Shown here: positions 1 through 64,000 of the stretch, piece by piece
Layout of the letters: each line of letters begins with the position of its first letter
How positions within the stretch are numbered: the stretch's first letter is position 1
Assembly (NCBI RefSeq): GCF_030733845.1
Contig: NZ_CP132311.1
Coordinates: 248,001-312,000, forward strand
Origin: Shinella zoogloeoides
Lineage (GTDB): Bacteria > Pseudomonadota > Alphaproteobacteria > Rhizobiales > Rhizobiaceae
Length of the DNA stretch: 64,000 nt
Reading direction: 5' to 3'
The notes under the pieces: generated by a model
What the model was told of the DNA's origin: nothing
What the model saw: only the letters and a program-made list of their open reading frames with translations
Databases searched by the model: none
Translations under genes and position numbers: made by a program

Positions 1-1974
1 GACGAGAAGCACATCTTCGTCAATCTCGGCGACGGCACCTACTACCATTCCGGCATCCTGGCGATCCGCCAGTCGGTCGCCGCCGGCGTCAACATCACCT
101 ACAAGGTGCTCTACAACGACGCGGTGGCGATGACCGGCGGGCAGGCCGTGGACGGGCCGATCAGCCCCGAGGCGGTGACACGCCAGCTCTTCGACGAGGG
201 CGTCGCGCCGATCTATCTCGTCTCCGACCACCCGGAAGCCTATTCGCCCTCCCTCCTCGCGCCCGGCGTCATCGTGCGCCATCGCGACGAGATGGACCGG
301 GTGATGCGCGACATCCGCGAGGCGCCCGGCTGCTCGGCCATCGTCTATGTACAGGCCTGCGCGGCGGAAAAGCGCCGCCGGCGTTCGCGCGGCCTGATGG
401 AGGACCCGCCGGTCCGCCTGATGATCAACCCGGCCGTCTGCGAAGGCTGCGGCGACTGTTCCACCCAGTCGAACTGCGTCTCCGTCGAACCGCTCGACAC
501 GGAACTCGGCCGCAAGCGAAAGATCAACCAGTCGACCTGCAACAAGGACTATTCCTGCCTCAAGGGCTTCTGTCCGTCCTTCGTGACGGTGGAGGGCGGG
601 CGGTTGCGCAAGGGCGCGCGCTCCAACCCTGATATGACCGGCGTTCCCGAGCCCGAGATCGTCCGCATCGGCGACCGTTCCTACAACATCGCCATCGCCG
701 GCATCGGCGGCACGGGCATCCTGACCATCAGCGCCATCCTCGGCATGGCCGCCCATCTCGACGGCAAGTCGCCGATGATCCTGGACATGGCGGGCCTTGC
801 CCAGAAGGGCGGGGCGGTGATGAGCCACCTGCGCATCGGCCTTCATGACCAGGACGTCTCCTCGCCGCGCATCATCACCGGCGGCGCCGACCTGCTGATC
901 GCCGCCGACGACGTGGTGGCATCCTCCAAGGATGCGGTGACGCTCTGCGACCACCACCGCACGACGGGCGTCGTCAATACCCGGCTGACGCCGGTCGCCG
1001 ATTTCGTGCGCAACCGCGACTTCGACTTCCGCCGCCGTGATGTGGAAGGCACTGTACGCGCGGCGCTGCGTGAGACCTCGCATCTCTTCGACTTCACGAC
1101 GATCGCCGAGAAGGTCGCCGGCAATGCCATGGCGACGAACATCCTGATGACCGGCTTTGCCTGGCAGAAGGGGCTGATCCCGCTCACCCGCCAGTCCATC
1201 GAACAGGCGATCGTGTTGAACGGCGTCGCCGTGGATGCCACGCTCTCCGCCTTCGGCTGGGGGCGGCTGATCGCCGCCGACCCGGCCCGCGCCGAACGCC
1301 TCCTGCATACGGGCAAGCCCGCCGAGACGCTGGAGACCATGGCAACGGAAGACCTCATCGCCCATCGCATGAAGCACCTCACAGCCTACCAGAACGCCGC
1401 GCTCGCCAGCCGCTACAAGGCGCTGGTCGACCGGGTGCGTGCGGCGGAACGGGTGCTCGGGCCGGACGACCGGCTGACGCGCACTGTAGCGCATGTCTAC
1501 GCCCAGCTCCTTGCCTACAAGGACGAATATGAGGTGGCGCGGCTCTTCAGCGATCCCTCCTTCAAGGCGGGTCTGGCCGAGCAGTTCGAGGGCCAGTACA
1601 AAATCGCCTTCAACCTCGCGCCGCCCTTCCTCAAGGGGGAGGACGCGAACGGGCGGCCGCGCAAGCGCCGCTTCGGCCGCTGGATGCTGCCGGCCTTCGG
1701 CCTTCTCGCCGGTCTCAAGGGTCTGCGCGGCACCGCCTTCGATCCGTTCGGCCGCACCGCCGAGCGCCGCATGGAGCGCCGGCTCATCGCCGACTACGAG
1801 GCGCAAGTGGCGCATGTGCTGCAGGCCCTTCGCCGCGAAACCCTCGACGCCGCCATTGCGCTTCTTTCGCTTTACGGCGAGATTCGCGGTTATGGTCCGG
1901 TGAAGGAGGCGGCGGCGGAGCGGGCGAAGGCGCGCGAGGCGGAAATGCGCAAGGCATTCGATATGGCAGGATAG
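1..1974 (+). CDS. Indolepyruvate ferredoxin oxidoreductase family protein, 5'-truncated
   Basis: The reading frame is open from base 1, so the N-terminus lies outside the window; 657 residues are visible. The family oxidatively decarboxylates aryl-pyruvates (or related 2-oxo acids) to acyl-CoA and reduces ferredoxin. Visible in order: the end of a thiamine-diphosphate domain ([11 protein letters not shown] near the start), a ferredoxin-like cluster site (CEGCGDC at about 427-450, then [12 protein letters not shown] from 538), and a gamma-type domain opening with [10 protein letters not shown] (about 700-730), i.e. the single-chain fused IorA-IorB form. The C-terminal ~200 residues are the extra domain common in the fused proteobacterial enzymes. 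It lies 41 nt upstream of the isovaleryl-CoA dehydrogenase gene on the same strand, which suggests a shared role in amino-acid degradation. The exact substrate cannot be read from the sequence. Confidence 0.88.
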
Positions 1975-2015
1975 GAAAAGGCAGTCGCCTGAACGACTGC
2001 GCGGGGAGGACGGAT

Positions 2016-3179
2016 ATGTATGACGCCGGCATGAGCTTCGGGCTCGGGGACGATATCGATGCGCTGCGCGAGAGCGTGCGGCGCTTTTCGGCCGATCGCA
2101 TCGCGCCGCAGGCGGCGGAAATCGACCGCAGCAACAATTTTCCGATGCCGCTGTGGCGGGAGCTCGGCGATCTCGGCCTGCTCGGCATCACCGCGCCGGA
2201 AGGTTATGGCGGCTCCGGCATGGGCTATCTCGCCCATTGCGTGGCGATGGAGGAGATCAGCCGGGCCTCGGCTTCTGTCGGCCTCAGCTACGGCGCCCAT
2301 TCCAACCTCTGCGTCAACCAGATCATCCGCAATGCCTCGCAGGCACAGCGCGAACGATACCTGCCGAAGCTGATCTCCGGCGAGCATGTCGGCGCGCTCG
2401 CCATGTCGGAGCCGGGCGCGGGCTCGGACGTCGTCTCCATGAAGCTGCGCGCGGAGAAGCGCGGCGACCGCTACGTGCTGAACGGCAACAAGATGTGGAT
2501 CACCAACGGGCCGGATGCGGACGTGCTGGTGGTCTACGCCAAGACCGATCCCGAGGCCGGCTCGCGCGGCATCACCGCCTTCCTCATCGAGAAGGGCTTC
2601 AAGGGCTTTTCGACCGCCCAGAAGCTCGACAAGCTCGGCATGCGCGGCTCCAACACCTGCGAACTCGTCTTCACCGATTGCGAGGTGCCGGAGGAGAACG
2701 TGATGGGTACGGTGGGGCGCGGCGTCAACGTGCTGATGTCCGGCCTCGACTACGAGCGCGTCGTCCTGTCGGGCGGCCCGCTCGGCATCATGGCGGCGTG
2801 CCTCGACGTGGTGGTTCCCTATCTCCATGAGCGAAAGCAATTCGACCGGCCCATCGGCGAATTCCAGCTCATGCAGGGCAAGGTCGCCGACATGTATGTC
2901 GCGCTCAACGCCTGCCGCGCCTATGTCTATGCCGTGGCTGCCGCCTGCGACCGGGGCGAGACGACCCGCAAGGACGCTGCCGGCTGCATCCTCTATTCGG
3001 CCGAATGCGCGACGAAGCTGGCGCTGGAAGCTATCCAGGCGCTCGGCGGCAACGGCTATATCAACGACTACCCGACCGGCCGCTTGCTGCGCGACGCCAA
3101 GCTCTACGAGATCGGCGCCGGCACCTCTGAAATCCGCCGCATGCTGATCGGCCGCGAAATCTTTCAGGAGACGCTGTAA
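2016..3179 (+). CDS. ivd: Isovaleryl-CoA dehydrogenase
   Basis: A 387-residue FAD-dependent acyl-CoA dehydrogenase that oxidises isovaleryl-CoA to 3-methylcrotonyl-CoA in leucine degradation. The acyl-CoA dehydrogenase signatures are present ([10 protein letters not shown] about residues 130-140, and the C-terminal GAGTSEIRR). The probable catalytic Glu is E247 in [12 protein letters not shown], the helix position used by isovaleryl-CoA dehydrogenases rather than the C-terminal position of short/medium-chain enzymes. This, and the four following leucine-pathway genes, supports the substrate assignment. The start follows a GGGGAGGA ribosome binding site. The stop TAA overlaps the next ATG by one base, indicating translational coupling. 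The symbol liuA is used for the same gene in other bacteria. Confidence 0.93.
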
Positions 3180-4786
3180 TGCCGGTCATCCCCTCGGCCG
3201 TGAACACGCGCAGCGAGACTTTTGCAGCGAACCGCAAGGCGATGCTCGATGCGCTCGCGCTCGTCGAGGAAGCCGCGAGCCTTGCCATGGACGGCGGCGG
3301 TGCGAAGGCGCGGGATCGCCATGTCTCCCGCGGCAAGCTCCTGCCGCGCGACCGCGTGGCGCAATTGCTCGATCCCGGCTCGCCCTTCCTCGAAATCGGC
3401 CTCACCGCCGGCCACGGACTCTATGACGGTGCCTCGCCCTCCGGCGGCATGATATCGGGCATCGGCCGCGTGTCCGGTCGAGAATGCATGATCGTCTGCA
3501 ACGATGCCACGGTGAAGGGCGGCACCTATTACCCGATCACCGTGAAGAAGCATCTGCGCGCGCAGGAGATCGCCGTGGAGAACCGGCTGCCCTGCATCTA
3601 TCTCGTCGATTCCGGCGGCGCGAACCTGCCGAACCAGGACGAGGTGTTTCCCGACCGTGATCATTTCGGCCGAATCTTCTACAACCAGGCGCAGATGTCC
3701 GCGGCCGGCATTCCGCAGGTCGCCGTCGTCATGGGAAGCTGCACGGCGGGCGGCGCCTATGTGCCGGCGATGAGCGACGAGACCGTCATCGTCGAGAACC
3801 AGGGCACGATCTTCCTCGCCGGCCCGCCGCTGGTAAAGGCCGCGACGGGCGAGGTGGTGACGGCCGAAGACCTCGGTGGTGGCGACGTACACACCCGCCT
3901 TTCCGGCGTCGCGGATCATCTTGCGCGCGACGACCGTCATGCGCTGGAAATCGCCCGCCAGATCGCCGCCAACCTCAATACGCGTAAGCCGGAGGTTACG
4001 AAATCGGGCGACGGTGATGCGCCGCTCTACGACCCGGAAGAGCTGCTCGGCATCGTGCCGGCCGATACGCGCACGCCGTACGATGTGCGCGAGGTCATCG
4101 CCCGCGTTGTCGACGGCTCGCGCTTCGACGAGTTCAAGGCCCGCTTCGGCACGACGCTGGTCTGCGGTTTCGCCGCCCTGCATGGATTGCCTGTCGGCAT
4201 CATCGCCAACAATGGCGTGCTCTTCTCCGAGGCGGCGCTGAAGGGCGCGCATTTCATCGAGCTCTGCGCCCAGCGCGGCATTCCGCTGCTCTTCCTGCAG
4301 AACATCACCGGCTTCATGGTCGGCCGCAAATACGAGGCGGAGGGTATCGCCAAGCATGGCGCCAAGCTCGTCACCGCCGTCGCGACGGCGAAAGTGCCGA
4401 AGCTCACCGTGCTGATCGGCGGTTCCTACGGCGCGGGAAACTACGGCATGTGCGGCCGGGCCTATTCGCCGCGTTTCCTCTGGACCTGGCCGAACAGCCG
4501 CATTTCGGTAATGGGCGGCGAGCAGGCGGCCGGCGTGCTGGCGACCGTCCGGCGCGAGGGCATCGAGCGCACCGGCGGAAGCTGGAGCGCCGAGGAGGAG
4601 GCCGCCTTCAAGCAGCCGACCATCGACATGTTCGCCCGCCAGAGCCACCCGCTCTATGCCTCGGCACGGCTTTGGGATGACGGCATCGTCGATCCGCGCA
4701 AGACGCGCGACGTGCTGGCGCTCTCGCTTTCGGCGGCGCTCAACGCGCCGGTCGAGCCCACCCGTTTCGGCGTCTTCAGGATGTAG
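3179..4786 (+). CDS. mccB: Methylcrotonoyl-CoA carboxylase beta subunit (carboxyltransferase)
   Basis: A 535-residue carboxyltransferase that transfers CO2 from carboxybiotin to 3-methylcrotonyl-CoA, giving 3-methylglutaconyl-CoA. The two crotonase-fold halves of the carboxyltransferase family are visible: the N-terminal half has [19 protein letters not shown] and [10 protein letters not shown], and the C-terminal half has [32 protein letters not shown] and [10 protein letters not shown]. The length matches MCC beta (about 535), and the [12 protein letters not shown] region is typical of MCC rather than propionyl-CoA carboxylase. It is translationally coupled to the dehydrogenase upstream, and its partner biotin subunit is encoded two genes downstream with a RidA gene between them. 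The symbol liuB is equivalent. Confidence 0.94.
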
Positions 4787-4799
4787 AGGAGGCAATGTC

Positions 4800-5183
4800 A
4801 TGAAACGCGAACTGATCAATGCCAAAAACGCCCCCGCCCCGCGCGGCGGCTATACGCAGGCCGTGAAGATCGAGGATTTCAAGACGCTGCTGTTCATCAG
4901 CGGCCAGATTCCGGTTTCGGACGACGACAAGGTGCCCGAGACGTTCGAAGATCAGGCGCGGCTCGTCTGGCGCAACATCGACGCGCAGTTGAAGGCCGCC
5001 GGCATGTCGAAGGCGGATCTCGTCAAGGTCACGACCTTCCTTGCCGACCGTCACCACGCGACTGCCAACCGCGAGATCCGCAGCGACTATCTCGGCGCGG
5101 TCGCCCCGGCGATGAGCGTCGTCATCGCATCGATCTTCGATGGGAAATGGCTGCTCGAAGTCGAAGCCATCGCCGCGCAATGA
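4800..5183 (+). CDS. RidA family protein (enamine/imine deaminase-like)
   Basis: A 127-residue YjgF/YER057c/UK114 family protein. Enzymes of this family hydrolyse reactive enamine/imine intermediates made by PLP enzymes, releasing ammonia and the keto acid. Supporting features are the length, the internal FISGQIPV segment, and the C-terminal block ATANREIRSDYLGAVAPA followed by LLEVEAIA. The canonical substrate Arg in the RPARS-type motif is not obvious here (the region reads GAVAPAMSVVI), so this may be a non-RidA subgroup of the family with another activity. The start at 4800 follows AGAGGAGG; an ATG five bases earlier is closed immediately by TGA. It is embedded between the two methylcrotonyl-CoA carboxylase subunit genes. 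Confidence 0.85.
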   Translation: MKRELINAKNAPAPRGGYTQAVKIEDFKTLLFISGQIPVSDDDKVPETFEDQARLVWRNIDAQLKAAGMSKADLVKVTTFLADRHHATANREIRSDYLGAVAPAMSVVIASIFDGKWLLEVEAIAAQ

Positions 5184-5194
5184 CCGGAGGCCGG

Positions 5195-7198
5195 ATGTTC
5201 AGGAAAATCCTCATCGCCAACCGCGGCGAAATCGCCTGCCGCATCATCCGCACCGCCCGGCGCATGGGCGTTGCGACGGTCGCCGTCCATTCCGATGCCG
5301 ACCGGGCGGCGCTGCATGTCGAGATGGCCGACGAAGCCATCCGCATCGGCCCGGCGGAGGCGGCGAAAAGCTACCTGAACATTCCCGTCATCATCGAGGC
5401 CGCCAGGGCGAGCGGCGCGGAGGCGGTGCATCCGGGCTATGGGTTTTTGTCGGAGAACCCCGATTTCGTCGAGGCGGTGGAGGCGGCGGGTCTCGTTTTC
5501 ATCGGCCCTTCGGCAGGCGCCATCCGCGCCATGGGCCTCAAGGACGCCGCCAAGGCGCTGATGGAGAAGGCCGGCGTTCCTGTCGTGCCCGGCTATCACG
5601 GCGAGGGGCAGGAAGCTGCCTTTCTCGCCGGCGAGGCGGAGGCCATCGGCTATCCGGTGCTGATCAAGGCGCGCGCCGGCGGCGGCGGCAAGGGCATGCG
5701 CCGGGTGGAACGTTCCGCCGATTTTGCCGCGGCGCTGGAAAGCGCACGGCGCGAGGCGGAAAGCGCCTTCGGCGACGGCCGCGTGCTGGTCGAGAAATAC
5801 ATGGCGAAACCCCGCCATATCGAGGTGCAGGTCTTTGGCGACAGGCACGGCAATGTCGTGCATCTCTTCGAGCGTGACTGCTCGCTCCAGCGCCGACACC
5901 AGAAGGTCATCGAGGAGGCGCCTGCGCCCGGCATGACCGAGGAGATGCGCGCGGCGATGGGTGCGGCCGCGGTGCGCGCGGCGGCGGCGATCGGCTATAG
6001 CGGCGCGGGCACGGTGGAGTTCATCGTCGACGTGTCCGAGGGCCTTCGGCAGGACCGCTTCTACTTCATGGAAATGAACACGCGCCTGCAGGTCGAGCAT
6101 CCCGTGACGGAGGCGATCACCGGCCTCGACCTTGTGGAATGGCAACTCCGCGTCGCGGCCGGCGAACCCCTGCCGAAGCGGCAGGAGGAACTGGCGATCG
6201 ACGGCTGGGCCTTCGAGGCGCGGCTCTACGCGGAAAATCCGGCGCGCGATTTCCTGCCGGCGACCGGCCGCCTTTCCGCCTTCGACATGCCGGACGTCCT
6301 CGATCAGGCAGGGGGGGCGCGCGTCGATTCCGGCGTGCGGGCCGGTGATCTCGTCACACCCTACTACGATCCGATGATCGCCAAGGTGATTACTCACGGC
6401 CGCACACGCGGGGAAGCGCTTGCGAAGCTGGAAACGGCACTCGAGCAATGCCGCGTCGGTGGCGTGACGATCAATGCCGGCTTCCTCGCCCGCCTATGCC
6501 GTCTGCCGGCCTTTGCCGACGGCGATGTCGATACCGGCCTTATCGGCCGCGCGGGCGAGGGGGTGCTGGCCGATCCCGAGCCCTCGGAAGAAGCCTTCGC
6601 GCTCGCCGCCCTCTGCGCGCTCGGTTTCCTCGCCGCGCCGGCCGATGCGGACCCATGGGGCCATATCCGCGGTTTCCGCTTGTGGGGCGATGCCACGCGG
6701 ACGGTGTTTCTCGATCACGGCGGCACGGAGCATGCGCTGCGCGTGGCGACGTCGGGCATGGACCGCTTCCGCATCACGCATGATGGCGTGGCGACCGATA
6801 TCCATGTGCAGTCGACGGACGGCCGCTCCGTTCGCGCGGATTTCGATGGGCACACGCTTCCGGCAAAGGTGCACCGCGACGGCGCCGACATCGTGGTCTT
6901 TTTCGGGGGGCACAGCCATGCCTTCGCGCTCGCCGAAGCGGCCGGCCATCATGGCGAGGCGGCGGCGGGTGGCGACCGGCTGACCGCTCCGATGCCGGGT
7001 CTCGTGCGCATCGTGTCGGCAGAGCCGGGCGCGCGGGTCGCCAAGGGCGATGCGCTCGTCACCATGGAGGCGATGAAGATGGAACTGGTGCTGGCCGCGC
7101 CGCGCGACGGCGTGGTGGCGGCGGTGCCGGTGGCAGTGGGCGACCAGGTGGCGGAAGGGGCGCTTCTCGTCTCGCTGGAACCCGAGGAGGCGGCATGA
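5195..7198 (+). CDS. mccA: Methylcrotonoyl-CoA carboxylase alpha subunit (biotin carboxylase and carrier)
   Basis: A 667-residue biotin-dependent subunit. Order: biotin carboxylase N-domain (FRKILIANRGEIACRI at the start), ATP-grasp with KARAGGGGKGMR, the carboxylase signature RHQKVIEEAPAP and EMNTRLQVEHPVTE, a BT-like middle domain, and a C-terminal biotinyl domain with EAMKM, where Lys628 is the expected biotinylation site. It carboxylates biotin with ATP and bicarbonate for the beta subunit. The start at 5195 is chosen because GGAGG lies 4 nt before it and the protein then begins at the conserved biotin carboxylase N-terminus; an in-frame ATG at 5180 overlaps the RidA stop and is the alternative. 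The end overlaps the next gene by four bases (ATGA). The symbol liuD is equivalent. Confidence 0.95.
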   Translation: MFRKILIANRGEIACRIIRTARRMGVATVAVHSDADRAALHVEMADEAIRIGPAEAAKSYLNIPVIIEAARASGAEAVHPGYGFLSENPDFVEAVEAAGLVFIGPSAGAIRAMGLKDAAKALMEKAGVPVVPGYHGEGQEAAFLAGEAEAIGYPVLIKARAGGGGKGMRRVERSADFAAALESARREAESAFGDGRVLVEKYMAKPRHIEVQVFGDRHGNVVHLFERDCSLQRRHQKVIEEAPAPGMTEEMRAAMGAAAVRAAAAIGYSGAGTVEFIVDVSEGLRQDRFYFMEMNTRLQVEHPVTEAITGLDLVEWQLRVAAGEPLPKRQEELAIDGWAFEARLYAENPARDFLPATGRLSAFDMPDVLDQAGGARVDSGVRAGDLVTPYYDPMIAKVITHGRTRGEALAKLETALEQCRVGGVTINAGFLARLCRLPAFADGDVDTGLIGRAGEGVLADPEPSEEAFALAALCALGFLAAPADADPWGHIRGFRLWGDATRTVFLDHGGTEHALRVATSGMDRFRITHDGVATDIHVQSTDGRSVRADFDGHTLPAKVHRDGADIVVFFGGHSHAFALAEAAGHHGEAAAGGDRLTAPMPGLVRIVSAEPGARVAKGDALVTMEAMKMELVLAAPRDGVVAAVPVAVGDQVAEGALLVSLEPEEAA

Positions 7199-8058
7199 CG
7201 CGGCCTATCGAAATCGTCGAGATGGCGGCCCGTGACGGGCTGCAGAACGAGAAGGCGATCATTCCCACCGCCGACAAGATCGCGCTGATCGACCTTTTGT
7301 CCGATTGCGGCTTCCGCCGCATCGAGGCAACGAGCTTCGTCAGCCCCAGATGGGTGCCGCAGCTTGCCGACGGCGCCGAGGTGATGGCCGGCATCCGGCG
7401 GCGACCCGGCATTTCCTACGCGGCGCTGGTGCCCAACATGAAGGGCTACGAGGCGGCGAAGGCGGCCGGCGTCGACGAGGTCGCGGTCTTCCTCTCGGCC
7501 TCAGAAGGGTTCTCGCGCGCCAACCTCAACTGCTCGATCGCCGAAAGCATCGAGCGTGCCCGGCCGGTCGCGGAAGCGGCCAGGACGGACGGCATCCCCC
7601 TGCGCGGCTATGTGAGCTGCGTCGTGCAATGTCCCTATGACGGGCCGGTGGAGCCCGGCGCGGTGGCGCGGGTGGCGGGCCAGCTCCTGCACCTCGGCTG
7701 CCATGAAGTGAGCCTTGGCGATACGATCGGCCGCGCGCGGCCCGCCGAGGTGGCGGCCATGCTGGATGTCGTGCTCGCCGCCGCCGCTCCGGAAAATCTC
7801 GCCGGCCACTTTCACGATACGAACGGACGGGCGCTCGACAATATCCGCGTTGCGCTCGATCGTGGGCTTTCCGTCTTCGATGCCTCGGTCGGCGGGCTCG
7901 GCGGCTGCCCCTATGCGCCGGGCGCGCGCGGCAATGTGGATACGCTTGCCGTCGCCGACATGCTGGCGGCGGAAGGCTACGGGACAGGGCTCGATCGGGA
8001 GAAGCTCGCGGCGGCCGCGGCCTTCGCCCGCCAGATCACCGGCAAGGGCTTGCCCTGA
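7195..8058 (+). CDS. mvaB: Hydroxymethylglutaryl-CoA lyase
   Basis: A 287-residue HMG-CoA lyase that splits HMG-CoA to acetoacetate and acetyl-CoA, the last step of leucine degradation. It has the TIM-barrel HMGL-like start (IEIVEMAARDGLQNEK), the metal-binding GHFHDTNGRALDN segment, and the family signature GGLGGCPYAPGARGNV with the conserved Cys238 and following GNVDT. The length is typical (about 285-300). It begins inside the last codons of mccA (ATGA overlap), so the two are translationally coupled. An intergenic rhizobial-type repeat separates it from the hydratase gene. The symbol liuE is equivalent. Confidence 0.94.
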   Translation: MTRPIEIVEMAARDGLQNEKAIIPTADKIALIDLLSDCGFRRIEATSFVSPRWVPQLADGAEVMAGIRRRPGISYAALVPNMKGYEAAKAAGVDEVAVFLSASEGFSRANLNCSIAESIERARPVAEAARTDGIPLRGYVSCVVQCPYDGPVEPGAVARVAGQLLHLGCHEVSLGDTIGRARPAEVAAMLDVVLAAAAPENLAGHFHDTNGRALDNIRVALDRGLSVFDASVGGLGGCPYAPGARGNVDTLAVADMLAAEGYGTGLDREKLAAAAAFARQITGKGLP

Positions 8059-8069
8059 AAAACGGCATA

Positions 8070-8139
8070 GCGTCCAGAATTGCGTGAAAACAGAGAGATA
8101 GAGTGTTTTCGCGATTCGGAGAAAAGCGGAAATGCTCGA
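8070..8139 (+). repeat. Rhizobial intergenic element, copy 1
   Basis: This stretch between mvaB and the hydratase gene contains GCGTCCAGAATTGCGTGAAA, matching the reverse complement of the element at 36611-36667 with one mismatch (CCAGAA versus CCGGAA), and related to a third copy at 56466-56509. It starts about 11 nt after the mvaB stop. The right half (TTTTCGCGATTCGGAGAAAAGC) is palindromic-like. No gene is visible in it. Confidence 0.7.
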
Positions 8140-8153
8140 TAGGAGGTGCAGCC

Positions 8154-8954
8154 ATGAATTTCGAGACGATTTCCGTATCCGTCGACCGGCGCGGCGTCGC
8201 CGCGCTGACGCTCCGCCGCCATGCGCAGCACAATGCGCTCTCCGGCCTGATGATCCGCGAACTGACCGCTGTCGCCGGTCTTCTGAGCGAGGACAAGGCG
8301 GTGCGCGTCGTAGTGCTGACGGGCGAGGGCGAGAGCTTTTGCGCCGGCGGCGACCTCAACTGGATGAAGGAGCAGATCGCCGCGACCCGCGAAGAGCGCA
8401 TCGCGGAGGCGCGCCGGCTTGCCCTGATGCTGAAGGCGCTGCGCGACCTGCCGAAGCCGCTGATCGCCCGCGTCAACGGCCAGGCCTATGGCGGCGGCGT
8501 CGGGCTCATCAGCGTCTGCGATGCGGCGATCGGCGTCGAGGGCGCGCGCTTCGGCCTGACGGAGACCCGCCTCGGCCTGATCCCGGCGACGATCAGCCCC
8601 TATGTCGCCGCCCGCATCGGCCCCGCCGCCTTCCTCCGCTTCGCCACGTCCGCGCGCTTGTTCGATGCGCAACTTGCCCGGGAGATCGGCTTGCTGAGCG
8701 GGGTCGTGGCGCCGGAAAGGCTCGATGAGGCGTTAGAGGCGGAGATCGCCCCCTGTTTCGCGGCCTCCCCGGAAGCGGTCGCAGCGGCGAAATCCCTTGC
8801 GCACGCGCTCGCCCCACCGATCGACGAAAAACTCATCGAGATGACGCTGATGCGGCTTGCCGACACCTGGGAAACGCCTGCAGCGGCTGAGGGCATCGCG
8901 GCCTTCCTGGAGAAGCGCAAGGCGAGCTGGGTGCTGGCGGATACGAAGAAGTGA
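8154..8954 (+). CDS. Enoyl-CoA hydratase/isomerase family protein, probable methylglutaconyl-CoA hydratase
   Basis: A 266-residue crotonase-family protein. The oxyanion-hole motifs are visible (FCAGGDLNWMKE about residues 62-74, and GQAYGGGVGLISVCD about 105-120), followed by FGLTETRLGLIPATISPYV, which carries the Glu used for hydration. In leucine catabolic operons this gene hydrates 3-methylglutaconyl-CoA to HMG-CoA, which fits its place next to mccAB and mvaB; the NWM and LIPATISPYV segments are typical of LiuC proteins. The start at 8154 is chosen because AGGAGG lies 7 nt upstream; upstream in-frame codons run into the repeat. It is the last gene of the operon. Confidence 0.88.
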   Translation: MNFETISVSVDRRGVAALTLRRHAQHNALSGLMIRELTAVAGLLSEDKAVRVVVLTGEGESFCAGGDLNWMKEQIAATREERIAEARRLALMLKALRDLPKPLIARVNGQAYGGGVGLISVCDAAIGVEGARFGLTETRLGLIPATISPYVAARIGPAAFLRFATSARLFDAQLAREIGLLSGVVAPERLDEALEAEIAPCFAASPEAVAAAKSLAHALAPPIDEKLIEMTLMRLADTWETPAAAEGIAAFLEKRKASWVLADTKK

Positions 8955-8970
8955 CGTTGGCGGGTGCGGC

Positions 8971-9111
8971 TTGCCCCTCACCCTAACCCTCTCCCCGTAA
9001 ACGGGGAGAGGGGACTTACCCTGCGAGCGGTCATTGGCTGGGGAAACCGGCGCGACATATCCCTTCTCCCCGCTTGCGGGGAGAAGGTGCCGGCAGGCGG
9101 ATGAGGGGCAA
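8971..9111. repeat. Composite intergenic palindrome with two inner hairpins
   Basis: The element is bounded by a perfect 10-bp outer inverted repeat (TTGCCCCTCA at 8971-8980, TGAGGGGCAA at 9102-9111). Inside are two perfect 12-bp hairpins, each with a 2-base loop: 8987-9012 (CCCTCTCCCCGT AA) and 9062-9087 (CCTTCTCCCCGC TT). It lies between the convergent ends of the hydratase gene and pbpC, where it could also act as a bidirectional transcription block, although no T-tract follows either hairpin. The style matches palindromic mosaic repeats known in rhizobia. Confidence 0.8.
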
Positions 9112-9121
9112 TCCCTCCCCG

Positions 9122-11206
9122 CTACTCGATGAACACCCGGACGCTCGCCGCCCGTCCGGCCGCATCGATCACCGTCAGCGTGGAAAACCCGGCGCCCTCA
9201 GGCATCCATTGCGTCGTGCGCCGGCGCGAGGCTTCCGGCAGGACCTTGCCGTTGGCGAGCCAGCGGAAGGGCGCGCGGCCGCCCTGGAGCTTCAGGACGA
9301 GCGGGGAGACGTCTTCGCCCGTCGTCGCGCCGAGCTCGACATGGGCGCCCTCCGGCGGATAGACGATTTCCGGTGCCGGCTCGCGCGCCGCCGTCGCGAC
9401 GAGGCCGCTTGCGGTGGTCGAGAAACGGCGAAGGCTCGCCGGCAGTTCGGATTGCGCGATGCGCACGGCGCCGGCCGGCGCGCGCGGAAGCGCCGTGATG
9501 GCGATGCCCGAGCGCGAGAAGGCCTCGAACAGGATGGGCGCGGCGGCGCCATAGCCGGTCAGGCCCGGCACGGCGCCGTTGTCGGCGCGGCCGACCCAGA
9601 CGCCGAGCACATGGCGGCCGTCATAGCCGACAGACCAGGCATCGCGGTAGCCGTAGCTCGTGCCGGTCTTGTAGGCGATGCCGAGGCGGCGGCTGCCGGT
9701 GGGCGGCGTGACGGCGGAGAGCACGTCGGAGACCTGCCAGACGGCGACGGGATCGAGCAGCGGGTCGCCACCGATCACCTTGGCCTCGCCCGAAATACCG
9801 TCGCCGAGCTGCACCGGCATGCCGCGATTGGCAAGCGCCGCATAGAGCTGGGTAAGGTCGCGCAGCGTGATGCCGAGGCCGCCGAGGCCGATGGCAAGGC
9901 CGGGCGTCTCGCCCGGCGGCAGAACGGGCCGCACCTCGGCGCGGCGGAACCGCACCATCATGCGTGTCGGGCCGACGGCATCGAGCAGGCGCACCGCCGG
10001 CACGTTCAGCGACAGTTGCAGCGCCTTGCGCACGCTGACATCGCCCTGGTAGGTCATGTCGAAATTGCGCGGGCGATATCCGGAAAAGTCGGAGGGCCGA
10101 TCCTCGACGATCGTCTCCTGCGCGACCAGCCCTTCCTCGAAGGCAAGCCCGTAGATGAAGGGTTTCAGCGCCGAGCCGGGCGAGCGGCGGATGCGCGTCA
10201 TGTCGATCCAGCCGGCGCGACTGCCGTCGAAATAATCCGCCGAGCCGACCTCGCCGAGGATTTCGCCGGTGCGGGCATCGGCCATCACCATGGCAATGGA
10301 GATTTTCGGGCCAAGCCGTTCGGCCGCCTCGCGCGCGACGGTCTCAAGTCCGTCCTGCACGGTGCGGTCGAGCGTCGTGCTGTGCTCGGTCGCCTTCGGG
10401 TCCTTGCGCAGCGCCAGTTCCGAAAGATGTGCGGCATGGGAGGGAAGCTGGCGGCGGCGGTCGGGCACGGCCTCGTTGCTTGCGCGTTCGGCCTCGCCTT
10501 CGCCGATGACGTCGGAGACGGCCATGCGGGTGAGCACGCGTTCGCGCGCCTTTTCCGCAGCGTCGCGATGCCGGTCGGGCCGGCGCTTTTCGGGAAGCTG
10601 CGGCAGGGCGACGAGCAGGGCGGCCTCCGCAACCGAGAGACGCTTCGGCTCCTTGCCGAACCAGGCAAGGCTTGCCGCGCGCACGCCCTCCAGGTTGCCG
10701 CCATAGGGGGCGAGCGTCAGGTAGAGGTCGAGGATTTCGGCCTTCGAAAGCCGCCGTTCAAGCTGGACGGCGCGCGCCATCTGGCGCAGCTTGGCCAGCA
10801 TCGAGCGGTTCTCGCGCGGCTCGATCAGCCGCGCGACCTGCATGGAAAGCGTGGAGGCGCCCGAGACGATGCGGCCGTTGGTGACGAACTGTCCGGCGGC
10901 GCGCAGCAGCGCCAGCGGGTCGATGCCCGCATGGTCGTGGAAGCGCCGGTCCTCATAGGCGACGAGCATGCGGATGAACTGCGGATCGACGTCCGCGGCC
11001 GTGGTTTTCAGCCGCCAATGGCCCTCGGGCGTTGCGAAGGCGCGCAACAGGCGGCCATCGCGGTCGAGCACTTCCTTCGAGACGGTCTCGGCGATCCCGA
11101 CCGGCGGCGGATAGGCGCGGTCCGCATGGTCGAGCCCGAAGGCGAGGGCGGCGATCGCCGCCGCCCCGCCGAGGGAGCCGATCAGGAGCTTGCGCCAGAG
11201 CGCCAT
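9122..11206 (-). CDS. pbpC: Penicillin-binding protein 1C
   Basis: A 694-residue bifunctional peptidoglycan synthase of the PBP1C type. Order: N-terminal membrane anchor (WRKLLIGSLGGAAAIAALAFGL), GT51 glycosyltransferase (EDRRFHDHAGIDPLALLRA and GASTLSMQVARL), transpeptidase with SxxK in GSALKPFIYGLAFEEG, the KTGTS box, and a C-terminal beta domain of the BiPBP_C kind (last ~90 residues). It polymerises and cross-links glycan strands on the periplasmic face of the inner membrane. The start lies 11 nt downstream of the alpha-2-macroglobulin stop, an arrangement also known in enterobacteria, where the two proteins are thought to cooperate in envelope repair and defence. Confidence 0.94.
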   Translation of the reverse strand: MALWRKLLIGSLGGAAAIAALAFGLDHADRAYPPPVGIAETVSKEVLDRDGRLLRAFATPEGHWRLKTTAADVDPQFIRMLVAYEDRRFHDHAGIDPLALLRAAGQFVTNGRIVSGASTLSMQVARLIEPRENRSMLAKLRQMARAVQLERRLSKAEILDLYLTLAPYGGNLEGVRAASLAWFGKEPKRLSVAEAALLVALPQLPEKRRPDRHRDAAEKARERVLTRMAVSDVIGEGEAERASNEAVPDRRRQLPSHAAHLSELALRKDPKATEHSTTLDRTVQDGLETVAREAAERLGPKISIAMVMADARTGEILGEVGSADYFDGSRAGWIDMTRIRRSPGSALKPFIYGLAFEEGLVAQETIVEDRPSDFSGYRPRNFDMTYQGDVSVRKALQLSLNVPAVRLLDAVGPTRMMVRFRRAEVRPVLPPGETPGLAIGLGGLGITLRDLTQLYAALANRGMPVQLGDGISGEAKVIGGDPLLDPVAVWQVSDVLSAVTPPTGSRRLGIAYKTGTSYGYRDAWSVGYDGRHVLGVWVGRADNGAVPGLTGYGAAAPILFEAFSRSGIAITALPRAPAGAVRIAQSELPASLRRFSTTASGLVATAAREPAPEIVYPPEGAHVELGATTGEDVSPLVLKLQGGRAPFRWLANGKVLPEASRRRTTQWMPEGAGFSTLTVIDAAGRAASVRVFIE

Positions 11207-11217
11207 CGCCTTGCGTC

Positions 11218-14200
11218 CTATTCAGCCTTCACCACCTGCATACGGCCGGTCGCCGTGCGGGCGGAATATTGCGGACGGTACATGTCCTCCACCTGGGCGG
11301 CCGGCAGGTCGTAGGTGCCGGGGGTGACGGCTCGCACGACATAGGCGAGCATCACGTCTCGGTTGTCGCCGCCGCTGCGGTTGAAGGCCGCGACGAAACG
11401 GTCGTAGCGGAACTCCGTATGCGCCGCCTCGGTCTCGCCGAGCCAGTCGAAGTTGGAAAGCTTCGCGCTGTCGACGAGGCTCGGATTGTCGATCTCGAAG
11501 CCGGCCGGCAGGAGGTCGGTGATGATGATGCGCGACGGCCAGTCATTATGCTCCGTCACCTTCAGCACCACGACGTAGCGCTCGTTCTGCGTGGCCTCCG
11601 TGATGTTCGCCTCCTCGCCGTCGAGCGTGTAGTAGCTGCGCTCGATGGCAAAGCCGTCGCCGCCGGCCGGCAGCGGATCGGCGGGCGCGGCCACCGTCGT
11701 CAGCACGGCGGAGACCGGCTCGCCGGTACGGTTGGCGATGGTCAGCGGGTTTTCGAGCAGGGACTTGCCCGTCATCTGCGCGGCATAGCCGCCGGCGCGT
11801 TCAGCGCCGTTGATCTCGAGCTTCAGGTCCTTGTCGGCGTCTTTGACGGACCGCGCGGCGAGCAGCATCCAGGTCTGCTCCTGCGTGCTGGTCCAGCGCT
11901 TGGTCTCCCATTGCTTGGCCACGAGCTTGGTCAGCTCCGGAATGACGTCCGGAACCGGCCGGCTTTCGGCCGCCAGCGCCAGGATCGCCGCGCCGTCGCG
12001 CAGCGACGAACCATAGTCGGTGCGCGAGAGGCTGGCGGTCATGATGCTGTCGCGCGAAAGGCCGAGCGCATTGGAGAAGATCGTCATCGAGCGCTGGGCA
12101 TCGCCGTAGAGGCCGAGCGCGCCCGCGATCTGCGCGCGGGCAAGCGGCGAGGAGAACTCCGAGAGCTTCGTGTCGGCATAGTAGCGCAGGTCGCTGATCG
12201 CGGCCTTGCGGTTGCGGGCGAGCACGTAGAGCGCATAGGCGATCTCGTTGCCCTGCGTCGAGACGTTGACGTCATAGGAGATCGAATTCTGCAGGTTGGA
12301 AAGCGCCTGCAGCATGGCCTGCTCCGGCACGTCGAACTTCTGTTCGCGGGCGCGGGTCAGGAAGTCGGTCACGAAAGAGTCGAGCCACAGGTCGCCGTAA
12401 CCCGGAGACCAGAGGCCGAAGCTGCCGGAAGAGGACTGGTTGGCAAGAACGCGGTAGATCGCATCCTGCACGCGCTTTTGCGTCTCCGGGTCTTCCGGCA
12501 GGCCGGACTGCTTGGAGAGCTCGCTGAGATAGAGCAGCGGCAGCGCGCGGCTCGTCGTCTGCTCCGTGCAGCCATAGGGGTAGCGGTCGAGCGCCATCAG
12601 CAGCGCCGGGATGTCGAAGGCCGCGGCGCGCGAGACGCTGAGGCTGACGGAGGCGCCTGCAAGCTGGCTGTCGGCGAGCAACTGGTCATCGATGGTCAGG
12701 CTGCCGTTCGCCGCGATCTCGATCGGCCGGCGCGTGGTGATGGGCATGGCGGCCGGGCGCACCGGCACGTTCAGCGCCTGTTCCAGCGACATGCCGGAAC
12801 CGTTCGAGAGCTTGACCGTGACGAGGCCGTCACCCGCCTCGCCGCCGATGAGCGGCAGGGTCAGCGCCGTCTTGCCGCCGGGCGTAAGCGTGATCGTCTG
12901 GCTCGCGCCGGTCTGCTCGACCATGACGGAGGCATTGTGGGTGATCTCGACCGTGTAGTCGCCGGCCGGGGCATCCGTGTTGGCGATGTCGAGCCTCAGG
13001 TCCGCGCGGTCTCCGGGGGCGAGGAACTTCGGCAGGCTAGCGGTCACGACGACGGGATCGCGGATGACGACATCTTTCGTCGCGCTGCCGATGCCCGTCT
13101 TGGTCCAGGCGACGGCCATGATGCGGGCCGTGCCATTGAACTGCGGGATATCGAAACTGACTTTGGCGTTGCCGTCCGCATCGAGCTTCACGGGACCTGC
13201 GAAGAAGGCGACGAGCTTTTCCTTCGGCGGGTTGCCTTGCAGGGCCCCTTCGCCGCCGTCGCCGCCGGTGCGCAGGCGCCCGGTGGCGCCGAGCGAGCCG
13301 TCGATCAGTCGGCCGTAGAGGTCGCGGATCTCCATGCCGAGCCGGCGCTGGCCGAAATACCAGCCGGCCGGGTCCGACGCTTCGTAACGCGTGAGGTTGA
13401 GGATGCCCACGTCTACGGCGGCGACCGTGATATAGGCCTCCTCGTTGGCGCCGGCGCCCGCGACCTTCAGCGAAATGTCGAGCGGCTGGCGCGGCAGGGT
13501 CTTTTCCGGCACGTCGAGCGCGACGTTCAACTTGCGTTCGGCCGGATCGACCTTCAGCCAGGTGATGCCGATGGCGCGCATCGGCATGCGGCTTTGCTGG
13601 TCGGAACCGGGGCGGAAGAGCGTCGCGGTGACGTAGGAGCCGGGGCCCCATGCCTCGGTGACCGGGATTTCCACCTCGCCGCCTTCTGCGCCAATCGCGG
13701 CGGTCTGGGTGGCGATCAGGCTTTCGGCGCCGACGGTGATCAGGAGCTGGCCGGCATGGCGCGGCGAGACCTTGAGCCTTGCCGTGTCGCCGACCGCGTA
13801 GTTCTCCTTGTCGAGCGAGATTTCCAGAGCGTCGGGCGTTTCCGTCGAGGTCGCCGCGACATACCAGCCGGCGTCGAATTCGATGCTGGTCGCCGGACCG
13901 TCCGGCTCGGGGCTCTCGACTTCCAGGCGGTAGCGGCCCCAGGTGACGGGCGCCGAGATGCCGCCGCCCTCGGCGGCGACGTCAAGCGTGCCGTTGGCGA
14001 TCTGCTTCGTCGAGAGCACCGGCTCGTAGCGCCAGGAGCTTCCGTCGCGATACCATTGATAGTTCCGCTCGACGGCAAGCAGCTTCCAGGGCAGGCCCTG
14101 CATGGCCAGCCTGGAACCGTCCGCATTGACGGCGACGACATGGAAGTTGGCGACGCTGTTTTCCGAAAGGTCGCCCTTGAATTCCGGCTTGACGCCGATC

Positions 14201-16674
14201 ATCGGGCCGGTCGCCTTGACCGGCAGGGTGAGGCTGCGCTCGACGGCGCGCCCGCCCGCCTCCATCATGCGCAGCGTCACGAGCGCTTCGAGGCGCTGGG
14301 TGGTGGAGGGAAGGTCGGTGACGGTGACGTCGAAGGTTGCCTTACCCTCGTCGTCGAGCACGTCGAGCCCTTCGAGCGGCGTCGTGCTCTCCTCGATCGC
14401 TTCCTCGTCCGTCAGGCCGAAGACATAGTCGGGATAGGCGGGATCGGCGCGCGTCGGCTTCAGCGCGACGTCGCCCTCGATCTCGAGGCCCGCGCCCGGC
14501 GCGCCGTAGAGATAGCGGCCGTCGACGGAGACGGAGGCAGGCACGCCGGATTCGATCACCTTCGCCTCGCTCGTCATGTCGAATTCGATGCGGTCGGGCA
14601 CGAAATCGTCGACGAGGAACTGCTTTTCGGCGATGGCCGTGCCCTTCGGGTCGGTGAAGACCTGCATGGTCCAGGTGCCGCGCATGCTGTTGGCCTGCAG
14701 CGGTAGGTCGACGGCATGGCCGCCTAACGCGGCTCCGTCGGAGACCATGCGGCGGTCTTCCACGCCGTCCGGCCGGTTGAAGATGAAGGTCAGCGGCAGC
14801 TTCTCGACGGCGTTCGCCTCGATGTCGCGGGCCAGCGCCGAGGCATGCACCGTCTCGCCGGCGCGGTAGATGCCGCGCTCGGTCCAGGCGAGCACGTCGA
14901 TGGCGCCCGGCGCCGGGCGGCCGGTAACGCCGCGGTCGGAAAGGTCGAAGCCGGCGCGCGTCATGTCGAGGAAGACGAAGTCGCCTTCACCCTTCCTGGC
15001 GAGAATGACGGCGGGCGTCATGGCCGCCGTGCCGCGGATAAGGCCGGCGGTAAAGGTCGCCCGGCCGTCCGCATCGGTCGTCGCGGTGCCGAGCACTTCG
15101 TTGTTCTTGGCGATCAGCTGCAGCTCGACGCCTTCCAGCGGACCGGCGCTGTCGAGCGAGCGGGCGAAGACGTTGAGTCCATCCGTGCCGGCATAGGTGG
15201 TGAGGCCGACATCCGAGACGACGAACCATTGCGTGGCCTTGGCGTCCCATTCGTTGCTGCGGCCGTTCGAGGCGGCGGCGGTCAGCACGTAGACGCCGGG
15301 CTTGCGCTCCGGCAGGGCCTCGTCGACCGGGAAGCTGGTGACGACGTCCTTGTTCAGCTCCGGCGAGATGTCGATCTTGCCTTGCCAGACGATCTCGCCG
15401 CTCTGGTTCTCGATATTGCTGGCGGAATAGCCGTCGAGCTGGGTGAGGAAGCGGCTTTCGGCGAGCAGGCCCGCGATGGCGCGGTCGCCGACACGGTAGA
15501 GCTTCAGGTCGGCGCTGTCGGTGTTGACCGAGACGATCGGGATGCCGCGGCGCACGCTGCCCGGCAGCACGAAGCCGTCGCCCGTGAAGCGCACCATGGC
15601 GGTGCGGTCCTGCACGTAGATGTCGAGATCGACCGGCGCGGCGAGCGCCTCGTCGACGGCGGACGGCAGGCCCGAGCGGAAGGCGATCTTGTAGCGCTGG
15701 CCGTGGGTCAGGCCCTCGACGCAGATCTGCCGGTCCTTGGCCTCGACGGCCTTCGGCGCGGCGCCGTCGAGCGTGACGAAGGAGGCGTAGTCCGCGCCGG
15801 ACTTGACGAGCGGCTCGGAGAACTCGACGCAGGCGCGCGGGCTGGCGCTGTCGGAATCGATCGTGTGGTTCACGATACGGAAGCCCTGCCGGGCGACGAG
15901 GCCGAGATAGGCCGAGCGTACCGCGACGTCTTCCTTCAATTCGAGGCTCGCCTTGTAGGCATTGATGCCGGCGCGATAGCTGCCGGACTTGTCGAGCGTG
16001 TCGGCAAGCACGGCGAGCGCGCGGGCGCGGGTCTCGGTCGTGCGCGAGAGCTGGTAGGCATTGATCGCGGCAAGTGCGCCCTGGCCGGCAAGATAGCTGT
16101 TGTTGACGGCACGGCCCATGGAATCGGCCGTCTCGATCCAGAGATAGTAGTCATCGGGCGCAATCGAGAGCGCGCCCCTGTAGGCGGTGAGCGCATGGTC
16201 GAAGCGGCTCGACGCGCTCTCGATGCGGCCAAGCGAGGCAAGGCTCTCGGCGCCCTGGCCCTGCTGGTCGGCAGCGAGCGCGAGGTTGTCGCGGAAGGTG
16301 CGGGCGTCGCTCATCATATAGTCGCTGATGAAGGAAAGCGCCGGCGGCGCGCCGATATCGGCGGCATTGTCGGCCTTCAGCACCTTGCCGGCGATGGCGC
16401 CCTGGAAATGGTTGAGCTGGTTGAAGTCGCTCTTCAGGAAGCACCACTTCACCTTGGGATTATAGGTGAAGGCGCGGCAGGACATGTCGTCGATGCAGTC
16501 GCTCTTGCACTGGTCGAGCGTCACATCCTGCACGGTGCGCAGGTCGAAGCCGAAATAGTCGCCGTTCTCCGTCGTCACGACGGCGCGTGTTTCCTCGGCG
16601 CTTGCAGGGAGGGGAGGAGAGGCCACGGCGGAAAGAAGAAGTGCCGAGAAACCCAAGAATGCGCGCATAGACAT
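11218..16674 (-). CDS. Bacterial alpha-2-macroglobulin with N-terminal PAN domain
   Basis: About 1818 residues, secreted, with a signal peptide (MSMRAFLGFSALLLSAVA). After it comes a cysteine-rich PAN/apple-type module (VTLDQCKSDCIDDMSCRAF, WCFLKSD), then a long stretch of macroglobulin-like beta domains, a bait-like variable region, and a thioester domain with YGCTEQT (Cys near residue 1369, coded at 12568-12570). CxEQ is the thioester that traps proteases. The family (YfhM/YfaS-like) is thought to inhibit host or competitor proteases in the periplasm. The start at 16674 is preferred because AGGAGG lies 5 nt before it; a TTG one codon upstream is only 2 nt from that site. Transcription probably continues into pbpC. 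Confidence 0.93.
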   Translation of the reverse strand: MSMRAFLGFSALLLSAVASPPLPASAEETRAVVTTENGDYFGFDLRTVQDVTLDQCKSDCIDDMSCRAFTYNPKVKWCFLKSDFNQLNHFQGAIAGKVLKADNAADIGAPPALSFISDYMMSDARTFRDNLALAADQQGQGAESLASLGRIESASSRFDHALTAYRGALSIAPDDYYLWIETADSMGRAVNNSYLAGQGALAAINAYQLSRTTETRARALAVLADTLDKSGSYRAGINAYKASLELKEDVAVRSAYLGLVARQGFRIVNHTIDSDSASPRACVEFSEPLVKSGADYASFVTLDGAAPKAVEAKDRQICVEGLTHGQRYKIAFRSGLPSAVDEALAAPVDLDIYVQDRTAMVRFTGDGFVLPGSVRRGIPIVSVNTDSADLKLYRVGDRAIAGLLAESRFLTQLDGYSASNIENQSGEIVWQGKIDISPELNKDVVTSFPVDEALPERKPGVYVLTAAASNGRSNEWDAKATQWFVVSDVGLTTYAGTDGLNVFARSLDSAGPLEGVELQLIAKNNEVLGTATTDADGRATFTAGLIRGTAAMTPAVILARKGEGDFVFLDMTRAGFDLSDRGVTGRPAPGAIDVLAWTERGIYRAGETVHASALARDIEANAVEKLPLTFIFNRPDGVEDRRMVSDGAALGGHAVDLPLQANSMRGTWTMQVFTDPKGTAIAEKQFLVDDFVPDRIEFDMTSEAKVIESGVPASVSVDGRYLYGAPGAGLEIEGDVALKPTRADPAYPDYVFGLTDEEAIEESTTPLEGLDVLDDEGKATFDVTVTDLPSTTQRLEALVTLRMMEAGGRAVERSLTLPVKATGPMIGVKPEFKGDLSENSVANFHVVAVNADGSRLAMQGLPWKLLAVERNYQWYRDGSSWRYEPVLSTKQIANGTLDVAAEGGGISAPVTWGRYRLEVESPEPDGPATSIEFDAGWYVAATSTETPDALEISLDKENYAVGDTARLKVSPRHAGQLLITVGAESLIATQTAAIGAEGGEVEIPVTEAWGPGSYVTATLFRPGSDQQSRMPMRAIGITWLKVDPAERKLNVALDVPEKTLPRQPLDISLKVAGAGANEEAYITVAAVDVGILNLTRYEASDPAGWYFGQRRLGMEIRDLYGRLIDGSLGATGRLRTGGDGGEGALQGNPPKEKLVAFFAGPVKLDADGNAKVSFDIPQFNGTARIMAVAWTKTGIGSATKDVVIRDPVVVTASLPKFLAPGDRADLRLDIANTDAPAGDYTVEITHNASVMVEQTGASQTITLTPGGKTALTLPLIGGEAGDGLVTVKLSNGSGMSLEQALNVPVRPAAMPITTRRPIEIAANGSLTIDDQLLADSQLAGASVSLSVSRAAAFDIPALLMALDRYPYGCTEQTTSRALPLLYLSELSKQSGLPEDPETQKRVQDAIYRVLANQSSSGSFGLWSPGYGDLWLDSFVTDFLTRAREQKFDVPEQAMLQALSNLQNSISYDVNVSTQGNEIAYALYVLARNRKAAISDLRYYADTKLSEFSSPLARAQIAGALGLYGDAQRSMTIFSNALGLSRDSIMTASLSRTDYGSSLRDGAAILALAAESRPVPDVIPELTKLVAKQWETKRWTSTQEQTWMLLAARSVKDADKDLKLEINGAERAGGYAAQMTGKSLLENPLTIANRTGEPVSAVLTTVAAPADPLPAGGDGFAIERSYYTLDGEEANITEATQNERYVVVLKVTEHNDWPSRIIITDLLPAGFEIDNPSLVDSAKLSNFDWLGETEAAHTEFRYDRFVAAFNRSGGDNRDVMLAYVVRAVTPGTYDLPAAQVEDMYRPQYSARTATGRMQVVKAE

Positions 16675-17179
16675 CAAGTCCTCCTAACGCTGCCCGTCTC
16701 GTTGCCGCCGCCACTGTCCCGACCCCGCCCCGGCTTGTCAATCGAAAGACGCCGCTCGCCGGGAGGCCGCATGGGGATGGCGCATGGAACCAGGGGGAAG
16801 ACGTTTGATCCTGCCGGTTCAATCGCCGGAAATGCGAAAAATTTTCAAAGCGTGCGGCGTTAACCTTTTGTTAACCATATGCGCGCAGACTCCGGATCAT
16901 CGACGGGTGCCGTTCTGTCATACCGCTGTAACAGGTGGCCGGTAGAACCCTCGTCAGACACTAAAGTCGTGTTTCGGCAACGCAGTGACCACGGATGTAC
17001 TGGCACCGCGCGAAACACTTCCCCGGCCGGGCCGGGATGAGGAAGCGGGGGGACAACCCTCGCTTTTTTCATTTCTTCTCGCGCGCTTGGCGCTGGACCC
17101 CTCCTTCCGATTGCCCTACCCATGACGCAGCAAGGCGACGCGTCTTGCCGTCATTTGTTCCTGCTTTCCGGACGGTTTC
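16675..17179. other. Intergenic region between divergent alpha-2-macroglobulin and AEC transporter genes
   Basis: A 505-base gap without a convincing protein gene. It must hold the divergent promoters of both flanking genes. An AT-richer patch with TTAACCTTTTGTTAACCA at about 16860-16878 is the most promoter-like part. Further right lies an intrinsic terminator on the plus strand (17044-17069), well before the AEC start. Nothing else could be identified. Confidence 0.6.
17044..17069 (+). terminator. Orphan intrinsic terminator upstream of the AEC transporter gene
   Basis: An 8-bp stem (AGCGGGGG paired with CCCTCGCT, one G-T pair), a 5-base loop (GACAA) and six T residues. No plus-strand gene precedes it, since the gene to the left runs away. 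It therefore ends either a small RNA made from 16880-17069 or an attenuated leader of the AEC gene, whose ATG is 110 nt further on. Confidence 0.65.
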
Positions 17180-18124
17180 ATGTCGGACGTCGCCCTCAAT
17201 GTATTGCCTGTCTTCGCGCTGATCCTGATCGGCTGGCTGCTCGTGCGCACCCGCTATCTCAGGGAAGAACTGGGGGAGGGGCTGGGCGAATTCGTCTTTC
17301 GCGTGGCCGTGCCGCTGCTATTGTTCCGCACCATCGCAGAGGCCGATTTCGCCGGCGAAGCGCCTTGGCGGATCTGGGTCGCCTATTTCGGCGGCGTCGC
17401 CGTCACCTGGACGGTGGCGCATCTGGTGGCGACCCTCGTCTTTGGCCGGGACCAGCGCATCGGCGTCCTGGCCGGCGTGTCCTCCGCCTTCGCCAACACC
17501 GTCTTCATCGGCCTGCCGCTCGTCTCGCGCATCGTCGGCGACGAGGGGCTGGTGGCGATCTCGGTCCTGCTTTCCGTGCATCTGCCGGTCATGATGATCG
17601 CCGGCACCATCCTGATGGAGCGGGCCGAACGCAAGGAGGGCACGCGCGAGCCGCAGAGCTTCGCCGCCCTCCTCATGGGCATCGGCAGGAGCCTCGTGCG
17701 CAATCCGCTGGTGCTCGGCCTCGTGGCCGGCGCGCTGTTCCATGCGGGAGGCGTGCCGCTCGGCGGGCCGGTCAAGGCGGTGGTCGACCAGCTTGCCGCG
17801 ACGGCCGCCCCCGCCGCACTCGTCTCCATCGGCATGGCGCTCAACAAGTACAAGGTCGGCGGCAATGCCGGCATCGCGCTTGCCATGACCAGCCTCAAGC
17901 TCGTGCTGCTGCCGGGCTGCGTCTATGTCGCCTGCCGGCTGCTCGGCCTCAGCCCGGAATGGACGGCGGCGATGGTGCTGACCTCCTCCGTGCCGACGGG
18001 CGTCAATGCCTGGCTGCTCGCCAACCATTTCGGCGTCGGCCACGCGCTCGCCTCCTCCACCATCACCATGACGACGGCGCTCGGCGTCTTCACCGTCTCC
18101 TTCTGGGCCTGGCTGCTGGGGTGA
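17180..18124 (+). CDS. AEC family transporter (auxin efflux carrier family)
   Basis: A 314-residue integral membrane protein with about ten hydrophobic helices in two five-helix halves, starting with NVLPVFALILIGWLL. It carries features of the bacterial auxin-efflux-carrier/malonate transporter family (FANTVFIGLPL around residues 108-118, TSSVPTGVNAWLLANHF near the C-terminus). Family members export or import small organic acids; the substrate cannot be told from sequence. It is a lone gene with long non-coding DNA on its 5' side and convergence towards the cytochrome c gene on the other. The ribosome binding site is weak (GGA at about 17172). Confidence 0.9.
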   Translation: MSDVALNVLPVFALILIGWLLVRTRYLREELGEGLGEFVFRVAVPLLLFRTIAEADFAGEAPWRIWVAYFGGVAVTWTVAHLVATLVFGRDQRIGVLAGVSSAFANTVFIGLPLVSRIVGDEGLVAISVLLSVHLPVMMIAGTILMERAERKEGTREPQSFAALLMGIGRSLVRNPLVLGLVAGALFHAGGVPLGGPVKAVVDQLAATAAPAALVSIGMALNKYKVGGNAGIALAMTSLKLVLLPGCVYVACRLLGLSPEWTAAMVLTSSVPTGVNAWLLANHFGVGHALASSTITMTTALGVFTVSFWAWLLG

Positions 18125-18230
18125 GGGCGTTTCGCCGCTGAAAACACCTCTCTCTCGCATGGTCGGGCTAGGCTGGACCTATCCGTCAAGCGGTAAGCGC
18201 AGGGCAGGGGAGGTCATCGGCAAAACAAAA

Positions 18231-18254
18231 AAACCCGGCGCGAGGGCCGGGTTT
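18231..18254 (-). terminator. Intrinsic terminator of the cytochrome c gene
   Basis: A perfect 9-bp stem (AAACCCGGC with GCCGGGTTT, 6-base loop). Read on the minus strand it is followed by a T-rich run (complement of the A-run at 18222-18233). It lies about 25 nt after the cytochrome stop. It may also slow plus-strand readthrough from the AEC gene. Confidence 0.8.
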
Positions 18255-18278
18255 CGTTATTTGTCTGGCTGGCGCGCC

Positions 18279-19115
18279 TTACTGAGCGGCCGGCTGTTCG
18301 GTCGTGGTGCCCTGGGTCGTGCCGCCTTCGGCCGGGGCAGCGCCCTCGGTCGTGGTCGTCGCAGCGCCGCCTTCGGTTGCAGTTGCGCCATCGGCCGGGG
18401 TGGTCGCAGCGCCGCCCTCGGTTGCGGTCGCGCCGTCAGCCGGGGTCGTCGCGCCTTCGGTCGTCGTGGCAGCCGCGCCGCCGTCAGCGGGGGCCGCGCC
18501 TTCCGTCGAGGTTGCGCCGCCTTCGGGCGTTGCCGCTGCGCCACCGGCGTCGGCACCTTCGCTCGATGGGGTCGGCAGGGCTGCCGGATTGTCGGAGAGC
18601 GTGCGCAGATAGGCGATCAGGTTGGCGCGCTCGTCTTCCTTCTTGATGCCGGCGAAGCCCATGGCAGTGCCCGGGACGTGCTTCTTCGGCGCTTCGAGGA
18701 AGTAGTTCAGGTGATCGAAGTCCCAGACGATCTTGTGGCCTTCGGAAAAGGTGGTCATGCCGGCGGAGTAGCTGAAGCCCTCATGCGCGGCGATCGGGCG
18801 GTTCACGATGTCCCAGAGACCGGGTCCGACCTTGTTCGGTCCGCCCTTCTCCGAGGTGTGACAGCTCGCACATTTCTTGAAGACGGTTTCGCCTGCGGCC
18901 GCATCGGCGCTGGCCAGCAGGGTTGCGATCGGCGTACCCTTGGCTTCTTCCGCGCCGCCCGCTGCCTCGCCGCCCGTTTCCTCGGCAACGATCGCGAAAC
19001 CTTCCTTCTCGGGATGGCCCGAATGGAAAATGCCTTCAGAAGCGATCGACACGGACATCAGTACGAATACGGTGCCCAGAAGGGCACCCACGCCCATGTT
19101 CACATAAGAGTTCAT
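18279..19115 (-). CDS. Membrane-anchored class I cytochrome c (CycM-like)
   Basis: A 278-residue protein with an uncleaved N-terminal anchor ([20 protein letters not shown]), a linker, and a class I cytochrome c domain: haem site CASCH at residues 82-86, [13 protein letters not shown], and the axial Met152 in PGTAMGFAG. CycM proteins carry electrons from the bc1 complex to aa3 oxidase. Unusual is the C-terminal tail of about 90 residues made almost only of Ala, Thr, Glu, Gly, Pro and Asp, with an exact repeat of [15 protein letters not shown]. It is transcribed divergently from kdsB. Confidence 0.9.
18300..18560. repeat. Imperfect tandem repeat coding the cytochrome tail
   Basis: The DNA repeats with a period of about 45 bases at 18357-18447 and degenerates into shorter related units on both sides. 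It encodes the Ala/Thr/Gly/Glu-rich tail. The unit length is a multiple of three, so gain or loss of copies would keep the frame. Confidence 0.7.
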
Positions 19116-19267
19116 CCAAACGCTCCCCTAGCAACCGGCGGACATGACACCGGCCAGTCTTGAAATCGCGCGGAACCTATGTCTTTTGCTGCTTCGTTGC
19201 AACAGTGATTGTAGCCCCCGCACTGAGACCTTTTGACACTTTTCCCGGGGGTTTTGAAGGGCCTGAG

Positions 19268-20023
19268 ATGAATCCCGCCAATTTTGCCAAGACCCTCGTG
19301 CTCATTCCCGCACGCATGGCCTCGACGCGGCTTCCGGGCAAGCCGCTCGCCGACATTGCCGGCCTGCCGATGATCGTGCAGGTTGCGCGCCGGGCGGCGG
19401 CGGCCGATGTCGGCCGGGTCGTCGTGGCGGTCGATCACAAGGACATTTTCGATGCCGTCGTGGCGGCGGGGTTCGAGGCCGTGATGACGCGCGTCGACCA
19501 CCAGTCCGGCTCGGACCGCATCCACGAGGCGCTGTCGGCATGCGATGCGGGAGGCAGCGCCGAATTCGTCATCAACGTGCAGGGCGACCTGCCGACCATC
19601 GACCCTGAGACGATCCGCGCGGCGCTTCGCCCGCTGGAGAATGCCTCGACCGATATCGCGACGCTGACGACGGAAATCCGCGACGAGCACGAGAAGACCA
19701 ATCCGAACGTGGTGAAGGTCGTCGGCTCGCCGCTGGGCGACAGCCGCCTGCGCGCGCTCTATTTCACGCGCGCGACGGCGCCGTACGGTGAAGGCCCGCT
19801 CTATCACCATATCGGCCTCTACGCCTATCGCCGGAAGGCATTGGAGACCTTCGTCACGCTGAAGCCCTCGACGCTGGAAAGACGGGAATCGCTGGAGCAG
19901 CTTCGGGCCCTCGAAGCCGGCATGCGCATCGATGCCGAGATCGTTGACACCGTTCCGCTCGGCGTCGATACTCCCGCCGACCTCGAAAAGGCCCGCGCGA
20001 TGCTCGCGGCCCACCCCATCTGA
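19268..20023 (+). CDS. kdsB: 3-deoxy-manno-octulosonate cytidylyltransferase
   Basis: A 251-residue CMP-KDO synthetase that activates KDO with CTP for lipopolysaccharide core synthesis. It opens with the nucleotidyltransferase motif [18 protein letters not shown], followed by the conserved [10 protein letters not shown] and [10 protein letters not shown] segments and the [10 protein letters not shown] block typical of KdsB. The start at 19268 is chosen because upstream residues do not resemble the family and the resulting length matches KdsB (about 248). It is followed 14 nt later by pheA on the same strand and is divergent from the cytochrome gene. Confidence 0.95.
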
Positions 20024-20037
20024 CACGGACCTCAGCC

Positions 20038-20889
20038 ATGATCATGAAGACCAACAAGATCGCCTTCCAGGGCGAGTACGGCGCCAATTCCGACATGGCC
20101 AGCCGCGACATGTTCCCGACCATGGAGCCGCTGCCGTGCCAGACCTTCGAGGATGCCTTCCTTGCCGTCGAGAACGGTGATGCCGACCTCGCGATGATCC
20201 CGATCGAGAACACGATCGCCGGCCGCGTCGCCGACATCCACCACCTCCTGCCGGAATCGCGCCTTCACATCGTCGGCGAATATTTCATGCCGATCCGCTT
20301 CCAGCTCATGGTGCTGCCGGGCGTGACGCGCGACGAGATCCGCACGGTCCACAGCCATATCCACGCGCTCGGTCAGTGCCGCAAGATCGTTCGCCTCAAC
20401 GGCTGGAAGCCGGTGATCGCCGGCGATACGGCGGGGGCTGCAAAGCTCGTCTCGGAGACCGGCGACCGCTCGATGGCGGCGCTCGCCCCGCGGCTTGCCG
20501 CCGATCTCTACGGCCTGTCGATCATCGCGGAAAATGTCGAGGATACGGAAAGCAACGTCACGCGCTTCGTCGTGCTGTCGCGCGAGGCGGTGCCGATCGC
20601 GCATGACGGCGAGGAGATCGTCGTCACCACCTTCGTCTTCAACGTGCGCAACATCCCGGCCGCGCTCTACAAGGCGCTCGGCGGCTTTGCCACCAACGGC
20701 ATCAACATGACGAAGCTGGAAAGCTACCAGATCGGCGGCAAGTTCACCGCGACGCAGTTCTATGCCGATATCGAAGGCCATCCGGACGAGCCGCATGTCC
20801 GCCGCGCGCTTGAGGAGCTTCGCTTCTTCTCCGAGAAGGTCCGCATCCTCGGCACCTACCGTGCGCATCCCATGCGCAGCGCGTTCTGA
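20038..20889 (+). CDS. pheA: Prephenate dehydratase
   Basis: A 283-residue stand-alone prephenate dehydratase making phenylpyruvate for phenylalanine synthesis. The catalytic domain shows IAFQGEYGANSD, DLAMIPIENTIAGRVAD and the TRF motif in NVTRFVVL (about residue 176), which includes the catalytic Thr. A C-terminal ACT domain follows (VVTTFVFNVRNIPAALYKAL, then MTKLESYQIGG), the site of feedback binding; the usual ESRP is ESYQ here. No chorismate mutase domain is attached. Two in-frame ATGs (20038, 20044) are possible starts. It is probably co-transcribed with kdsB. Confidence 0.95.
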   Translation: MIMKTNKIAFQGEYGANSDMASRDMFPTMEPLPCQTFEDAFLAVENGDADLAMIPIENTIAGRVADIHHLLPESRLHIVGEYFMPIRFQLMVLPGVTRDEIRTVHSHIHALGQCRKIVRLNGWKPVIAGDTAGAAKLVSETGDRSMAALAPRLAADLYGLSIIAENVEDTESNVTRFVVLSREAVPIAHDGEEIVVTTFVFNVRNIPAALYKALGGFATNGINMTKLESYQIGGKFTATQFYADIEGHPDEPHVRRALEELRFFSEKVRILGTYRAHPMRSAF

Positions 20890-20967
20890 AGACGGGGAAT
20901 TGACGATCGTCAGGCGGCACGGAACCGTGCCGCCGTCCTGGCATTTTCCGCATGAAAGGAGATGCCC

Positions 20968-21204
20968 ATGCGCACGATCACATATATCACGATCCTGGTG
21001 TCGATGATGGTGAATGCCGTCCTCTTCGGCGCCGGCACCATCGCCATCCTCACTGTTCCGGTGCTCAACGACCAGGCCAAATACCTGCTACCGGCCTGGA
21101 TCGTCGTCACCTTCCTCGTCAGTCCGGTCATCGCCCGTTTCATGGCGCCGAGCCTCAGGCTGCGCGAACACCCCGGCGACCAGCCGCATTTCGGGCTGCG
21201 CTGA
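20968..21204 (+). CDS. Small two-helix membrane protein of unknown function
   Basis: A 78-residue protein with two hydrophobic helices (TYITILVSMMVNAVLFGAG and LLPAWIVVTFLVSPVIARFM). The start at 20968 sits 6 nt after AAAGGAG; the ATG at 20962 is too close to that site. No family is recognised. Its TGA stop is directly abutted by the reverse-complement stop of the NADH pyrophosphatase gene (TGATCA), so both transcripts overlap end to end. Confidence 0.7.
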   Translation: MRTITYITILVSMMVNAVLFGAGTIAILTVPVLNDQAKYLLPAWIVVTFLVSPVIARFMAPSLRLREHPGDQPHFGLR

Positions 21205-22179
21205 TCAGCCCTTCCAGTCGAGCCAGTCGCGCATCAGCCGGTGCGCGATGGCACCCTTCGGCGGCGGGGTCGTGGCGCCGGGCGCGACGCCCGACATGGC
21301 GCTGCGCTCGATCATCGCCGCCGTCTCCTCGCGGGTGAACCAGCGGCAATCTTCCAGCTCCTGCTCGTCGCGGCGGATCTCGAAGGACATCGCCTCGCCG
21401 TAGCAGCCGATCATCAGCGAATGCGGCATCGGCCAGGGCTGCGAGGCGTGGTAGCGCACGCGGCCGACCCTGATGCCGGATTCCTCAAGGGTCTCGCGGC
21501 GCACGGTGTGCTCGATCGTCTCGCCCGGCTCCAGGAAGCCGGCAAGGCAGGAATACATGCCCTCGGGAAAATGCGGCGAGCGGCCGAGCAGGCACAGGTC
21601 CCGCTCGATGTCGATGATCAGCATGATCGCGACCGGATCGGTGCGCGGGAAGATCGTGTGGCTGCAAGCCTCGCAGACCCGGCGGTAGCCGCCGATCTCC
21701 GAGCGGGTCGGCGAGCCGCACTTGCCGCAGAAGCGGTTGTTGGCGTTCCAGGTCATCAGGCTGGAGGCCTGGGCGAACTGGCCGAGCAGATCATCGTCGA
21801 GCATCTGCTGGCGGTAGAGCGTGCGCCCGTCCGTCGCCTTCAGCGGCTCGTGCAGCGTGTCTGGATCGGCGCGCACGGGAATGGCCAGCCGCGGTTCGCC
21901 GTTCTTGAGGTAGCCGAGCAGGATGGCCTCTTCCGGCACCGGATCCAGCCCCGCCAGCTCGTAGGGGGCGAAGAGCGGATCGATGATCTTCTCGTCATGC
22001 TTGACGACCAGCTTGCCGCCGGCGATCGCGAAGGCGTGCACCGTTTCCGCCTTGAAGGCCTGTTCCAGGCAGTCCGGCGCGCGGTGCTCCGACTGGCGGT
22101 CGAGGCTGTTTTCCGCAAACGCCACCATGGTGCTGGGTTCGGGGTGCGGGCGGTAGAAATCGAAAAGCGATGGCTTCAT
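21205..22179 (-). CDS. nudC: NADH pyrophosphatase (NudC-type Nudix hydrolase)
   Basis: A 324-residue enzyme cleaving NAD(H) to NMN(H) and AMP and, in the family, removing NAD caps from RNA. It has an N-terminal NUDIX-like domain, a zinc ribbon (CGKCGSPT with later CEAC), and a full Nudix box in GFLEPGETIEH...RRETLEESGI, followed by the SQPWPMPHSLM segment (SQPWPFPxS) specific to NudC. The start at 22179 (MKPSLFDFY) is chosen because the preceding codons belong to the HIT gene in another frame. It overlaps the HIT gene by four bases, so the two are coupled. Confidence 0.92.
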   Translation of the reverse strand: MKPSLFDFYRPHPEPSTMVAFAENSLDRQSEHRAPDCLEQAFKAETVHAFAIAGGKLVVKHDEKIIDPLFAPYELAGLDPVPEEAILLGYLKNGEPRLAIPVRADPDTLHEPLKATDGRTLYRQQMLDDDLLGQFAQASSLMTWNANNRFCGKCGSPTRSEIGGYRRVCEACSHTIFPRTDPVAIMLIIDIERDLCLLGRSPHFPEGMYSCLAGFLEPGETIEHTVRRETLEESGIRVGRVRYHASQPWPMPHSLMIGCYGEAMSFEIRRDEQELEDCRWFTREETAAMIERSAMSGVAPGATTPPPKGAIAHRLMRDWLDWKG

Positions 22180-22601
22180 GGTGCGAGCGCGTCCAGCAGC
22201 TTGGCCGCAAAGGCCTTGGTTTCCTCGGCCGAGCGCGGCTCGGCGGTGCCATAGCCCCAGATCGGGCCGGGCCAGTTCGGGTCGCCCTCGCTGCGCGCGA
22301 CGACATGGACGTGGAGCTGGCGCACGATGTTGCCGAGCGCGCCGATATTGATCTTCGTTGCCCCCGTCACCGCCTTCAGCGTCTCGGCCACCAGCACCGT
22401 CTCGAAGGTCAGCATGGTCTGGTCGAGCGGCGTCAGGTCGAAGATTTCGGTGACATCCGGGCGCTGCGGCACGAGCACCAGCCATGGCCAGCGCGCATCC
22501 TTCATCAGGCGCAGTTCGCACAGGCCGATCTTCGTTACGAGATCGCTGTCGCGCGCCAGCCGTTCGTCGAGTTGAAAATCGCTCAAGGGGTTCTCCCGCA
22601 T
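22176..22601 (-). CDS. HIT family protein with variant histidine triad
   Basis: A 141-residue histidine-triad nucleotide-binding protein. The active-site block reads RQLHVHVVAR, i.e. Q-x-H-x-H followed by two hydrophobics: compared with H-x-H-x-H the first His is Gln, while the nucleophilic middle His is kept. The segment IGALGNIVRQLHVHVVARSEGDP is typical of proteobacterial COG0537 members, which hydrolyse nucleoside phosphates or dinucleotides; the exact substrate is unknown. It is the first gene of a two-gene unit with nudC, which suggests a joint role in nucleotide metabolism. It is divergent from the SRP RNA gene. Confidence 0.88.
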   Translation of the reverse strand: MRENPLSDFQLDERLARDSDLVTKIGLCELRLMKDARWPWLVLVPQRPDVTEIFDLTPLDQTMLTFETVLVAETLKAVTGATKINIGALGNIVRQLHVHVVARSEGDPNWPGPIWGYGTAEPRSAEETKAFAAKLLDALAP

Positions 22602-22664
22602 GCATCTTTCATAGAGTCATGCCACGCACCCGATTTCCCTCCAACAGTTTTTTGTCGCCCGCGC

Positions 22665-22693
22665 TTGCATTCGGATGGAATATTGCCGATATG
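22665..22693 (+). promoter_or_regulatory. Probable promoter of the SRP RNA gene
   Basis: TTGCAT at 22665-22670, a 17-base spacer, and GATATG at 22688-22693. The predicted transcription start falls 7 nt later, at the first paired base of the SRP RNA, which fits well. Confidence 0.6.
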
Positions 22694-22698
22694 GGGAG

Positions 22699-22803
22699 CG
22701 GGAGGTTGGTGGTGGACGAGCCACTCGCCAACCGGGTCAGGTCCGGAAGGAAGCAGCCCTAACGAGCCCCGGCACGGGTCATCGTGCCAGCCTCCCACCT
22801 TAC
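22699..22803 (+). ncRNA. ffs: Signal recognition particle 4.5S RNA
   Basis: The highly conserved apical loop of bacterial 4.5S RNA is present at 22734-22760 (GGGTCAGGTCCGGAAGGAAG followed by CAGCCC). The ends pair (GGGAGGTTGG near 22700 with CCAGCCTCCC near 22787-22796), giving the expected single long hairpin of about 100 nt. The RNA binds Ffh to target membrane proteins to SecYEG. It lies directly upstream of dnaX. Confidence 0.93.
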
Positions 22804-22842
22804 CGTCCTGTCGGGACAGACGTTCGATTAACGGCAGGGTCG

Positions 22843-24726
22843 ATGAACGACGTAACCACAAATCCGTCCAACGAAAAACCGGCCGCCTACCGCGTCCTTG
22901 CGCGAAAATACCGGCCGAAGGATTTTTCGGACCTGATGGTCGGCCAGGAGCCGATGGTCCGCACGCTGACCAACGCGTTCGAGACCGGCCGCATCGCGCA
23001 GGCCTACATGCTGACGGGCGTCCGCGGCGTCGGCAAGACGACGACCGCCCGCATCCTCGCCCGCGCGCTGAACTACAAGACAGCGGAGATCGACAAGCCG
23101 ACGATCGATCTTCGTATTCCCGGCGAACATTGCCAGGCGATCATGGAAGGCCGGCATGTCGACGTCATCGAGATGGACGCGGCCTCCCATACCGGCATCG
23201 ACCACATCAGAGAAATCATTGAGCAGGTGCGCTACCGCCCGGTCTCGGCGCGCTACAAGGTCTATATCATCGACGAGGTGCACATGCTCTCGACGCAGGC
23301 CTTCAACGGCCTGTTGAAGACGCTCGAGGAGCCGCCGGAGCACGTCAAGTTCATCTTCGCGACGACGGAAATCCGCAAGGTTCCGATCACCGTCCTGTCG
23401 CGCTGCCAGCGTTTCGACCTGCGCCGCATCGGCGCGTCAGACCTCGTCGGCCTCTTCACCACCATTCTCGGCAAGGAAGCCGTCGATTTCGAGCCGGATG
23501 CGCTCGCCATGGTCGCCCGCGCGGCCGAGGGTTCGGCGCGTGACGGCCTGTCGCTGCTCGACCAGGCGATCGCCCATGGCGCGGGCCGTGTCGAGGTCGA
23601 TGCCGTTCGCTCCATGCTCGGCCTTGCCGACCGCGCCCGCATCGTCGACCTCTTCGAGCATATCGTGAAGGGCGATGCAGCCGCCGCGCTTGCCGAATTC
23701 GCCGCGCAGTACGAGGCGGGCGCCAGCCCGTCCGTCGTGCTGACGGACCTTGCCGATTTCACCCATCTCGTCACCCGCATGAAATACGTGCCCGATGCGG
23801 CCGGCGACCAGTCGCTGAGCGAGGTCGAGCGCGTGCGCGGCGTCGAGTTCGCCAACTCCATCGCCGTCACCGCGCTGTCGCGCATGTGGCAGATGCTGCT
23901 GAAGGGCATCCCGGAAACGGAGGCCTCCAGCCGCCCGGCCGGCGCCGCCGAGATGGTCATCATCCGTCTTGCGCATGCCGCCAATCTTCCCTCGCCGGAA
24001 GAGGCTGCGCGCCGCCTGGCCGAGCTTTCCAGCGGGGACGGCGGCGGCAACGGCGCCCGCGCGCCGCAATCCGGCGGCAATGGCGGCCAGCCGACGGCAC
24101 AGTCCGCCGTTTCCGCCGTCGCGCGGCAGCCGGACGCGCCGGCCCAGCGCGCGCAGGCGGGCGGCGGGACGGTGGCCATGCTGCGCTCCGTGCCGCAGGC
24201 CGAGCCGGCAGTCCAGCCCGTCGGCCGCACCGAGGCCGCGCCGGCCGCGCAACCCGCGGCCGTGCCAAGCGTGCCGGTCAACTCGATTTCAGACGTGGCC
24301 GACCTTTGCACCAGGAATCGCGACATCCGCCTGCGCGCCCTCGTGCGCGCCTTCGTGCGGCCGGTGAAGGTCGAGGCGGGGCGGCTCGAGATCAGCCTGA
24401 CGAACGATGCACCGAAAACGCTGGTCGCCGACCTCTCCAATCGGCTCCAGGAATGGACCGGCATCCGCTGGCTGGTAATCCTGTCGCGCGAGGCCGGCGG
24501 GCCGACCCTGGCCGAGGCCGAGGCGATGGCGCAGGAAGCGCGCGTTGCCGATGCGCGCCAGGACCCGGACGTCGCCGCCATCCTGCAACGCTTCCCCGGC
24601 GCCAAGATCACCGACGTGCGCATCAAGGTGCAGGAAACGGAAGACGAGGCCGAGACCGTCGAGGTGGCGGCCGTTGCGGAATCCGCCGAGGGCGACATCC
24701 TGCCCGGCGACGATATCGAACACTAG
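22843..24726 (+). CDS. dnaX: DNA polymerase III subunit gamma/tau
   Basis: A 627-residue clamp-loader ATPase. The AAA+ core has Walker A GVRGVGKTTTARILA, Walker B IIDEVHML, and the SRC motif LSRCQRFDLRR; it loads the beta clamp and the C-terminal tau part links polymerase and helicase. A Pro/Ala/Gln-rich linker occupies about residues 385-470. The zinc module between Walker A and Walker B is degenerate: only the Cys in EHCQAIMEGR remains of the usual four. No obvious slippery A-run for programmed frameshifting was seen. The start at 22843 (MNDVTTNPSNEKPAAYRVLARKYRP) is chosen since upstream codons lie inside the SRP RNA gene. Confidence 0.95.
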   Translation: MNDVTTNPSNEKPAAYRVLARKYRPKDFSDLMVGQEPMVRTLTNAFETGRIAQAYMLTGVRGVGKTTTARILARALNYKTAEIDKPTIDLRIPGEHCQAIMEGRHVDVIEMDAASHTGIDHIREIIEQVRYRPVSARYKVYIIDEVHMLSTQAFNGLLKTLEEPPEHVKFIFATTEIRKVPITVLSRCQRFDLRRIGASDLVGLFTTILGKEAVDFEPDALAMVARAAEGSARDGLSLLDQAIAHGAGRVEVDAVRSMLGLADRARIVDLFEHIVKGDAAAALAEFAAQYEAGASPSVVLTDLADFTHLVTRMKYVPDAAGDQSLSEVERVRGVEFANSIAVTALSRMWQMLLKGIPETEASSRPAGAAEMVIIRLAHAANLPSPEEAARRLAELSSGDGGGNGARAPQSGGNGGQPTAQSAVSAVARQPDAPAQRAQAGGGTVAMLRSVPQAEPAVQPVGRTEAAPAAQPAAVPSVPVNSISDVADLCTRNRDIRLRALVRAFVRPVKVEAGRLEISLTNDAPKTLVADLSNRLQEWTGIRWLVILSREAGGPTLAEAEAMAQEARVADARQDPDVAAILQRFPGAKITDVRIKVQETEDEAETVEVAAVAESAEGDILPGDDIEH

Positions 24727-24746
24727 GATAAAAAGAGGAGAGGCCG

Positions 24747-25070
24747 ATGCGTGACATCATGGGCATGATGGGCAAGGTCAAGGAAATGCAGGCCAAGATG
24801 GAGAAGATGCAGGAGGAGATCGCCGCGCTCGAAGTGAGCGGCTCCTCCGGCGGCGGGCTCGTCTCGGTCACGCTCGACGGCAAGGGCAACCTCAAGGGCC
24901 TGAAGATCGACCCTTCGCTCTTCAAGGAAGACGATGTCGAGATCCTCGAAGACCTGATCGTCGCCGCCCACAAGGACGCCAAGGACAAGGCCGAGGCCGA
25001 AGCCGCCGAAAAGACCAAGGCGCTGACCGCCGGCCTGCCGATCCCGCCCGGCTTCAAACTGCCGTTCTGA
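24747..25070 (+). CDS. YbaB/EbfC family nucleoid-associated protein
   Basis: A 107-residue small DNA-binding protein of the YbaB/EbfC family, which forms tweezer-like dimers on DNA. Typical features are the N-terminal helix [28 protein letters not shown], the [24 protein letters not shown] strand block, and a C-terminal helix rich in Lys/Glu/Ala. A strong AGAGGAGAGG ribosome binding site precedes it. It follows dnaX by 20 nt, the usual dnaX-ybaB pairing. Confidence 0.93.
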
Positions 25071-25104
25071 TCCTGTAGGGTCGGGCTTTGCGAGGAGAGA
25101 TCCG

Positions 25105-25716
25105 ATGAGCCTGACGACCCTGCTTGTCTTTGCCGGCGCGCTGATGATGGCAGCCGGTTCGCCCGGCCCGAGTATCGCTGCGCTGGTCGCCCGGGTGCTC
25201 TCGCGCGGGCCGAGGGATGTGCTGCCCTTCCTCGCCGCCATGTGGATCGGCGAGGGTATCTGGCTCACCTGCGCCGTGCTGGGCCTCGCGGCTATCGCCG
25301 AAACCTTCCACGGCGCCTTCGTCGCCATCAAATGGCTCGGCGTCGCCTACCTGCTCTATCTCGCCTGGAAGATGTGGTTCGCCCCGACCGAGACGGGCGA
25401 TGAGGCGCTGCCCGAGGCGCGCTCCGGATTGAAGCTGTTCTTCGCCGGGCTGACGGTGACGCTCGGCAATCCCAAGATCATGATGTTCTACGTCGCGCTG
25501 CTGCCGGCGATCATCGATCTTGGCGCCGTCACGCTGGTCGGCTGGGCGGAGCTGGTGGCGACCATGTTCGTCGTGCTCGTCGCCATCGACCTCGCCTGGG
25601 TGTTCCTCGCCGCGCGCGCCCGGATGTTCCTGAAGAGCCCGCGCGCCGTGCGCATCGCCAACCGCGTCAGCGCCGGCACCATGGCCGGCGCCGCGGCGGC
25701 CATTGCCGCCCGCTAG
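25105..25716 (+). CDS. LysE family translocator
   Basis: A 203-residue membrane protein of the LysE/RhtB exporter family, which exports amino acids or related metabolites. It has about six helices and the family pattern near the N-terminus (GSPGPSIAALVARVLSRGPR, the P-G-P motif), then GVAYLLYLAWKMW and GLTVTLGNPKIMMFYVALLP. The substrate cannot be assigned. It follows ybaB by 34 nt and is separated from recR by the oppositely oriented MOSC gene, whose stop codon overlaps its own. Confidence 0.9.
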   Translation: MSLTTLLVFAGALMMAAGSPGPSIAALVARVLSRGPRDVLPFLAAMWIGEGIWLTCAVLGLAAIAETFHGAFVAIKWLGVAYLLYLAWKMWFAPTETGDEALPEARSGLKLFFAGLTVTLGNPKIMMFYVALLPAIIDLGAVTLVGWAELVATMFVVLVAIDLAWVFLAARARMFLKSPRAVRIANRVSAGTMAGAAAAIAAR

Positions 25717-26327
25717 CCGGTCAGGGCGGCGCGCAGCTTGTCGTTGATCGGGGCGGCGAGGTAGCGGATGCGGTCTTCCTCGGAAATGTTCCTGCCATAG
25801 GTGCGCAACAGTTCCGGCATGGTGACCGGCTCGCCGTCGAACGGCGCATAGGTCACGGTATCGCCGGCCTGGATCACCCCGTCGCGCAGGACGCGGCAGT
25901 AGAAACCCGGCCGGCCGGCCTGCAGGAAGCGCCGCGCGAAGGCCGGATCGCCCATGCGCGCGGTGAGCGTATTGCAGGGAATGCGCGTCGAGGTCACTTC
26001 CAAGAGCACGCTTTCCGTCTCGAACCGGTCGCCGACCGAGACGCCGCGGCTGTCGATCCCTTCGATGATGAGGTTCTCGCCGAAGGTGCCGGGCTCGATG
26101 GTGCGGCCGAAGTCCTTCGTCCACCAGTCGAGGTCGATGGAGCCGAGGCCGTAGACCGCCTGCTCCGGCCCGCCGTGGTGCTTGTGGTTGCAGATTGCGT
26201 CGCCGAGCAGGCCTTCGCGGTCGACGACCACGGCCGCATCGGTCGGCGTCTTGAAAATGCCGGTCTTGTAGCTTTTGCCGGGAACCGGACGGGCAACGCC
26301 CGTGCATACGGCGAGAATTCTGATCAA
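25713..26327 (-). CDS. MOSC domain-containing protein (YiiM-like)
   Basis: A 204-residue protein with a MOSC beta-barrel. Proteins of this fold (YiiM) reduce N-hydroxylated compounds using molybdenum cofactor. The segments DREGLLGDAICNHKHHGGPEQAV, GTFGENLIIEG, GDRFETESVLLEVTSTRIPCNTL (with the conserved Cys ligand) and GRPGFYCRVLRDG are typical. The start is set at a TTG (26327), because the protein then begins IRILAVCTG as in relatives and a GGGAG site lies 8 nt upstream; no suitable ATG exists. The CTAG at 25713-25716 is the stop of this gene and of the LysE gene on the other strand. Confidence 0.82.
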   Translation of the reverse strand: MIRILAVCTGVARPVPGKSYKTGIFKTPTDAAVVVDREGLLGDAICNHKHHGGPEQAVYGLGSIDLDWWTKDFGRTIEPGTFGENLIIEGIDSRGVSVGDRFETESVLLEVTSTRIPCNTLTARMGDPAFARRFLQAGRPGFYCRVLRDGVIQAGDTVTYAPFDGEPVTMPELLRTYGRNISEEDRIRYLAAPINDKLRAALTG

Positions 26328-26379
26328 GCGGCGGTCTCCCGAGATTCCGTTTCCCCTGGATATGGGGTAGATACCGGCA

Positions 26380-26985
26380 ATGGCAAAACGAGTCACCGGC
26401 CCCGAAATCGAAAAACTCATCCAGCTCCTGGCGAAGGTGCCGGGCCTCGGGCCGCGCTCAGCGCGCCGCGCAGCGCTGCATCTCGTCAAGAAGAAGGACC
26501 AGTTGCTCGGGCCGCTGGCCGACGCGATGGGCGAGGCGCATCGCAAGGTGCGCATCTGCTCGTGCTGCGGCAATGTCGATACGAGCGACCCCTGCACGGT
26601 CTGCACCGACGGGCGGCGCGATCATTCGGTCATCATCGTCGTCGAGGACGTCTCCGACCTCTGGGCGCTGGAGCGGGCGGCCGCGATGAACGCCGCCTAC
26701 CATGTGCTCGGCGGCACGCTCTCGCCGCTCGATGGCATCGGGCCCGACGACCTCAACATCCGCGGCCTCGTCGACCGGGTGGCCAAGGGCGGCGTGCGCG
26801 AGCTGATAATCGCCGTCAATGCCACCGTCGAGGGCCAGACGACGGCGCACTACATCACCGACCAGCTCTCCGGCCTGGACGTGAAGATCACCCGGCTTGC
26901 CCACGGCGTGCCTGTTGGCGGCGAGCTCGACTATCTCGACGAAGGAACACTGACGGCCGCGCTCAGGGCGCGCACGGCTATCTGA
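26380..26985 (+). CDS. recR: Recombination mediator protein RecR
   Basis: A 201-residue RecR, which with RecF/RecO loads RecA at gaps. It has the helix-hairpin-helix start ([23 protein letters not shown]), a C4 zinc finger ([16 protein letters not shown] at about residues 57-72), and a Toprim domain ([15 protein letters not shown], then the [20 protein letters not shown] block). Length is canonical. The usual dnaX-ybaB-recR order is preserved, but a LysE gene and a reversed MOSC gene lie in between, so recR needs its own promoter in 26328-26379 or readthrough. Confidence 0.95.
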
Positions 26986-26997
26986 GGAAGGCTTATC

Positions 26998-28413
26998 ATG
27001 CTTCAATGGCTGCGGCGCTTCACCCCCCTCTGCCCTGCCGGGCATCTCCCCCTCAAGGGGGGAGATCGACCCGCGGCAGCCTTTCGCCAATCGGCCATGT
27101 CGCGGATTGTGGGAAAGGGAGGCTTCTTGCCAATCTCCCCCCTTGAGGGGGAGATGCCCGGCAGGGCAGAGGGGGGTATCGCCGCCCGCCTCGCGCTCGT
27201 CATCGCCATGACGTTTGCAGCGTTCCCCGCCCATGCGGCCTCCAAGGCCGAGGTCGAAAGCATGTTCCGCGCCTGGATCGACAACGATCTCTGGCCGGCG
27301 GCGCAGAAGACCGGCGTCAGCGAAAAGACGTTTCGCGCGGCGATGGAAGGTGTGACGTTGAGCTGGGACCTGCCCGATCTCGTGCCGCCCGGCTTCAAGC
27401 CGAAGAAGGAGCAGGCGCAGAGCCAGGCGGAGTTCTCCTCGCCCGGCGCCTACTTCTCCGAAAAGCGCCTGCAGGGCCTTGCGGGAACGGGAAGTCGGCT
27501 GGCCAAGACCCATGCGGGCACGCTGCGCAAGATCGAGCAGCGTTTCGGCGTGCCGGGCGAGATCGTTGTCGCCGTCTGGGGTCGCGAGTCGGGCTTCGGC
27601 AGCGCGAAGATCCCCTATTCGGCGGTGGAGGTTCTGGCCACAAAGGCCTTCATGTCGACGCGCAAGGACATGTTCCGCAAGGAGCTGATCGCGGCGCTGC
27701 ATATCGTCGACGGCGGCGACCGGACGGTCGCGCAGTTGAAGGGCTCGTGGGCCGGCGCGCTCGGCCAGCCGCAGTTCATGCCGACCAGCTTCCTGCAATA
27801 TGCCGTCGATTTCGACGGCGACGGCGTGCGCGACATCTGGGGCTCGGTGCCGGACAGCCTCGCCTCGATCGCCAACTATCTGGCGAAGAAGGGCTGGCAG
27901 GCGGGCCGTGGCTGGGGCTACGAGGTAACGATCCCGGGCGGCGTCTCCTGCGCGCAGGAAGGGCCGGACCTTGCAAAGCCGATCTCGGCCTGGGCGTCGA
28001 GCGGTATCACGCGCATTTCCGGCAAGGCGTTTCCATCCGGCGAGGCGAAGGCATCGGGCATGATGCTGGTTCCCGCCGGCACGCATGGCCCGGAATTCAT
28101 CGTCACGCCGAATTTCTACGTGCTCAAGGAATATAACAATTCCGACCTCTACGCCCTCTTCATCGGCAATCTCGCCGACCGCATCGCCTATGGCAGCGGG
28201 CCGTTCCGCGGTGCATGGGGCGACGTCGGCAAGATGCTGCGCTCGGATGTGCTCGCCATGCAGAAGGCGCTGGTCGCCAAGGGCTACGATGTCGGCAAGG
28301 TCGACGGTCTGCCCGGCTACAAGACGCGCCGCTCGCTCGGCGACTGGCAGGCCAAGAGCGGGCTTGCGCCGACGTGCTATCCGGATGCCTCGCTCAAGAC
28401 GAAGCTGCGCTGA
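26998..28413 (+). CDS. Lytic murein transglycosylase (MltB-like) with peptidoglycan-binding domain
   Basis: A 471-residue GH103 lytic transglycosylase cleaving peptidoglycan in the periplasm. The catalytic domain has WGRESGFG with the catalytic Glu, GALGQPQFMPTSFLQYAVDFDGDG and NYLAKKGWQ; a C-terminal peptidoglycan-binding repeat follows (VLAMQKALVAKGYDVGKVDG). The N-terminus is odd: residues 9-60 are encoded by a palindromic repeat inserted in frame between MLQWLRR and the secretion signal. An in-frame ATG inside the repeat at 27154, preceded by GAGGGGGAG, would give MPGRAEGGIAARLALVIAMT and a normal signal peptide ending AHA-A; it is the more plausible functional start. The 26998 start also has a good site (GAGGAAG). 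It lies 12 nt after recR. Confidence 0.9.
   Translation: MLQWLRRFTPLCPAGHLPLKGGDRPAAAFRQSAMSRIVGKGGFLPISPLEGEMPGRAEGGIAARLALVIAMTFAAFPAHAASKAEVESMFRAWIDNDLWPAAQKTGVSEKTFRAAMEGVTLSWDLPDLVPPGFKPKKEQAQSQAEFSSPGAYFSEKRLQGLAGTGSRLAKTHAGTLRKIEQRFGVPGEIVVAVWGRESGFGSAKIPYSAVEVLATKAFMSTRKDMFRKELIAALHIVDGGDRTVAQLKGSWAGALGQPQFMPTSFLQYAVDFDGDGVRDIWGSVPDSLASIANYLAKKGWQAGRGWGYEVTIPGGVSCAQEGPDLAKPISAWASSGITRISGKAFPSGEAKASGMMLVPAGTHGPEFIVTPNFYVLKEYNNSDLYALFIGNLADRIAYGSGPFRGAWGDVGKMLRSDVLAMQKALVAKGYDVGKVDGLPGYKTRRSLGDWQAKSGLAPTCYPDASLKTKLR
27023..27176. repeat. Perfect 44-bp inverted repeat inside the lytic transglycosylase leader
   Basis: The left arm (27023-27066) and right arm (27133-27176) are exact reverse complements over 44 bases, with a 66-base spacer. 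Each arm contains its own smaller hairpin (ATCTCCCCC with GGGGGAGAT). It has the same design as the composite palindrome at 8971-9111: outer inverted repeat, two inner hairpins and a spacer. The reading frame of the host gene stays open across it. Confidence 0.92.
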
Positions 28414-30042
28414 TCAGTGAATCTCGACCTGCTGCTTGAAGCGCTCGTATTCGTTCGGGATGATCGTCTGCCGTTCGATCATGCGGTGGACACGCGGGTC
28501 CTCCGCGCCGCGGTGCAACTGGCGTAGCTTCTCGCCGTTGGCGGCATCGGCATGGGTGCGGCGCTGGTTGTGGCGCACATATTCCACCCAGGTCGGCACA
28601 TGGTAGGTCTCGGTCCAGATCGTCGGGTTCTCGAGGTCGCGCATCAGCGCCCATTGCCCGGCGCCGTCGCGGATGCGGATGCGCCGCCGTTCGGTCATCG
28701 TCTCCAGGAACTCGCGGATGTCGCCTTCCGCGATCTCGTAGTCGATCAGCACGACGATCGGGCCGCTGCGGGGTTTTAGGTCGAGCGGCAGGTCCGGCTC
28801 GCTGAAGCGATTGAGCGGGTCGACATTGAGGCTCTGCAATTCGGGAAGGCCGAAGCGCAGGCCGATCGCCGCGCCGGCGATCATCGCGACGGCCGAGGCC
28901 AGCAGCGCGGCTTCCGCGCCGTGGGTATCGGCCGTCGTGCCCCAGATCCAGCTGCCGGCCGCGATGCCGCCGAAGGTCGTGGTCTGGTAGAGCGACAGGG
29001 CGCGGGCCACCACCCAGCGCGGCGTCGAGAGCTGGACCGTCGTGTTGAAGAGCGAGAGCGCCATGACCCAGGAGGCGCCGGCGACGAGCAGCACGGCGCC
29101 GGTCAGCAGCGCCGAGGCGCTGACCGCGCAGACGGAGGCGGCGACGGCAAAGCCCGTGAAGGCGAGGCGGGCGATGGTCTCGCTGGTGAAGCGCTCGCGC
29201 AGCCGGGCATTCATCAGGGCGCCGCCGATGGCGCCGAGCCCGAAACAGCCGAGCAGGATGCCGTAGGTCAGCGGGCCGCCGGCCACGAGGTCGCGCGCGA
29301 TCAGCGGCAGCAGCGAAAGAATGGAGCTGGTGGCAAGGCCGAAGGCGAAGCCGCGTAGCAGCACCTTGCCGATGTTCGGCGACATGGAGACGTAACGCAG
29401 GCCCGCCGAGACGGCGCGGCCGAAATCCTCGCGCGGCAGGGTGCGTGGCGAGACGTTCGGCTTCCAGCGGAAGAGCACGAAGAGCAGGGCGAAGTAGCTG
29501 AGCGTGTTGGCGGCGAAGGCGGCGGCAGCACCCGCCGCCGCGACGATCGCGCCGCCGATGGCGGGGCCGACGCTGCGGGTCAGGTTGAAGCCCATGCTGT
29601 TGAGCGAGACGGCGGCCGGAAGGTCCTCGCGGGGCACCATGTCGCCGACCGAGGCCTGCCAGGCGGGATTGTTGAGCGCCGTGCCGCAGCCGATGAGGAA
29701 GGTGAAGGTCAGCAGCAGCCAGGGCGTGATGACCTCGTACCACGCACAGAGCGTCAGGGCGATCGCGACCGTCAGCATGAAACACTGGGCCGTCAACATC
29801 AGCTTGCGCCGGTCGAAATTGTCGGCGAGCGCACCGGCGGCGACGGAGAAGAGCATGATCGGCAGCGAGGTCGAGGCCTGCACCAGCGCCACCATGTTGG
29901 CGGAGGAGGAGATCGAGGCCATCATCCAGGCCGCGCCCACCGCCTGGATGAGCCCGCCGAAGTTGGACACCAGGCTTGCCGCCCAGATCAGCCGAAAGGT
30001 TTCGTTTCTGAAGGGGGCAAGGGGGGATGTCCGATCCGGCAC
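28414..30042 (-). CDS. MFS transporter of the enterobactin-exporter-like family with C-terminal soluble domain
   Basis: About 542 residues. The first ~400 form an MFS exporter of the MFS_3 type with up to twelve helices (LIWAASLVSNFGGLIQAVGAAWMM, FLIGCGTALNNPAWQASVGDMVPRE, YGILLGCFGLGAIGGALMNARLR). The last ~130 residues are soluble (VVLIDYEIAEGDIREFLETM through TYHVPTWVEYVRHNQRRT), resembling a small ferredoxin-like alpha/beta domain found at the end of MFS_3 proteins. The substrate is unknown. The start is uncertain: the GTG at 30042 (VPDRTSPLAPF) is used because it starts just before the conserved region; a TTG at 30105 is the only longer option. The stop abuts the lytic transglycosylase stop as TGATCA. 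Confidence 0.85.
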   Translation of the reverse strand: MPDRTSPLAPFRNETFRLIWAASLVSNFGGLIQAVGAAWMMASISSSANMVALVQASTSLPIMLFSVAAGALADNFDRRKLMLTAQCFMLTVAIALTLCAWYEVITPWLLLTFTFLIGCGTALNNPAWQASVGDMVPREDLPAAVSLNSMGFNLTRSVGPAIGGAIVAAAGAAAAFAANTLSYFALLFVLFRWKPNVSPRTLPREDFGRAVSAGLRYVSMSPNIGKVLLRGFAFGLATSSILSLLPLIARDLVAGGPLTYGILLGCFGLGAIGGALMNARLRERFTSETIARLAFTGFAVAASVCAVSASALLTGAVLLVAGASWVMALSLFNTTVQLSTPRWVVARALSLYQTTTFGGIAAGSWIWGTTADTHGAEAALLASAVAMIAGAAIGLRFGLPELQSLNVDPLNRFSEPDLPLDLKPRSGPIVVLIDYEIAEGDIREFLETMTERRRIRIRDGAGQWALMRDLENPTIWTETYHVPTWVEYVRHNQRRTHADAANGEKLRQLHRGAEDPRVHRMIERQTIIPNEYERFKQQVEIH

Positions 30043-30164
30043 GGTGGGGCACTCATTCTCGACGCAACGTTGTGAGCAATCTAGTCCATCGGCGGAATGC
30101 GGCAAGTCGGCGGCGACAAAAGACGGGGAAACATGTCGCCCACAGGCGGCTTTTCAGGCCGTCC

Positions 30165-30193
30165 TTGCAATTCCGGTGAACTGGGTTTATATC
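30165..30193 (+). promoter_or_regulatory. Probable promoter of the rimP-nusA-infB operon
   Basis: TTGCAA at 30165-30170, a 17-base spacer, and TATATC at 30188-30193. It is the best sigma-70-like match in the gap before rimP and would produce a leader of about 100 nt containing the hairpin at 30221-30251. Confidence 0.6.
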
Positions 30194-30220
30194 GGCATCA
30201 AATTCTTGATCGTCAGATGA

Positions 30221-30251
30221 AGAGTGGGCCCGCGAGGACCCGCTCTTTTTT
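30221..30251 (+). terminator. Terminator-like attenuator in the rimP leader
   Basis: An 8-bp stem (AGAGTGGG with CCCGCTCT, one G-T pair), a 10-base loop and a run of six T residues. No plus-strand gene lies upstream, so the hairpin is inside the rimP operon leader, 50 nt before the rimP ATG. This suggests premature termination control of the operon. Read on the other strand it has no T-tract. Confidence 0.75.
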
Positions 30252-30300
30252 ATTGCCCCGATCAAGCGCATGATAACGACAGTCCAGGGGAGGGCATGTC

Positions 30301-30918
30301 ATGACTGACACGACCCAGACAGAAACCGCCGCCATCGAGCCGCGGCTGATCGTCGAGACCGGTATCGACCGGCGCGTCGCCGAGATCATCGAGCCGACCA
30401 TCGAGCAGATCGGTTACCGCCTCGTGCGCGTCCGGCTTTCGGCGCAGAACGGCGCGACGCTGCAGATCATGTGCGAGCGGCCGGACGGCACGATGACCGT
30501 CGAGGATTGCGAGCAGGTCTCCATGGCCGTCTCGCCGGTGCTCGACGTTGAGGATCCCATCGACAAGGCGTATCATCTCGAAGTGTCGTCGCCCGGCATG
30601 GACCGGCCGATGGTTCGCAAGTCGGACTTCAGCCGCTGGCTCGGCCACCTGCTGAAATGCGAGACGTCGATCCTCGTCGACTCGCGCAAGCGCTTCCGCG
30701 GCAAGATCGTCGCGACCGACGAGAACGGCTTCACGCTCGAGCGCGACCAGCCCGCTGCCGGCGAGGAGCCGACGGTCGTCATCCCGTTCACGGCGCTCGC
30801 CGAGGGCAAGCTGATCCTGACGGACGAGCTGATCCGCGACGCGCTGGCCGCCGACAAGAAGGCGAAGGCCGCGCAGGCCGCCAACCAGAACGACGAAGAC
30901 GGCGACGACGAAGAATAA
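30301..30918 (+). CDS. rimP: Ribosome maturation factor RimP
   Basis: A 205-residue RimP needed for 30S subunit maturation. It has the N-terminal domain ([53 protein letters not shown]) and the conserved [14 protein letters not shown] junction, followed by the SH3-like C-domain. The last ~30 residues are an Ala/Lys then Asp/Glu-rich tail longer than in E. coli (about 150 residues), as usual in Rhizobiales. GGGGAGGG precedes the start. It is the first gene of the conserved rimP-nusA-ylxR-infB cluster. Confidence 0.95.
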
Positions 30919-31034
30919 GTTTGTGAGTGCGCTCCGGCCGGAAACGGCGGAGCGGAGAGGACGGAACCGGAGCGGTGCGCCGCTCCAGACATGCCGGCGG
31001 CAAGACCCCGGCTCGACCATGGAGACCTGAGATA

Positions 31035-32633
31035 ATGGCAGTCAGTGCGAACCGGCTTGAGCTTCTGCAGATCGCGGATGCCGTGGCCCGTGAAAAGGTC
31101 ATCGACCGCGAGATCGTGCTTGCCGCGATGGCGGACGCCATCCAGAAGGCGGCCCGCTCGCGTTACGGCACGGAATCGAACATCCGCGCCGACATCAATT
31201 CCAAGACCGGCGAAATCCGCCTCCAGCGTCTGCTTGAGGTCGTCGAGCAGGCCGAGGACTATTCGACCCAGATCCCGCTGGAACTGGCGCGCGACCGCAA
31301 CCCGGACGCCAAGCTCGGCGACTTCATCGCCGACCCGCTGCCGCCGATGGATTTCGGCCGCATCGCCGCCCAGTCGGCCAAGCAGGTCATCGTGCAGAAG
31401 GTGCGCGAAGCCGAGCGTGACCGGCAGTTCGACGAATACAAGGACCGCATCGGCGAGATCGTCAACGGCACGGTCAAGCGCGTCGAATACGGCAACGTCA
31501 TCGTCGATCTCGGCCGTGGCGAAGGCATCATCCGCCGCGACGAGATGATCCCGCGCGAGAACATGCGCTACGGCGACCGCGTGCGCGCCTTCGTCTACGA
31601 TGTGCGCCGCGAGCAGCGTGGTCCGCAGATATTCCTGTCGCGTACCCATCCGCAGTTCATGGTGAAGCTCTTCACCATGGAAGTGCCTGAGATCTACGAC
31701 GGCATCATCCAGATCAAGTCCGTCGCCCGTGATCCGGGTTCGCGCGCCAAGATCGCCGTCATCTCGAACGACTCGTCGATCGATCCGGTCGGCGCCTGCG
31801 TCGGTATGCGCGGCTCGCGCGTCCAGGCCGTCGTCGGCGAACTGCAGGGCGAGAAGATCGACATCATTCCGTGGTCGCAGGATCCGGCGTCGTTCATCGT
31901 CAACGCCCTTCAGCCGGCGGAAGTCGCCAAGGTCGTTCTCGACGAGGATGCGGAACGCATCGAAGTGGTCGTTCCGGACGAGCAGCTTTCGCTCGCCATC
32001 GGCCGCCGCGGCCAGAACGTGCGCCTCGCCTCGCAGCTTACCGGCTGGGATATCGACATCCTGACGGAAGCCGAAGAGTCCGAGCGTCGCCAGAAGGAAT
32101 TCAACGAGCGCACCAACCTCTTCATGGACTCGCTCGATGTCGACGAGATGGTCGGTCAGGTCCTGGCGTCCGAAGGCTTCGCGGCGGTGGAAGAACTGGC
32201 CTATGTCGATCTCGACGAAATCGCATCGATCGACGGGTTCGACGAAGACACTGCCCAGGAAATCCAGACCCGCGCCCGCGAATATCTCGACCGCATCGAG
32301 GCCGAGATGGACGCCAAGCGCAAGGAGCTCGGCGTTTCCGACGACCTGCGCCAGATCGACGGCATGACGGGCCAGATGCTCGTCGCGCTCGGCGAGGATG
32401 GCATCAAGACGATGGAAGACTTCGCGGGCTGCGCCGCCGACGACCTCGTCGGCTGGTCGGAGCGCAAGGACGGCGAGACGAAGAAGTTCGAGGGCTTGTT
32501 CTCGAAGTTCGAGGTTTCCCGCGCCGAGGCCGAGGCCATGGTCGTGCAGGCCCGTCTTGCGGTCGGCTGGATCACGGAAGAGGACCTTGCCGTCGAGGAG
32601 CCGGCGGTCGAAGGCGGCGAAGAGGACGCCTGA
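31035..32633 (+). CDS. nusA: Transcription termination/antitermination protein NusA
   Basis: A 532-residue NusA that binds RNA polymerase and modulates pausing, termination and antitermination. Order: N-terminal polymerase-binding domain ([24 protein letters not shown]), S1 domain ([21 protein letters not shown]), two KH domains ([27 protein letters not shown] and [25 protein letters not shown]), then helix-hairpin-helix repeats and an acidic C-terminus. The start at 31035 is chosen because the protein then begins [12 protein letters not shown] as in relatives; the longer reading frame from 30927 is non-conserved. Confidence 0.96.
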
Positions 32634-32708
32634 TCGGGCGTCCCCAGGGTTTGACATGCCGACTGCCTTTCTGCGCAGCGGTTTGCGTCCGGAAGAACGG
32701 AAACCTAT

Positions 32709-33362
32709 ATGAGCAAGAAGGACGACGGCGTGAACGACCGCATGTGCATCGTGACGCGCGAAAGCGGCGAGGCGGATGATCTCATCCGTTTCGTCGCGGG
32801 GCCGGACGGCAACGTCGTGCCGGACCTCAAGCGTCAGCTTCCCGGACGTGGATGCTGGGTGAAGGCCGAACGGGCGATCGTCGACAAAGCGGTCGCCAAG
32901 AAGCTTTTTGCGCGCGCGCTGAAGGCGGACGCCAAGGCGGGTCCGGATCTCGGCGTCGAGGTGGACCGGCTTCTCGCGGCCCAGCTCGGCGGCATGATGA
33001 ACATGGCGCGCAAGGCGGGCCAGTTCATCACGGGCTCTTCGAAGGTCGACCAGGCGGTGCGTGCATTGGCCGCTCTCGCGGTCTTCCATGCGACGGACGC
33101 GGCTGCCGACGGCGTCAGAAAGATAGACCAGGCGCGCAAGGCGGCGAGCTTCCTGCGCGACGACGAGACGGAAATACCCTCCTTCAAGCTCTTCTCCGAG
33201 GGCGAATTGGAGGGCCTTTTGGGCCAGAATGCTTTTATCCATGCCGCAGCGCTTGCAGGGCAGGCGGGTGAGGGTGTAGTGAAGCGCGCAATCATGCTCG
33301 AAAAATACCGGGGCGGCGACCGGTTGAGAGCACATGGCGGCGCTGGCCAGCCAAACCAATGA
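32709..33362 (+). CDS. YlxR-type RNA-binding protein fused to an L7Ae-like domain
   Basis: A 217-residue protein. The N-terminal ~85 residues are a YlxR/DUF448 domain (RMCIVTRESGEADDLIRFVAGPDG and LPGRGCWVKAERAIVDKAV). Residues about 95-195 look like an L7Ae/L30e fold (LAAQLGGMMNMARKAGQFITGSSKVDQAV), similar to the ribosomal YlxQ proteins encoded next to nusA in Gram-positives. In alphaproteobacteria the two are commonly fused, and an RNA or ribosome role is inferred. The ATG at 32709 has only a weak ribosome binding site (GGAAAC). It sits between nusA and infB. Confidence 0.88.
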   Translation: MSKKDDGVNDRMCIVTRESGEADDLIRFVAGPDGNVVPDLKRQLPGRGCWVKAERAIVDKAVAKKLFARALKADAKAGPDLGVEVDRLLAAQLGGMMNMARKAGQFITGSSKVDQAVRALAALAVFHATDAAADGVRKIDQARKAASFLRDDETEIPSFKLFSEGELEGLLGQNAFIHAAALAGQAGEGVVKRAIMLEKYRGGDRLRAHGGAGQPNQ

Positions 33363-33466
33363 CGCGGTCACCGGCTTTTCGCCGGCAGGAACCGCATTGG
33401 ATGAACACAATTGAACGACAGGGCCTGGTGATACGCATCCGGCTCTGATCTTAGGAACGGAACGGA

Positions 33467-36127
33467 ATGACCGACAACAACGACGACAAGACGATCAGCG
33501 TGGCAGGCAAGAAGACCCTGACCCTGAAACCCTCGGGGGTTCAGCAGGGGACCGTGCGCCAGGACATGGGTCGTGGCCGCACCAAGGCCGTCGTGGTCGA
33601 GACCCGCAAGCGCCGCATCAACCGCCCGGAAGACGAACGTCCGGTGACGCCCGTCACCCCCGTGCAGCGTGCGCCCGAGCCGCAGCAGACGCGTCCCGCG
33701 CCGCAGCCCTCCCGCCCGGCGCCGCAGCCTCAGCAGCGTGCCGAGCAGAGCCGTCCGCGCGTCGGTGTCGTGCTGAACCAGCTTTCCCCCGATGAGGTCG
33801 AGGCCCGTCGCCGTGCGCTTGCCGAAGCGCAGGTCCGCGACGCCGCCGAAGCGCGCCAGCGCGCCGAGGACGAGGCCCGCCGCAAGGTGGAAGAGGAAGC
33901 CCGCCGCAAGGTCGAGGAAGAACAGCGCCTGGTGCGCGAGAAGGAAGAGGCCGAGCGCCGCGCCGTCGAGGCTGCCGCTCCTGCCCCTGCCGTGGAAGAG
34001 GCTGTCGCGCAGCCGGTGGCAAAGCCTGCCGCCGCTGTACCTGCCGCCGAAGCGCGTCCCCAGCCGGGCCGCACGCCGGTCGCCACGCCCTCCGTCGTTC
34101 CCGGCCGTGGCCGTCGTGAAAACGATGAGGACGACGACAAGCGTCCGCGCGGCGGTGCCCTCGCGAACCGCGGCGCCGTCAAGCGTCCGGAGCCCGCGAA
34201 GGTTCCGGCCCGTCCGAAGGCCGACGACGGCCGTCGCCAGGGCAAGCTGACGCTGACGACCGCCTCGACCGACGAGGACGGCGCACAGCGCGGTCGTTCG
34301 CTCTCGGCCATGCGTCGTCGCCAGGAAAAGTTCAAGCGCTCCATGATGCAGGAGACGCGCGAGAAGGTCATGCGCGAAGTCATTCTGCCGGAAACCATCA
34401 CCATTCAGGAACTGTCGCAGCGCATGTCCGAACGCGCCGTCGACGTCATCAAGTACCTGATGAAGGAAGGCCAGATGATGAAGCCCGGCGATCTGATCGA
34501 CGCCGACCTGGCCGAGCTCATCGCCGGCGAATTCGGCCACACGGTCAAGCGCGTTTCGGAATCCGACGTCGAGGAAGGCATCTTCAACGTTACCGACGAG
34601 GAAGGCGACCTGGAATCGCGTCCGCCGATCGTGACCATCATGGGCCACGTCGACCACGGCAAGACCTCGCTGCTCGATGCCATCAGGCATGCGAACACGG
34701 TTGCCGGTGAAGCCGGCGGCATCACGCAGCACATCGGCGCCTACCAGGTCGAGCACAACGGCCACAAGATCACCTTCATCGACACCCCCGGCCACGCGGC
34801 GTTCACCGCCATGCGTGCCCGCGGTGCGCAGGCGACCGACATCGCGATCCTCGTGGTCGCGGCCGACGACAGCGTCATGCCGCAGACGATCGAGTCCATC
34901 AACCACGCCAAGGCGGCGGGTGTTCCGATCATCGTGGCGATCAACAAGATCGACAAGCACGAAGCCGACCCGCAGAAGGTGCGCAACCAGCTCCTCCAGC
35001 ACGAAGTCTTCGTCGAATCCATGGGCGGTGAAACGCTCGACGTCGAAGTGTCGGCCAAGAACCGCCTGAACCTCGACAAGCTGCTCGAAGCCGTCCTGCT
35101 GCAGGCCGAAATCCTCGACCTCAAGGCGAACCCGAACCGCACGGCGGAGGGCGTCGTCGTCGAAGCCCAGCTCGATCGCGGCCGCGGTTCCGTCGCGACC
35201 GTCCTGGTGCAGACCGGCACGCTGAAGCCCGGCCAGATTCTCGTGGCCGGCGACCAGTGGGGCCGCGTGCGCGCGCTCGTCAACGACAAGGGCGAACACG
35301 TCAAGGAAGCCGGCCCGTCCATGCCGGTCGAGGTGCTCGGACTCTCGGGCACCCCGGCTGCCGGCGACAAGTTCGCCGTGGTCGAGAACGAAAGCCGCGC
35401 CCGCGAGATCTCCGAATACCGCCAGCGCCTCGCCCGCGAAAAGCAGGTGGCGCGCCAGTCGGGTTCGCGCGGCTCGCTCGAGCAGATGATGAGCCAGTTG
35501 CAGAATACGGGCCTCAAGGAGTTCCCGCTGCTCATCAAGGGCGACGTGCAGGGTTCGATCGAAGCCATTGCCGGCGCACTAGAAAAGCTCGGCACCGACG
35601 AAGTGCGGGTGCGCATCGTGCATTCCGGCGCCGGCGCCATCACCGAGTCGGACATTTCGCTCGCCGAAGCGTCCAACGCGGCGATCATCGGCTTCAACGT
35701 CCGTGCCAACGCGCAGGCCCGTACCGCTGCCGAACGCGGCGGCCTCGAAATCCGCTACTACAACATCATCTACGATCTGGTGGATGACGTGAAGGCGGCC
35801 ATGTCCGGCCTGCTCTCGCCGGAGCGCCGCGAAACCTTCCTCGGCAATGCCGAAATCCTCGAGGTGTTCAACATCACGAAGGTCGGCAAGGTCGCGGGTT
35901 GCCGCGTCATCGAAGGCAAGGTCGAGCGTGGTGCGGGCGTCCGTCTCGTGCGCGACAACGTCGTCATCCACGAAGGCAAGCTCAAGACGCTCAAGCGCTT
36001 CAAGGACGAAGTCGCCGAAGTGCCGATGGGTCAGGAATGCGGTATGGCCTTCGAGAACTACGAAGACATCCGCGCCGGCGACACGATCGAATGCTTCCGC
36101 GTGGAGCACATCACCCGTACGCTGTAA
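33467..36127 (+). CDS. infB: Translation initiation factor IF-2
   Basis: An 886-residue GTPase that brings initiator tRNA to the 30S subunit. An N-terminal IF2-associated region is followed by a long charged, Pro/Arg/Glu-rich linker (about residues 50-290, with heptad-like [20 protein letters not shown]). The G domain begins at GHVDHGKT (residues 393-400), with DTPGHAAF and NKIDK, and is followed by the IF2 domains II-IV ([26 protein letters not shown]). A GGAACGGAACGGA purine tract precedes the start. It lies third in the nusA operon and is followed by a strong terminator before rbfA. Confidence 0.96.
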
Positions 36128-36149
36128 GCGTCCGGCGATCCAAACATCG

Positions 36150-36186
36150 TGCGAGCGCCGGACCATTTCGGCGCTCGCATTTTTTT
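36150..36186 (+). terminator. Strong intrinsic terminator between infB and rbfA
   Basis: A perfect 11-bp stem (TGCGAGCGCCG with CGGCGCTCGCA), an 8-base loop and seven T residues. The T-tract ends 13 nt before the rbfA start codon, so the rbfA ribosome binding site lies immediately behind it. It must end or attenuate infB transcription. Confidence 0.9.
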
Positions 36187-36199
36187 GAAGGTGACGACC

Positions 36200-36610
36200 A
36201 TGACAAGAGCAACATCCTCGGCGCCGTCGCAACGCATGCTGCGCGTGGGCGAGCAGGTGCGCGCGGCGATCACCCAGGTTCTCCAGCGCGGCGACGTGCG
36301 CGACCCGCTGATCGAGAAGACCGTGATTTCCATCTCGGAAGTGCGCATGTCGCCCGATCTCAAGCACGCCACGGCCTATGTGACGCCGCTCGGCGTCAAG
36401 GACCATGACGTGGTGATCGAGGCGCTCAACCGCAATTCGAAATTCATTCGCGGCCGCCTCGGCCCGCACCTGCGCCAGATGAAGTACATGCCGGACGTGC
36501 GCTTCCGCGACGATACGAGCTTCGACAATTACAAGAAGATCGACGATCTCCTGCGCTCGCCGGAAGTCGCGCGCGATCTTTCCGCCGAAGACGGCGAAGA
36601 CGACAACTAG
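36200..36610 (+). CDS. rbfA: Ribosome-binding factor A
   Basis: A 136-residue RbfA, a KH-like factor for late 16S rRNA processing and 30S maturation. Features are [45 protein letters not shown], and the conserved [28 protein letters not shown] block. The start at 36200 ([19 protein letters not shown]) is chosen because earlier in-frame codons lie inside the terminator hairpin. An intergenic element begins directly after its stop codon. Confidence 0.94.
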
Positions 36611-36667
36611 AGTTTTCACGCAATTCCGGACGCAAAACCGCTTCGCACTTTTGCTGGAATTGCTCTA
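36611..36667 (-). repeat. Rhizobial intergenic element, copy 2
   Basis: The reverse complement reads AGAGCAATTCCAGCAAAAG, then GCGAAGCGGTTTTGCGTCCG and GAATTGCGTGAAAACT. It matches copy 1 (8070-8139) at its right end and copy 3 (56466-56509) over most of its length. It begins at the first base after the rbfA stop and fills almost the whole gap to truB. Confidence 0.8.
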
Positions 36668-36680
36668 ATCCAGGATACAG

Positions 36681-37616
36681 ATGTCCAGACCCCGCAAACC
36701 CAAGGGCCGGCCGGTTTCCGGCTGGCTTATCCTCGACAAGCCTTTCGATTTCGGCTCGACCGAGGCCGTCTCGAAGATCAAGTGGCTCTTCAAGGCGCAG
36801 AAGGCCGGCCATGCCGGCACGCTCGATCCGCTCGCCTCCGGCATGTTGCCGATCGCGCTCGGCGACGCCACCAAGACCGTGCCCTATGTCATGGACGGCC
36901 GGAAGATATACGAGTTCACGGTCACCTGGGGCGAGGAGCGCACGACGGACGACCTCGAAGGTGAGGTGGTGCGAAGCGCCGACAAGCGTCCCACCGCCGA
37001 CGAGATCCAGGCGATCCTCGGCGAGTATACCGGCGTCATCCAGCAGATCCCGCCGCAGTTCTCCGCCATCAAGATCGACGGCGAGCGGGCCTACGACCTT
37101 GCCCGTGAGGGTGAGACGGTCGAGATCCCCTCGCGCGAGGTGGAAATCCACCGCCTGACGCTGATCGGTTGCCCGGACGAGAACACGGCGGCCTTCGAGG
37201 TCGAATGCGGCAAGGGCACCTATGTGCGCGCGCTCGCCCGCGATTTCGGCCGCCAGCTCGGCTGTTTCGGCCATATTTCGGCGCTCCGCCGCACCTTCGT
37301 CGCGCCCTTCGGCGAGGATGACATGGTGCCGCTCACCGACCTCGTCGCGCTGGAAAAGATAGAGGACGAGGCCGAACGGCTGGCCGCGCTCGATGCGTTA
37401 CTGATCGATACGGGCGAAGCTCTCTCCAGCCTGCCGCAGATCGTCATCAACGACGACCAGGCGCACCGGCTGCGCATGGGCAATCCGATCATCCTGCGTG
37501 GCCGCGATGCGCCGGTTTCGGCGGACGAAGCCTATGCCACGGCACGCGGGAAGCTGGTCGCGATCGGCGAGATCGGCGGCGGCGAATTCCGCCCGAAGCG
37601 CGTCTTCGCCGGCTGA
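36681..37616 (+). CDS. truB: tRNA pseudouridine(55) synthase
   Basis: A 311-residue TruB that makes pseudouridine 55 in the T-loop of tRNAs. It has the N-terminal [24 protein letters not shown], the catalytic motif [23 protein letters not shown] (catalytic Asp49), [18 protein letters not shown], and the [15 protein letters not shown] box; a small C-terminal PUA-like part ends the protein. It follows rbfA in the usual order, separated by an intergenic repeat. No terminator is seen after it. Confidence 0.95.
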
Positions 37617-37816
37617 GGCGAAGAACGCCTACGGCCTGTTTCCGCGTTTCGAAGAAGGGCGGAACACCTTAAAATTTGCGGGTCGGAACCAACGGCTGCC
37701 GACTTGATTTCACCACAAGCTACAGGCTTTATGGGCCGGCGAGGTTCGTTCGAGGATGGGCCGGGCGGCGCATGCCGTCACGGCCGGCCAAGGGCGAAGG
37801 GTGAAAGGGCTGGCCG

Positions 37817-39547
37817 TTGACGATTGCGCCGACTGACAGGACGGTGTCCGCCGAGGATGCGGGCAAGGGCGCCGCCGTCCCAAGCCGCCGGCGCATGCAT
37901 CGTCCGGTGGTCTTCTATCTCGTCTGCCTCATCCTCGTCGTCGTCATTCCGGCCTTCCTGTTCTCGATCGTCGTGCTGAAGCGCACCAACGAGGCGCAGG
38001 AGCGCATCTTCGAATCGCTGCTGCGCACCTCCACGGGCGCCGTGAACCGGGCCGTCGAGCGCGAAATCTCCGGCATGTTCTCCACGCTCAACTTCCTGTC
38101 CACTTCCGACAGCCTGCAGAACGGCGACTATGCGGCGCTGCATGGACAGGCCACGAAGGCGCTGGAAGGCACGGACATCTATTTCCTCGTCATCGACCAG
38201 ACGATGCGCCAGCTTCTCAACACGCGCGTACCCTACGGCACGCCGCTGAACCCCGCCTCGGAGCCGATCTCGGCCGGCCTGGCGCTGGCGCGCGGCGAAC
38301 GCATGGTCTCCGATATCTTCTTCGGCAAGACCGCCCAGCAATGGGTGTTCAACGTCTATCTGCCGATGCGCCTGCAAAACGGCCGGCACGAGCTTTTGAC
38401 GCTGACGAAGAACGCCGAGGCGCTGCGGCGCGCGATCAATCCCGACATCCTGTCGCCGGGCTGGAACGCGGCGGTGCTCGATACACGCGGCACGGTCATC
38501 GTATCCACGGACGAAAACCAGAAGACGGGCACGCCATTCTTCCTGCGCGTCGTTCCCTCGCTGCGCCTCGGCGTCAGCACGATGCGGGAGGGCGGCGTCA
38601 ATTATCAGGTCGTCACGGAATTCTCCTCGCTCGCCGGCTGGCGCATGATCGCCTGGGCGAAGTCGTCCGACGTGCAGGCGCCGGCCGTCTCCTCCTTCCT
38701 GTGGTTGACGATCGGCGGATCGATCTTCGCGCTTCTGGCGGCCGTGAGCGCGGCCGGCATTGCCCGCGTGCTCTCGCGCGACGTCCGTCTGCTGGCGCAG
38801 GACGCGCGCCGGCTCGGCCGCGGCGAGCGGGTCGCGGCGCGGCGCTATGCCATTTCCGAACTGGAGACCGTCTCGCGCGCGCTGGCGGAAGCCGCCGATG
38901 CGCGCGTGAAATCGGAAAACGAGGTGCGTTTCCTGATGCGCGAGGTGGCGCACCGCTCGAAGAACCAGCTCACGGTCATCCAGGCCATGCTGAACCAGTC
39001 GGCCGCAGGCGCGGAAAACGCCAGCGATTTCGCCGAGACCTTCCGCAAGCGCGTGGCGGGCCTCGCCCGCTCGACGGACCTGATGATCGCCAATGCGACG
39101 CAGGGCGTGAACCTTGCGGAACTCGCCAGGAACCAGTTGAAGCCTTTCACGCCCGACGATGCAGCGCGCGTGCGCATATCCGGTCCTGCCGTTCTGCTCG
39201 ATCCGCAGGCGTCGCAGACGCTCGGCATGGCGCTGCACGAGCTGTCGACCAATGCCACCAAATACGGCGCGCTCGCCAACGAGGCTGGTATCGTCTCGTT
39301 GAGCTGGGTGGCGCAGGGCGAGGACCTCAACCTCGTCTGGCGCGAAAGCCGGGTGGCGATCGACAAGGAGGCCATCGCCGCAAGCCGCAAGGGTTTCGGC
39401 AGCGTGGTGCTGGAGCGCATGCTCGGCATGGCGCTCGACGCCAAGCTGGAATTCATCGTGCACGACGACGGCATCGAATGGCGGGTGACGATCCCGCTCG
39501 CTCGTCTGCGCGACGAGGAAGCCCACCAGCCGGGAGCCGGTGAATGA
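37817..39547 (+). CDS. Membrane-bound HWE-family sensor histidine kinase
   Basis: A 576-residue kinase. An N-terminal membrane helix (VVFYLVCLILVVVIPAFLFSIVVL), a periplasmic sensor of about 230 residues resembling a Cache-type domain, a second helix (SFLWLTIGGSIFALLAAVSAAGI) and a HAMP-like linker precede the kinase. The kinase H-box is MREVAHRSKNQLTVIQAML (His379), with ELSTNATKYGAL as N-box and the VWRES segment, marking HWE/HisKA_2 kinases, which often act in the general stress response. No response regulator gene is adjacent. The start is uncertain: the TTG at 37817 gives the longest product, while an ATG at residue 27 (MHRPVVFY) would remove the charged leader. Confidence 0.87.
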   Translation: MTIAPTDRTVSAEDAGKGAAVPSRRRMHRPVVFYLVCLILVVVIPAFLFSIVVLKRTNEAQERIFESLLRTSTGAVNRAVEREISGMFSTLNFLSTSDSLQNGDYAALHGQATKALEGTDIYFLVIDQTMRQLLNTRVPYGTPLNPASEPISAGLALARGERMVSDIFFGKTAQQWVFNVYLPMRLQNGRHELLTLTKNAEALRRAINPDILSPGWNAAVLDTRGTVIVSTDENQKTGTPFFLRVVPSLRLGVSTMREGGVNYQVVTEFSSLAGWRMIAWAKSSDVQAPAVSSFLWLTIGGSIFALLAAVSAAGIARVLSRDVRLLAQDARRLGRGERVAARRYAISELETVSRALAEAADARVKSENEVRFLMREVAHRSKNQLTVIQAMLNQSAAGAENASDFAETFRKRVAGLARSTDLMIANATQGVNLAELARNQLKPFTPDDAARVRISGPAVLLDPQASQTLGMALHELSTNATKYGALANEAGIVSLSWVAQGEDLNLVWRESRVAIDKEAIAASRKGFGSVVLERMLGMALDAKLEFIVHDDGIEWRVTIPLARLRDEEAHQPGAGE

Positions 39548-39581
39548 CGGCGCCGGCTTTCCATCCCCGCAGGTCCATGCC

Positions 39582-39908
39582 ATGAAATCCTTCCTGTCCA
39601 GAATGCTGATGGCCGCCGTTCTTTCGAGTGTCGCCGCGCCCGCCATTGCCGCCGGCGAATGCGTGGTCGACGATCCCACGGGCACGCCGCTCAACGTGCG
39701 CTCCGCGCCGAACGGAACGATCCTGACCACCATTTCGAACGGCACCCGCGTCGAGGTGGTCGAGGAGATGAGGATCGGCTCGAAGCGCTGGCTTTTCGTC
39801 TCGCGGCAGGGCGAGCGGCTGGGCTGGATATTCGGCGCCTATGTGGTCTGTCCCAAGGGCAGCGACGTGCGCGAAGCCGCGCCGAGCCAGCCGGCGGACA
39901 GGCGCTAG
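39582..39908 (+). CDS. Secreted SH3 domain protein
   Basis: A 108-residue protein with a signal peptide (MKSFLSRMLMAAVLSSVAAPAIAA, cleavage after AIAA) and a bacterial SH3 domain (TPLNVRSAPNGTILTTISNGTRVEVVEE, then WLFVSRQGERLGWIFGAYVV). Such domains bind peptidoglycan or proteins in the periplasm. The start at 39582 gives a proper signal peptide; an upstream GTG (39540) would bury it. It follows the HWE kinase gene by 34 nt and may share its transcript. Confidence 0.83.
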   Translation: MKSFLSRMLMAAVLSSVAAPAIAAGECVVDDPTGTPLNVRSAPNGTILTTISNGTRVEVVEEMRIGSKRWLFVSRQGERLGWIFGAYVVCPKGSDVREAAPSQPADRR

Positions 39909-39938
39909 CCCGGTGCATTGGCCGTTGACGACGGCCCC

Positions 39939-39967
39939 TTCCATTTCAGCAGGGAATGGTTTATAGG
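39939..39967 (+). promoter_or_regulatory. Candidate rpsO promoter
   Basis: TTCCAT at 39939-39944, a 17-base spacer and TATAGG at 39962-39967, about 100 nt before rpsO. The -35 part is weak; it is offered as the best candidate in the gap. Confidence 0.35.
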
Positions 39968-40070
39968 CACCGCCAGCAATGCGGGCCTGCCCGCTTGCCT
40001 TCACGGCCATTGCTGGACGACATCCCGGCTTTTGGCGACCTTAAGTTCTCCATTCATGAAAGGACATACG

Positions 40071-40340
40071 ATGTCGATCACTGCTGAGCGCAAGGCTGCG
40101 CTGATCAAGGAATACGCAACCGTCGAAGGCGATACCGGTTCTCCGGAAGTCCAGGTTGCGATCCTGACGGAGCGCATCAACAACCTGACCGGCCACTTCA
40201 AGGACCACAAGAAGGACAACCATTCCCGCCGTGGTCTGCTGACGATGGTTTCCAGCCGCCGCTCGCTTCTTGACTACCTCAAGAAGAAGGACGAAGCCCG
40301 TTACAGCAAGCTGATTGCTGCCCTGGGCATTCGCCGCTAA
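40071..40340 (+). CDS. rpsO: 30S ribosomal protein S15
   Basis: An 89-residue S15, the primary binder of the 16S rRNA central domain. The text is canonical: [20 protein letters not shown], the [24 protein letters not shown] segment with the RNA-binding residues, and [20 protein letters not shown]. The start at 40071 follows AAAGGAC; the longer open frame upstream is non-coding leader. It is followed by a strong terminator and then pnp, the classical rpsO-pnp pair. Confidence 0.97.
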
Positions 40341-40653
40341 ACAGTTCCGGCGGGCGCTCGTTTCGAGCGCCCGCCGCTTTTTTTCGCGGAAGGCAATTCC
40401 GCCATACCGTTTCGCCTGTGTCGGTTGCGACCGCCTCGTGAAACGGGTTTTCCAGCAGGCCGGATGGGCCGGCCCTGCGGAACCAACCGATGACCTGTCA
40501 TGGGGCAGGATTGCAGGATGCTTCGGTCCGTGCCTTTGCGCGGGTCGCCTTTCGGAAGCCTCCCGTTGTCTTGCCCATGATGCGTCATGAAAGCGGATAG
40601 ACCACCTGCGCCTTTTGGCGGCGGTGCGCGTATCTGCCTTAGAAGGACAAGAC
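40341..40653. other. rpsO-pnp intergenic leader
   Basis: A 313-base gap. It holds the rpsO terminator at its left end and then about 270 bases of probable pnp leader with short inverted repeats (for example CATGA-TGCG-TCATG at about 40577-40590). In enterobacteria the pnp leader forms an RNase III-cut stem used for autoregulation; whether this one does is not clear from sequence. No coding gene is seen. Confidence 0.5.
40348..40384 (+). terminator. rpsO intrinsic terminator
   Basis: A perfect 13-bp GC-rich stem (CGGCGGGCGCTCG with CGAGCGCCCGCCG), a 3-base loop (TTT) and seven T residues, 7 nt after the rpsO stop codon. Confidence 0.92.
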
Positions 40654-42795
<2,142 letters not shown>

Positions 42796-42816
42796 TCGGA
42801 CCCTTACCGATCGAGG

Positions 42817-42851
42817 GGGCGCGGAGCGGCACGTTCCGCGCCCTTTTCTTT
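42817..42851 (+). terminator. pnp intrinsic terminator
   Basis: A 9-bp stem (GGGCGCGGA with TCCGCGCCC), a 9-base loop, and TTTTCTTT, 22 nt after the pnp stop. Confidence 0.88.
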
Positions 42852-42883
42852 GACTGATCTTTTTCCTCCGCCGAAAGCCGACC

Positions 42884-43900
42884 ATGACCCGCGACGCCCT
42901 GAAAACCCTGTTCCATCCCTTTGCCGCCGGCACGCTTGCCATGCCGGGCGAGGACGAGCGCTACCTTTTCCTCGGCGCGGAGGCCGGGCAGCGCCCGCCG
43001 GAAGGTTTCGGCGCGACGCTCGACGCGGTGCAGCCGCTGCGTTCGCTCTATCGCGGGCTCGAAGCCGTGCGCGTGCCGGTCAAGCCGGCCGTCGAGGGCG
43101 ACGACTATGACGGCGCCCTCATCCTGATCAACAAGCACAAGGGCGAGAACGAGAACCGGATCGCCGAGGCGCTGCGCCGCGTGCGCACCGGCGGCCTGAT
43201 CGTCGTTGCCGGCGGCAAGGAGGACGGCATCCAGTCCATGCGCAAGCGCCTGGACCAGCTCGGCCTGACCGGCGACTACACGCCGAAGTACCACGGCCTC
43301 GCCATCTGGTTCGCCCGGCCGGAAGACCCGGCCGACGCGATCGCCAAGCTGGCTGCAAAGCCGGTGCGCATCGCCGGCCGCTTCACGGCGGCGCCCGGCA
43401 TGTTCTCGCATGACCGGATCGACGAGGGCTCCGAGCTACTGGCCACCCGCATTCCCGAGGACTTCCACGGTCACGCCGCCGATTTCGGCGCGGGCTGGGG
43501 CTACCTCTCGGTCATGCTCGGCGGCCGCGCGCCGCAGGTCAAGGGCATCGACGTGTTCGAGGCGCACCACGACGCGCTGGAAGCTGCCAGGGAAAACATG
43601 GCGGAGAATTGCCCGAACATTCCGGCGCGCTACTACTGGTTCGACCTCACCGCCGAGACGCCGCGCGACCACTACGACCTCATCGTCATGAACCCGCCCT
43701 TCCACGAGGGCCATGCAGCCGACCATTCGCTCGGCGCCGGCATGATCCGCATGGCGGCGAAGTCGCTGAAGGCCGGCGGACGCCTGCTGATGGTCGCCAA
43801 CCGCGGCCTGCCCTACGAGCCGGTGCTGAAGGAAGCCTTCAAGGAAAGCGGCGAAGTCTGCCGCAACGCCCGCTTCAAGGTGCTGTGGGGCCGGCGCTGA
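42884..43900 (+). CDS. Class I SAM methyltransferase, RsmC-like (16S rRNA guanine-N2)
   Basis: A 338-residue protein with an N-terminal degenerate methyltransferase-like half and a C-terminal catalytic half: SAM motif I DFGAGWGYLSVMLGG (about residues 200-214), acidic loop DVFEAHHDALEAAREN, and the catalytic NPPFHEG motif (about 270), typical of RsmC/RlmG N2-guanine methyltransferases. It is therefore likely to methylate 16S rRNA, but the exact nucleotide cannot be told from sequence. It converges on the Lrp gene with only 9 nt between stops. Confidence 0.85.
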   Translation: MTRDALKTLFHPFAAGTLAMPGEDERYLFLGAEAGQRPPEGFGATLDAVQPLRSLYRGLEAVRVPVKPAVEGDDYDGALILINKHKGENENRIAEALRRVRTGGLIVVAGGKEDGIQSMRKRLDQLGLTGDYTPKYHGLAIWFARPEDPADAIAKLAAKPVRIAGRFTAAPGMFSHDRIDEGSELLATRIPEDFHGHAADFGAGWGYLSVMLGGRAPQVKGIDVFEAHHDALEAARENMAENCPNIPARYYWFDLTAETPRDHYDLIVMNPPFHEGHAADHSLGAGMIRMAAKSLKAGGRLLMVANRGLPYEPVLKEAFKESGEVCRNARFKVLWGRR

Positions 43901-43909
43901 GGCGTCGGC

Positions 43910-44368
43910 CTATAGCGGCAGGGCGAAGGTCTGCTTGATCGTCTCGCTCGGCACGTCCGTCTTGACGGTCTGGATGCCGTTCCGGCGCGTCAGATGCGTC
44001 GACTGGAAGCGGCGATAATCCTCGAGATCGGCGACGACGACGCGCAGCAGCGCGTCGCTCTCGCCAAGCATGATGTAGCACTCCACCACCTCCGGCAGCC
44101 GCTTCATCGCCGCGATGAAGTGGTCGATCGTCTCGGCGTCCTGCGCGGTGAGCGAAATGCGCGCGAACATGGAAAGCTGCAGGCCGACTTTCGCCTGGTC
44201 GATCACCGCGACATAGCGGCTGATCACGCCCGCCTCCTCCAGAAGCTTCACCCGGCGCAGGCAGGGCGAGGGTGACAGCCCGACGCGTCTCGCCAACTCG
44301 ACGTTCTGCAGCCGGCCGTCCTGTTGCAGTTCGCGCAGGATGCGGCGATCGATGTCGTCAAGCTGCAT
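43910..44368 (-). CDS. Lrp/AsnC family transcriptional regulator
   Basis: A 152-residue regulator: N-terminal winged helix-turn-helix (LDDIDRRILRELQQDGRLQNVELARRVGLSPSPCLRRVKLLEEAGVI) and a C-terminal AsnC/RAM domain (ARISLTAQDAETIDHFIAAM, ECYIMLGESDALLRVVV) that binds amino acids. It is divergent from a LysE-type exporter gene with 130 nt between the starts, so it probably controls that exporter in response to an amino acid, as Lrp-like regulators often do. The start at 44368 (MQLDDIDRRIL) has AGGA 5 nt upstream. Confidence 0.92.
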   Translation of the reverse strand: MQLDDIDRRILRELQQDGRLQNVELARRVGLSPSPCLRRVKLLEEAGVISRYVAVIDQAKVGLQLSMFARISLTAQDAETIDHFIAAMKRLPEVVECYIMLGESDALLRVVVADLEDYRRFQSTHLTRRNGIQTVKTDVPSETIKQTFALPL

Positions 44369-44498
44369 TGGAATCCTCGCAAGCGTTCGAGCCAATCTCT
44401 GGCGTCTTATATCAACATCTTCCTAAATCTTGGCATTTTGGCAACCCGATTGCGCGCGAAGGCGTCTAGGCTGCCGCTGTTTCGGTGGGGAGGACATC

Positions 44499-45098
44499 AT
44501 GGATTGGGCGTGGTTTCTGGCGACGTCGGGTTTCGCTTTCGCCATGGCGGGCACGCCGGGGCCGAACAACACGATGGTGACGGCCTCGGGCGCCAATTAC
44601 GGTTTCCGCCGCACGCTTCCGGTGGCCCTCGGCATGGGCGTCGGGGTCGCCGTCATCATCTTCGCCGTGGCGGCGGCGGGCGGTTCCATCGTCTCCGAGC
44701 CAAGCGTGCATCTTGCTCTGAAATGGCTGGGCATCGCCTACCTTCTCTGGCTCGCCTGGCGCATTGCCACGGCGCCGGTGGGTATGGGCGCCGAGAACCA
44801 CAGGCAGAGGCCGTTCACCTTCATCGAGGGTACGCTGTTGCAGGCGGTGAATCCGAAGCTCTGGGTGATGGTGGCGGGCGCCGTCGTCGCTTATGGCGGC
44901 GGTGCGGCCGGAGACCTTTCCGTTCCCGCGGCCTTTGCCGCCATCTTCGGCGGCGCGACGCTTGCGAGCACCATCGCCTGGACATGCGTCGGTGTCGGTG
45001 CGGCGCGGTTCATCACGCGAGAGCGCAGCCTGAAACTGTTCAACCGCGCCATGGCGCTGCTGCTGGTGCTTTCGCTCCTGCCCGTCGTGCTGGAATAG
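44499..45098 (+). CDS. LysE family translocator
   Basis: A 199-residue exporter with about six helices and the family motif GTPGPNNTMVTASGANYGFRRTLP near the N-terminus, WLGIAYLLWLAWRIA, and the middle NPKLWVMVAGAV segment. It is related to, but clearly different from, the other LysE protein in the window (25105-25716). GGGGAGGA precedes the start. It is divergent from the Lrp/AsnC gene, which is probably its regulator. The substrate is unknown. Confidence 0.9.
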   Translation: MDWAWFLATSGFAFAMAGTPGPNNTMVTASGANYGFRRTLPVALGMGVGVAVIIFAVAAAGGSIVSEPSVHLALKWLGIAYLLWLAWRIATAPVGMGAENHRQRPFTFIEGTLLQAVNPKLWVMVAGAVVAYGGGAAGDLSVPAAFAAIFGGATLASTIAWTCVGVGAARFITRERSLKLFNRAMALLLVLSLLPVVLE

Positions 45099-45163
45099 GC
45101 CGGTTGCCAATTTCCGGAAAGAGGTCCACCATCCCCGGATCGTTCTCGTTCAGGAGACCCGCA

Positions 45164-45391
45164 ATGGCTTTTGGACCTGCAAGACCGCCCATGATGGAAG
45201 ATGTGGCGGAAGTCATCGCCAAGGATGTGAAGGAAGGGGAGGGGCATACGCCGACCTCCGAGGTGCCGCTCGCCTTTTTGCGGCGCGGTGCGGACGGCAA
45301 GCCGCTCGAAATGAACGGCCGCGTGCGCATGCTGCTGCTCGGCGTCCTGGCGGCGGTGATCCTGCTCGTCGTGGTGCTGATGGCACTATGA
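45164..45391 (+). CDS. Small C-terminally anchored membrane protein, unknown
   Basis: A 75-residue protein with a charged N-terminal part (VAEVIAKDVKEGEGHTPTSE) and one hydrophobic C-terminal helix (MLLLGVLAAVILLVVVLMAL) ending at the stop, i.e. a tail anchor. CAGGAG lies 8 nt before the ATG. No family is recognised. It follows the LysE gene by 65 nt. Confidence 0.65.
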   Translation: MAFGPARPPMMEDVAEVIAKDVKEGEGHTPTSEVPLAFLRRGADGKPLEMNGRVRMLLLGVLAAVILLVVVLMAL

Positions 45392-45402
45392 CCGGGAGGA
45401 GA

Positions 45403-45427
45403 CGGCGCGAAGGCAAGCTTCGCGCCG
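45403..45427. terminator. Hairpin between convergent genes
   Basis: A perfect 10-bp stem (CGGCGCGAAG with CTTCGCGCCG) and a 5-base loop, in the 43-nt gap between the small membrane protein and fabI. Only a weak T-rich stretch follows on the plus strand, so its termination strength is doubtful. Confidence 0.45.
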
Positions 45428-45434
45428 CGATTTG

Positions 45435-46250
45435 TTATTCGCTGTCGGCCTTGGCGAGGCGTTCCAGCGTCGGCATGGAGGTGATGTTGTAGCCGGCATC
45501 CACATAGTGGATTTCGCCGGTGACGCCGCTCGACAGGTCGGAAAGCAGGTAGAGTGCCGAATTGCCGACATCCTCGATGGTGACGGTGCGGCGCAGCGGC
45601 GCGTTCTTCTGCTGCCAGGAGAGCATCGCGCGCGCATCCGAAATGCCGGCGCCGGCGAGCGTGCGGATCGGGCCGGCCGAGATCGCGTTGACGCGGATGC
45701 CCCGCGGGCCGTAGTCACCGGCGAGATAGCGCACGGAGGCTTCCAGCGCGGCCTTGGCGACGCCCATCACGTTGTAGTTCGGCATGAGGCGCACCGAGCC
45801 GCCATAGGTCAGCGTCAGCATCGAGCCGCCGTCGGTCATCAGGCCGGCCGCGCGCTTGGCGATTTCCGTGAAGGAGAAGCAGGAGATCACCATCGTGCGC
45901 GAGAAGTTGTCGCGCGAGGTGTCGGCATAGAGGCCCTTCAGCTCGTTCTTGTCGGAAAAGCCGATGGCGTGCACGACGAAGTCGAGCTTGCCCCACCTCT
46001 CCTTGATCGCATCGATCGTCGAATCGACCGAGGCGATGTCCTCGACGTCGCAGGGAATGACGAAATCGGAGCCGAGTTCGGCGGCGAGCGGCTTCACGCG
46101 TTTGCCGAGCGCCTCGCCCTGGTAGGTGAAGGCGAGTTCCGCGCCCTGTCCGGCGAGTTTCTGTGCGATGCCCCAGGCGATGGAGTGGTTGTTCGCGACC
46201 CCCATGATGAGGCCGCGCTTGCCTTTCATGATTCCCGTCATTGACGTCAT
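45435..46250 (-). CDS. fabI: Enoyl-[acyl-carrier-protein] reductase (NADH)
   Basis: A 271-residue FabI that reduces trans-2-enoyl-ACP in each fatty-acid elongation cycle, and is the target of triclosan-type inhibitors. SDR features: [21 protein letters not shown] nucleotide site, [12 protein letters not shown], and the catalytic pair Tyr/Lys in [15 protein letters not shown] (Y-x6-K). The start overlaps the fabB stop in an ATGA, so they are coupled. Methionines 4 and 8 are other start options. It is the last gene of fabA-fabB-fabI. Confidence 0.96.
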
Positions 46251-47470
46251 CCGTTGTGGCGCTGGAAGACCAGCGTGGCGTTCGTGCCGCCGAAGCCGAA
46301 GGAATTGGAAAGAACCGTGTCGATCTTGGCATTGTCGATGCGCTTGCGCACAATCGGCACGCCGTCGAATTCCGGGTCGAGCTCGGTGATATGGGCGCTT
46401 TCGCCGATGAAACCGGCCTGCATCATCAGGAGGCCGTAGATCGATTCCTGCACGCCCGCCGCACCCAGCGAATGGCCGGTCAGCGACTTGGTCGACTGGA
46501 TGTGCGGGATCCTGTCGCCGAACACTTCGCGGATCGCGCCGATCTCCTTGCTGTCGCCGACGGGCGTCGAGGTGCCGTGCGTGTTGATGTAGTCGACGTC
46601 GCCCTTCACGGTGGCAAGCGCCTGGCGCATGCAGCGGATCGCGCCTTCGCCGGACGGGGCCACCATGTCGTAGCCGTCCGAGGTCGCGCCATAGCCGACG
46701 ATCTCGGCATAGATCTTCGCGCCGCGGGCCTTGGCGTGTTCCAGCTCTTCGAGAACCAGGACGCCGGCGCCGCCGGCGATGACGAAGCCGTCGCGGCTGA
46801 TGTCATAGGCGCGCGAGGCCGTGGCGGGCGTGTCGTTGTACTTGGAGGACATGGCGCCCATGGCGTCGAAGAGGTTCGACATGGTCCAGTCGAGGTCCTC
46901 GTGGCCGCCGGCGAACATGATGTCCTGCTTGCCCCACTGGATCATCTCCGCGGCATTGCCGATGCAGTGCGCCGAGGTCGAGCAGGCGGACGAGATCGAA
47001 TAGTTGACGCCGTGGATCTTGAACCAGGTGGCAAGCGTCGCCGAAGCCGTAGACGACATCGCCTTCGGCACGGCGAACGGGCCGATGCGCTTGGGCGAGT
47101 TGTTCTTGAGGGTGATCTCGGCCGCCTCGATCAGCGTGCGGGTGGAGGGGCCGCCCGAACCCATGATGATGCCGGCGCGCGGATTGGCCGAATATTCGGC
47201 CTCCTCGAGGCCGGAATCGGCGATCGCCTGCTTCATGGCGACGTGGTTCCACGCGCCGCCCTGCGAGAGAAAGCGGGCCGCGCGGCGATCGACGAGCTCG
47301 GTCGTGTCGATGTTGGGCGAGCCCCAGACCTGGCACTTGAAGCCGTGGTCGGCGAAATCCTGGCTGAAGCTGATGCCGGAGCGTGCATCGCGCAGCGACG
47401 CCGTGACTTCGTCAGCATTGTTCCCGATGGAGGATACGACCCCCAGGCCCGTGACAACAACCCGTCTCAT
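46247..47470 (-). CDS. fabB: 3-oxoacyl-ACP synthase I
   Basis: A 407-residue KAS I condensing enzyme needed to elongate unsaturated acyl chains made by FabA. The catalytic triad is visible: Cys in [12 protein letters not shown], His in [11 protein letters not shown], and His in [13 protein letters not shown]. The C-terminal [15 protein letters not shown] is canonical. It is preceded by fabA with about 80 nt between them and followed by fabI with overlap, giving the anaerobic unsaturated fatty acid module in one operon. Confidence 0.96.
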
Positions 47471-47550
47471 GATTTCTGACCTTTTCTGAACTGCGTCTCG
47501 TGGTGAAGACGGCGATGGCCGCCCTCAGGCTTCCGGCGGCCGGCGCCGCC

Positions 47551-48066
47551 TCAGGCTTCCTTGTCCTTCGACAGGCCGACGCGCAGGTCGGACGCCTGGT
47601 AGATGGTCTCGCCGTCGGCCTTCAGCCAGCCGTCCGCCGTGCCGAGCACGAGCCGGCCGCGCATGACGCGCTTGAAGTCGATGCCGTATTCGAGCAGCTT
47701 CGTTTCCGGGCGCACCATGCCCTTGAACTTCACTTCGCCCGTGGAAAGCGCCATGCCGCGGCCGGGCTCGCCGAGCCAGCCGAGGAAGAAGCCGGTGAGC
47801 TGCCACATGCCGTCGAGGCCGAGGCAGCCCGGCATGATCGGGTTGCCCTGGAAGTGACAGGGGAAGTACCAGTCGTCGGGCTTCACGTCGTATTCGGCGC
47901 GGATGTAGCCCTTGTCGAAGGCGCCGCCCGTTTCGGAAATGTCGGTGATGCGGTGGACCATCAGCATGGGCGGCAGAGGAAGCTGGGCATTGCCGGGGCC
48001 GAAAAGCTCGCCGCGGCCGCAGGCCAGAATTTCCTCGTAGTTGTAGCTGGATTGCCTGGTCGTCAT
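47551..48066 (-). CDS. fabA: 3-hydroxydecanoyl-ACP dehydratase/isomerase
   Basis: A 171-residue FabA that dehydrates 3-hydroxydecanoyl-ACP and isomerises the product to cis-3-decenoyl-ACP, the branch point to unsaturated fatty acids. The catalytic His71 lies in [13 protein letters not shown] and Asp85 in GLDGMWQL. The start at 48066 ([17 protein letters not shown]) gives the canonical length (E. coli FabA 172). An in-frame ATG four codons upstream is possible. It is divergent from irr. Confidence 0.96.
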
Positions 48067-48383
48067 CGAATGTCTCATCCCGGTCTTGAACAACGCTTGG
48101 TATGCGTTCGTTTTAGAGGAGGCTGCGTGCGAATTGAAGCACCTCGACCCCTCCCTTTTTGTCGCCGCACCCTGCATGGGCAAGACGTTATTTCAGCAGT
48201 CCGCATACATGATGCTCGCCTTGACAGCCAGCGCAAATTGCCGTGACCGGGGTGAAGGCCCCGGTTTTTCCGCACGTTGCGCGCGCTTTGACGGCCGCAA
48301 TCCTATTGAATCCCGGCACTGCTAAAGTTATATCGAAAGTTCAAGATTGTTGTTCAAGGCCCAGACAAGCGGACCCGTCGCCC
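48067..48383. other. fabA-irr divergent intergenic region
   Basis: A 317-base gap without a gene. It carries the probable irr promoter on the plus strand and, by position, the fabA promoter on the minus strand (not clearly recognised). Two direct copies of TTCAAG lie at 48341 and 48353, just behind the irr promoter, a possible operator. No canonical iron control element was found. Confidence 0.55.
48306..48334 (+). promoter_or_regulatory. irr: Probable irr promoter
   Basis: TTGAAT at 48306-48311, a 17-base spacer, and TATATC at 48329-48334, about 50 nt before the irr ATG. Spacing is ideal and both boxes are close to consensus. Confidence 0.55.
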
Positions 48384-48803
48384 ATGACGCATGCACACGA
48401 GTTGCCCATCGAAGAGCGCCTGCGCCATTCCGGCCTGCGCCCGACGCGCCAGCGCGTGGCCCTCGCCGACCTGTTGTTCGCCAAGGGCGACCGGCACCTG
48501 ACGGTGGAGGAACTGCACGAGGAGGCCGTCACCGCCGGCGTCCCGGTTTCGCTCGCGACCGTCTACAACACGCTGCACCAGTTCACCGAGGCCGGCCTCA
48601 TCCGCGTCCTGGCGGTTGAAAGCGCGAAGACCTACTTCGACACCAACGTCTCCGACCACCACCACTTCTTCGTGGAGGGCGAGAACCATGTGCTCGACAT
48701 TCCCGTGAGCAATATAGCGATCGGTAACCTGCCGGAGCCGCCGGAAGGCATGGAGATCGCGCATGTCGACGTGATCATCCGCCTGCGTCCGCGCAAGGGC
48801 TGA
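48384..48803 (+). CDS. irr: Iron response regulator Irr (Fur family)
   Basis: A 139-residue Fur-family regulator which, in rhizobia, represses haem synthesis and other iron-using genes when iron is scarce. The winged-helix part is GLRPTRQRVALADLLFAKGDRHLTVEELHEEA, SLATVYNTLHQFTEAGLI; the dimer part holds DHHHFFVEGE (His92-94), the haem-binding histidine site of Irr. The N-terminal GCPWH haem motif of Bradyrhizobium Irr is absent, as is usual in Rhizobiaceae. Placement divergent from fabA supports Irr over Fur or Zur. The start at 48384 matches relatives. Confidence 0.92.
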   Translation: MTHAHELPIEERLRHSGLRPTRQRVALADLLFAKGDRHLTVEELHEEAVTAGVPVSLATVYNTLHQFTEAGLIRVLAVESAKTYFDTNVSDHHHFFVEGENHVLDIPVSNIAIGNLPEPPEGMEIAHVDVIIRLRPRKG

Positions 48804-48812
48804 CCGTCCGCC

Positions 48813-49448
48813 TCACATCACATCGTCAGGATGGCGGCCCGGCCGCGGCTTGTAGATCGGAAAACGCCAGCCGAATCGCAAGGCTCCGCCGCGCACCACG
48901 AAGGCCGCGCCGATGCCGATGGCCGACGCCAGCCAGAGCGGCGCCCCGGCAACCGTCGCGGCAGTGAAGGCGGCCGAGCCGATGAGCGCAGCCGTGACAT
49001 AGACCTCGGGCCGCAGCAGCACGGAGGGCTCGTTTGCAAGAAGATCGCGGATGATGCCGCCGAAGCTCGCCGTCAGCACGCCGGTCGTGATCGCCACCGT
49101 CGGCGAACCGGTCGCGGCAAAGCCCTTGGCCGCGCCCATCACGCAATAGGCCGAGACGCCCATGGCATCGAGCCAGAGCAGCAGGCGATAGCGCGACTCG
49201 ATGCGGTGCGCGAGCACGAAGACGACGAGCGCGACGACGACGCAGACGATGAGATAGGTCGGGTTCACCACCCAGAAGACCGGCGTCGCGCCCAGGATCA
49301 CATCGCGGAAGGTTCCGCCGCCGATGCCGGTCGCGGCCGCCAAAAACAGGAAGCCGATGATGTCGAGCTGCTTGCGGGAGGCCGAAAGCGCGCCGGTCGC
49401 GGCAAAGACCGCGACGCCCGTATAGTCGAGCAGTTCCAGGATCGACAC
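48813..49448 (-). CDS. Trimeric intracellular cation channel family protein (UPF0126/YadS-like)
   Basis: A 211-residue membrane protein with seven probable helices and two inverted UPF0126 repeats, each with a glycine-rich kink (GIGGGTFRDVILG and SFGGIIRDLLANEPS). Bacterial and archaeal relatives form TRIC-type cation channels; the physiological role here is unknown. The start is set at the GTG of VSILELLDYTGVAVFA (49448), which has a GAGGGGG site 6 nt upstream and gives the usual family length. It converges on irr with 9 nt between the stops. Confidence 0.88.
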   Translation of the reverse strand: MSILELLDYTGVAVFAATGALSASRKQLDIIGFLFLAAATGIGGGTFRDVILGATPVFWVVNPTYLIVCVVVALVVFVLAHRIESRYRLLLWLDAMGVSAYCVMGAAKGFAATGSPTVAITTGVLTASFGGIIRDLLANEPSVLLRPEVYVTAALIGSAAFTAATVAGAPLWLASAIGIGAAFVVRGGALRFGWRFPIYKPRPGRHPDDVM

Positions 49449-49594
49449 GTCTTTCCCCCTCTTCGTGCGGCGCGCCCACAGGCCAAGCCTCGCGACAGCT
49501 TTGCCGCGGTAGAGTGCGCGCGCCGGCAGAATCACGCCGCGCGCGGCCCCGGCTGCATAATGACCGAATCGCTTGCCATGGAAAGGTTCGAGAG

Positions 49595-50068
49595 ATGGCC
49601 ATCCGCATGAAGTTCCTTGCGCTGCTCTGCGCCGCCCTGGTTTCGGCCGCCATGCCGGTCCGCGCCGCCGAGATCGTGCCGGATGCGCTGGCCACCGTTC
49701 AGGCGGAGGTCGCCAAGCGCTGCAAGACGGCCGTCTATGGCGAGGATTTCGCCGACAATGTCGATTTCAACAACGACCGCCTCGTCGATGCGATCTTCAA
49801 CCTCGGCGCGGTCAACTGCGACGGTGTGCCGGGCGGCCTGTGCGGCGATGTCGGCTGCCCGCACGAATTCTATATCCAGGTCGCCGAAGGCGGCTATTTC
49901 CTCGCCGCCAATGCCGATCTTTACGGCTACGGCATGAAGAAGCGCTTCGGCAATATGGTGCTGGAGCTCAAGGCAAACGCCGCAAGCTGCGGACGCGACG
50001 ACGACCAATACTGCACCATGACCATCCGCGTGCGGAACGCCCGCTTCGAGACGATTTCGAAGAAGTGA
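49595..50068 (+). CDS. Secreted cysteine-containing protein, unknown
   Basis: A 157-residue protein with a signal peptide (MAIRMKFLALLCAALVSAAMPVRAA). The mature part has six cysteines (KRCKT, VNCDG, GLCGDVGCPHE, SCGRDDDQYCT), suggesting disulfides in the periplasm, and a DFADNVDFNNDRLVDAIF segment resembling a calcium-binding or FG-GAP-like loop. No family is recognised. It converges on the YdcF gene with 9 nt between stops. Confidence 0.72.
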   Translation: MAIRMKFLALLCAALVSAAMPVRAAEIVPDALATVQAEVAKRCKTAVYGEDFADNVDFNNDRLVDAIFNLGAVNCDGVPGGLCGDVGCPHEFYIQVAEGGYFLAANADLYGYGMKKRFGNMVLELKANAASCGRDDDQYCTMTIRVRNARFETISKK

Positions 50069-50077
50069 GAACGGCGG

Positions 50078-50869
50078 CTATTGCGGGAAGAAGGCGTGCG
50101 TCCGGCCCGCGAGGTAATAGAACAAGAGACCCGTCCATTCGCGCAGCGCCGTCGTCATCAACTGGCTGTTCGTCGAGGGCTGGGTGAGGTCGAGCGCGAG
50201 GCGCGCCGTACCGGTCGTGCGATAGTCCGTCGGCCATGGCAGCACCTCGAGACCGAGCTTGCGGAAGAGTCCGACCGAGCGCGGCATGTGGAAGGCCGAG
50301 GTCACCAGCAGGCAGCGTTCGAGGCCGTTTTCCTTGAGAAGCCCCTCCGTGTTCCCCGCATTTTCGAATGTGTCGCGCGATTGCGTCTCGCGGATCACCC
50401 GCGCGGCTGGCACGCCGAAAGCCTCGAAGAACCGCGTTCCCACCACCGCGTCGCCTTCATAGGCACCGCTCAGAGAGCCGTCGCCGCCCGAAATCAGGAG
50501 GCGCGCTTCGGGAAATTGCATAGCAAGCCGCAAGGTCTCGACGAAACGGTCCCCGGCCTGGGTCATCTCGAAGCCGCCGCGTGCCGCGATGACCTCCGAT
50601 TCGAAGCCGCCGCCGAGCGTGATGATGCAGGCCGGCCCGCCGGCCGGCAGCTCGGCGCGGGCGATGCGGTCCTCCAGGGATTGCAGGAGCACCGCACCGG
50701 TCGAGGTGAAGAGCGTGAGGAACAGCACGAGCGCTGCCGCCACGCTGGCAAGCGCCTTGATGCGGTTCCACTTCAGCAAACCGGCGATGAGGCCGGCAAG
50801 GAGCAAGAGCAGGGCGAGCGAGAGCGGCTGGGCAACCAGCCAGAAGGTCTTCGAAATATAGAAGGTCAC
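50078..50869 (-). CDS. YdcF/ElyC family protein (DUF218)
   Basis: A 263-residue protein with two N-terminal membrane helices (LVAQPLSLALLLLLAGLIAGLL and ALASVAAALVLFLTLFTSTGAV) and a periplasmic DUF218 domain: ITLGGGFESEV, EARLLISGGDGS, ETQSRDTFENAGNT, CLLVTSAFHMPRSVGLFRKLG. E. coli ElyC of this family supports peptidoglycan and lipid carrier metabolism; the precise reaction is not established. It follows the TMEM43 gene on the same strand with 24 nt between them. Confidence 0.88.
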   Translation of the reverse strand: MTFYISKTFWLVAQPLSLALLLLLAGLIAGLLKWNRIKALASVAAALVLFLTLFTSTGAVLLQSLEDRIARAELPAGGPACIITLGGGFESEVIAARGGFEMTQAGDRFVETLRLAMQFPEARLLISGGDGSLSGAYEGDAVVGTRFFEAFGVPAARVIRETQSRDTFENAGNTEGLLKENGLERCLLVTSAFHMPRSVGLFRKLGLEVLPWPTDYRTTGTARLALDLTQPSTNSQLMTTALREWTGLLFYYLAGRTHAFFPQ

Positions 50870-50893
50870 GCGTCGCTCATCCCGCCTTTGTCG

Positions 50894-52066
50894 TCATGCC
50901 CCGGCGGGAACGGGTGTTGCTGCCGCCTTGCCGCGCCGCAGATAGAGGATGCCTGCCGCAAGCGCAATGCCGATGGCCAGAACCGCGATGGCGATGAGCG
51001 GGCGATAGGCGATCCAGGCGATGGCGATGATGGCCGGCCCGATCAGCAGGGTGAAGATGAGCGCGATCGCCGTCGTGCCGAAGCGCACGATCGAGCCGAT
51101 GAAGGGCACGACGTCGGCGATCACGCCGAGAATGGAGAGGATAGAGGCGAAGCCGACGAAGATGCCGACCAGCCCGCCGATGCGCAGCGCCCAGGTGATG
51201 ATGGTGTTCTCGCTCTGCGCGGCGTCGAACATGGCAGCGGCATCGACGAGACCGGCATCGCTGAGGAAGAGATCGCGGCCGTTCGTCGTCTTGTAGGGCG
51301 TCAGGCCAGTGCCGCGCTGCGCGCCGACGAAGCTCGCCTCTGCAATGTCCGAGCGCTCGAAGCGGATGCGGATATCGCCGACCTGAAGGTTCTGCGGATC
51401 GAACGAGAAGACGGCCTGTCCGGCGATCGTCGAGACGGGCTTGCCGAGTGTGACGGCCTCGCCGAGCCGGTTCGCCTCGATGGCCGTCAGCGGCACGGGG
51501 CGCTCCTCGCCGAGCCGGGCGACGGCGCGGCCGTCGACGCTGAAGGCGCCGATCGTCGCCGACGGCACGGCGAAGCTCGCATCGTCGATCGGCTTTTGCG
51601 GATTGTCGTGGCCCGACTGGCGGAAGCTGCCGGAGCTGACTTCGTTTCGCTTCCATTCCTTGTGGTAGGAATAGGTGGTGACAGTCTCCTCGCTGCCGCC
51701 AAGCTGCTTGCGCGTCTCCGATTTCGAGGTCTCGACCCACTGGTACATCTCGACGATGCGCTCGAGGCCCGCAGCGCCGTCGGCAGAGATGCCGAGCACA
51801 TCGTCCTCCGGCATGCCGACGGGCTTCACCGGCCCGGAAACGTGCACGAGCTTGCCGTCGTTGGCGGGGTCGACGCTGCCGTTGTCGACCGAAACGACGA
51901 GGCCGGCGCCCTCGACGAGTGCGCGGTAGGTCTTCACGGAACGCCCCTCGTTCCAGAAGAGCAGCCAGATGCAGGCGAAGAGCAGGATGAAGCCGACCAC
52001 GATCTTGATCAGCGCCCCCTTCAGCCTGGAGAACCAGAAAGTGGTCGTCGTTTCCGTAAAGCTCAT
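50894..52066 (-). CDS. TMEM43 family membrane protein
   Basis: A 390-residue protein with one N-terminal helix (LIKIVVGFILLFACIWLLFWNEG), a large extracytoplasmic region (about residues 45-280), and a cluster of four C-terminal helices starting at WALRIGGLVGIFVGFASIL. WNEGRSVKTYRAL near the first helix and the topology match the TMEM43/LUMA family, known mainly from animals but found in bacteria. Its function in bacteria is unknown. The start at 52066 (MSFTETTTTFWFSR) has GGGGA 5 nt upstream. Confidence 0.82.
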   Translation of the reverse strand: MSFTETTTTFWFSRLKGALIKIVVGFILLFACIWLLFWNEGRSVKTYRALVEGAGLVVSVDNGSVDPANDGKLVHVSGPVKPVGMPEDDVLGISADGAAGLERIVEMYQWVETSKSETRKQLGGSEETVTTYSYHKEWKRNEVSSGSFRQSGHDNPQKPIDDASFAVPSATIGAFSVDGRAVARLGEERPVPLTAIEANRLGEAVTLGKPVSTIAGQAVFSFDPQNLQVGDIRIRFERSDIAEASFVGAQRGTGLTPYKTTNGRDLFLSDAGLVDAAAMFDAAQSENTIITWALRIGGLVGIFVGFASILSILGVIADVVPFIGSIVRFGTTAIALIFTLLIGPAIIAIAWIAYRPLIAIAVLAIGIALAAGILYLRRGKAAATPVPAGA

Positions 52067-52203
52067 ATTGTCCCCCGACAAAGCTGCATCTCCTGCCTGA
52101 GACGCCTGAGGAACCATGCTTATTCGCGGTTCCTGAACGACGCAAGCAGGGAACATCCGGCGGGATTGTCCGTTCACCGCGAACGAAGAGAAGGAGCACG
52201 TCC

Positions 52204-52473
52204 ATGACCGACGACCGCGAAGACAGGATCCGCAAGCGCGCCCATGAACTCTGGCAGCAGGAAGGCGCGCCGGACGGCAAGCCGGACGACCACTGGTACC
52301 AGGCGGAACGTGAAATCGACCAGGGCGACAGCGAGATCGGCGGCGACGACGAGCCGAACCTCGAAGCCCTGCGCGAGGCGGCCCGCCAGCACAACGACAC
52401 CTTCATCGTAAAGACCGATCTGGAGGATGCCGACCAGCGCGAGGCGGCGCCCGGCACGCGCGAACAGCCGTAG
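52204..52473 (+). CDS. DUF2934 domain protein
   Basis: An 89-residue acidic protein. The first half is a DUF2934 motif (DRIRKRAHELWQQEGAPDGKPDDHWYQAEREI), a small helical domain common in rhizobia; the rest is acidic and low in hydrophobic residues. GAAGGAG lies 9 nt before the ATG. The function is unknown. It is divergent from the TMEM43 gene with a 137-nt gap. Confidence 0.83.
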   Translation: MTDDREDRIRKRAHELWQQEGAPDGKPDDHWYQAEREIDQGDSEIGGDDEPNLEALREAARQHNDTFIVKTDLEDADQREAAPGTREQP

Positions 52474-52563
52474 GCAGCCGGACAGTTTAGCGTGCAGCCA
52501 TATTCGGGCTGTACAAAACCCGCGTCCGCGCCAAAAATCGCCTCTGGTGATTCGGGGGACGCT

Positions 52564-53103
52564 ATGAAGATTTTTCTGGCAGCCGCTCTGACGACGGCGT
52601 CGATCGGAGTATATGTTCCGTCTGCCTCGGCCGGCGACCTTGTCGATGAGGTGCGCATCGGCTTGAGCGGAAACCTCGACAGCAGCTCGTCGCAAGACAA
52701 GGGCGTCGTCGGATCGGCCGAGGTCTTCATCGCCCCCTTCCAGTCCTCGCAGACCGGCGTGGCGAAGGTCCTGCTGGAGCCGCGGGTACAGGTGGGCGTC
52801 TCGGGCGGCGCGGACGCGACCGACCAGGCCTATCTCGGCCTCAACTGGCATCTGCCGATCACCGAGACCTTCTTTGCGGAAATCGGCGCGGGCGGGACCG
52901 TTCACAACGGCAACCTGGACAGCGGCACCGGCCCGCTCCTCGGCTGCCGTTTCCTGTTTCGCGAACACGCCGCGCTCGGCATGCGCGTCACGGAAACCGT
53001 TAACGTCATGGCGACCGTCGACCATTCCTCGAATGCCAACCTCTGCGACGGCCCGAACGACGGGATCACCCATGCAGGCTTGAGCGTCGGCGTGAAGTTC
53101 TAA
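52564..53103 (+). CDS. Acyloxyacyl hydrolase (PagL-like lipid A deacylase)
   Basis: A 179-residue protein with signal peptide (MKIFLAAALTTASIGVYVPSASA) and an outer-membrane beta-barrel pattern ending in Phe (GLSVGVKF). The C-terminal block VDHSSNANLCDGPNDG matches the PagL signature, with catalytic His154 and Ser156 spaced H-x-S, and NANL after it. PagL removes the 3-O acyl chain of lipid A. The strands and the HSSNA motif support the call; the third catalytic residue (Glu) is not clear, so activity is less sure. The start at 52564 gives the signal peptide. Confidence 0.72.
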   Translation: MKIFLAAALTTASIGVYVPSASAGDLVDEVRIGLSGNLDSSSSQDKGVVGSAEVFIAPFQSSQTGVAKVLLEPRVQVGVSGGADATDQAYLGLNWHLPITETFFAEIGAGGTVHNGNLDSGTGPLLGCRFLFREHAALGMRVTETVNVMATVDHSSNANLCDGPNDGITHAGLSVGVKF

Positions 53104-53127
53104 GAGGCCGATGCAAGGGGCGGCGCC

Positions 53128-53508
53128 ATGGCGAAACGGATAGCCTCCTGCGCCTGCGGCACCCTCAGCGCCTCCGTCGAGACGGAACCGGTCAAGATAT
53201 CCCTCTGCCATTGCGAGGCCTGCAAGAAGCGCACGGGTTCTGCCTTCGGCGTCGCGGTCTTCTTCGGTCGCGACGACGCGAAGACTACAGGCCCGTCGCA
53301 CGTCTTCACGCGCCGCGGCGAAAGCGGCAAACGCGTGACCTTCCACTTCTGCCCGGACTGCGGCAGCACCGTCTTCTGGTATCCCGAGTTCCGCCCCGAC
53401 CGCATAGCAATCGCCCTCGGCGCATTTGGCGACGATCCCGGCCTTGTGCCGGAGCAAGCCGTGCATGGGGAACGGAAGGCCCCGTGGGTGACGATTGACC
53501 TGCCATAG
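53128..53508 (+). CDS. GFA family protein (CENP-V/GFA domain)
   Basis: A 126-residue protein with the zinc-binding cysteine pattern of the GFA fold: CACG near the start, CHCEACKKRTGSAFG, and FCPDCGSTVFW. The fold was first seen in glutathione-dependent formaldehyde-activating enzyme, but most small members have no proven activity. It follows the PagL-like gene by 24 nt on the same strand and may share a transcript. Confidence 0.88.
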   Translation: MAKRIASCACGTLSASVETEPVKISLCHCEACKKRTGSAFGVAVFFGRDDAKTTGPSHVFTRRGESGKRVTFHFCPDCGSTVFWYPEFRPDRIAIALGAFGDDPGLVPEQAVHGERKAPWVTIDLP

Positions 53509-53571
53509 CGATACGAACGACCAGCGACCGAACCAGGCCTGATAAAACTACATGGTTTTGAAGAGAAGGTT

Positions 53572-53647
<76 letters not shown>

Positions 53648-53751
53648 ATAACGGGTCCGGCTAGGCCGGTTTCCGGGAACCGAAGCGGCGTTGCCGTTCG
53701 GTGTGGCGGCTTATTACTTCCGGGCCCCGGAGATGGCAAGCCGAAAAATGA

Positions 53752-53784
53752 AATCCGGCCGATTTTTTTGAAACCGGCCGGATT
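53752..53784 (-). terminator. Terminator of the FYDLN protein gene
   Basis: A perfect 10-bp stem (AATCCGGCCG with CGGCCGGATT) with a 13-base loop, 9 nt after the FYDLN gene stop. On the minus strand a short T-rich stretch follows. Confidence 0.7.
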
Positions 53785-53793
53785 ATCAAGGTC

Positions 53794-54186
53794 TTACGCT
53801 TCGTCTTCGTCGCCGGTGACGCCGATGAGGTCGCTCATGTCATCATCGTCGTCGTCTTCGTCCTGTTCCAGGAACGTGTCATCGTCGTCGTCGCCGTCGA
53901 TCTCGACGTCGTCGTCGCCCAGATCCGGCAGGTCGTCGCCGCCTGCTGCATCCTCGTCGGCCTCTTCCAGCGAGACGAGTTCGACTTCCGTGTTCTCCGT
54001 ATCGACTTCGCTGACGTCCTCGTCCTCATCCTTTTCGAGGACCGCAGCCGCCGAGGTTTCCTCGAAAAAGGAGAGCGGATAGGACTTGCCCGTATAGGGG
54101 GACACGATCGGATCGCGGTTCAGGTCGTAGAACTTCTTGCCCGTTTCCGGATCGATGCGTTTGGTTCCGAGTTCCGGTTTTGCCAC
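53794..54186 (-). CDS. TIGR02300 (FYDLN-type) acidic protein
   Basis: A 130-residue protein. The N-terminal ~45 residues are strongly conserved in alphaproteobacteria (MAKPELGTKRIDPETGKKFYDLNRDPIVSPYTGKSYP); the remainder is an extremely acidic tail with long Asp/Glu runs. The function is unknown. The start is set at the GTG 54186, which gives the conserved MAKPELGTKR start and lies 8 nt after AGAGG; a TTG two codons earlier is less likely. It is divergent from aroA. Confidence 0.9.
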   Translation of the reverse strand: MAKPELGTKRIDPETGKKFYDLNRDPIVSPYTGKSYPLSFFEETSAAAVLEKDEDEDVSEVDTENTEVELVSLEEADEDAAGGDDLPDLGDDDVEIDGDDDDDTFLEQDEDDDDDDMSDLIGVTGDEDEA

Positions 54187-54358
54187 TGTCAAAGCCTCTA
54201 AGGTGCCGTTTGTTTCCGGCGTGGCCGGGGTTCCGGCGCGTTGAAGGGGAAAATGATTAGCCGGTCCCCTTAATAGGCTTGCGCAATCCTGTCAAAGCCT
54301 AACTTGGGGAGGGTGCCAACTCGACCTTCCATCCATGCGTCGCGCGAATGCGGATTGT

Positions 54359-55829
<1,471 letters not shown>

Positions 55830-55830
<1 letters not shown>

Positions 55831-56462
55831 TGACATTCACGATCGCCATCGATGGTCCCGCCGCCGCCGGCAAGGGCACGCTGTCGCGCCGCATTGCGGA
55901 TGAATACGGTTTCCATCATCTCGATACGGGCCTGACCTACCGGGCGACGGCCAAGGCGCTTCTCGATCGCGGCCTGCCGTTCGACGACGAAGCCATTGCC
56001 GCGGACGTGGCGCAGAACCTCGATCTGGCAGGCCTCGACCGATCGGTGCTCTCCGCCCATGCCATCGGCGAGGCGGCGTCCAGGATCGCCGTCATGCCGT
56101 CGGTGCGCCGGGCGCTGGTCGAGGCGCAGCGCGGCTTTGCGGCGCGCGAGCCCGGCACGGTGCTGGACGGCCGCGACATCGGCACGGTCGTCTGCCCGGA
56201 TGCGCCGGTGAAGCTCTATGTCACTGCATCGCCGGAGGTGCGCGCCAAGCGCCGCTACGACGAGATCCTCGCCGGTGGCGGCGCGGCCGATTACGGGACG
56301 ATCCTCGACGACATCCGCCGCCGCGACGAGCGCGATATGGGCCGTGCGGACAGCCCGTTGAAGCCCGCCGACGATGCGCACTTGCTCGATACGTCGGAAA
56401 TGAGTATAGAGGCGGCGTTTTCCGCGGCAAAGTCGTTTATCGACGCCGCGCTTAAGCGCTAG
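55830..56462 (+). CDS. cmk: Cytidylate kinase
   Basis: A 210-residue CMP/dCMP kinase. The P-loop is [26 protein letters not shown] (residues 8-16 for the loop), with the later [33 protein letters not shown] and the [20 protein letters not shown] segment typical of Cmk. Translation is coupled to aroA by a one-base stop-start overlap, and rpsA follows, the widespread aroA-cmk-rpsA order. An intergenic element begins within a few bases of its stop codon. Confidence 0.95.
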
Positions 56463-56465
56463 CAA

Positions 56466-56509
56466 CGCCAGGAAAAGCGCGGAAGCGGTTTTCCGTCCGG
56501 AGTTGCGCA
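56466..56509 (+). repeat. Rhizobial intergenic element, copy 3
   Basis: The text CGCCAGGAAAAGCGCGGAAG followed by CGGTTTTCCGTCCGGAGTTG closely matches the reverse complement of the copy at 36611-36667 over about 40 bases. It starts about 4 nt after the cmk stop. The remainder of the gap to rpsA holds no gene. Confidence 0.78.
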
Positions 56510-56629
56510 ACATAAGAGCGAAGGCTGTCCCCGCGCCGGATTTGCTGCCCAAGGGTAGCGGATAGTGCTTCGCTCATCATCAACGCTAACCCCCGGCGCC
56601 CGTGCCCAAGAGGCACACCAGGAGTTTCA

Positions 56630-58336
56630 ATGTCTCAAGCAAACCCCACGCGCGAAGATTTCGCAGCCCTTCTGCAGGAATCCTTTGCGTCGAACGATCT
56701 CGCCGAAGGCTATGTTGCCAAGGGTATCGTTACCGCGATCGAAAAGGACGTCGCCATCGTCGACGTCGGCCTCAAGGTTGAAGGCCGCGTACCGCTGAAG
56801 GAATTCGGCGCCAAGTCGAAGGACGGCACGCTGAAGGTCGGCGACGAAGTCGAAGTCTATGTCGAGCGCATCGAAAACGCGCTTGGCGAAGCCGTCCTGT
56901 CGCGCGAAAAGGCTCGCCGCGAAGAGAGCTGGGCCAAGCTCGAAGTCAAGTTCGAAGCTGGCGAGCGCGTCGAAGGCGTCATTTTCAACCAGGTCAAGGG
57001 TGGCTTCACCGTCGATCTCGACGGCGCCGTTGCCTTCCTGCCGCGTTCGCAGGTCGACATCCGTCCGATCCGCGACGTCACGCCGCTCATGCATAACCCG
57101 CAGCCCTTCGAAATCCTCAAGATGGACAAGCGCCGCGGCAACATCGTCGTTTCGCGCCGCACGGTCCTCGAAGAGTCCCGCGCCGAGCAGCGTTCTGAAA
57201 TCGTTCAGAACCTCGAAGAAGGCCAGGTTGTTGACGGCGTCGTCAAGAACATCACCGACTACGGTGCGTTCGTTGACCTCGGCGGCATCGACGGCCTGCT
57301 GCACGTCACCGACATGGCCTGGCGCCGCGTCAACCATCCGTCGGAAATCCTGTCCATTGGCCAGCAGGTCAAGGTTCAGATCATCCGCATCAACCAGGAA
57401 ACCCACCGCATCTCGCTCGGCATGAAGCAGCTCGAGTCGGATCCGTGGGATGGCATCGGTACGAAGTACCCGACCGGCAAGAAGATCTCCGGTACGGTCA
57501 CGAACATCACCGACTACGGTGCGTTCGTCGAGCTGGAGCCGGGCATCGAAGGCCTGATCCACATCTCCGAAATGTCCTGGACGAAGAAGAACGTTCACCC
57601 CGGCAAGATCCTGTCCACGAGCCAGGAAGTCGACGTGGTCGTTCTCGAAGTCGACCCGACGAAGCGCCGCATCTCGCTCGGTCTCAAGCAGACCCTCGAG
57701 AACCCGTGGCAGGCCTTCGCGCACAGCCACCCGGCTGGCACGGAAGTCGAAGGCGAAGTCAAGAACAAGACCGAGTTCGGTCTGTTCATCGGCCTCGAAG
57801 GCGACGTGGACGGCATGGTGCACCTGTCGGACCTCGACTGGAACCGTCCGGGCGAGCAGGTCATCGAAGAGTTCAACAAGGGCGACGTCGTCAAGGCAGT
57901 CGTTCTGGATGTGGACGTCGACAAGGAGCGCATCTCGCTCGGCATCAAGCAGCTCGGCAAGGACTCCGTCGGCGACGCCGCGGCATCCGGCGACCTGCGC
58001 AAGAACGCCGTCGTTTCGGCTGAAGTCATCGCGATCAACGATGGCGGCATCGAAGTGAAGCTCGTCAACCACGAGGACATCACGTCGTTCATCCGCCGCA
58101 ACGATCTGTCGCGTGACCGTGACGAACAGCGTCCGGAGCGTTTCTCGGTCGGCCAGACCGTCGACGCCCGCGTCCTGAACTTCTCGAAGAAGGATCGCAA
58201 GATCCAGCTTTCGATCAAGGCGCTGGAAATCGCCGAAGAGAAGGAAGCCGTCGCACAGTTCGGTTCGTCCGACTCGGGCGCTTCGCTCGGCGACATCCTC
58301 GGCGCGGCTCTGAAGAACCGCAACAACGCCGAGTAA
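56630..58336 (+). CDS. rpsA: 30S ribosomal protein S1
   Basis: A 568-residue S1 that helps mRNA bind the 30S subunit. Six S1 domains are seen; domains 3 to 5 are the clearest (GQVVDGVVKNITDYGAFVDLGGIDGLLH, GKKISGTVTNITDYGAFVELEPGIEGLIH, GTEVEGEVKNKTEFGLFIGLEGDVDGMVH). The CACCAGGAG site precedes the ATG. It is followed by a strong terminator. Confidence 0.97.
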   Translation: MSQANPTREDFAALLQESFASNDLAEGYVAKGIVTAIEKDVAIVDVGLKVEGRVPLKEFGAKSKDGTLKVGDEVEVYVERIENALGEAVLSREKARREESWAKLEVKFEAGERVEGVIFNQVKGGFTVDLDGAVAFLPRSQVDIRPIRDVTPLMHNPQPFEILKMDKRRGNIVVSRRTVLEESRAEQRSEIVQNLEEGQVVDGVVKNITDYGAFVDLGGIDGLLHVTDMAWRRVNHPSEILSIGQQVKVQIIRINQETHRISLGMKQLESDPWDGIGTKYPTGKKISGTVTNITDYGAFVELEPGIEGLIHISEMSWTKKNVHPGKILSTSQEVDVVVLEVDPTKRRISLGLKQTLENPWQAFAHSHPAGTEVEGEVKNKTEFGLFIGLEGDVDGMVHLSDLDWNRPGEQVIEEFNKGDVVKAVVLDVDVDKERISLGIKQLGKDSVGDAAASGDLRKNAVVSAEVIAINDGGIEVKLVNHEDITSFIRRNDLSRDRDEQRPERFSVGQTVDARVLNFSKKDRKIQLSIKALEIAEEKEAVAQFGSSDSGASLGDILGAALKNRNNAE

Positions 58337-58361
58337 GCCTTGCTTGCTTGAAAATCGAAAG

Positions 58362-58393
58362 GCCCGCGGAGAGCGATCTCCGCGGGCTTTTTC
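58362..58393 (+). terminator. rpsA intrinsic terminator
   Basis: A perfect 11-bp stem (GCCCGCGGAGA with TCTCCGCGGGC), a 4-base loop (GCGA) and a T-tract, 25 nt after the rpsA stop. Confidence 0.92.
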
Positions 58394-58411
58394 TTGCCGA
58401 TTGTTAAGCGG

Positions 58412-60061
58412 TCAGGTCCAGTAGTCGCCGAGCTTCTGGTAGAAGTGGAGGCCGGGCTCCAGAACGCCGACCATCTCCGCCGCCTTCTCGCGCCGCCGCG
58501 CCATGTCGGCGCTCTCGGGCTCCTCTTCGGCGGCTTCGCGGTCCGTATCGCCGTTAGCGGCATCACCGCCTTCTTCACCCGCCTCTTCCTCGTCTGCCGT
58601 CTCTTCTTCCTCCGCCTCGCGGGCTTCGGGCCAGGCAATGTCCTCTTCGGCCGGCAGGTAGGGCACGAAGGCAAGCGGCACGCCCTCGCGCAACACGGTT
58701 GCCGCAAGCAGCTTGTCCGGCAACGCATCGGCGGCGGGCTGGCCTGCGTCGCGCGCCGGGAGCATCGGCAAGGGATCGTCCCGCTCTGCCGCAGGTTGCT
58801 GCAGGAGCGATGCGGACTGTGTGCCTTCGGTGCGCGCCTTGCCGGTTTCGGTAGCGGCCTGGGCGGGGTCCTTCGCCTGCGCGGAGGACAGAAGCTCGTC
58901 CCCGTCGGCGGTGGAGGGTTGCAACACTGACGATTGGGCGGCCTCGGGCCGGGTCTTGCGAAGGGCCGAACCGAGCCCGTCCTCGATGGCATCGTCCACA
59001 TGTTCGCGGACGATCAGCGCCAGCTCGTCCTCCATCGCCGGATCGAGCGGGCGCTCCAGCAGCGTGCGCAGGAAGGTCGCTTCCTCAGGCGAGAGGTTTT
59101 CGACGAGATGGGCCACCGCCTGCATCAGCACATCGGGGGAAACGTCTCGTGCCACGGCTTGCAGCACGCTGCGGGCCAGCGCCTGTCCGGCCGTATTGGA
59201 TACGTCGCGCTTCAAGGCCGGCGCTGCCGCCTGAACCTCCTCGGCATCGCCATTGTGGCGAGCCGCTGCCGCGGATGCCTCGACGGGGTGTTCCTGCGTG
59301 GCGGCCTTGGCGGCGGATGCCGGCAGATGCGCATCAGTTCGCGTGGCGTTCGGCAGCTTCGCCTCGGCCGCGGGGCGGATCGTCCCGGCGGTCATCTGGA
59401 GGTCGGCGCCGCCGTCGGCGGTCCTGCCGGGCAGGGGGCGCGGCTTGCTGTTGCCGTCGAGATCGAAGATGCGCTTCAGCGTCGTCTGGAGCAGGCGGGC
59501 ATCGCCCAGCATCTGCGCCGTCTGCGCGCTCTGCTGCGTGCCGTGGCGGCCGACGGCGGCAAGCTGCTGGGCGGTCAGGCCGAGCGGCTTTTGCTGGCGC
59601 TCCGTGCCGGCCGCCGGAAGATCGTCGAGGTCGAGGTTCGTTGCCAGGAAATGAGCAAGCTTCTGGGCTTCCGGCCCGTTGGGATTGCGAACGATCTCGA
59701 TGAGGCTGCGCGTCGGCATGGCGGAGAGCACGGTGTTGATCAGCTTCTCCACGCTCGGGCGAAGCTCCGGCGGCAGTCTGGCGATGATGTCGGCGAGCTT
59801 GCGGGCGCCTTCGCCCTCGTGGCCGGGCATCGTCTTCAGCGCGGCAAGCAGCGTTTCGATGAGGTCGCGGCCCGGATTGGGCTCCGCCGTGCGCGGCATG
59901 TGCTTCAGCATGGTTTCGATGAGGCGCAGCAGCACGTCCGCCTTGAGATTGGCGAGGGCGGCGGCGGAAAGCTGCGGATTTGCGGCAGCATCGCTCGATG
60001 CCCCCGGAAGAACGGGGGTGGGCTGCACTGTCCCGGTCGTCGTCGCCACACGCGGCAGCAT
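58412..60061 (-). CDS. Unknown 549-residue protein with acidic C-terminus (protein A)
   Basis: No known domain is recognised. The N-terminal ~140 residues are helical with leucine-rich segments (LANLKADVLLRLIETMLKHMP, LIETLLAALKTMP, KLADIIARLPPELRPSVEKLINTVLSAMP), ending in the block SLIEIVRNPNGPEAQKLAHFLA (RNPNGPEA at residues 125-132), which recurs in the unknown protein encoded at 62247-63485. The middle is Ala/Gln-rich and probably disordered. A second conserved-looking helical part is LARSVLQAVARDVSPDVLMQ to ERPLDPAMEDELALIVREHVDD. The end is very acidic (EAREAEEEETADEEEAGEEG) and closes with FYQKLGDYWT. No signal peptide or membrane helix is seen. The start at 60061 follows AGGAGG; a longer frame to 60121 has no site. 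Confidence 0.7.
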   Translation of the reverse strand: MLPRVATTTGTVQPTPVLPGASSDAAANPQLSAAALANLKADVLLRLIETMLKHMPRTAEPNPGRDLIETLLAALKTMPGHEGEGARKLADIIARLPPELRPSVEKLINTVLSAMPTRSLIEIVRNPNGPEAQKLAHFLATNLDLDDLPAAGTERQQKPLGLTAQQLAAVGRHGTQQSAQTAQMLGDARLLQTTLKRIFDLDGNSKPRPLPGRTADGGADLQMTAGTIRPAAEAKLPNATRTDAHLPASAAKAATQEHPVEASAAAARHNGDAEEVQAAAPALKRDVSNTAGQALARSVLQAVARDVSPDVLMQAVAHLVENLSPEEATFLRTLLERPLDPAMEDELALIVREHVDDAIEDGLGSALRKTRPEAAQSSVLQPSTADGDELLSSAQAKDPAQAATETGKARTEGTQSASLLQQPAAERDDPLPMLPARDAGQPAADALPDKLLAATVLREGVPLAFVPYLPAEEDIAWPEAREAEEEETADEEEAGEEGGDAANGDTDREAAEEEPESADMARRREKAAEMVGVLEPGLHFYQKLGDYWT

Positions 60062-60468
60062 GCCTGCCTCCTGATCGCATTGCCGATGCCGTCCGCATCG
60101 CAAGGCCTGCCAATGTTCCATCGTCCGTCGGATGGCGCATCATGCGCGACGCTGCGAGGTGCTGGGCTTTCGGCCCGGCGAGCCGGGCATTCACGCGGGG
60201 AGGCGGCGGTTGGACCGGCGAAGCACTGGACCGCGAACTGTGCCGGACGGGAACCCCGTTACTCCGAACAATTTCCTAGCCCTTACAAATGGCATTTTAT
60301 GGTTAACGAATTCCTAATGGACGCGGAAATCCTTCGCGCCTGCAGCATCGCGAGGCGAAATTTCCGGTCTCATGCGCCTCTTGCCCCTTATGCTCGGCTC
60401 GCGTAAATCTTCCCGGCACTGTCTGGCCGCCAAATATTCGCGGGCCGCGGATGCGGCGGAGACCTTCG
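60062..60468. other. Divergent intergenic region between protein A and the NAMPT gene
   Basis: A 407-base gap. It contains an AT-richer patch at about 60260-60325, which may hold the protein A promoter on the minus strand, and a promoter-like pair for the NAMPT gene at 60381-60409. No coding gene is supported here. Confidence 0.5.
60381..60409 (+). promoter_or_regulatory. Candidate promoter of the NAMPT gene
   Basis: TTGCCC at 60381-60386, a 17-base spacer, and TAAATC at 60404-60409, 59 nt before the start codon. Confidence 0.4.
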
Positions 60469-61851
60469 ATGAACCTCACCAACCTCATCCTCAACACCGA
60501 CAGCTACAAGTTCAGCCACTACCTGCAATATCCGCCGGAAACCCGCGCCATCTCCTCCTATGTCGAGGCGCGCGGCCATTCGGACCATGCGGAAGTGCTG
60601 TTCTTCGGCCTCCAGATGTTCCTCAAGGAATATCTGTCGAAGCCGGTCACCATGGCGGATGTGGACGAGGCCGAGGGCATCGTCACGGCGCACGGGCTGC
60701 CGTTCAATCGGGAAGGCTGGACGCATATCGTCAGGAAGCACGGCGGCTTCCTGCCGCTGCTCATCGAAGCGCTGCCGGAGGGCACGCTGGTGCGGCGCGG
60801 CGTGCCGGTCGCGCAGGTCGTCAACACCGACCCCGCCTGCTACTGGCTGACCTCCTATATCGAAACGGCGCTGCTGCGCGCCATCTGGTATCCGAGCACG
60901 GTGGCCTCCAATTCCCGCAAGGTGAAGCAGATCATCCAGCCGATCCTGGAAAAGACCTGCGACGACCCGGCCGCCGTCCTGCCCTTCCGACTGCACGATT
61001 TCGGCGCGCGCGGCACCACGAGCTTCGAGCAGGCGGGCATCGGCGGTGTGGCGCATCTCGTCAATTTCATGGGCACGGACACGGTGAGCGCCGTGCTCTA
61101 TGCCCGCCGCTACTACGGCGCGGACATGGCCGGTTTCTCGATCCCCGCCTCCGAGCACTCGACCATGACGTCCTGGGGCCAGGAGCACGAGGCCGAGGCC
61201 TATGGCAACATGATCGACAAGTTCGGCGGCAAGGGCCTCTATGCCGTCGTGTCCGACAGCTACGACATCAACAACGCCGTTGCGGAAATCTGGGGCAAGC
61301 AGCTCAAGGAGCGGGTGCAGAAAGCCGGCGGCACGCTCGTCGTCAGGCCGGACAGCGGCGATCCGGTGGAAACGCCGGTGCAGGTCGTGCGTCAGCTCGC
61401 CTATGCCTTCGGCACGCACCTCAACGGCAAGGGCTACAAGGTGCTCGACGACAGCGTGCGCGTCATCCAGGGCGACGGCATCTCCCCGGCCGATATCGGC
61501 CTCATCCTCGGCCGGATGGAAGCCTTCGGCTTCTCGGCGGAGAACATTGCCTTCGGCATGGGCGCGGGACTGCTGCAGAAGGTCAACCGCGACACCTATT
61601 CCTTCGCCATGAAGGCCAACGCCCGGCAGGATACGGCCGGCGCATGGCACGATGTCTACAAGCGCCCCGCCACCATGAACCTCAAGGCCTCCAAGGCGGG
61701 CCGGCAGGCGGTGGTCGAAAGCTATATCGGCCTGGAAGCGGCGCGGGTGGATCAGCTCGCCGGCCGCGAGAACCTGCTGCAGCCGGTCTGGCGCGACGGC
61801 AAGCTGCTCGTCGATTGGACCTTCGACGCGGTGCGCGCCCGCGCCGCCTGA
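60469..61851 (+). CDS. nadV: Nicotinamide phosphoribosyltransferase (NAMPT/NadV type)
   Basis: A 460-residue enzyme converting nicotinamide and PRPP to NMN for NAD salvage. It follows the eukaryotic NAMPT pattern rather than bacterial PncB: ILNTDSYKFSHYLQYPPETRAISSYVEARG at the start, NTDPACYWLTSYIET, YPSTVASNSRKVKQ, HDFGARGTTSFEQAGIGGVAHLVNFMGTDT (Asp177 at the position that favours nicotinamide), catalytic His230 in PASEHSTMTSWGQEHE, SDSYDINNA and RPDSGDPVETP. The start at 60469 is chosen because the family begins here; the preceding ribosome binding site is GGCGGAGACC. A small gene follows. Confidence 0.93.
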   Translation: MNLTNLILNTDSYKFSHYLQYPPETRAISSYVEARGHSDHAEVLFFGLQMFLKEYLSKPVTMADVDEAEGIVTAHGLPFNREGWTHIVRKHGGFLPLLIEALPEGTLVRRGVPVAQVVNTDPACYWLTSYIETALLRAIWYPSTVASNSRKVKQIIQPILEKTCDDPAAVLPFRLHDFGARGTTSFEQAGIGGVAHLVNFMGTDTVSAVLYARRYYGADMAGFSIPASEHSTMTSWGQEHEAEAYGNMIDKFGGKGLYAVVSDSYDINNAVAEIWGKQLKERVQKAGGTLVVRPDSGDPVETPVQVVRQLAYAFGTHLNGKGYKVLDDSVRVIQGDGISPADIGLILGRMEAFGFSAENIAFGMGAGLLQKVNRDTYSFAMKANARQDTAGAWHDVYKRPATMNLKASKAGRQAVVESYIGLEAARVDQLAGRENLLQPVWRDGKLLVDWTFDAVRARAA

Positions 61852-61907
61852 GCCCTTGCAGTCGCGCACCTGCCGCTCCATCTTGGGTCCATGACTGGAG
61901 ACGAGAG

Positions 61908-62243
61908 ATGACGGTTCGCCCGCCACAGGCGCTCGCCCCCTCCTTCACCAAGGAGACGGGGCTCAATATCCTCGAATACGAATTGATGTCCGAGCGGGCG
62001 GATTCGCTCGGCCGACATGGCCTGAAGGTCGAGAAGGCGCTGGCGCTGCTTGCCGAGCGTCTTGCCGCGGGCTGCGGCGAGGCCGAGCGCGAAGACCTCC
62101 TCAACGACGCCGCCGACAAGGTCTGGGCCTTCTTCATCACGCGGGAAATGTGCGGCCTGCGCAGCCAGAAGGATGCGATCCGCCGCTACGCCATTCCGCC
62201 GGAAGTCATCGCGCGGCTCGGCATTGTCAGGAAGAAGCCGTAG
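61908..62243 (+). CDS. Small conserved protein, possibly DUF6665
   Basis: A 111-residue soluble, largely helical protein (NILEYELMSERADSLGRHGLKVEKALALLAERLA, LLNDAADKVWAFFITREMCGLRSQKDAIRRYAIPPEVIARLG). It resembles small Rhizobiales proteins of a DUF6665 type, recalled from memory and not checked. GGAGACGAGAG precedes the ATG. It is 56 nt behind the NAMPT gene and may be co-transcribed. Its stop is 3 nt from the stop of the convergent gene. Confidence 0.65.
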   Translation: MTVRPPQALAPSFTKETGLNILEYELMSERADSLGRHGLKVEKALALLAERLAAGCGEAEREDLLNDAADKVWAFFITREMCGLRSQKDAIRRYAIPPEVIARLGIVRKKP

Positions 62244-62246
62244 CCG

Positions 62247-63485
62247 TCAGGCGACGAGCTGGCGCGTGATCAGGTCGTAGATGCCGTTGTCGTCGACGCG
62301 CAGCACGAAGATGTCCTTCTTCGCCTCTTCCCGCTCCTGCTGCTCGCGCAGGCTCGCCGTGTCGAGATCGCGAAGGGCATCGCCGCTGGTGGCGGCAGGA
62401 TCGTCCTTGTCCGCGGAAAGGCCACCTTCGGGGACTGCCTCGGTTCTCCCGGCGATTTTCGTCGCCTCGGTTCCGGCGGCCAGCAGTTGGATCGTGTCGA
62501 GCGCATCGACGGGCTTCTTGCCGTCCGTCCTGCCCTCGACGGCCTCCTCGTGGGCGCGGCCGACGGCATCCTGGAGCTCCCTTGCATCCTCGAGCTTCTC
62601 GCCCGCCTCCAGCGTGAGGATTGTGGCCTCGCGCTCCTGGCGCGTTTGCGCATCCTCGATGCGCGTCGGGTCGCGCCTCGTGCGGTCGAGCTTCAGTTCC
62701 TCGATCGTCTTCGGGTCCGCCGCGTCTTCCAGCCGGGCGATGACCTTGCGCATTTCCGGCGTCAGCGCCTTCTCCGCGTCGGCTTTCTCGGCCAGCGCGT
62801 CCTTCACGCGCTCGGCTTCGGGGCCGTAGGGATTGCGGATGGCGGCGATGAGATCGTTCGCCTTGAGGCCGAGCTCGGAAAGGCCGGATGTCTTTTCGAG
62901 CGCCGCGACATCCGCCGGCAGCTCGCCGCGCTGGCGCGTCAGCATGGCCGAGAGGCGCTGTTCGAAGTCGGCGTCCGTCTCCTTCTCGCCCTGCGTGACG
63001 TCCGCCGCGAGCGCGAGGCGGGCGACGAGGTTGGCGGCGGCATCGTCCGAGGGGCCGCTCATCGCCTGCTTGACGGAGGAGAGCGTGGTACCGAGCGAGC
63101 CGAGCGTGACGTTGAGCGTGCTGCCCTTGGCCGGCAGGCCGATGCTGTCGACGAGGGCGAGCTTGTCGGCGAGGCGCTGGGCGAAGGCGCGGGCGGTCTC
63201 GCCCTCTTGCTGGGCGATGCCGAGCGTGTCGCTGAAACGGGAGATCAGCTTGGCGAGCGTGTCGGCGCCGCGCGCATTGCTGCCGAAGAAGTGCTCGTTG
63301 ATCCGGGTGTTCGCCTGGCGCGCGGTGTCGTCCGATTGCAGGTGTGCCTGCTCGCGGAAATCGTCGTTCTTGCGCCCACTGGCCTTCTCCGCTTCCTCGC
63401 GGCGGCGCTCCTCGAGCGTATCGACGATCGATTGCATTGCCGAGACGGCGGCGGTGGACTGCGCGCTCTGCAAGGGTGTCAACAT
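62247..63485 (-). CDS. Unknown 412-residue helical protein (protein B)
   Basis: No known domain is recognised. It is charged and helical throughout, with coiled-coil-like stretches (VDTLEERRREEAEKASGRKNDDF; ATILTLEAGEKLEDARELQDAVGRAHEEA). Two internal segments look duplicated: LGIAQQEGETARAFAQRLADKL (residues 88-109) and LAADVTQGEKETDADFEQRLSAML (159-182). Residues 211-232 (DLIAAIRNPYGPEAERVKDALA) match protein A. The end (DIFVLRVDDNGIYDLITRQLVA) is a compact, probably folded tail. No signal or membrane helix is seen. GGAGG lies 4 nt upstream of the ATG. A DUF817 gene lies 50 nt upstream on the same strand. Confidence 0.75.
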   Translation of the reverse strand: MLTPLQSAQSTAAVSAMQSIVDTLEERRREEAEKASGRKNDDFREQAHLQSDDTARQANTRINEHFFGSNARGADTLAKLISRFSDTLGIAQQEGETARAFAQRLADKLALVDSIGLPAKGSTLNVTLGSLGTTLSSVKQAMSGPSDDAAANLVARLALAADVTQGEKETDADFEQRLSAMLTRQRGELPADVAALEKTSGLSELGLKANDLIAAIRNPYGPEAERVKDALAEKADAEKALTPEMRKVIARLEDAADPKTIEELKLDRTRRDPTRIEDAQTRQEREATILTLEAGEKLEDARELQDAVGRAHEEAVEGRTDGKKPVDALDTIQLLAAGTEATKIAGRTEAVPEGGLSADKDDPAATSGDALRDLDTASLREQQEREEAKKDIFVLRVDDNGIYDLITRQLVA

Positions 63486-63535
63486 GGCAAACCTCCAGTT
63501 GCCTGGAAGATAACGCCTTGGCCGTTAACCGGACG

Positions 63536-64000
63536 TTAAGCGTAACCCTGCCGGATCTGAGGGGTATCCGGTGGCTGCGGCCGGCAGACGATCGTCACCA
63601 GCACGAAGCTCACATAGAGCAGCAGATACCACGAGCCGAGCTTGGTGAAGGGCACCATGTGCCAGGTCTGCTGGCCGGGATAGAGCCAGACGCCCGTCGC
63701 CGTGCCGATGTTCTCGGCGATCCAGAGGAAGATGCTGGTGAAGAAGGCTGCGACGACGAGCGGCATCCAGCGCGGCTTGGCCTCCACCGTGTAATAGATG
63801 CGCACGCGCCCGAAGAGCAGCACCGTCGCCGCAAACAGCGCGATGCGGATATCGACGAGATAATGGTGCGTGTAGAAATTGACGTAGATGGCGATCCCCA
63901 GCAGCGCGGTCGCCCAGAACGGTGGGTAGTGCGTGAAGCGCATGTCGAAGATGCGGATGGCGCGCGCCATGTAGCTGCCGACCGAGGCATACATGAAGCC
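63536..64000 (-). CDS. DUF817 family membrane protein, 5'-truncated by the window edge
   Basis: The frame is open to the window end, so the N-terminus is missing; 154 residues are visible. At least four hydrophobic helices are seen (FWATALLGIAIYVNFYTHH, DIRIALFAATVLLFG, WMPLVVAAFFTSIFLWIAENIGT, GSWYLLLYVSFVLVTIVC). The segment FMYASVGSYMARAIRIFDMRFTHYP and WIAENIGTATGVWLYPGQ are typical of DUF817 (usual length about 280). The function is unknown. It is probably the first gene of a unit with protein B. Confidence 0.82.
   Translation of the reverse strand, partial: GFMYASVGSYMARAIRIFDMRFTHYPPFWATALLGIAIYVNFYTHHYLVDIRIALFAATVLLFGRVRIYYTVEAKPRWMPLVVAAFFTSIFLWIAENIGTATGVWLYPGQQTWHMVPFTKLGSWYLLLYVSFVLVTIVCRPQPPDTPQIRQGYA

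Follow-up and report, generated by a model that had tools for sequence, protein, structure and literature searches.

A dispersed palindromic element lies in frame in the leader of a Shinella lytic transglycosylase gene and is probably read through from the original start codon

In the 64,000-nucleotide stretch of Shinella zoogloeoides DNA analysed here (the window), a palindromic element of 154 bp lies in frame within the leader of a lytic transglycosylase gene. From comparison with relatives we consider it probable (roughly 80%) that translation starts at the original codon at 26998, that the in-frame element supplies extra leader residues that are cut off on export, and that the frame is selected and the contents of the element turn over. 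The ribosome would read the element as ~50 extra leader residues, the hydrophobic core would export the protein, and cleavage at a putative site between AHA and AS would remove the leader together with every residue of the element; because these residues are lost with the leader, the mature enzyme would be unharmed. The most economical account is that of a passenger in a throw-away leader under frame selection.

The palindromic element and its host gene

All features described below are on the forward strand. The host reading frame (26998-28413) encodes 471 residues from the ATG at 26998 to the stop codon at 28411-28413. Its product scores 349 bits against the TIGR02283 model of the MltB_2 subfamily (cut-off 248), which places it in that subfamily of lytic transglycosylases, and matches the SLT_2 transglycosylase domain (318 bits; residues 90-394, 27265-28179) and PG_binding_1 (34 bits). 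Directly upstream lies an open reading frame (26380-26985) whose protein we take to be RecR; 12 bases separate the recR stop codon from ATG 26998, and tblastn with the recR product served as the anchor for locating the transglycosylase locus in relatives. A sequence of ribosome-binding type, GAGGAAGG, is read at 26984-26991 ahead of ATG 26998, and a purine-rich stretch ahead of the start is also found in the other Shinella genomes whose leader is filled. Codons 1-9 (MLQWLRRFT, 26998-27024) comprise the original start and the beginning of the signal peptide. The remaining signal peptide, IAARLALVIAMTFAAFPAHA (27178-27237), was read from the sequence, and its probable cleavage between AHA and AS is our assignment by the usual A-X-A rule.

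The element (27023-27176) follows MLQWLRRFT and precedes the hydrophobic core of the signal peptide; reading in frame from ATG 26998, no stop codon occurs within it or beyond it before that at 28411-28413. A reading of this DNA from its letters alone (hereafter the sequence-only reading) had described a perfect 44-bp inverted repeat in frame between MLQWLRR and the signal core, and we confirm this structure: a left arm of 44 nt (27023-27066), a spacer of 66 nt (27067-27132) that varies and is inverted in some relatives, and a right arm of 44 nt (27133-27176) that is the perfect reverse complement of the left. When mismatches are allowed, a weaker symmetry extends over 68-nt arms (27022-27089 and 27110-27177) that are 84% complementary. 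RNA folding of 26965-27200 yielded -168 kcal/mol (z -11.6), a value reached by 0 of 200 shuffles, and in this larger predicted fold both arms pair as one long hairpin. The right arm contains an in-frame ATG (27154-27156) directly after GAGGGGGAG; in the predicted fold of 27112-27190, GAGGGGGAG and the start of this ATG are part of a 9-bp hairpin of ordinary local energy (z -0.8).

A genome-wide DNA search of the window's own assembly (G000, 5.18 Mb) revealed 36 near-full-length copies, the focal one included, together with a few single arms; the search returned 80 rows for these 36 places, palindromy putting most of them on both strands. The copies are uniform in length, 22 being 153 bp and 8, among them the focal copy, 154 bp. 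Judged by the fold z-score and the 35 further near-full-length copies, the palindrome is far beyond chance. Twenty of the 36 copies lie within one half megabase (624158-1126142) of a 3.96-Mb contig (C2).

Frame and start codon among relatives

We read 82 loci from recR to the mature protein, namely the best 80 listed matches, the window and the Shinella genome G003. Element arms were detected in the same leader at 29 of these 82 listed loci; counting degenerate, masked and cut cases, 35 are occupied and 47 lack the element. Outside the 29, yet filled on the tree described below, are L072, L118 and L123 (N stretches), L102 (contig end), and L061 and L127 (degenerate). Two arm types occur among the relatives, that of the window and a sister type, read as TPLCHFVTSPPQGGR, whose stem is different. 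L076 (Neorhizobium petrolearium) is counted in the 29 though the arms detected there are those of a different palindrome, of the CCCTCTTCTCCCCAGCGGGGAGAAGG type, which sits in apparent remains of the first element; the frame is open there as well.

At all 29 loci an in-frame start codon precedes the element and no stop codon follows up to the mature protein (27 ATG, 2 TTG). The TTG starts are those of L068, where the codon follows GGGAGG, and of L078, whose only upstream candidate is TTG and is poorly supported. Within the element, the coding frame lacks stops in 29/29 cases, compared with 23/58 for the other two forward frames and 42/87 for the reverse frames; the corresponding Fisher p of 3e-9 carries no kinship correction, and the species are related, so that the 29 are not independent cases. 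The frame is kept despite changes in length, as seen in the apparent nested palindromes of L075 and L076 and the doubled end of L068. Against read-through count the composition of the arms, which are poor in stops by nature so that 40-48% of the non-coding frames are also open, and the very stable hairpin predicted just after the start, which might hinder translation.

As a control for frame fit, 76 copies from three Shinella genomes were placed in the focal frame (all 36 of G000, 20 of G018 and 20 of G004). Only 11 of the 73 non-focal copies fit in at least one orientation (19/146 by copy and orientation), compared with 3/3 focal copies (p 0.005). The 20 copies of G004 are not its plain top 20, as two 173-bp copies (unfit) were skipped and two 118-bp copies (both fit) were taken; this choice raises the control rate and thus works against the read-through reading.

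Within Shinella, 8 of 21 genomes have the element in the transglycosylase leader and 13 are without it. Two of the latter, G011 and G006, have a leader that begins as in the window and in the filled genomes: the empty leader of G011 reads MLRRLRRFTPRLAFATALALAAFPAHAAS, whereas the window has MLQWLRRFT, the element and then IAARLALVIAMTFAAFPAHAAS. Because these two genomes keep the same beginning without the element, the start at 26998 appears to be the old one, and the element splits the signal peptide between its first residues and its core. In the eight filled genomes the nine codons ahead of the element are conserved as protein, with Trp4 present in 8/8 and Leu5 specified by four different leucine codons, which is a sign of translation upstream of the element. 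The other 11 empty Shinella have an unlike leader (types MQIIRTFLKAS, SIRKAFKAS and similar), even beside a filled close sister (G001 compared with G003 and G020), which points to an exchange of whole leaders as well. Moreover, the unlike leader types of L029-L039 and L020-L028 alternate among close Shinella with similar mature enzymes, an arrangement that suggests that signal peptides may be exchanged as modules in this genus.

These comparisons bear directly on the choice of start codon. The sequence-only reading had proposed that a mobile-looking repeat may have taken over the start of the gene; a dispersed palindrome in the leader of a cell-wall gene is indeed what we find, but the replacement of the start is unsupported. 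A working start at 27154 with product MPGRAEGGIAARLALVIAMT and an untranslated upstream part would account for an in-frame ATG directly behind a purine-rich stretch, which is in frame in 25 of the 29 filled relatives listed, and the product would carry a signal peptide of ordinary length. The ATG belongs to the arm, however, and thus arrives with the element, and pairing is predicted for GAGGGGGAG as well as for the first part of the ATG. It is unusable in 4/29 relatives: L081 has ATA instead, L078 and L120 carry it out of frame, and in L076 another palindrome takes its place. Two of these, L076 and L120, offer a different in-frame ATG further upstream within the insert. The outcome that had been named as speaking against a new start, a long N-terminus shared by relatives as protein, is largely what the 29/29 kept upstream starts and open frames and the conserved codons of the eight filled Shinella amount to. 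We therefore reject start replacement at 27154 as the general case and regard its sole use even in the window as very improbable; the start at 26998 is better supported by the comparison. Use of both starts, giving a longer product from 26998 and a shorter one from 27154, would agree with the presence of both ATGs in frame in the window and most filled relatives, yet we hold it to be improbable given that 4/29 lack the second ATG or have it out of frame and that it is predicted to be paired.

Turnover at the site and copies elsewhere

The contents of the element turn over: the arms of Shinella copies are near identical, relatives have different or inverted spacers, and occupancy changes repeatedly. 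Between the sister species represented by L050 and L062, which have near-identical flanks, the 65-nt spacer is 91% identical when inverted and 53% when compared directly. The spacers of L054-L051, L025-L051 and L025-L058 match at 73-80% inverted versus 53-58% direct, and those of L125-L121 at 77% versus 54%. Inverted spacers were thus seen in three groups, mostly in draft assemblies in which an assembly error is possible; the orientation comparison was made without L093, L122, L113 and L124. On a tree of the mature enzyme, the listed loci require 15 changes of occupancy, at least 12 of them forced by well-supported branches, compared with 26.6 when labels are shuffled; this count is one of state changes, gain and loss taken together. 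Turnover would likely proceed by recombination, either with copies elsewhere or of one arm with the other.

Only 4 places are common to the 36 copies of G000 and the 39 of G018, the transglycosylase among them; the 39 are 40 listed places of G018 minus one at a contig end, so that the shared-place count bounds turnover rather than measuring it. Of the three remaining shared places, one has a spacer that matches slightly better when inverted (66% versus 60%), and spacer flipping may therefore extend beyond the transglycosylase gene.

The history of the site may also be told as one ancient ancestral insertion followed by many losses rather than as repeated insertion at a favoured place, an account compatible with read-through and selection of the frame. 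It draws on the same position ahead of the core in all occupied loci and on apparent arm remnants, recognized by eye in L087, L096, L065 and L090, which argue for losses. It has to accommodate at least 12 forced state changes among the 15, arm types that differ by lineage, and distances from the nearest ATG to the arm motif that fall into classes of 16-17, 19, 25, 28 and 37 nt (27 loci), and we entertain it only tentatively. Alternatively, the site might stay occupied because the element has a job, its hairpin or extra residues tuning expression or export of the enzyme; that the hairpins may regulate translation had been raised by the sequence-only reading. The occupation of 35/82 listed loci in several genera, against just the 4 places shared by the copies of G000 and G018, and the very stable predicted fold speak for such a role; nevertheless it seems unlikely to us, as 47/82 listed loci and 13/21 Shinella do without the element, spacer sequence and orientation vary freely, the element was repeatedly lost or gained, and the need to make the enzyme alone explains the conserved frame. 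Decidedly improbable, in our estimate, is an elaboration of this idea in which the element would form a long-lived, invertible signal-peptide extension in the Rhizobiaceae, recombination between its arms flipping the spacer, swapping ~20 leader residues and the mRNA fold with the frame intact, and so tuning export or amount of the cell-wall enzyme. With a passenger in the leader under frame selection, selection would keep the frame, the site would be one at which coding DNA tolerates a palindromic repeat, and any benefit to the cell is putative.

Among copies in other proteins, those in PBP1C provide further support for read-through. A protein search with the leader, limited to proteins 0.55-1.75 times the length of the leader protein, gave 34 proteins of 76 candidates, of which 26 were read. 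Besides transglycosylases (P0004, P0006 and P0008), the matches include PBP1C of a Brucella and a Phyllobacterium species, in which the insert lies in frame in mid-protein, the model match breaks there, and internal starts cannot explain the whole protein. TilS and UPF0280 proteins were found as well, and several matches are hypothetical proteins and possibly miscalled reading frames. Among eleven FtsY matches, some from Sinorhizobium meliloti, those read have element-like pieces before the SRP54 domains; such N-terminal peptide pieces, ISPLEGEMPGRAEGG, are seen in P0025, P0034 and further FtsY proteins, from Sinorhizobium meliloti as well as from other rhizobia. MotC and a di-haem oxidoreductase have the element ahead of an apparent hydrophobic leader, and a FecCD-type permease from a second search has it ahead of the first hydrophobic stretch; the arrangement in these three (P0013, P0016 and P0035) is as in the window.

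Frame-compatible copies of G000 were also examined as coding inserts. Ten of 11 spanning reading frames of at least 200 residues, located around six copies, were scanned, and Pfam domains were found only in two frames of L164, both downstream of the element, which makes this copy a candidate N-terminal extension at most; L160 and L163 have shorter spanning frames, outside the scan. Within the frames scanned, none of the other copies of G000 is shown to be a coding insert. The family is also present on 30 plasmid records from Sinorhizobium, Shinella, Rhizobium, Nitratireductor and Phyllobacterium, and in 0 of the 26 annotated ones does its best place fall inside a listed gene, the gene table being incomplete; the focal copy itself is in a gene. 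The eight Rfam matches, mostly to microRNA hairpin models, each scored below the respective gathering threshold, and a known structured RNA family was accordingly rejected. No clear target-site duplication was seen in the copy flanks or in comparison with the empty site, AFS054471 (L061) being set aside there for want of an anchor; the inverted repeats themselves are present. In L253 (G018) and L279 (G004) a pair of short inverted repeats flanks the element exactly on either side, as though it had come to lie in a hairpin or terminator loop.

Comparison with known repeat elements

Taken together, a largely intergenic repeat family occupies one coding site in many Rhizobiaceae species, in a part of the protein that would be discarded after export. 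This suggests a rule by which repeats that land at the beginning of a signal peptide are tolerated, and the inserts, flips and losses found naturally in this one gene make it suitable for work on the persistence of repeats in coding DNA. For annotation, the case warns against shifting the start codon to the ATG of a repeat.

To our knowledge, in-frame palindromic repeats are known mainly from Rickettsia and Wolbachia. In rhizobia, the Rhizobium-specific intergenic mosaic elements (RIMEs) of Osteras, Stanley and Finan (1995) are reportedly dispersed intergenic palindromes, which the present element presumably resembles in sequence. RIMEs are treated as intergenic, with no mention of coding insertion in the accessible portions of the sources (PMC2573895, PMC2873474, PMC1273637, PMC2245857, PMC10459465), whereas the focal copy described here lies in a gene. 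Among open-access titles and abstract openings we found no report of in-frame rhizobial palindromes, which is weak evidence, as subscription papers mostly fall outside such a search.

Small inverted-repeat elements of Coxiella burnetii (QMITE) are described, in the portion of the source at hand, as adding in-frame residues, one strain having such an addition at the end of enhC (PMC5896051). The likeness lies in an inverted-repeat element that adds protein residues in frame; host and element are unrelated, and that portion describes no recurrent leader site for QMITE. The closest parallel in kind is that of the Rickettsia palindromic elements, which are ~150 bp long, lie in frame in protein genes and, according to the sections available, are read as extra residues (PMC10969869; PMC1950309). 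Like these, the present element has dispersed copies (36 in G000) and lies inside a protein gene without disturbing its frame (29/29); as far as those sections go, both are repeats that a receptive part of a protein tolerates in frame. The likeness is one of kind rather than of descent, and the present element comes from another bacterial family, is apparently a different element and lies mostly outside genes. It differs further in that one leader site is occupied in many species, with the spacer inverted between relatives.
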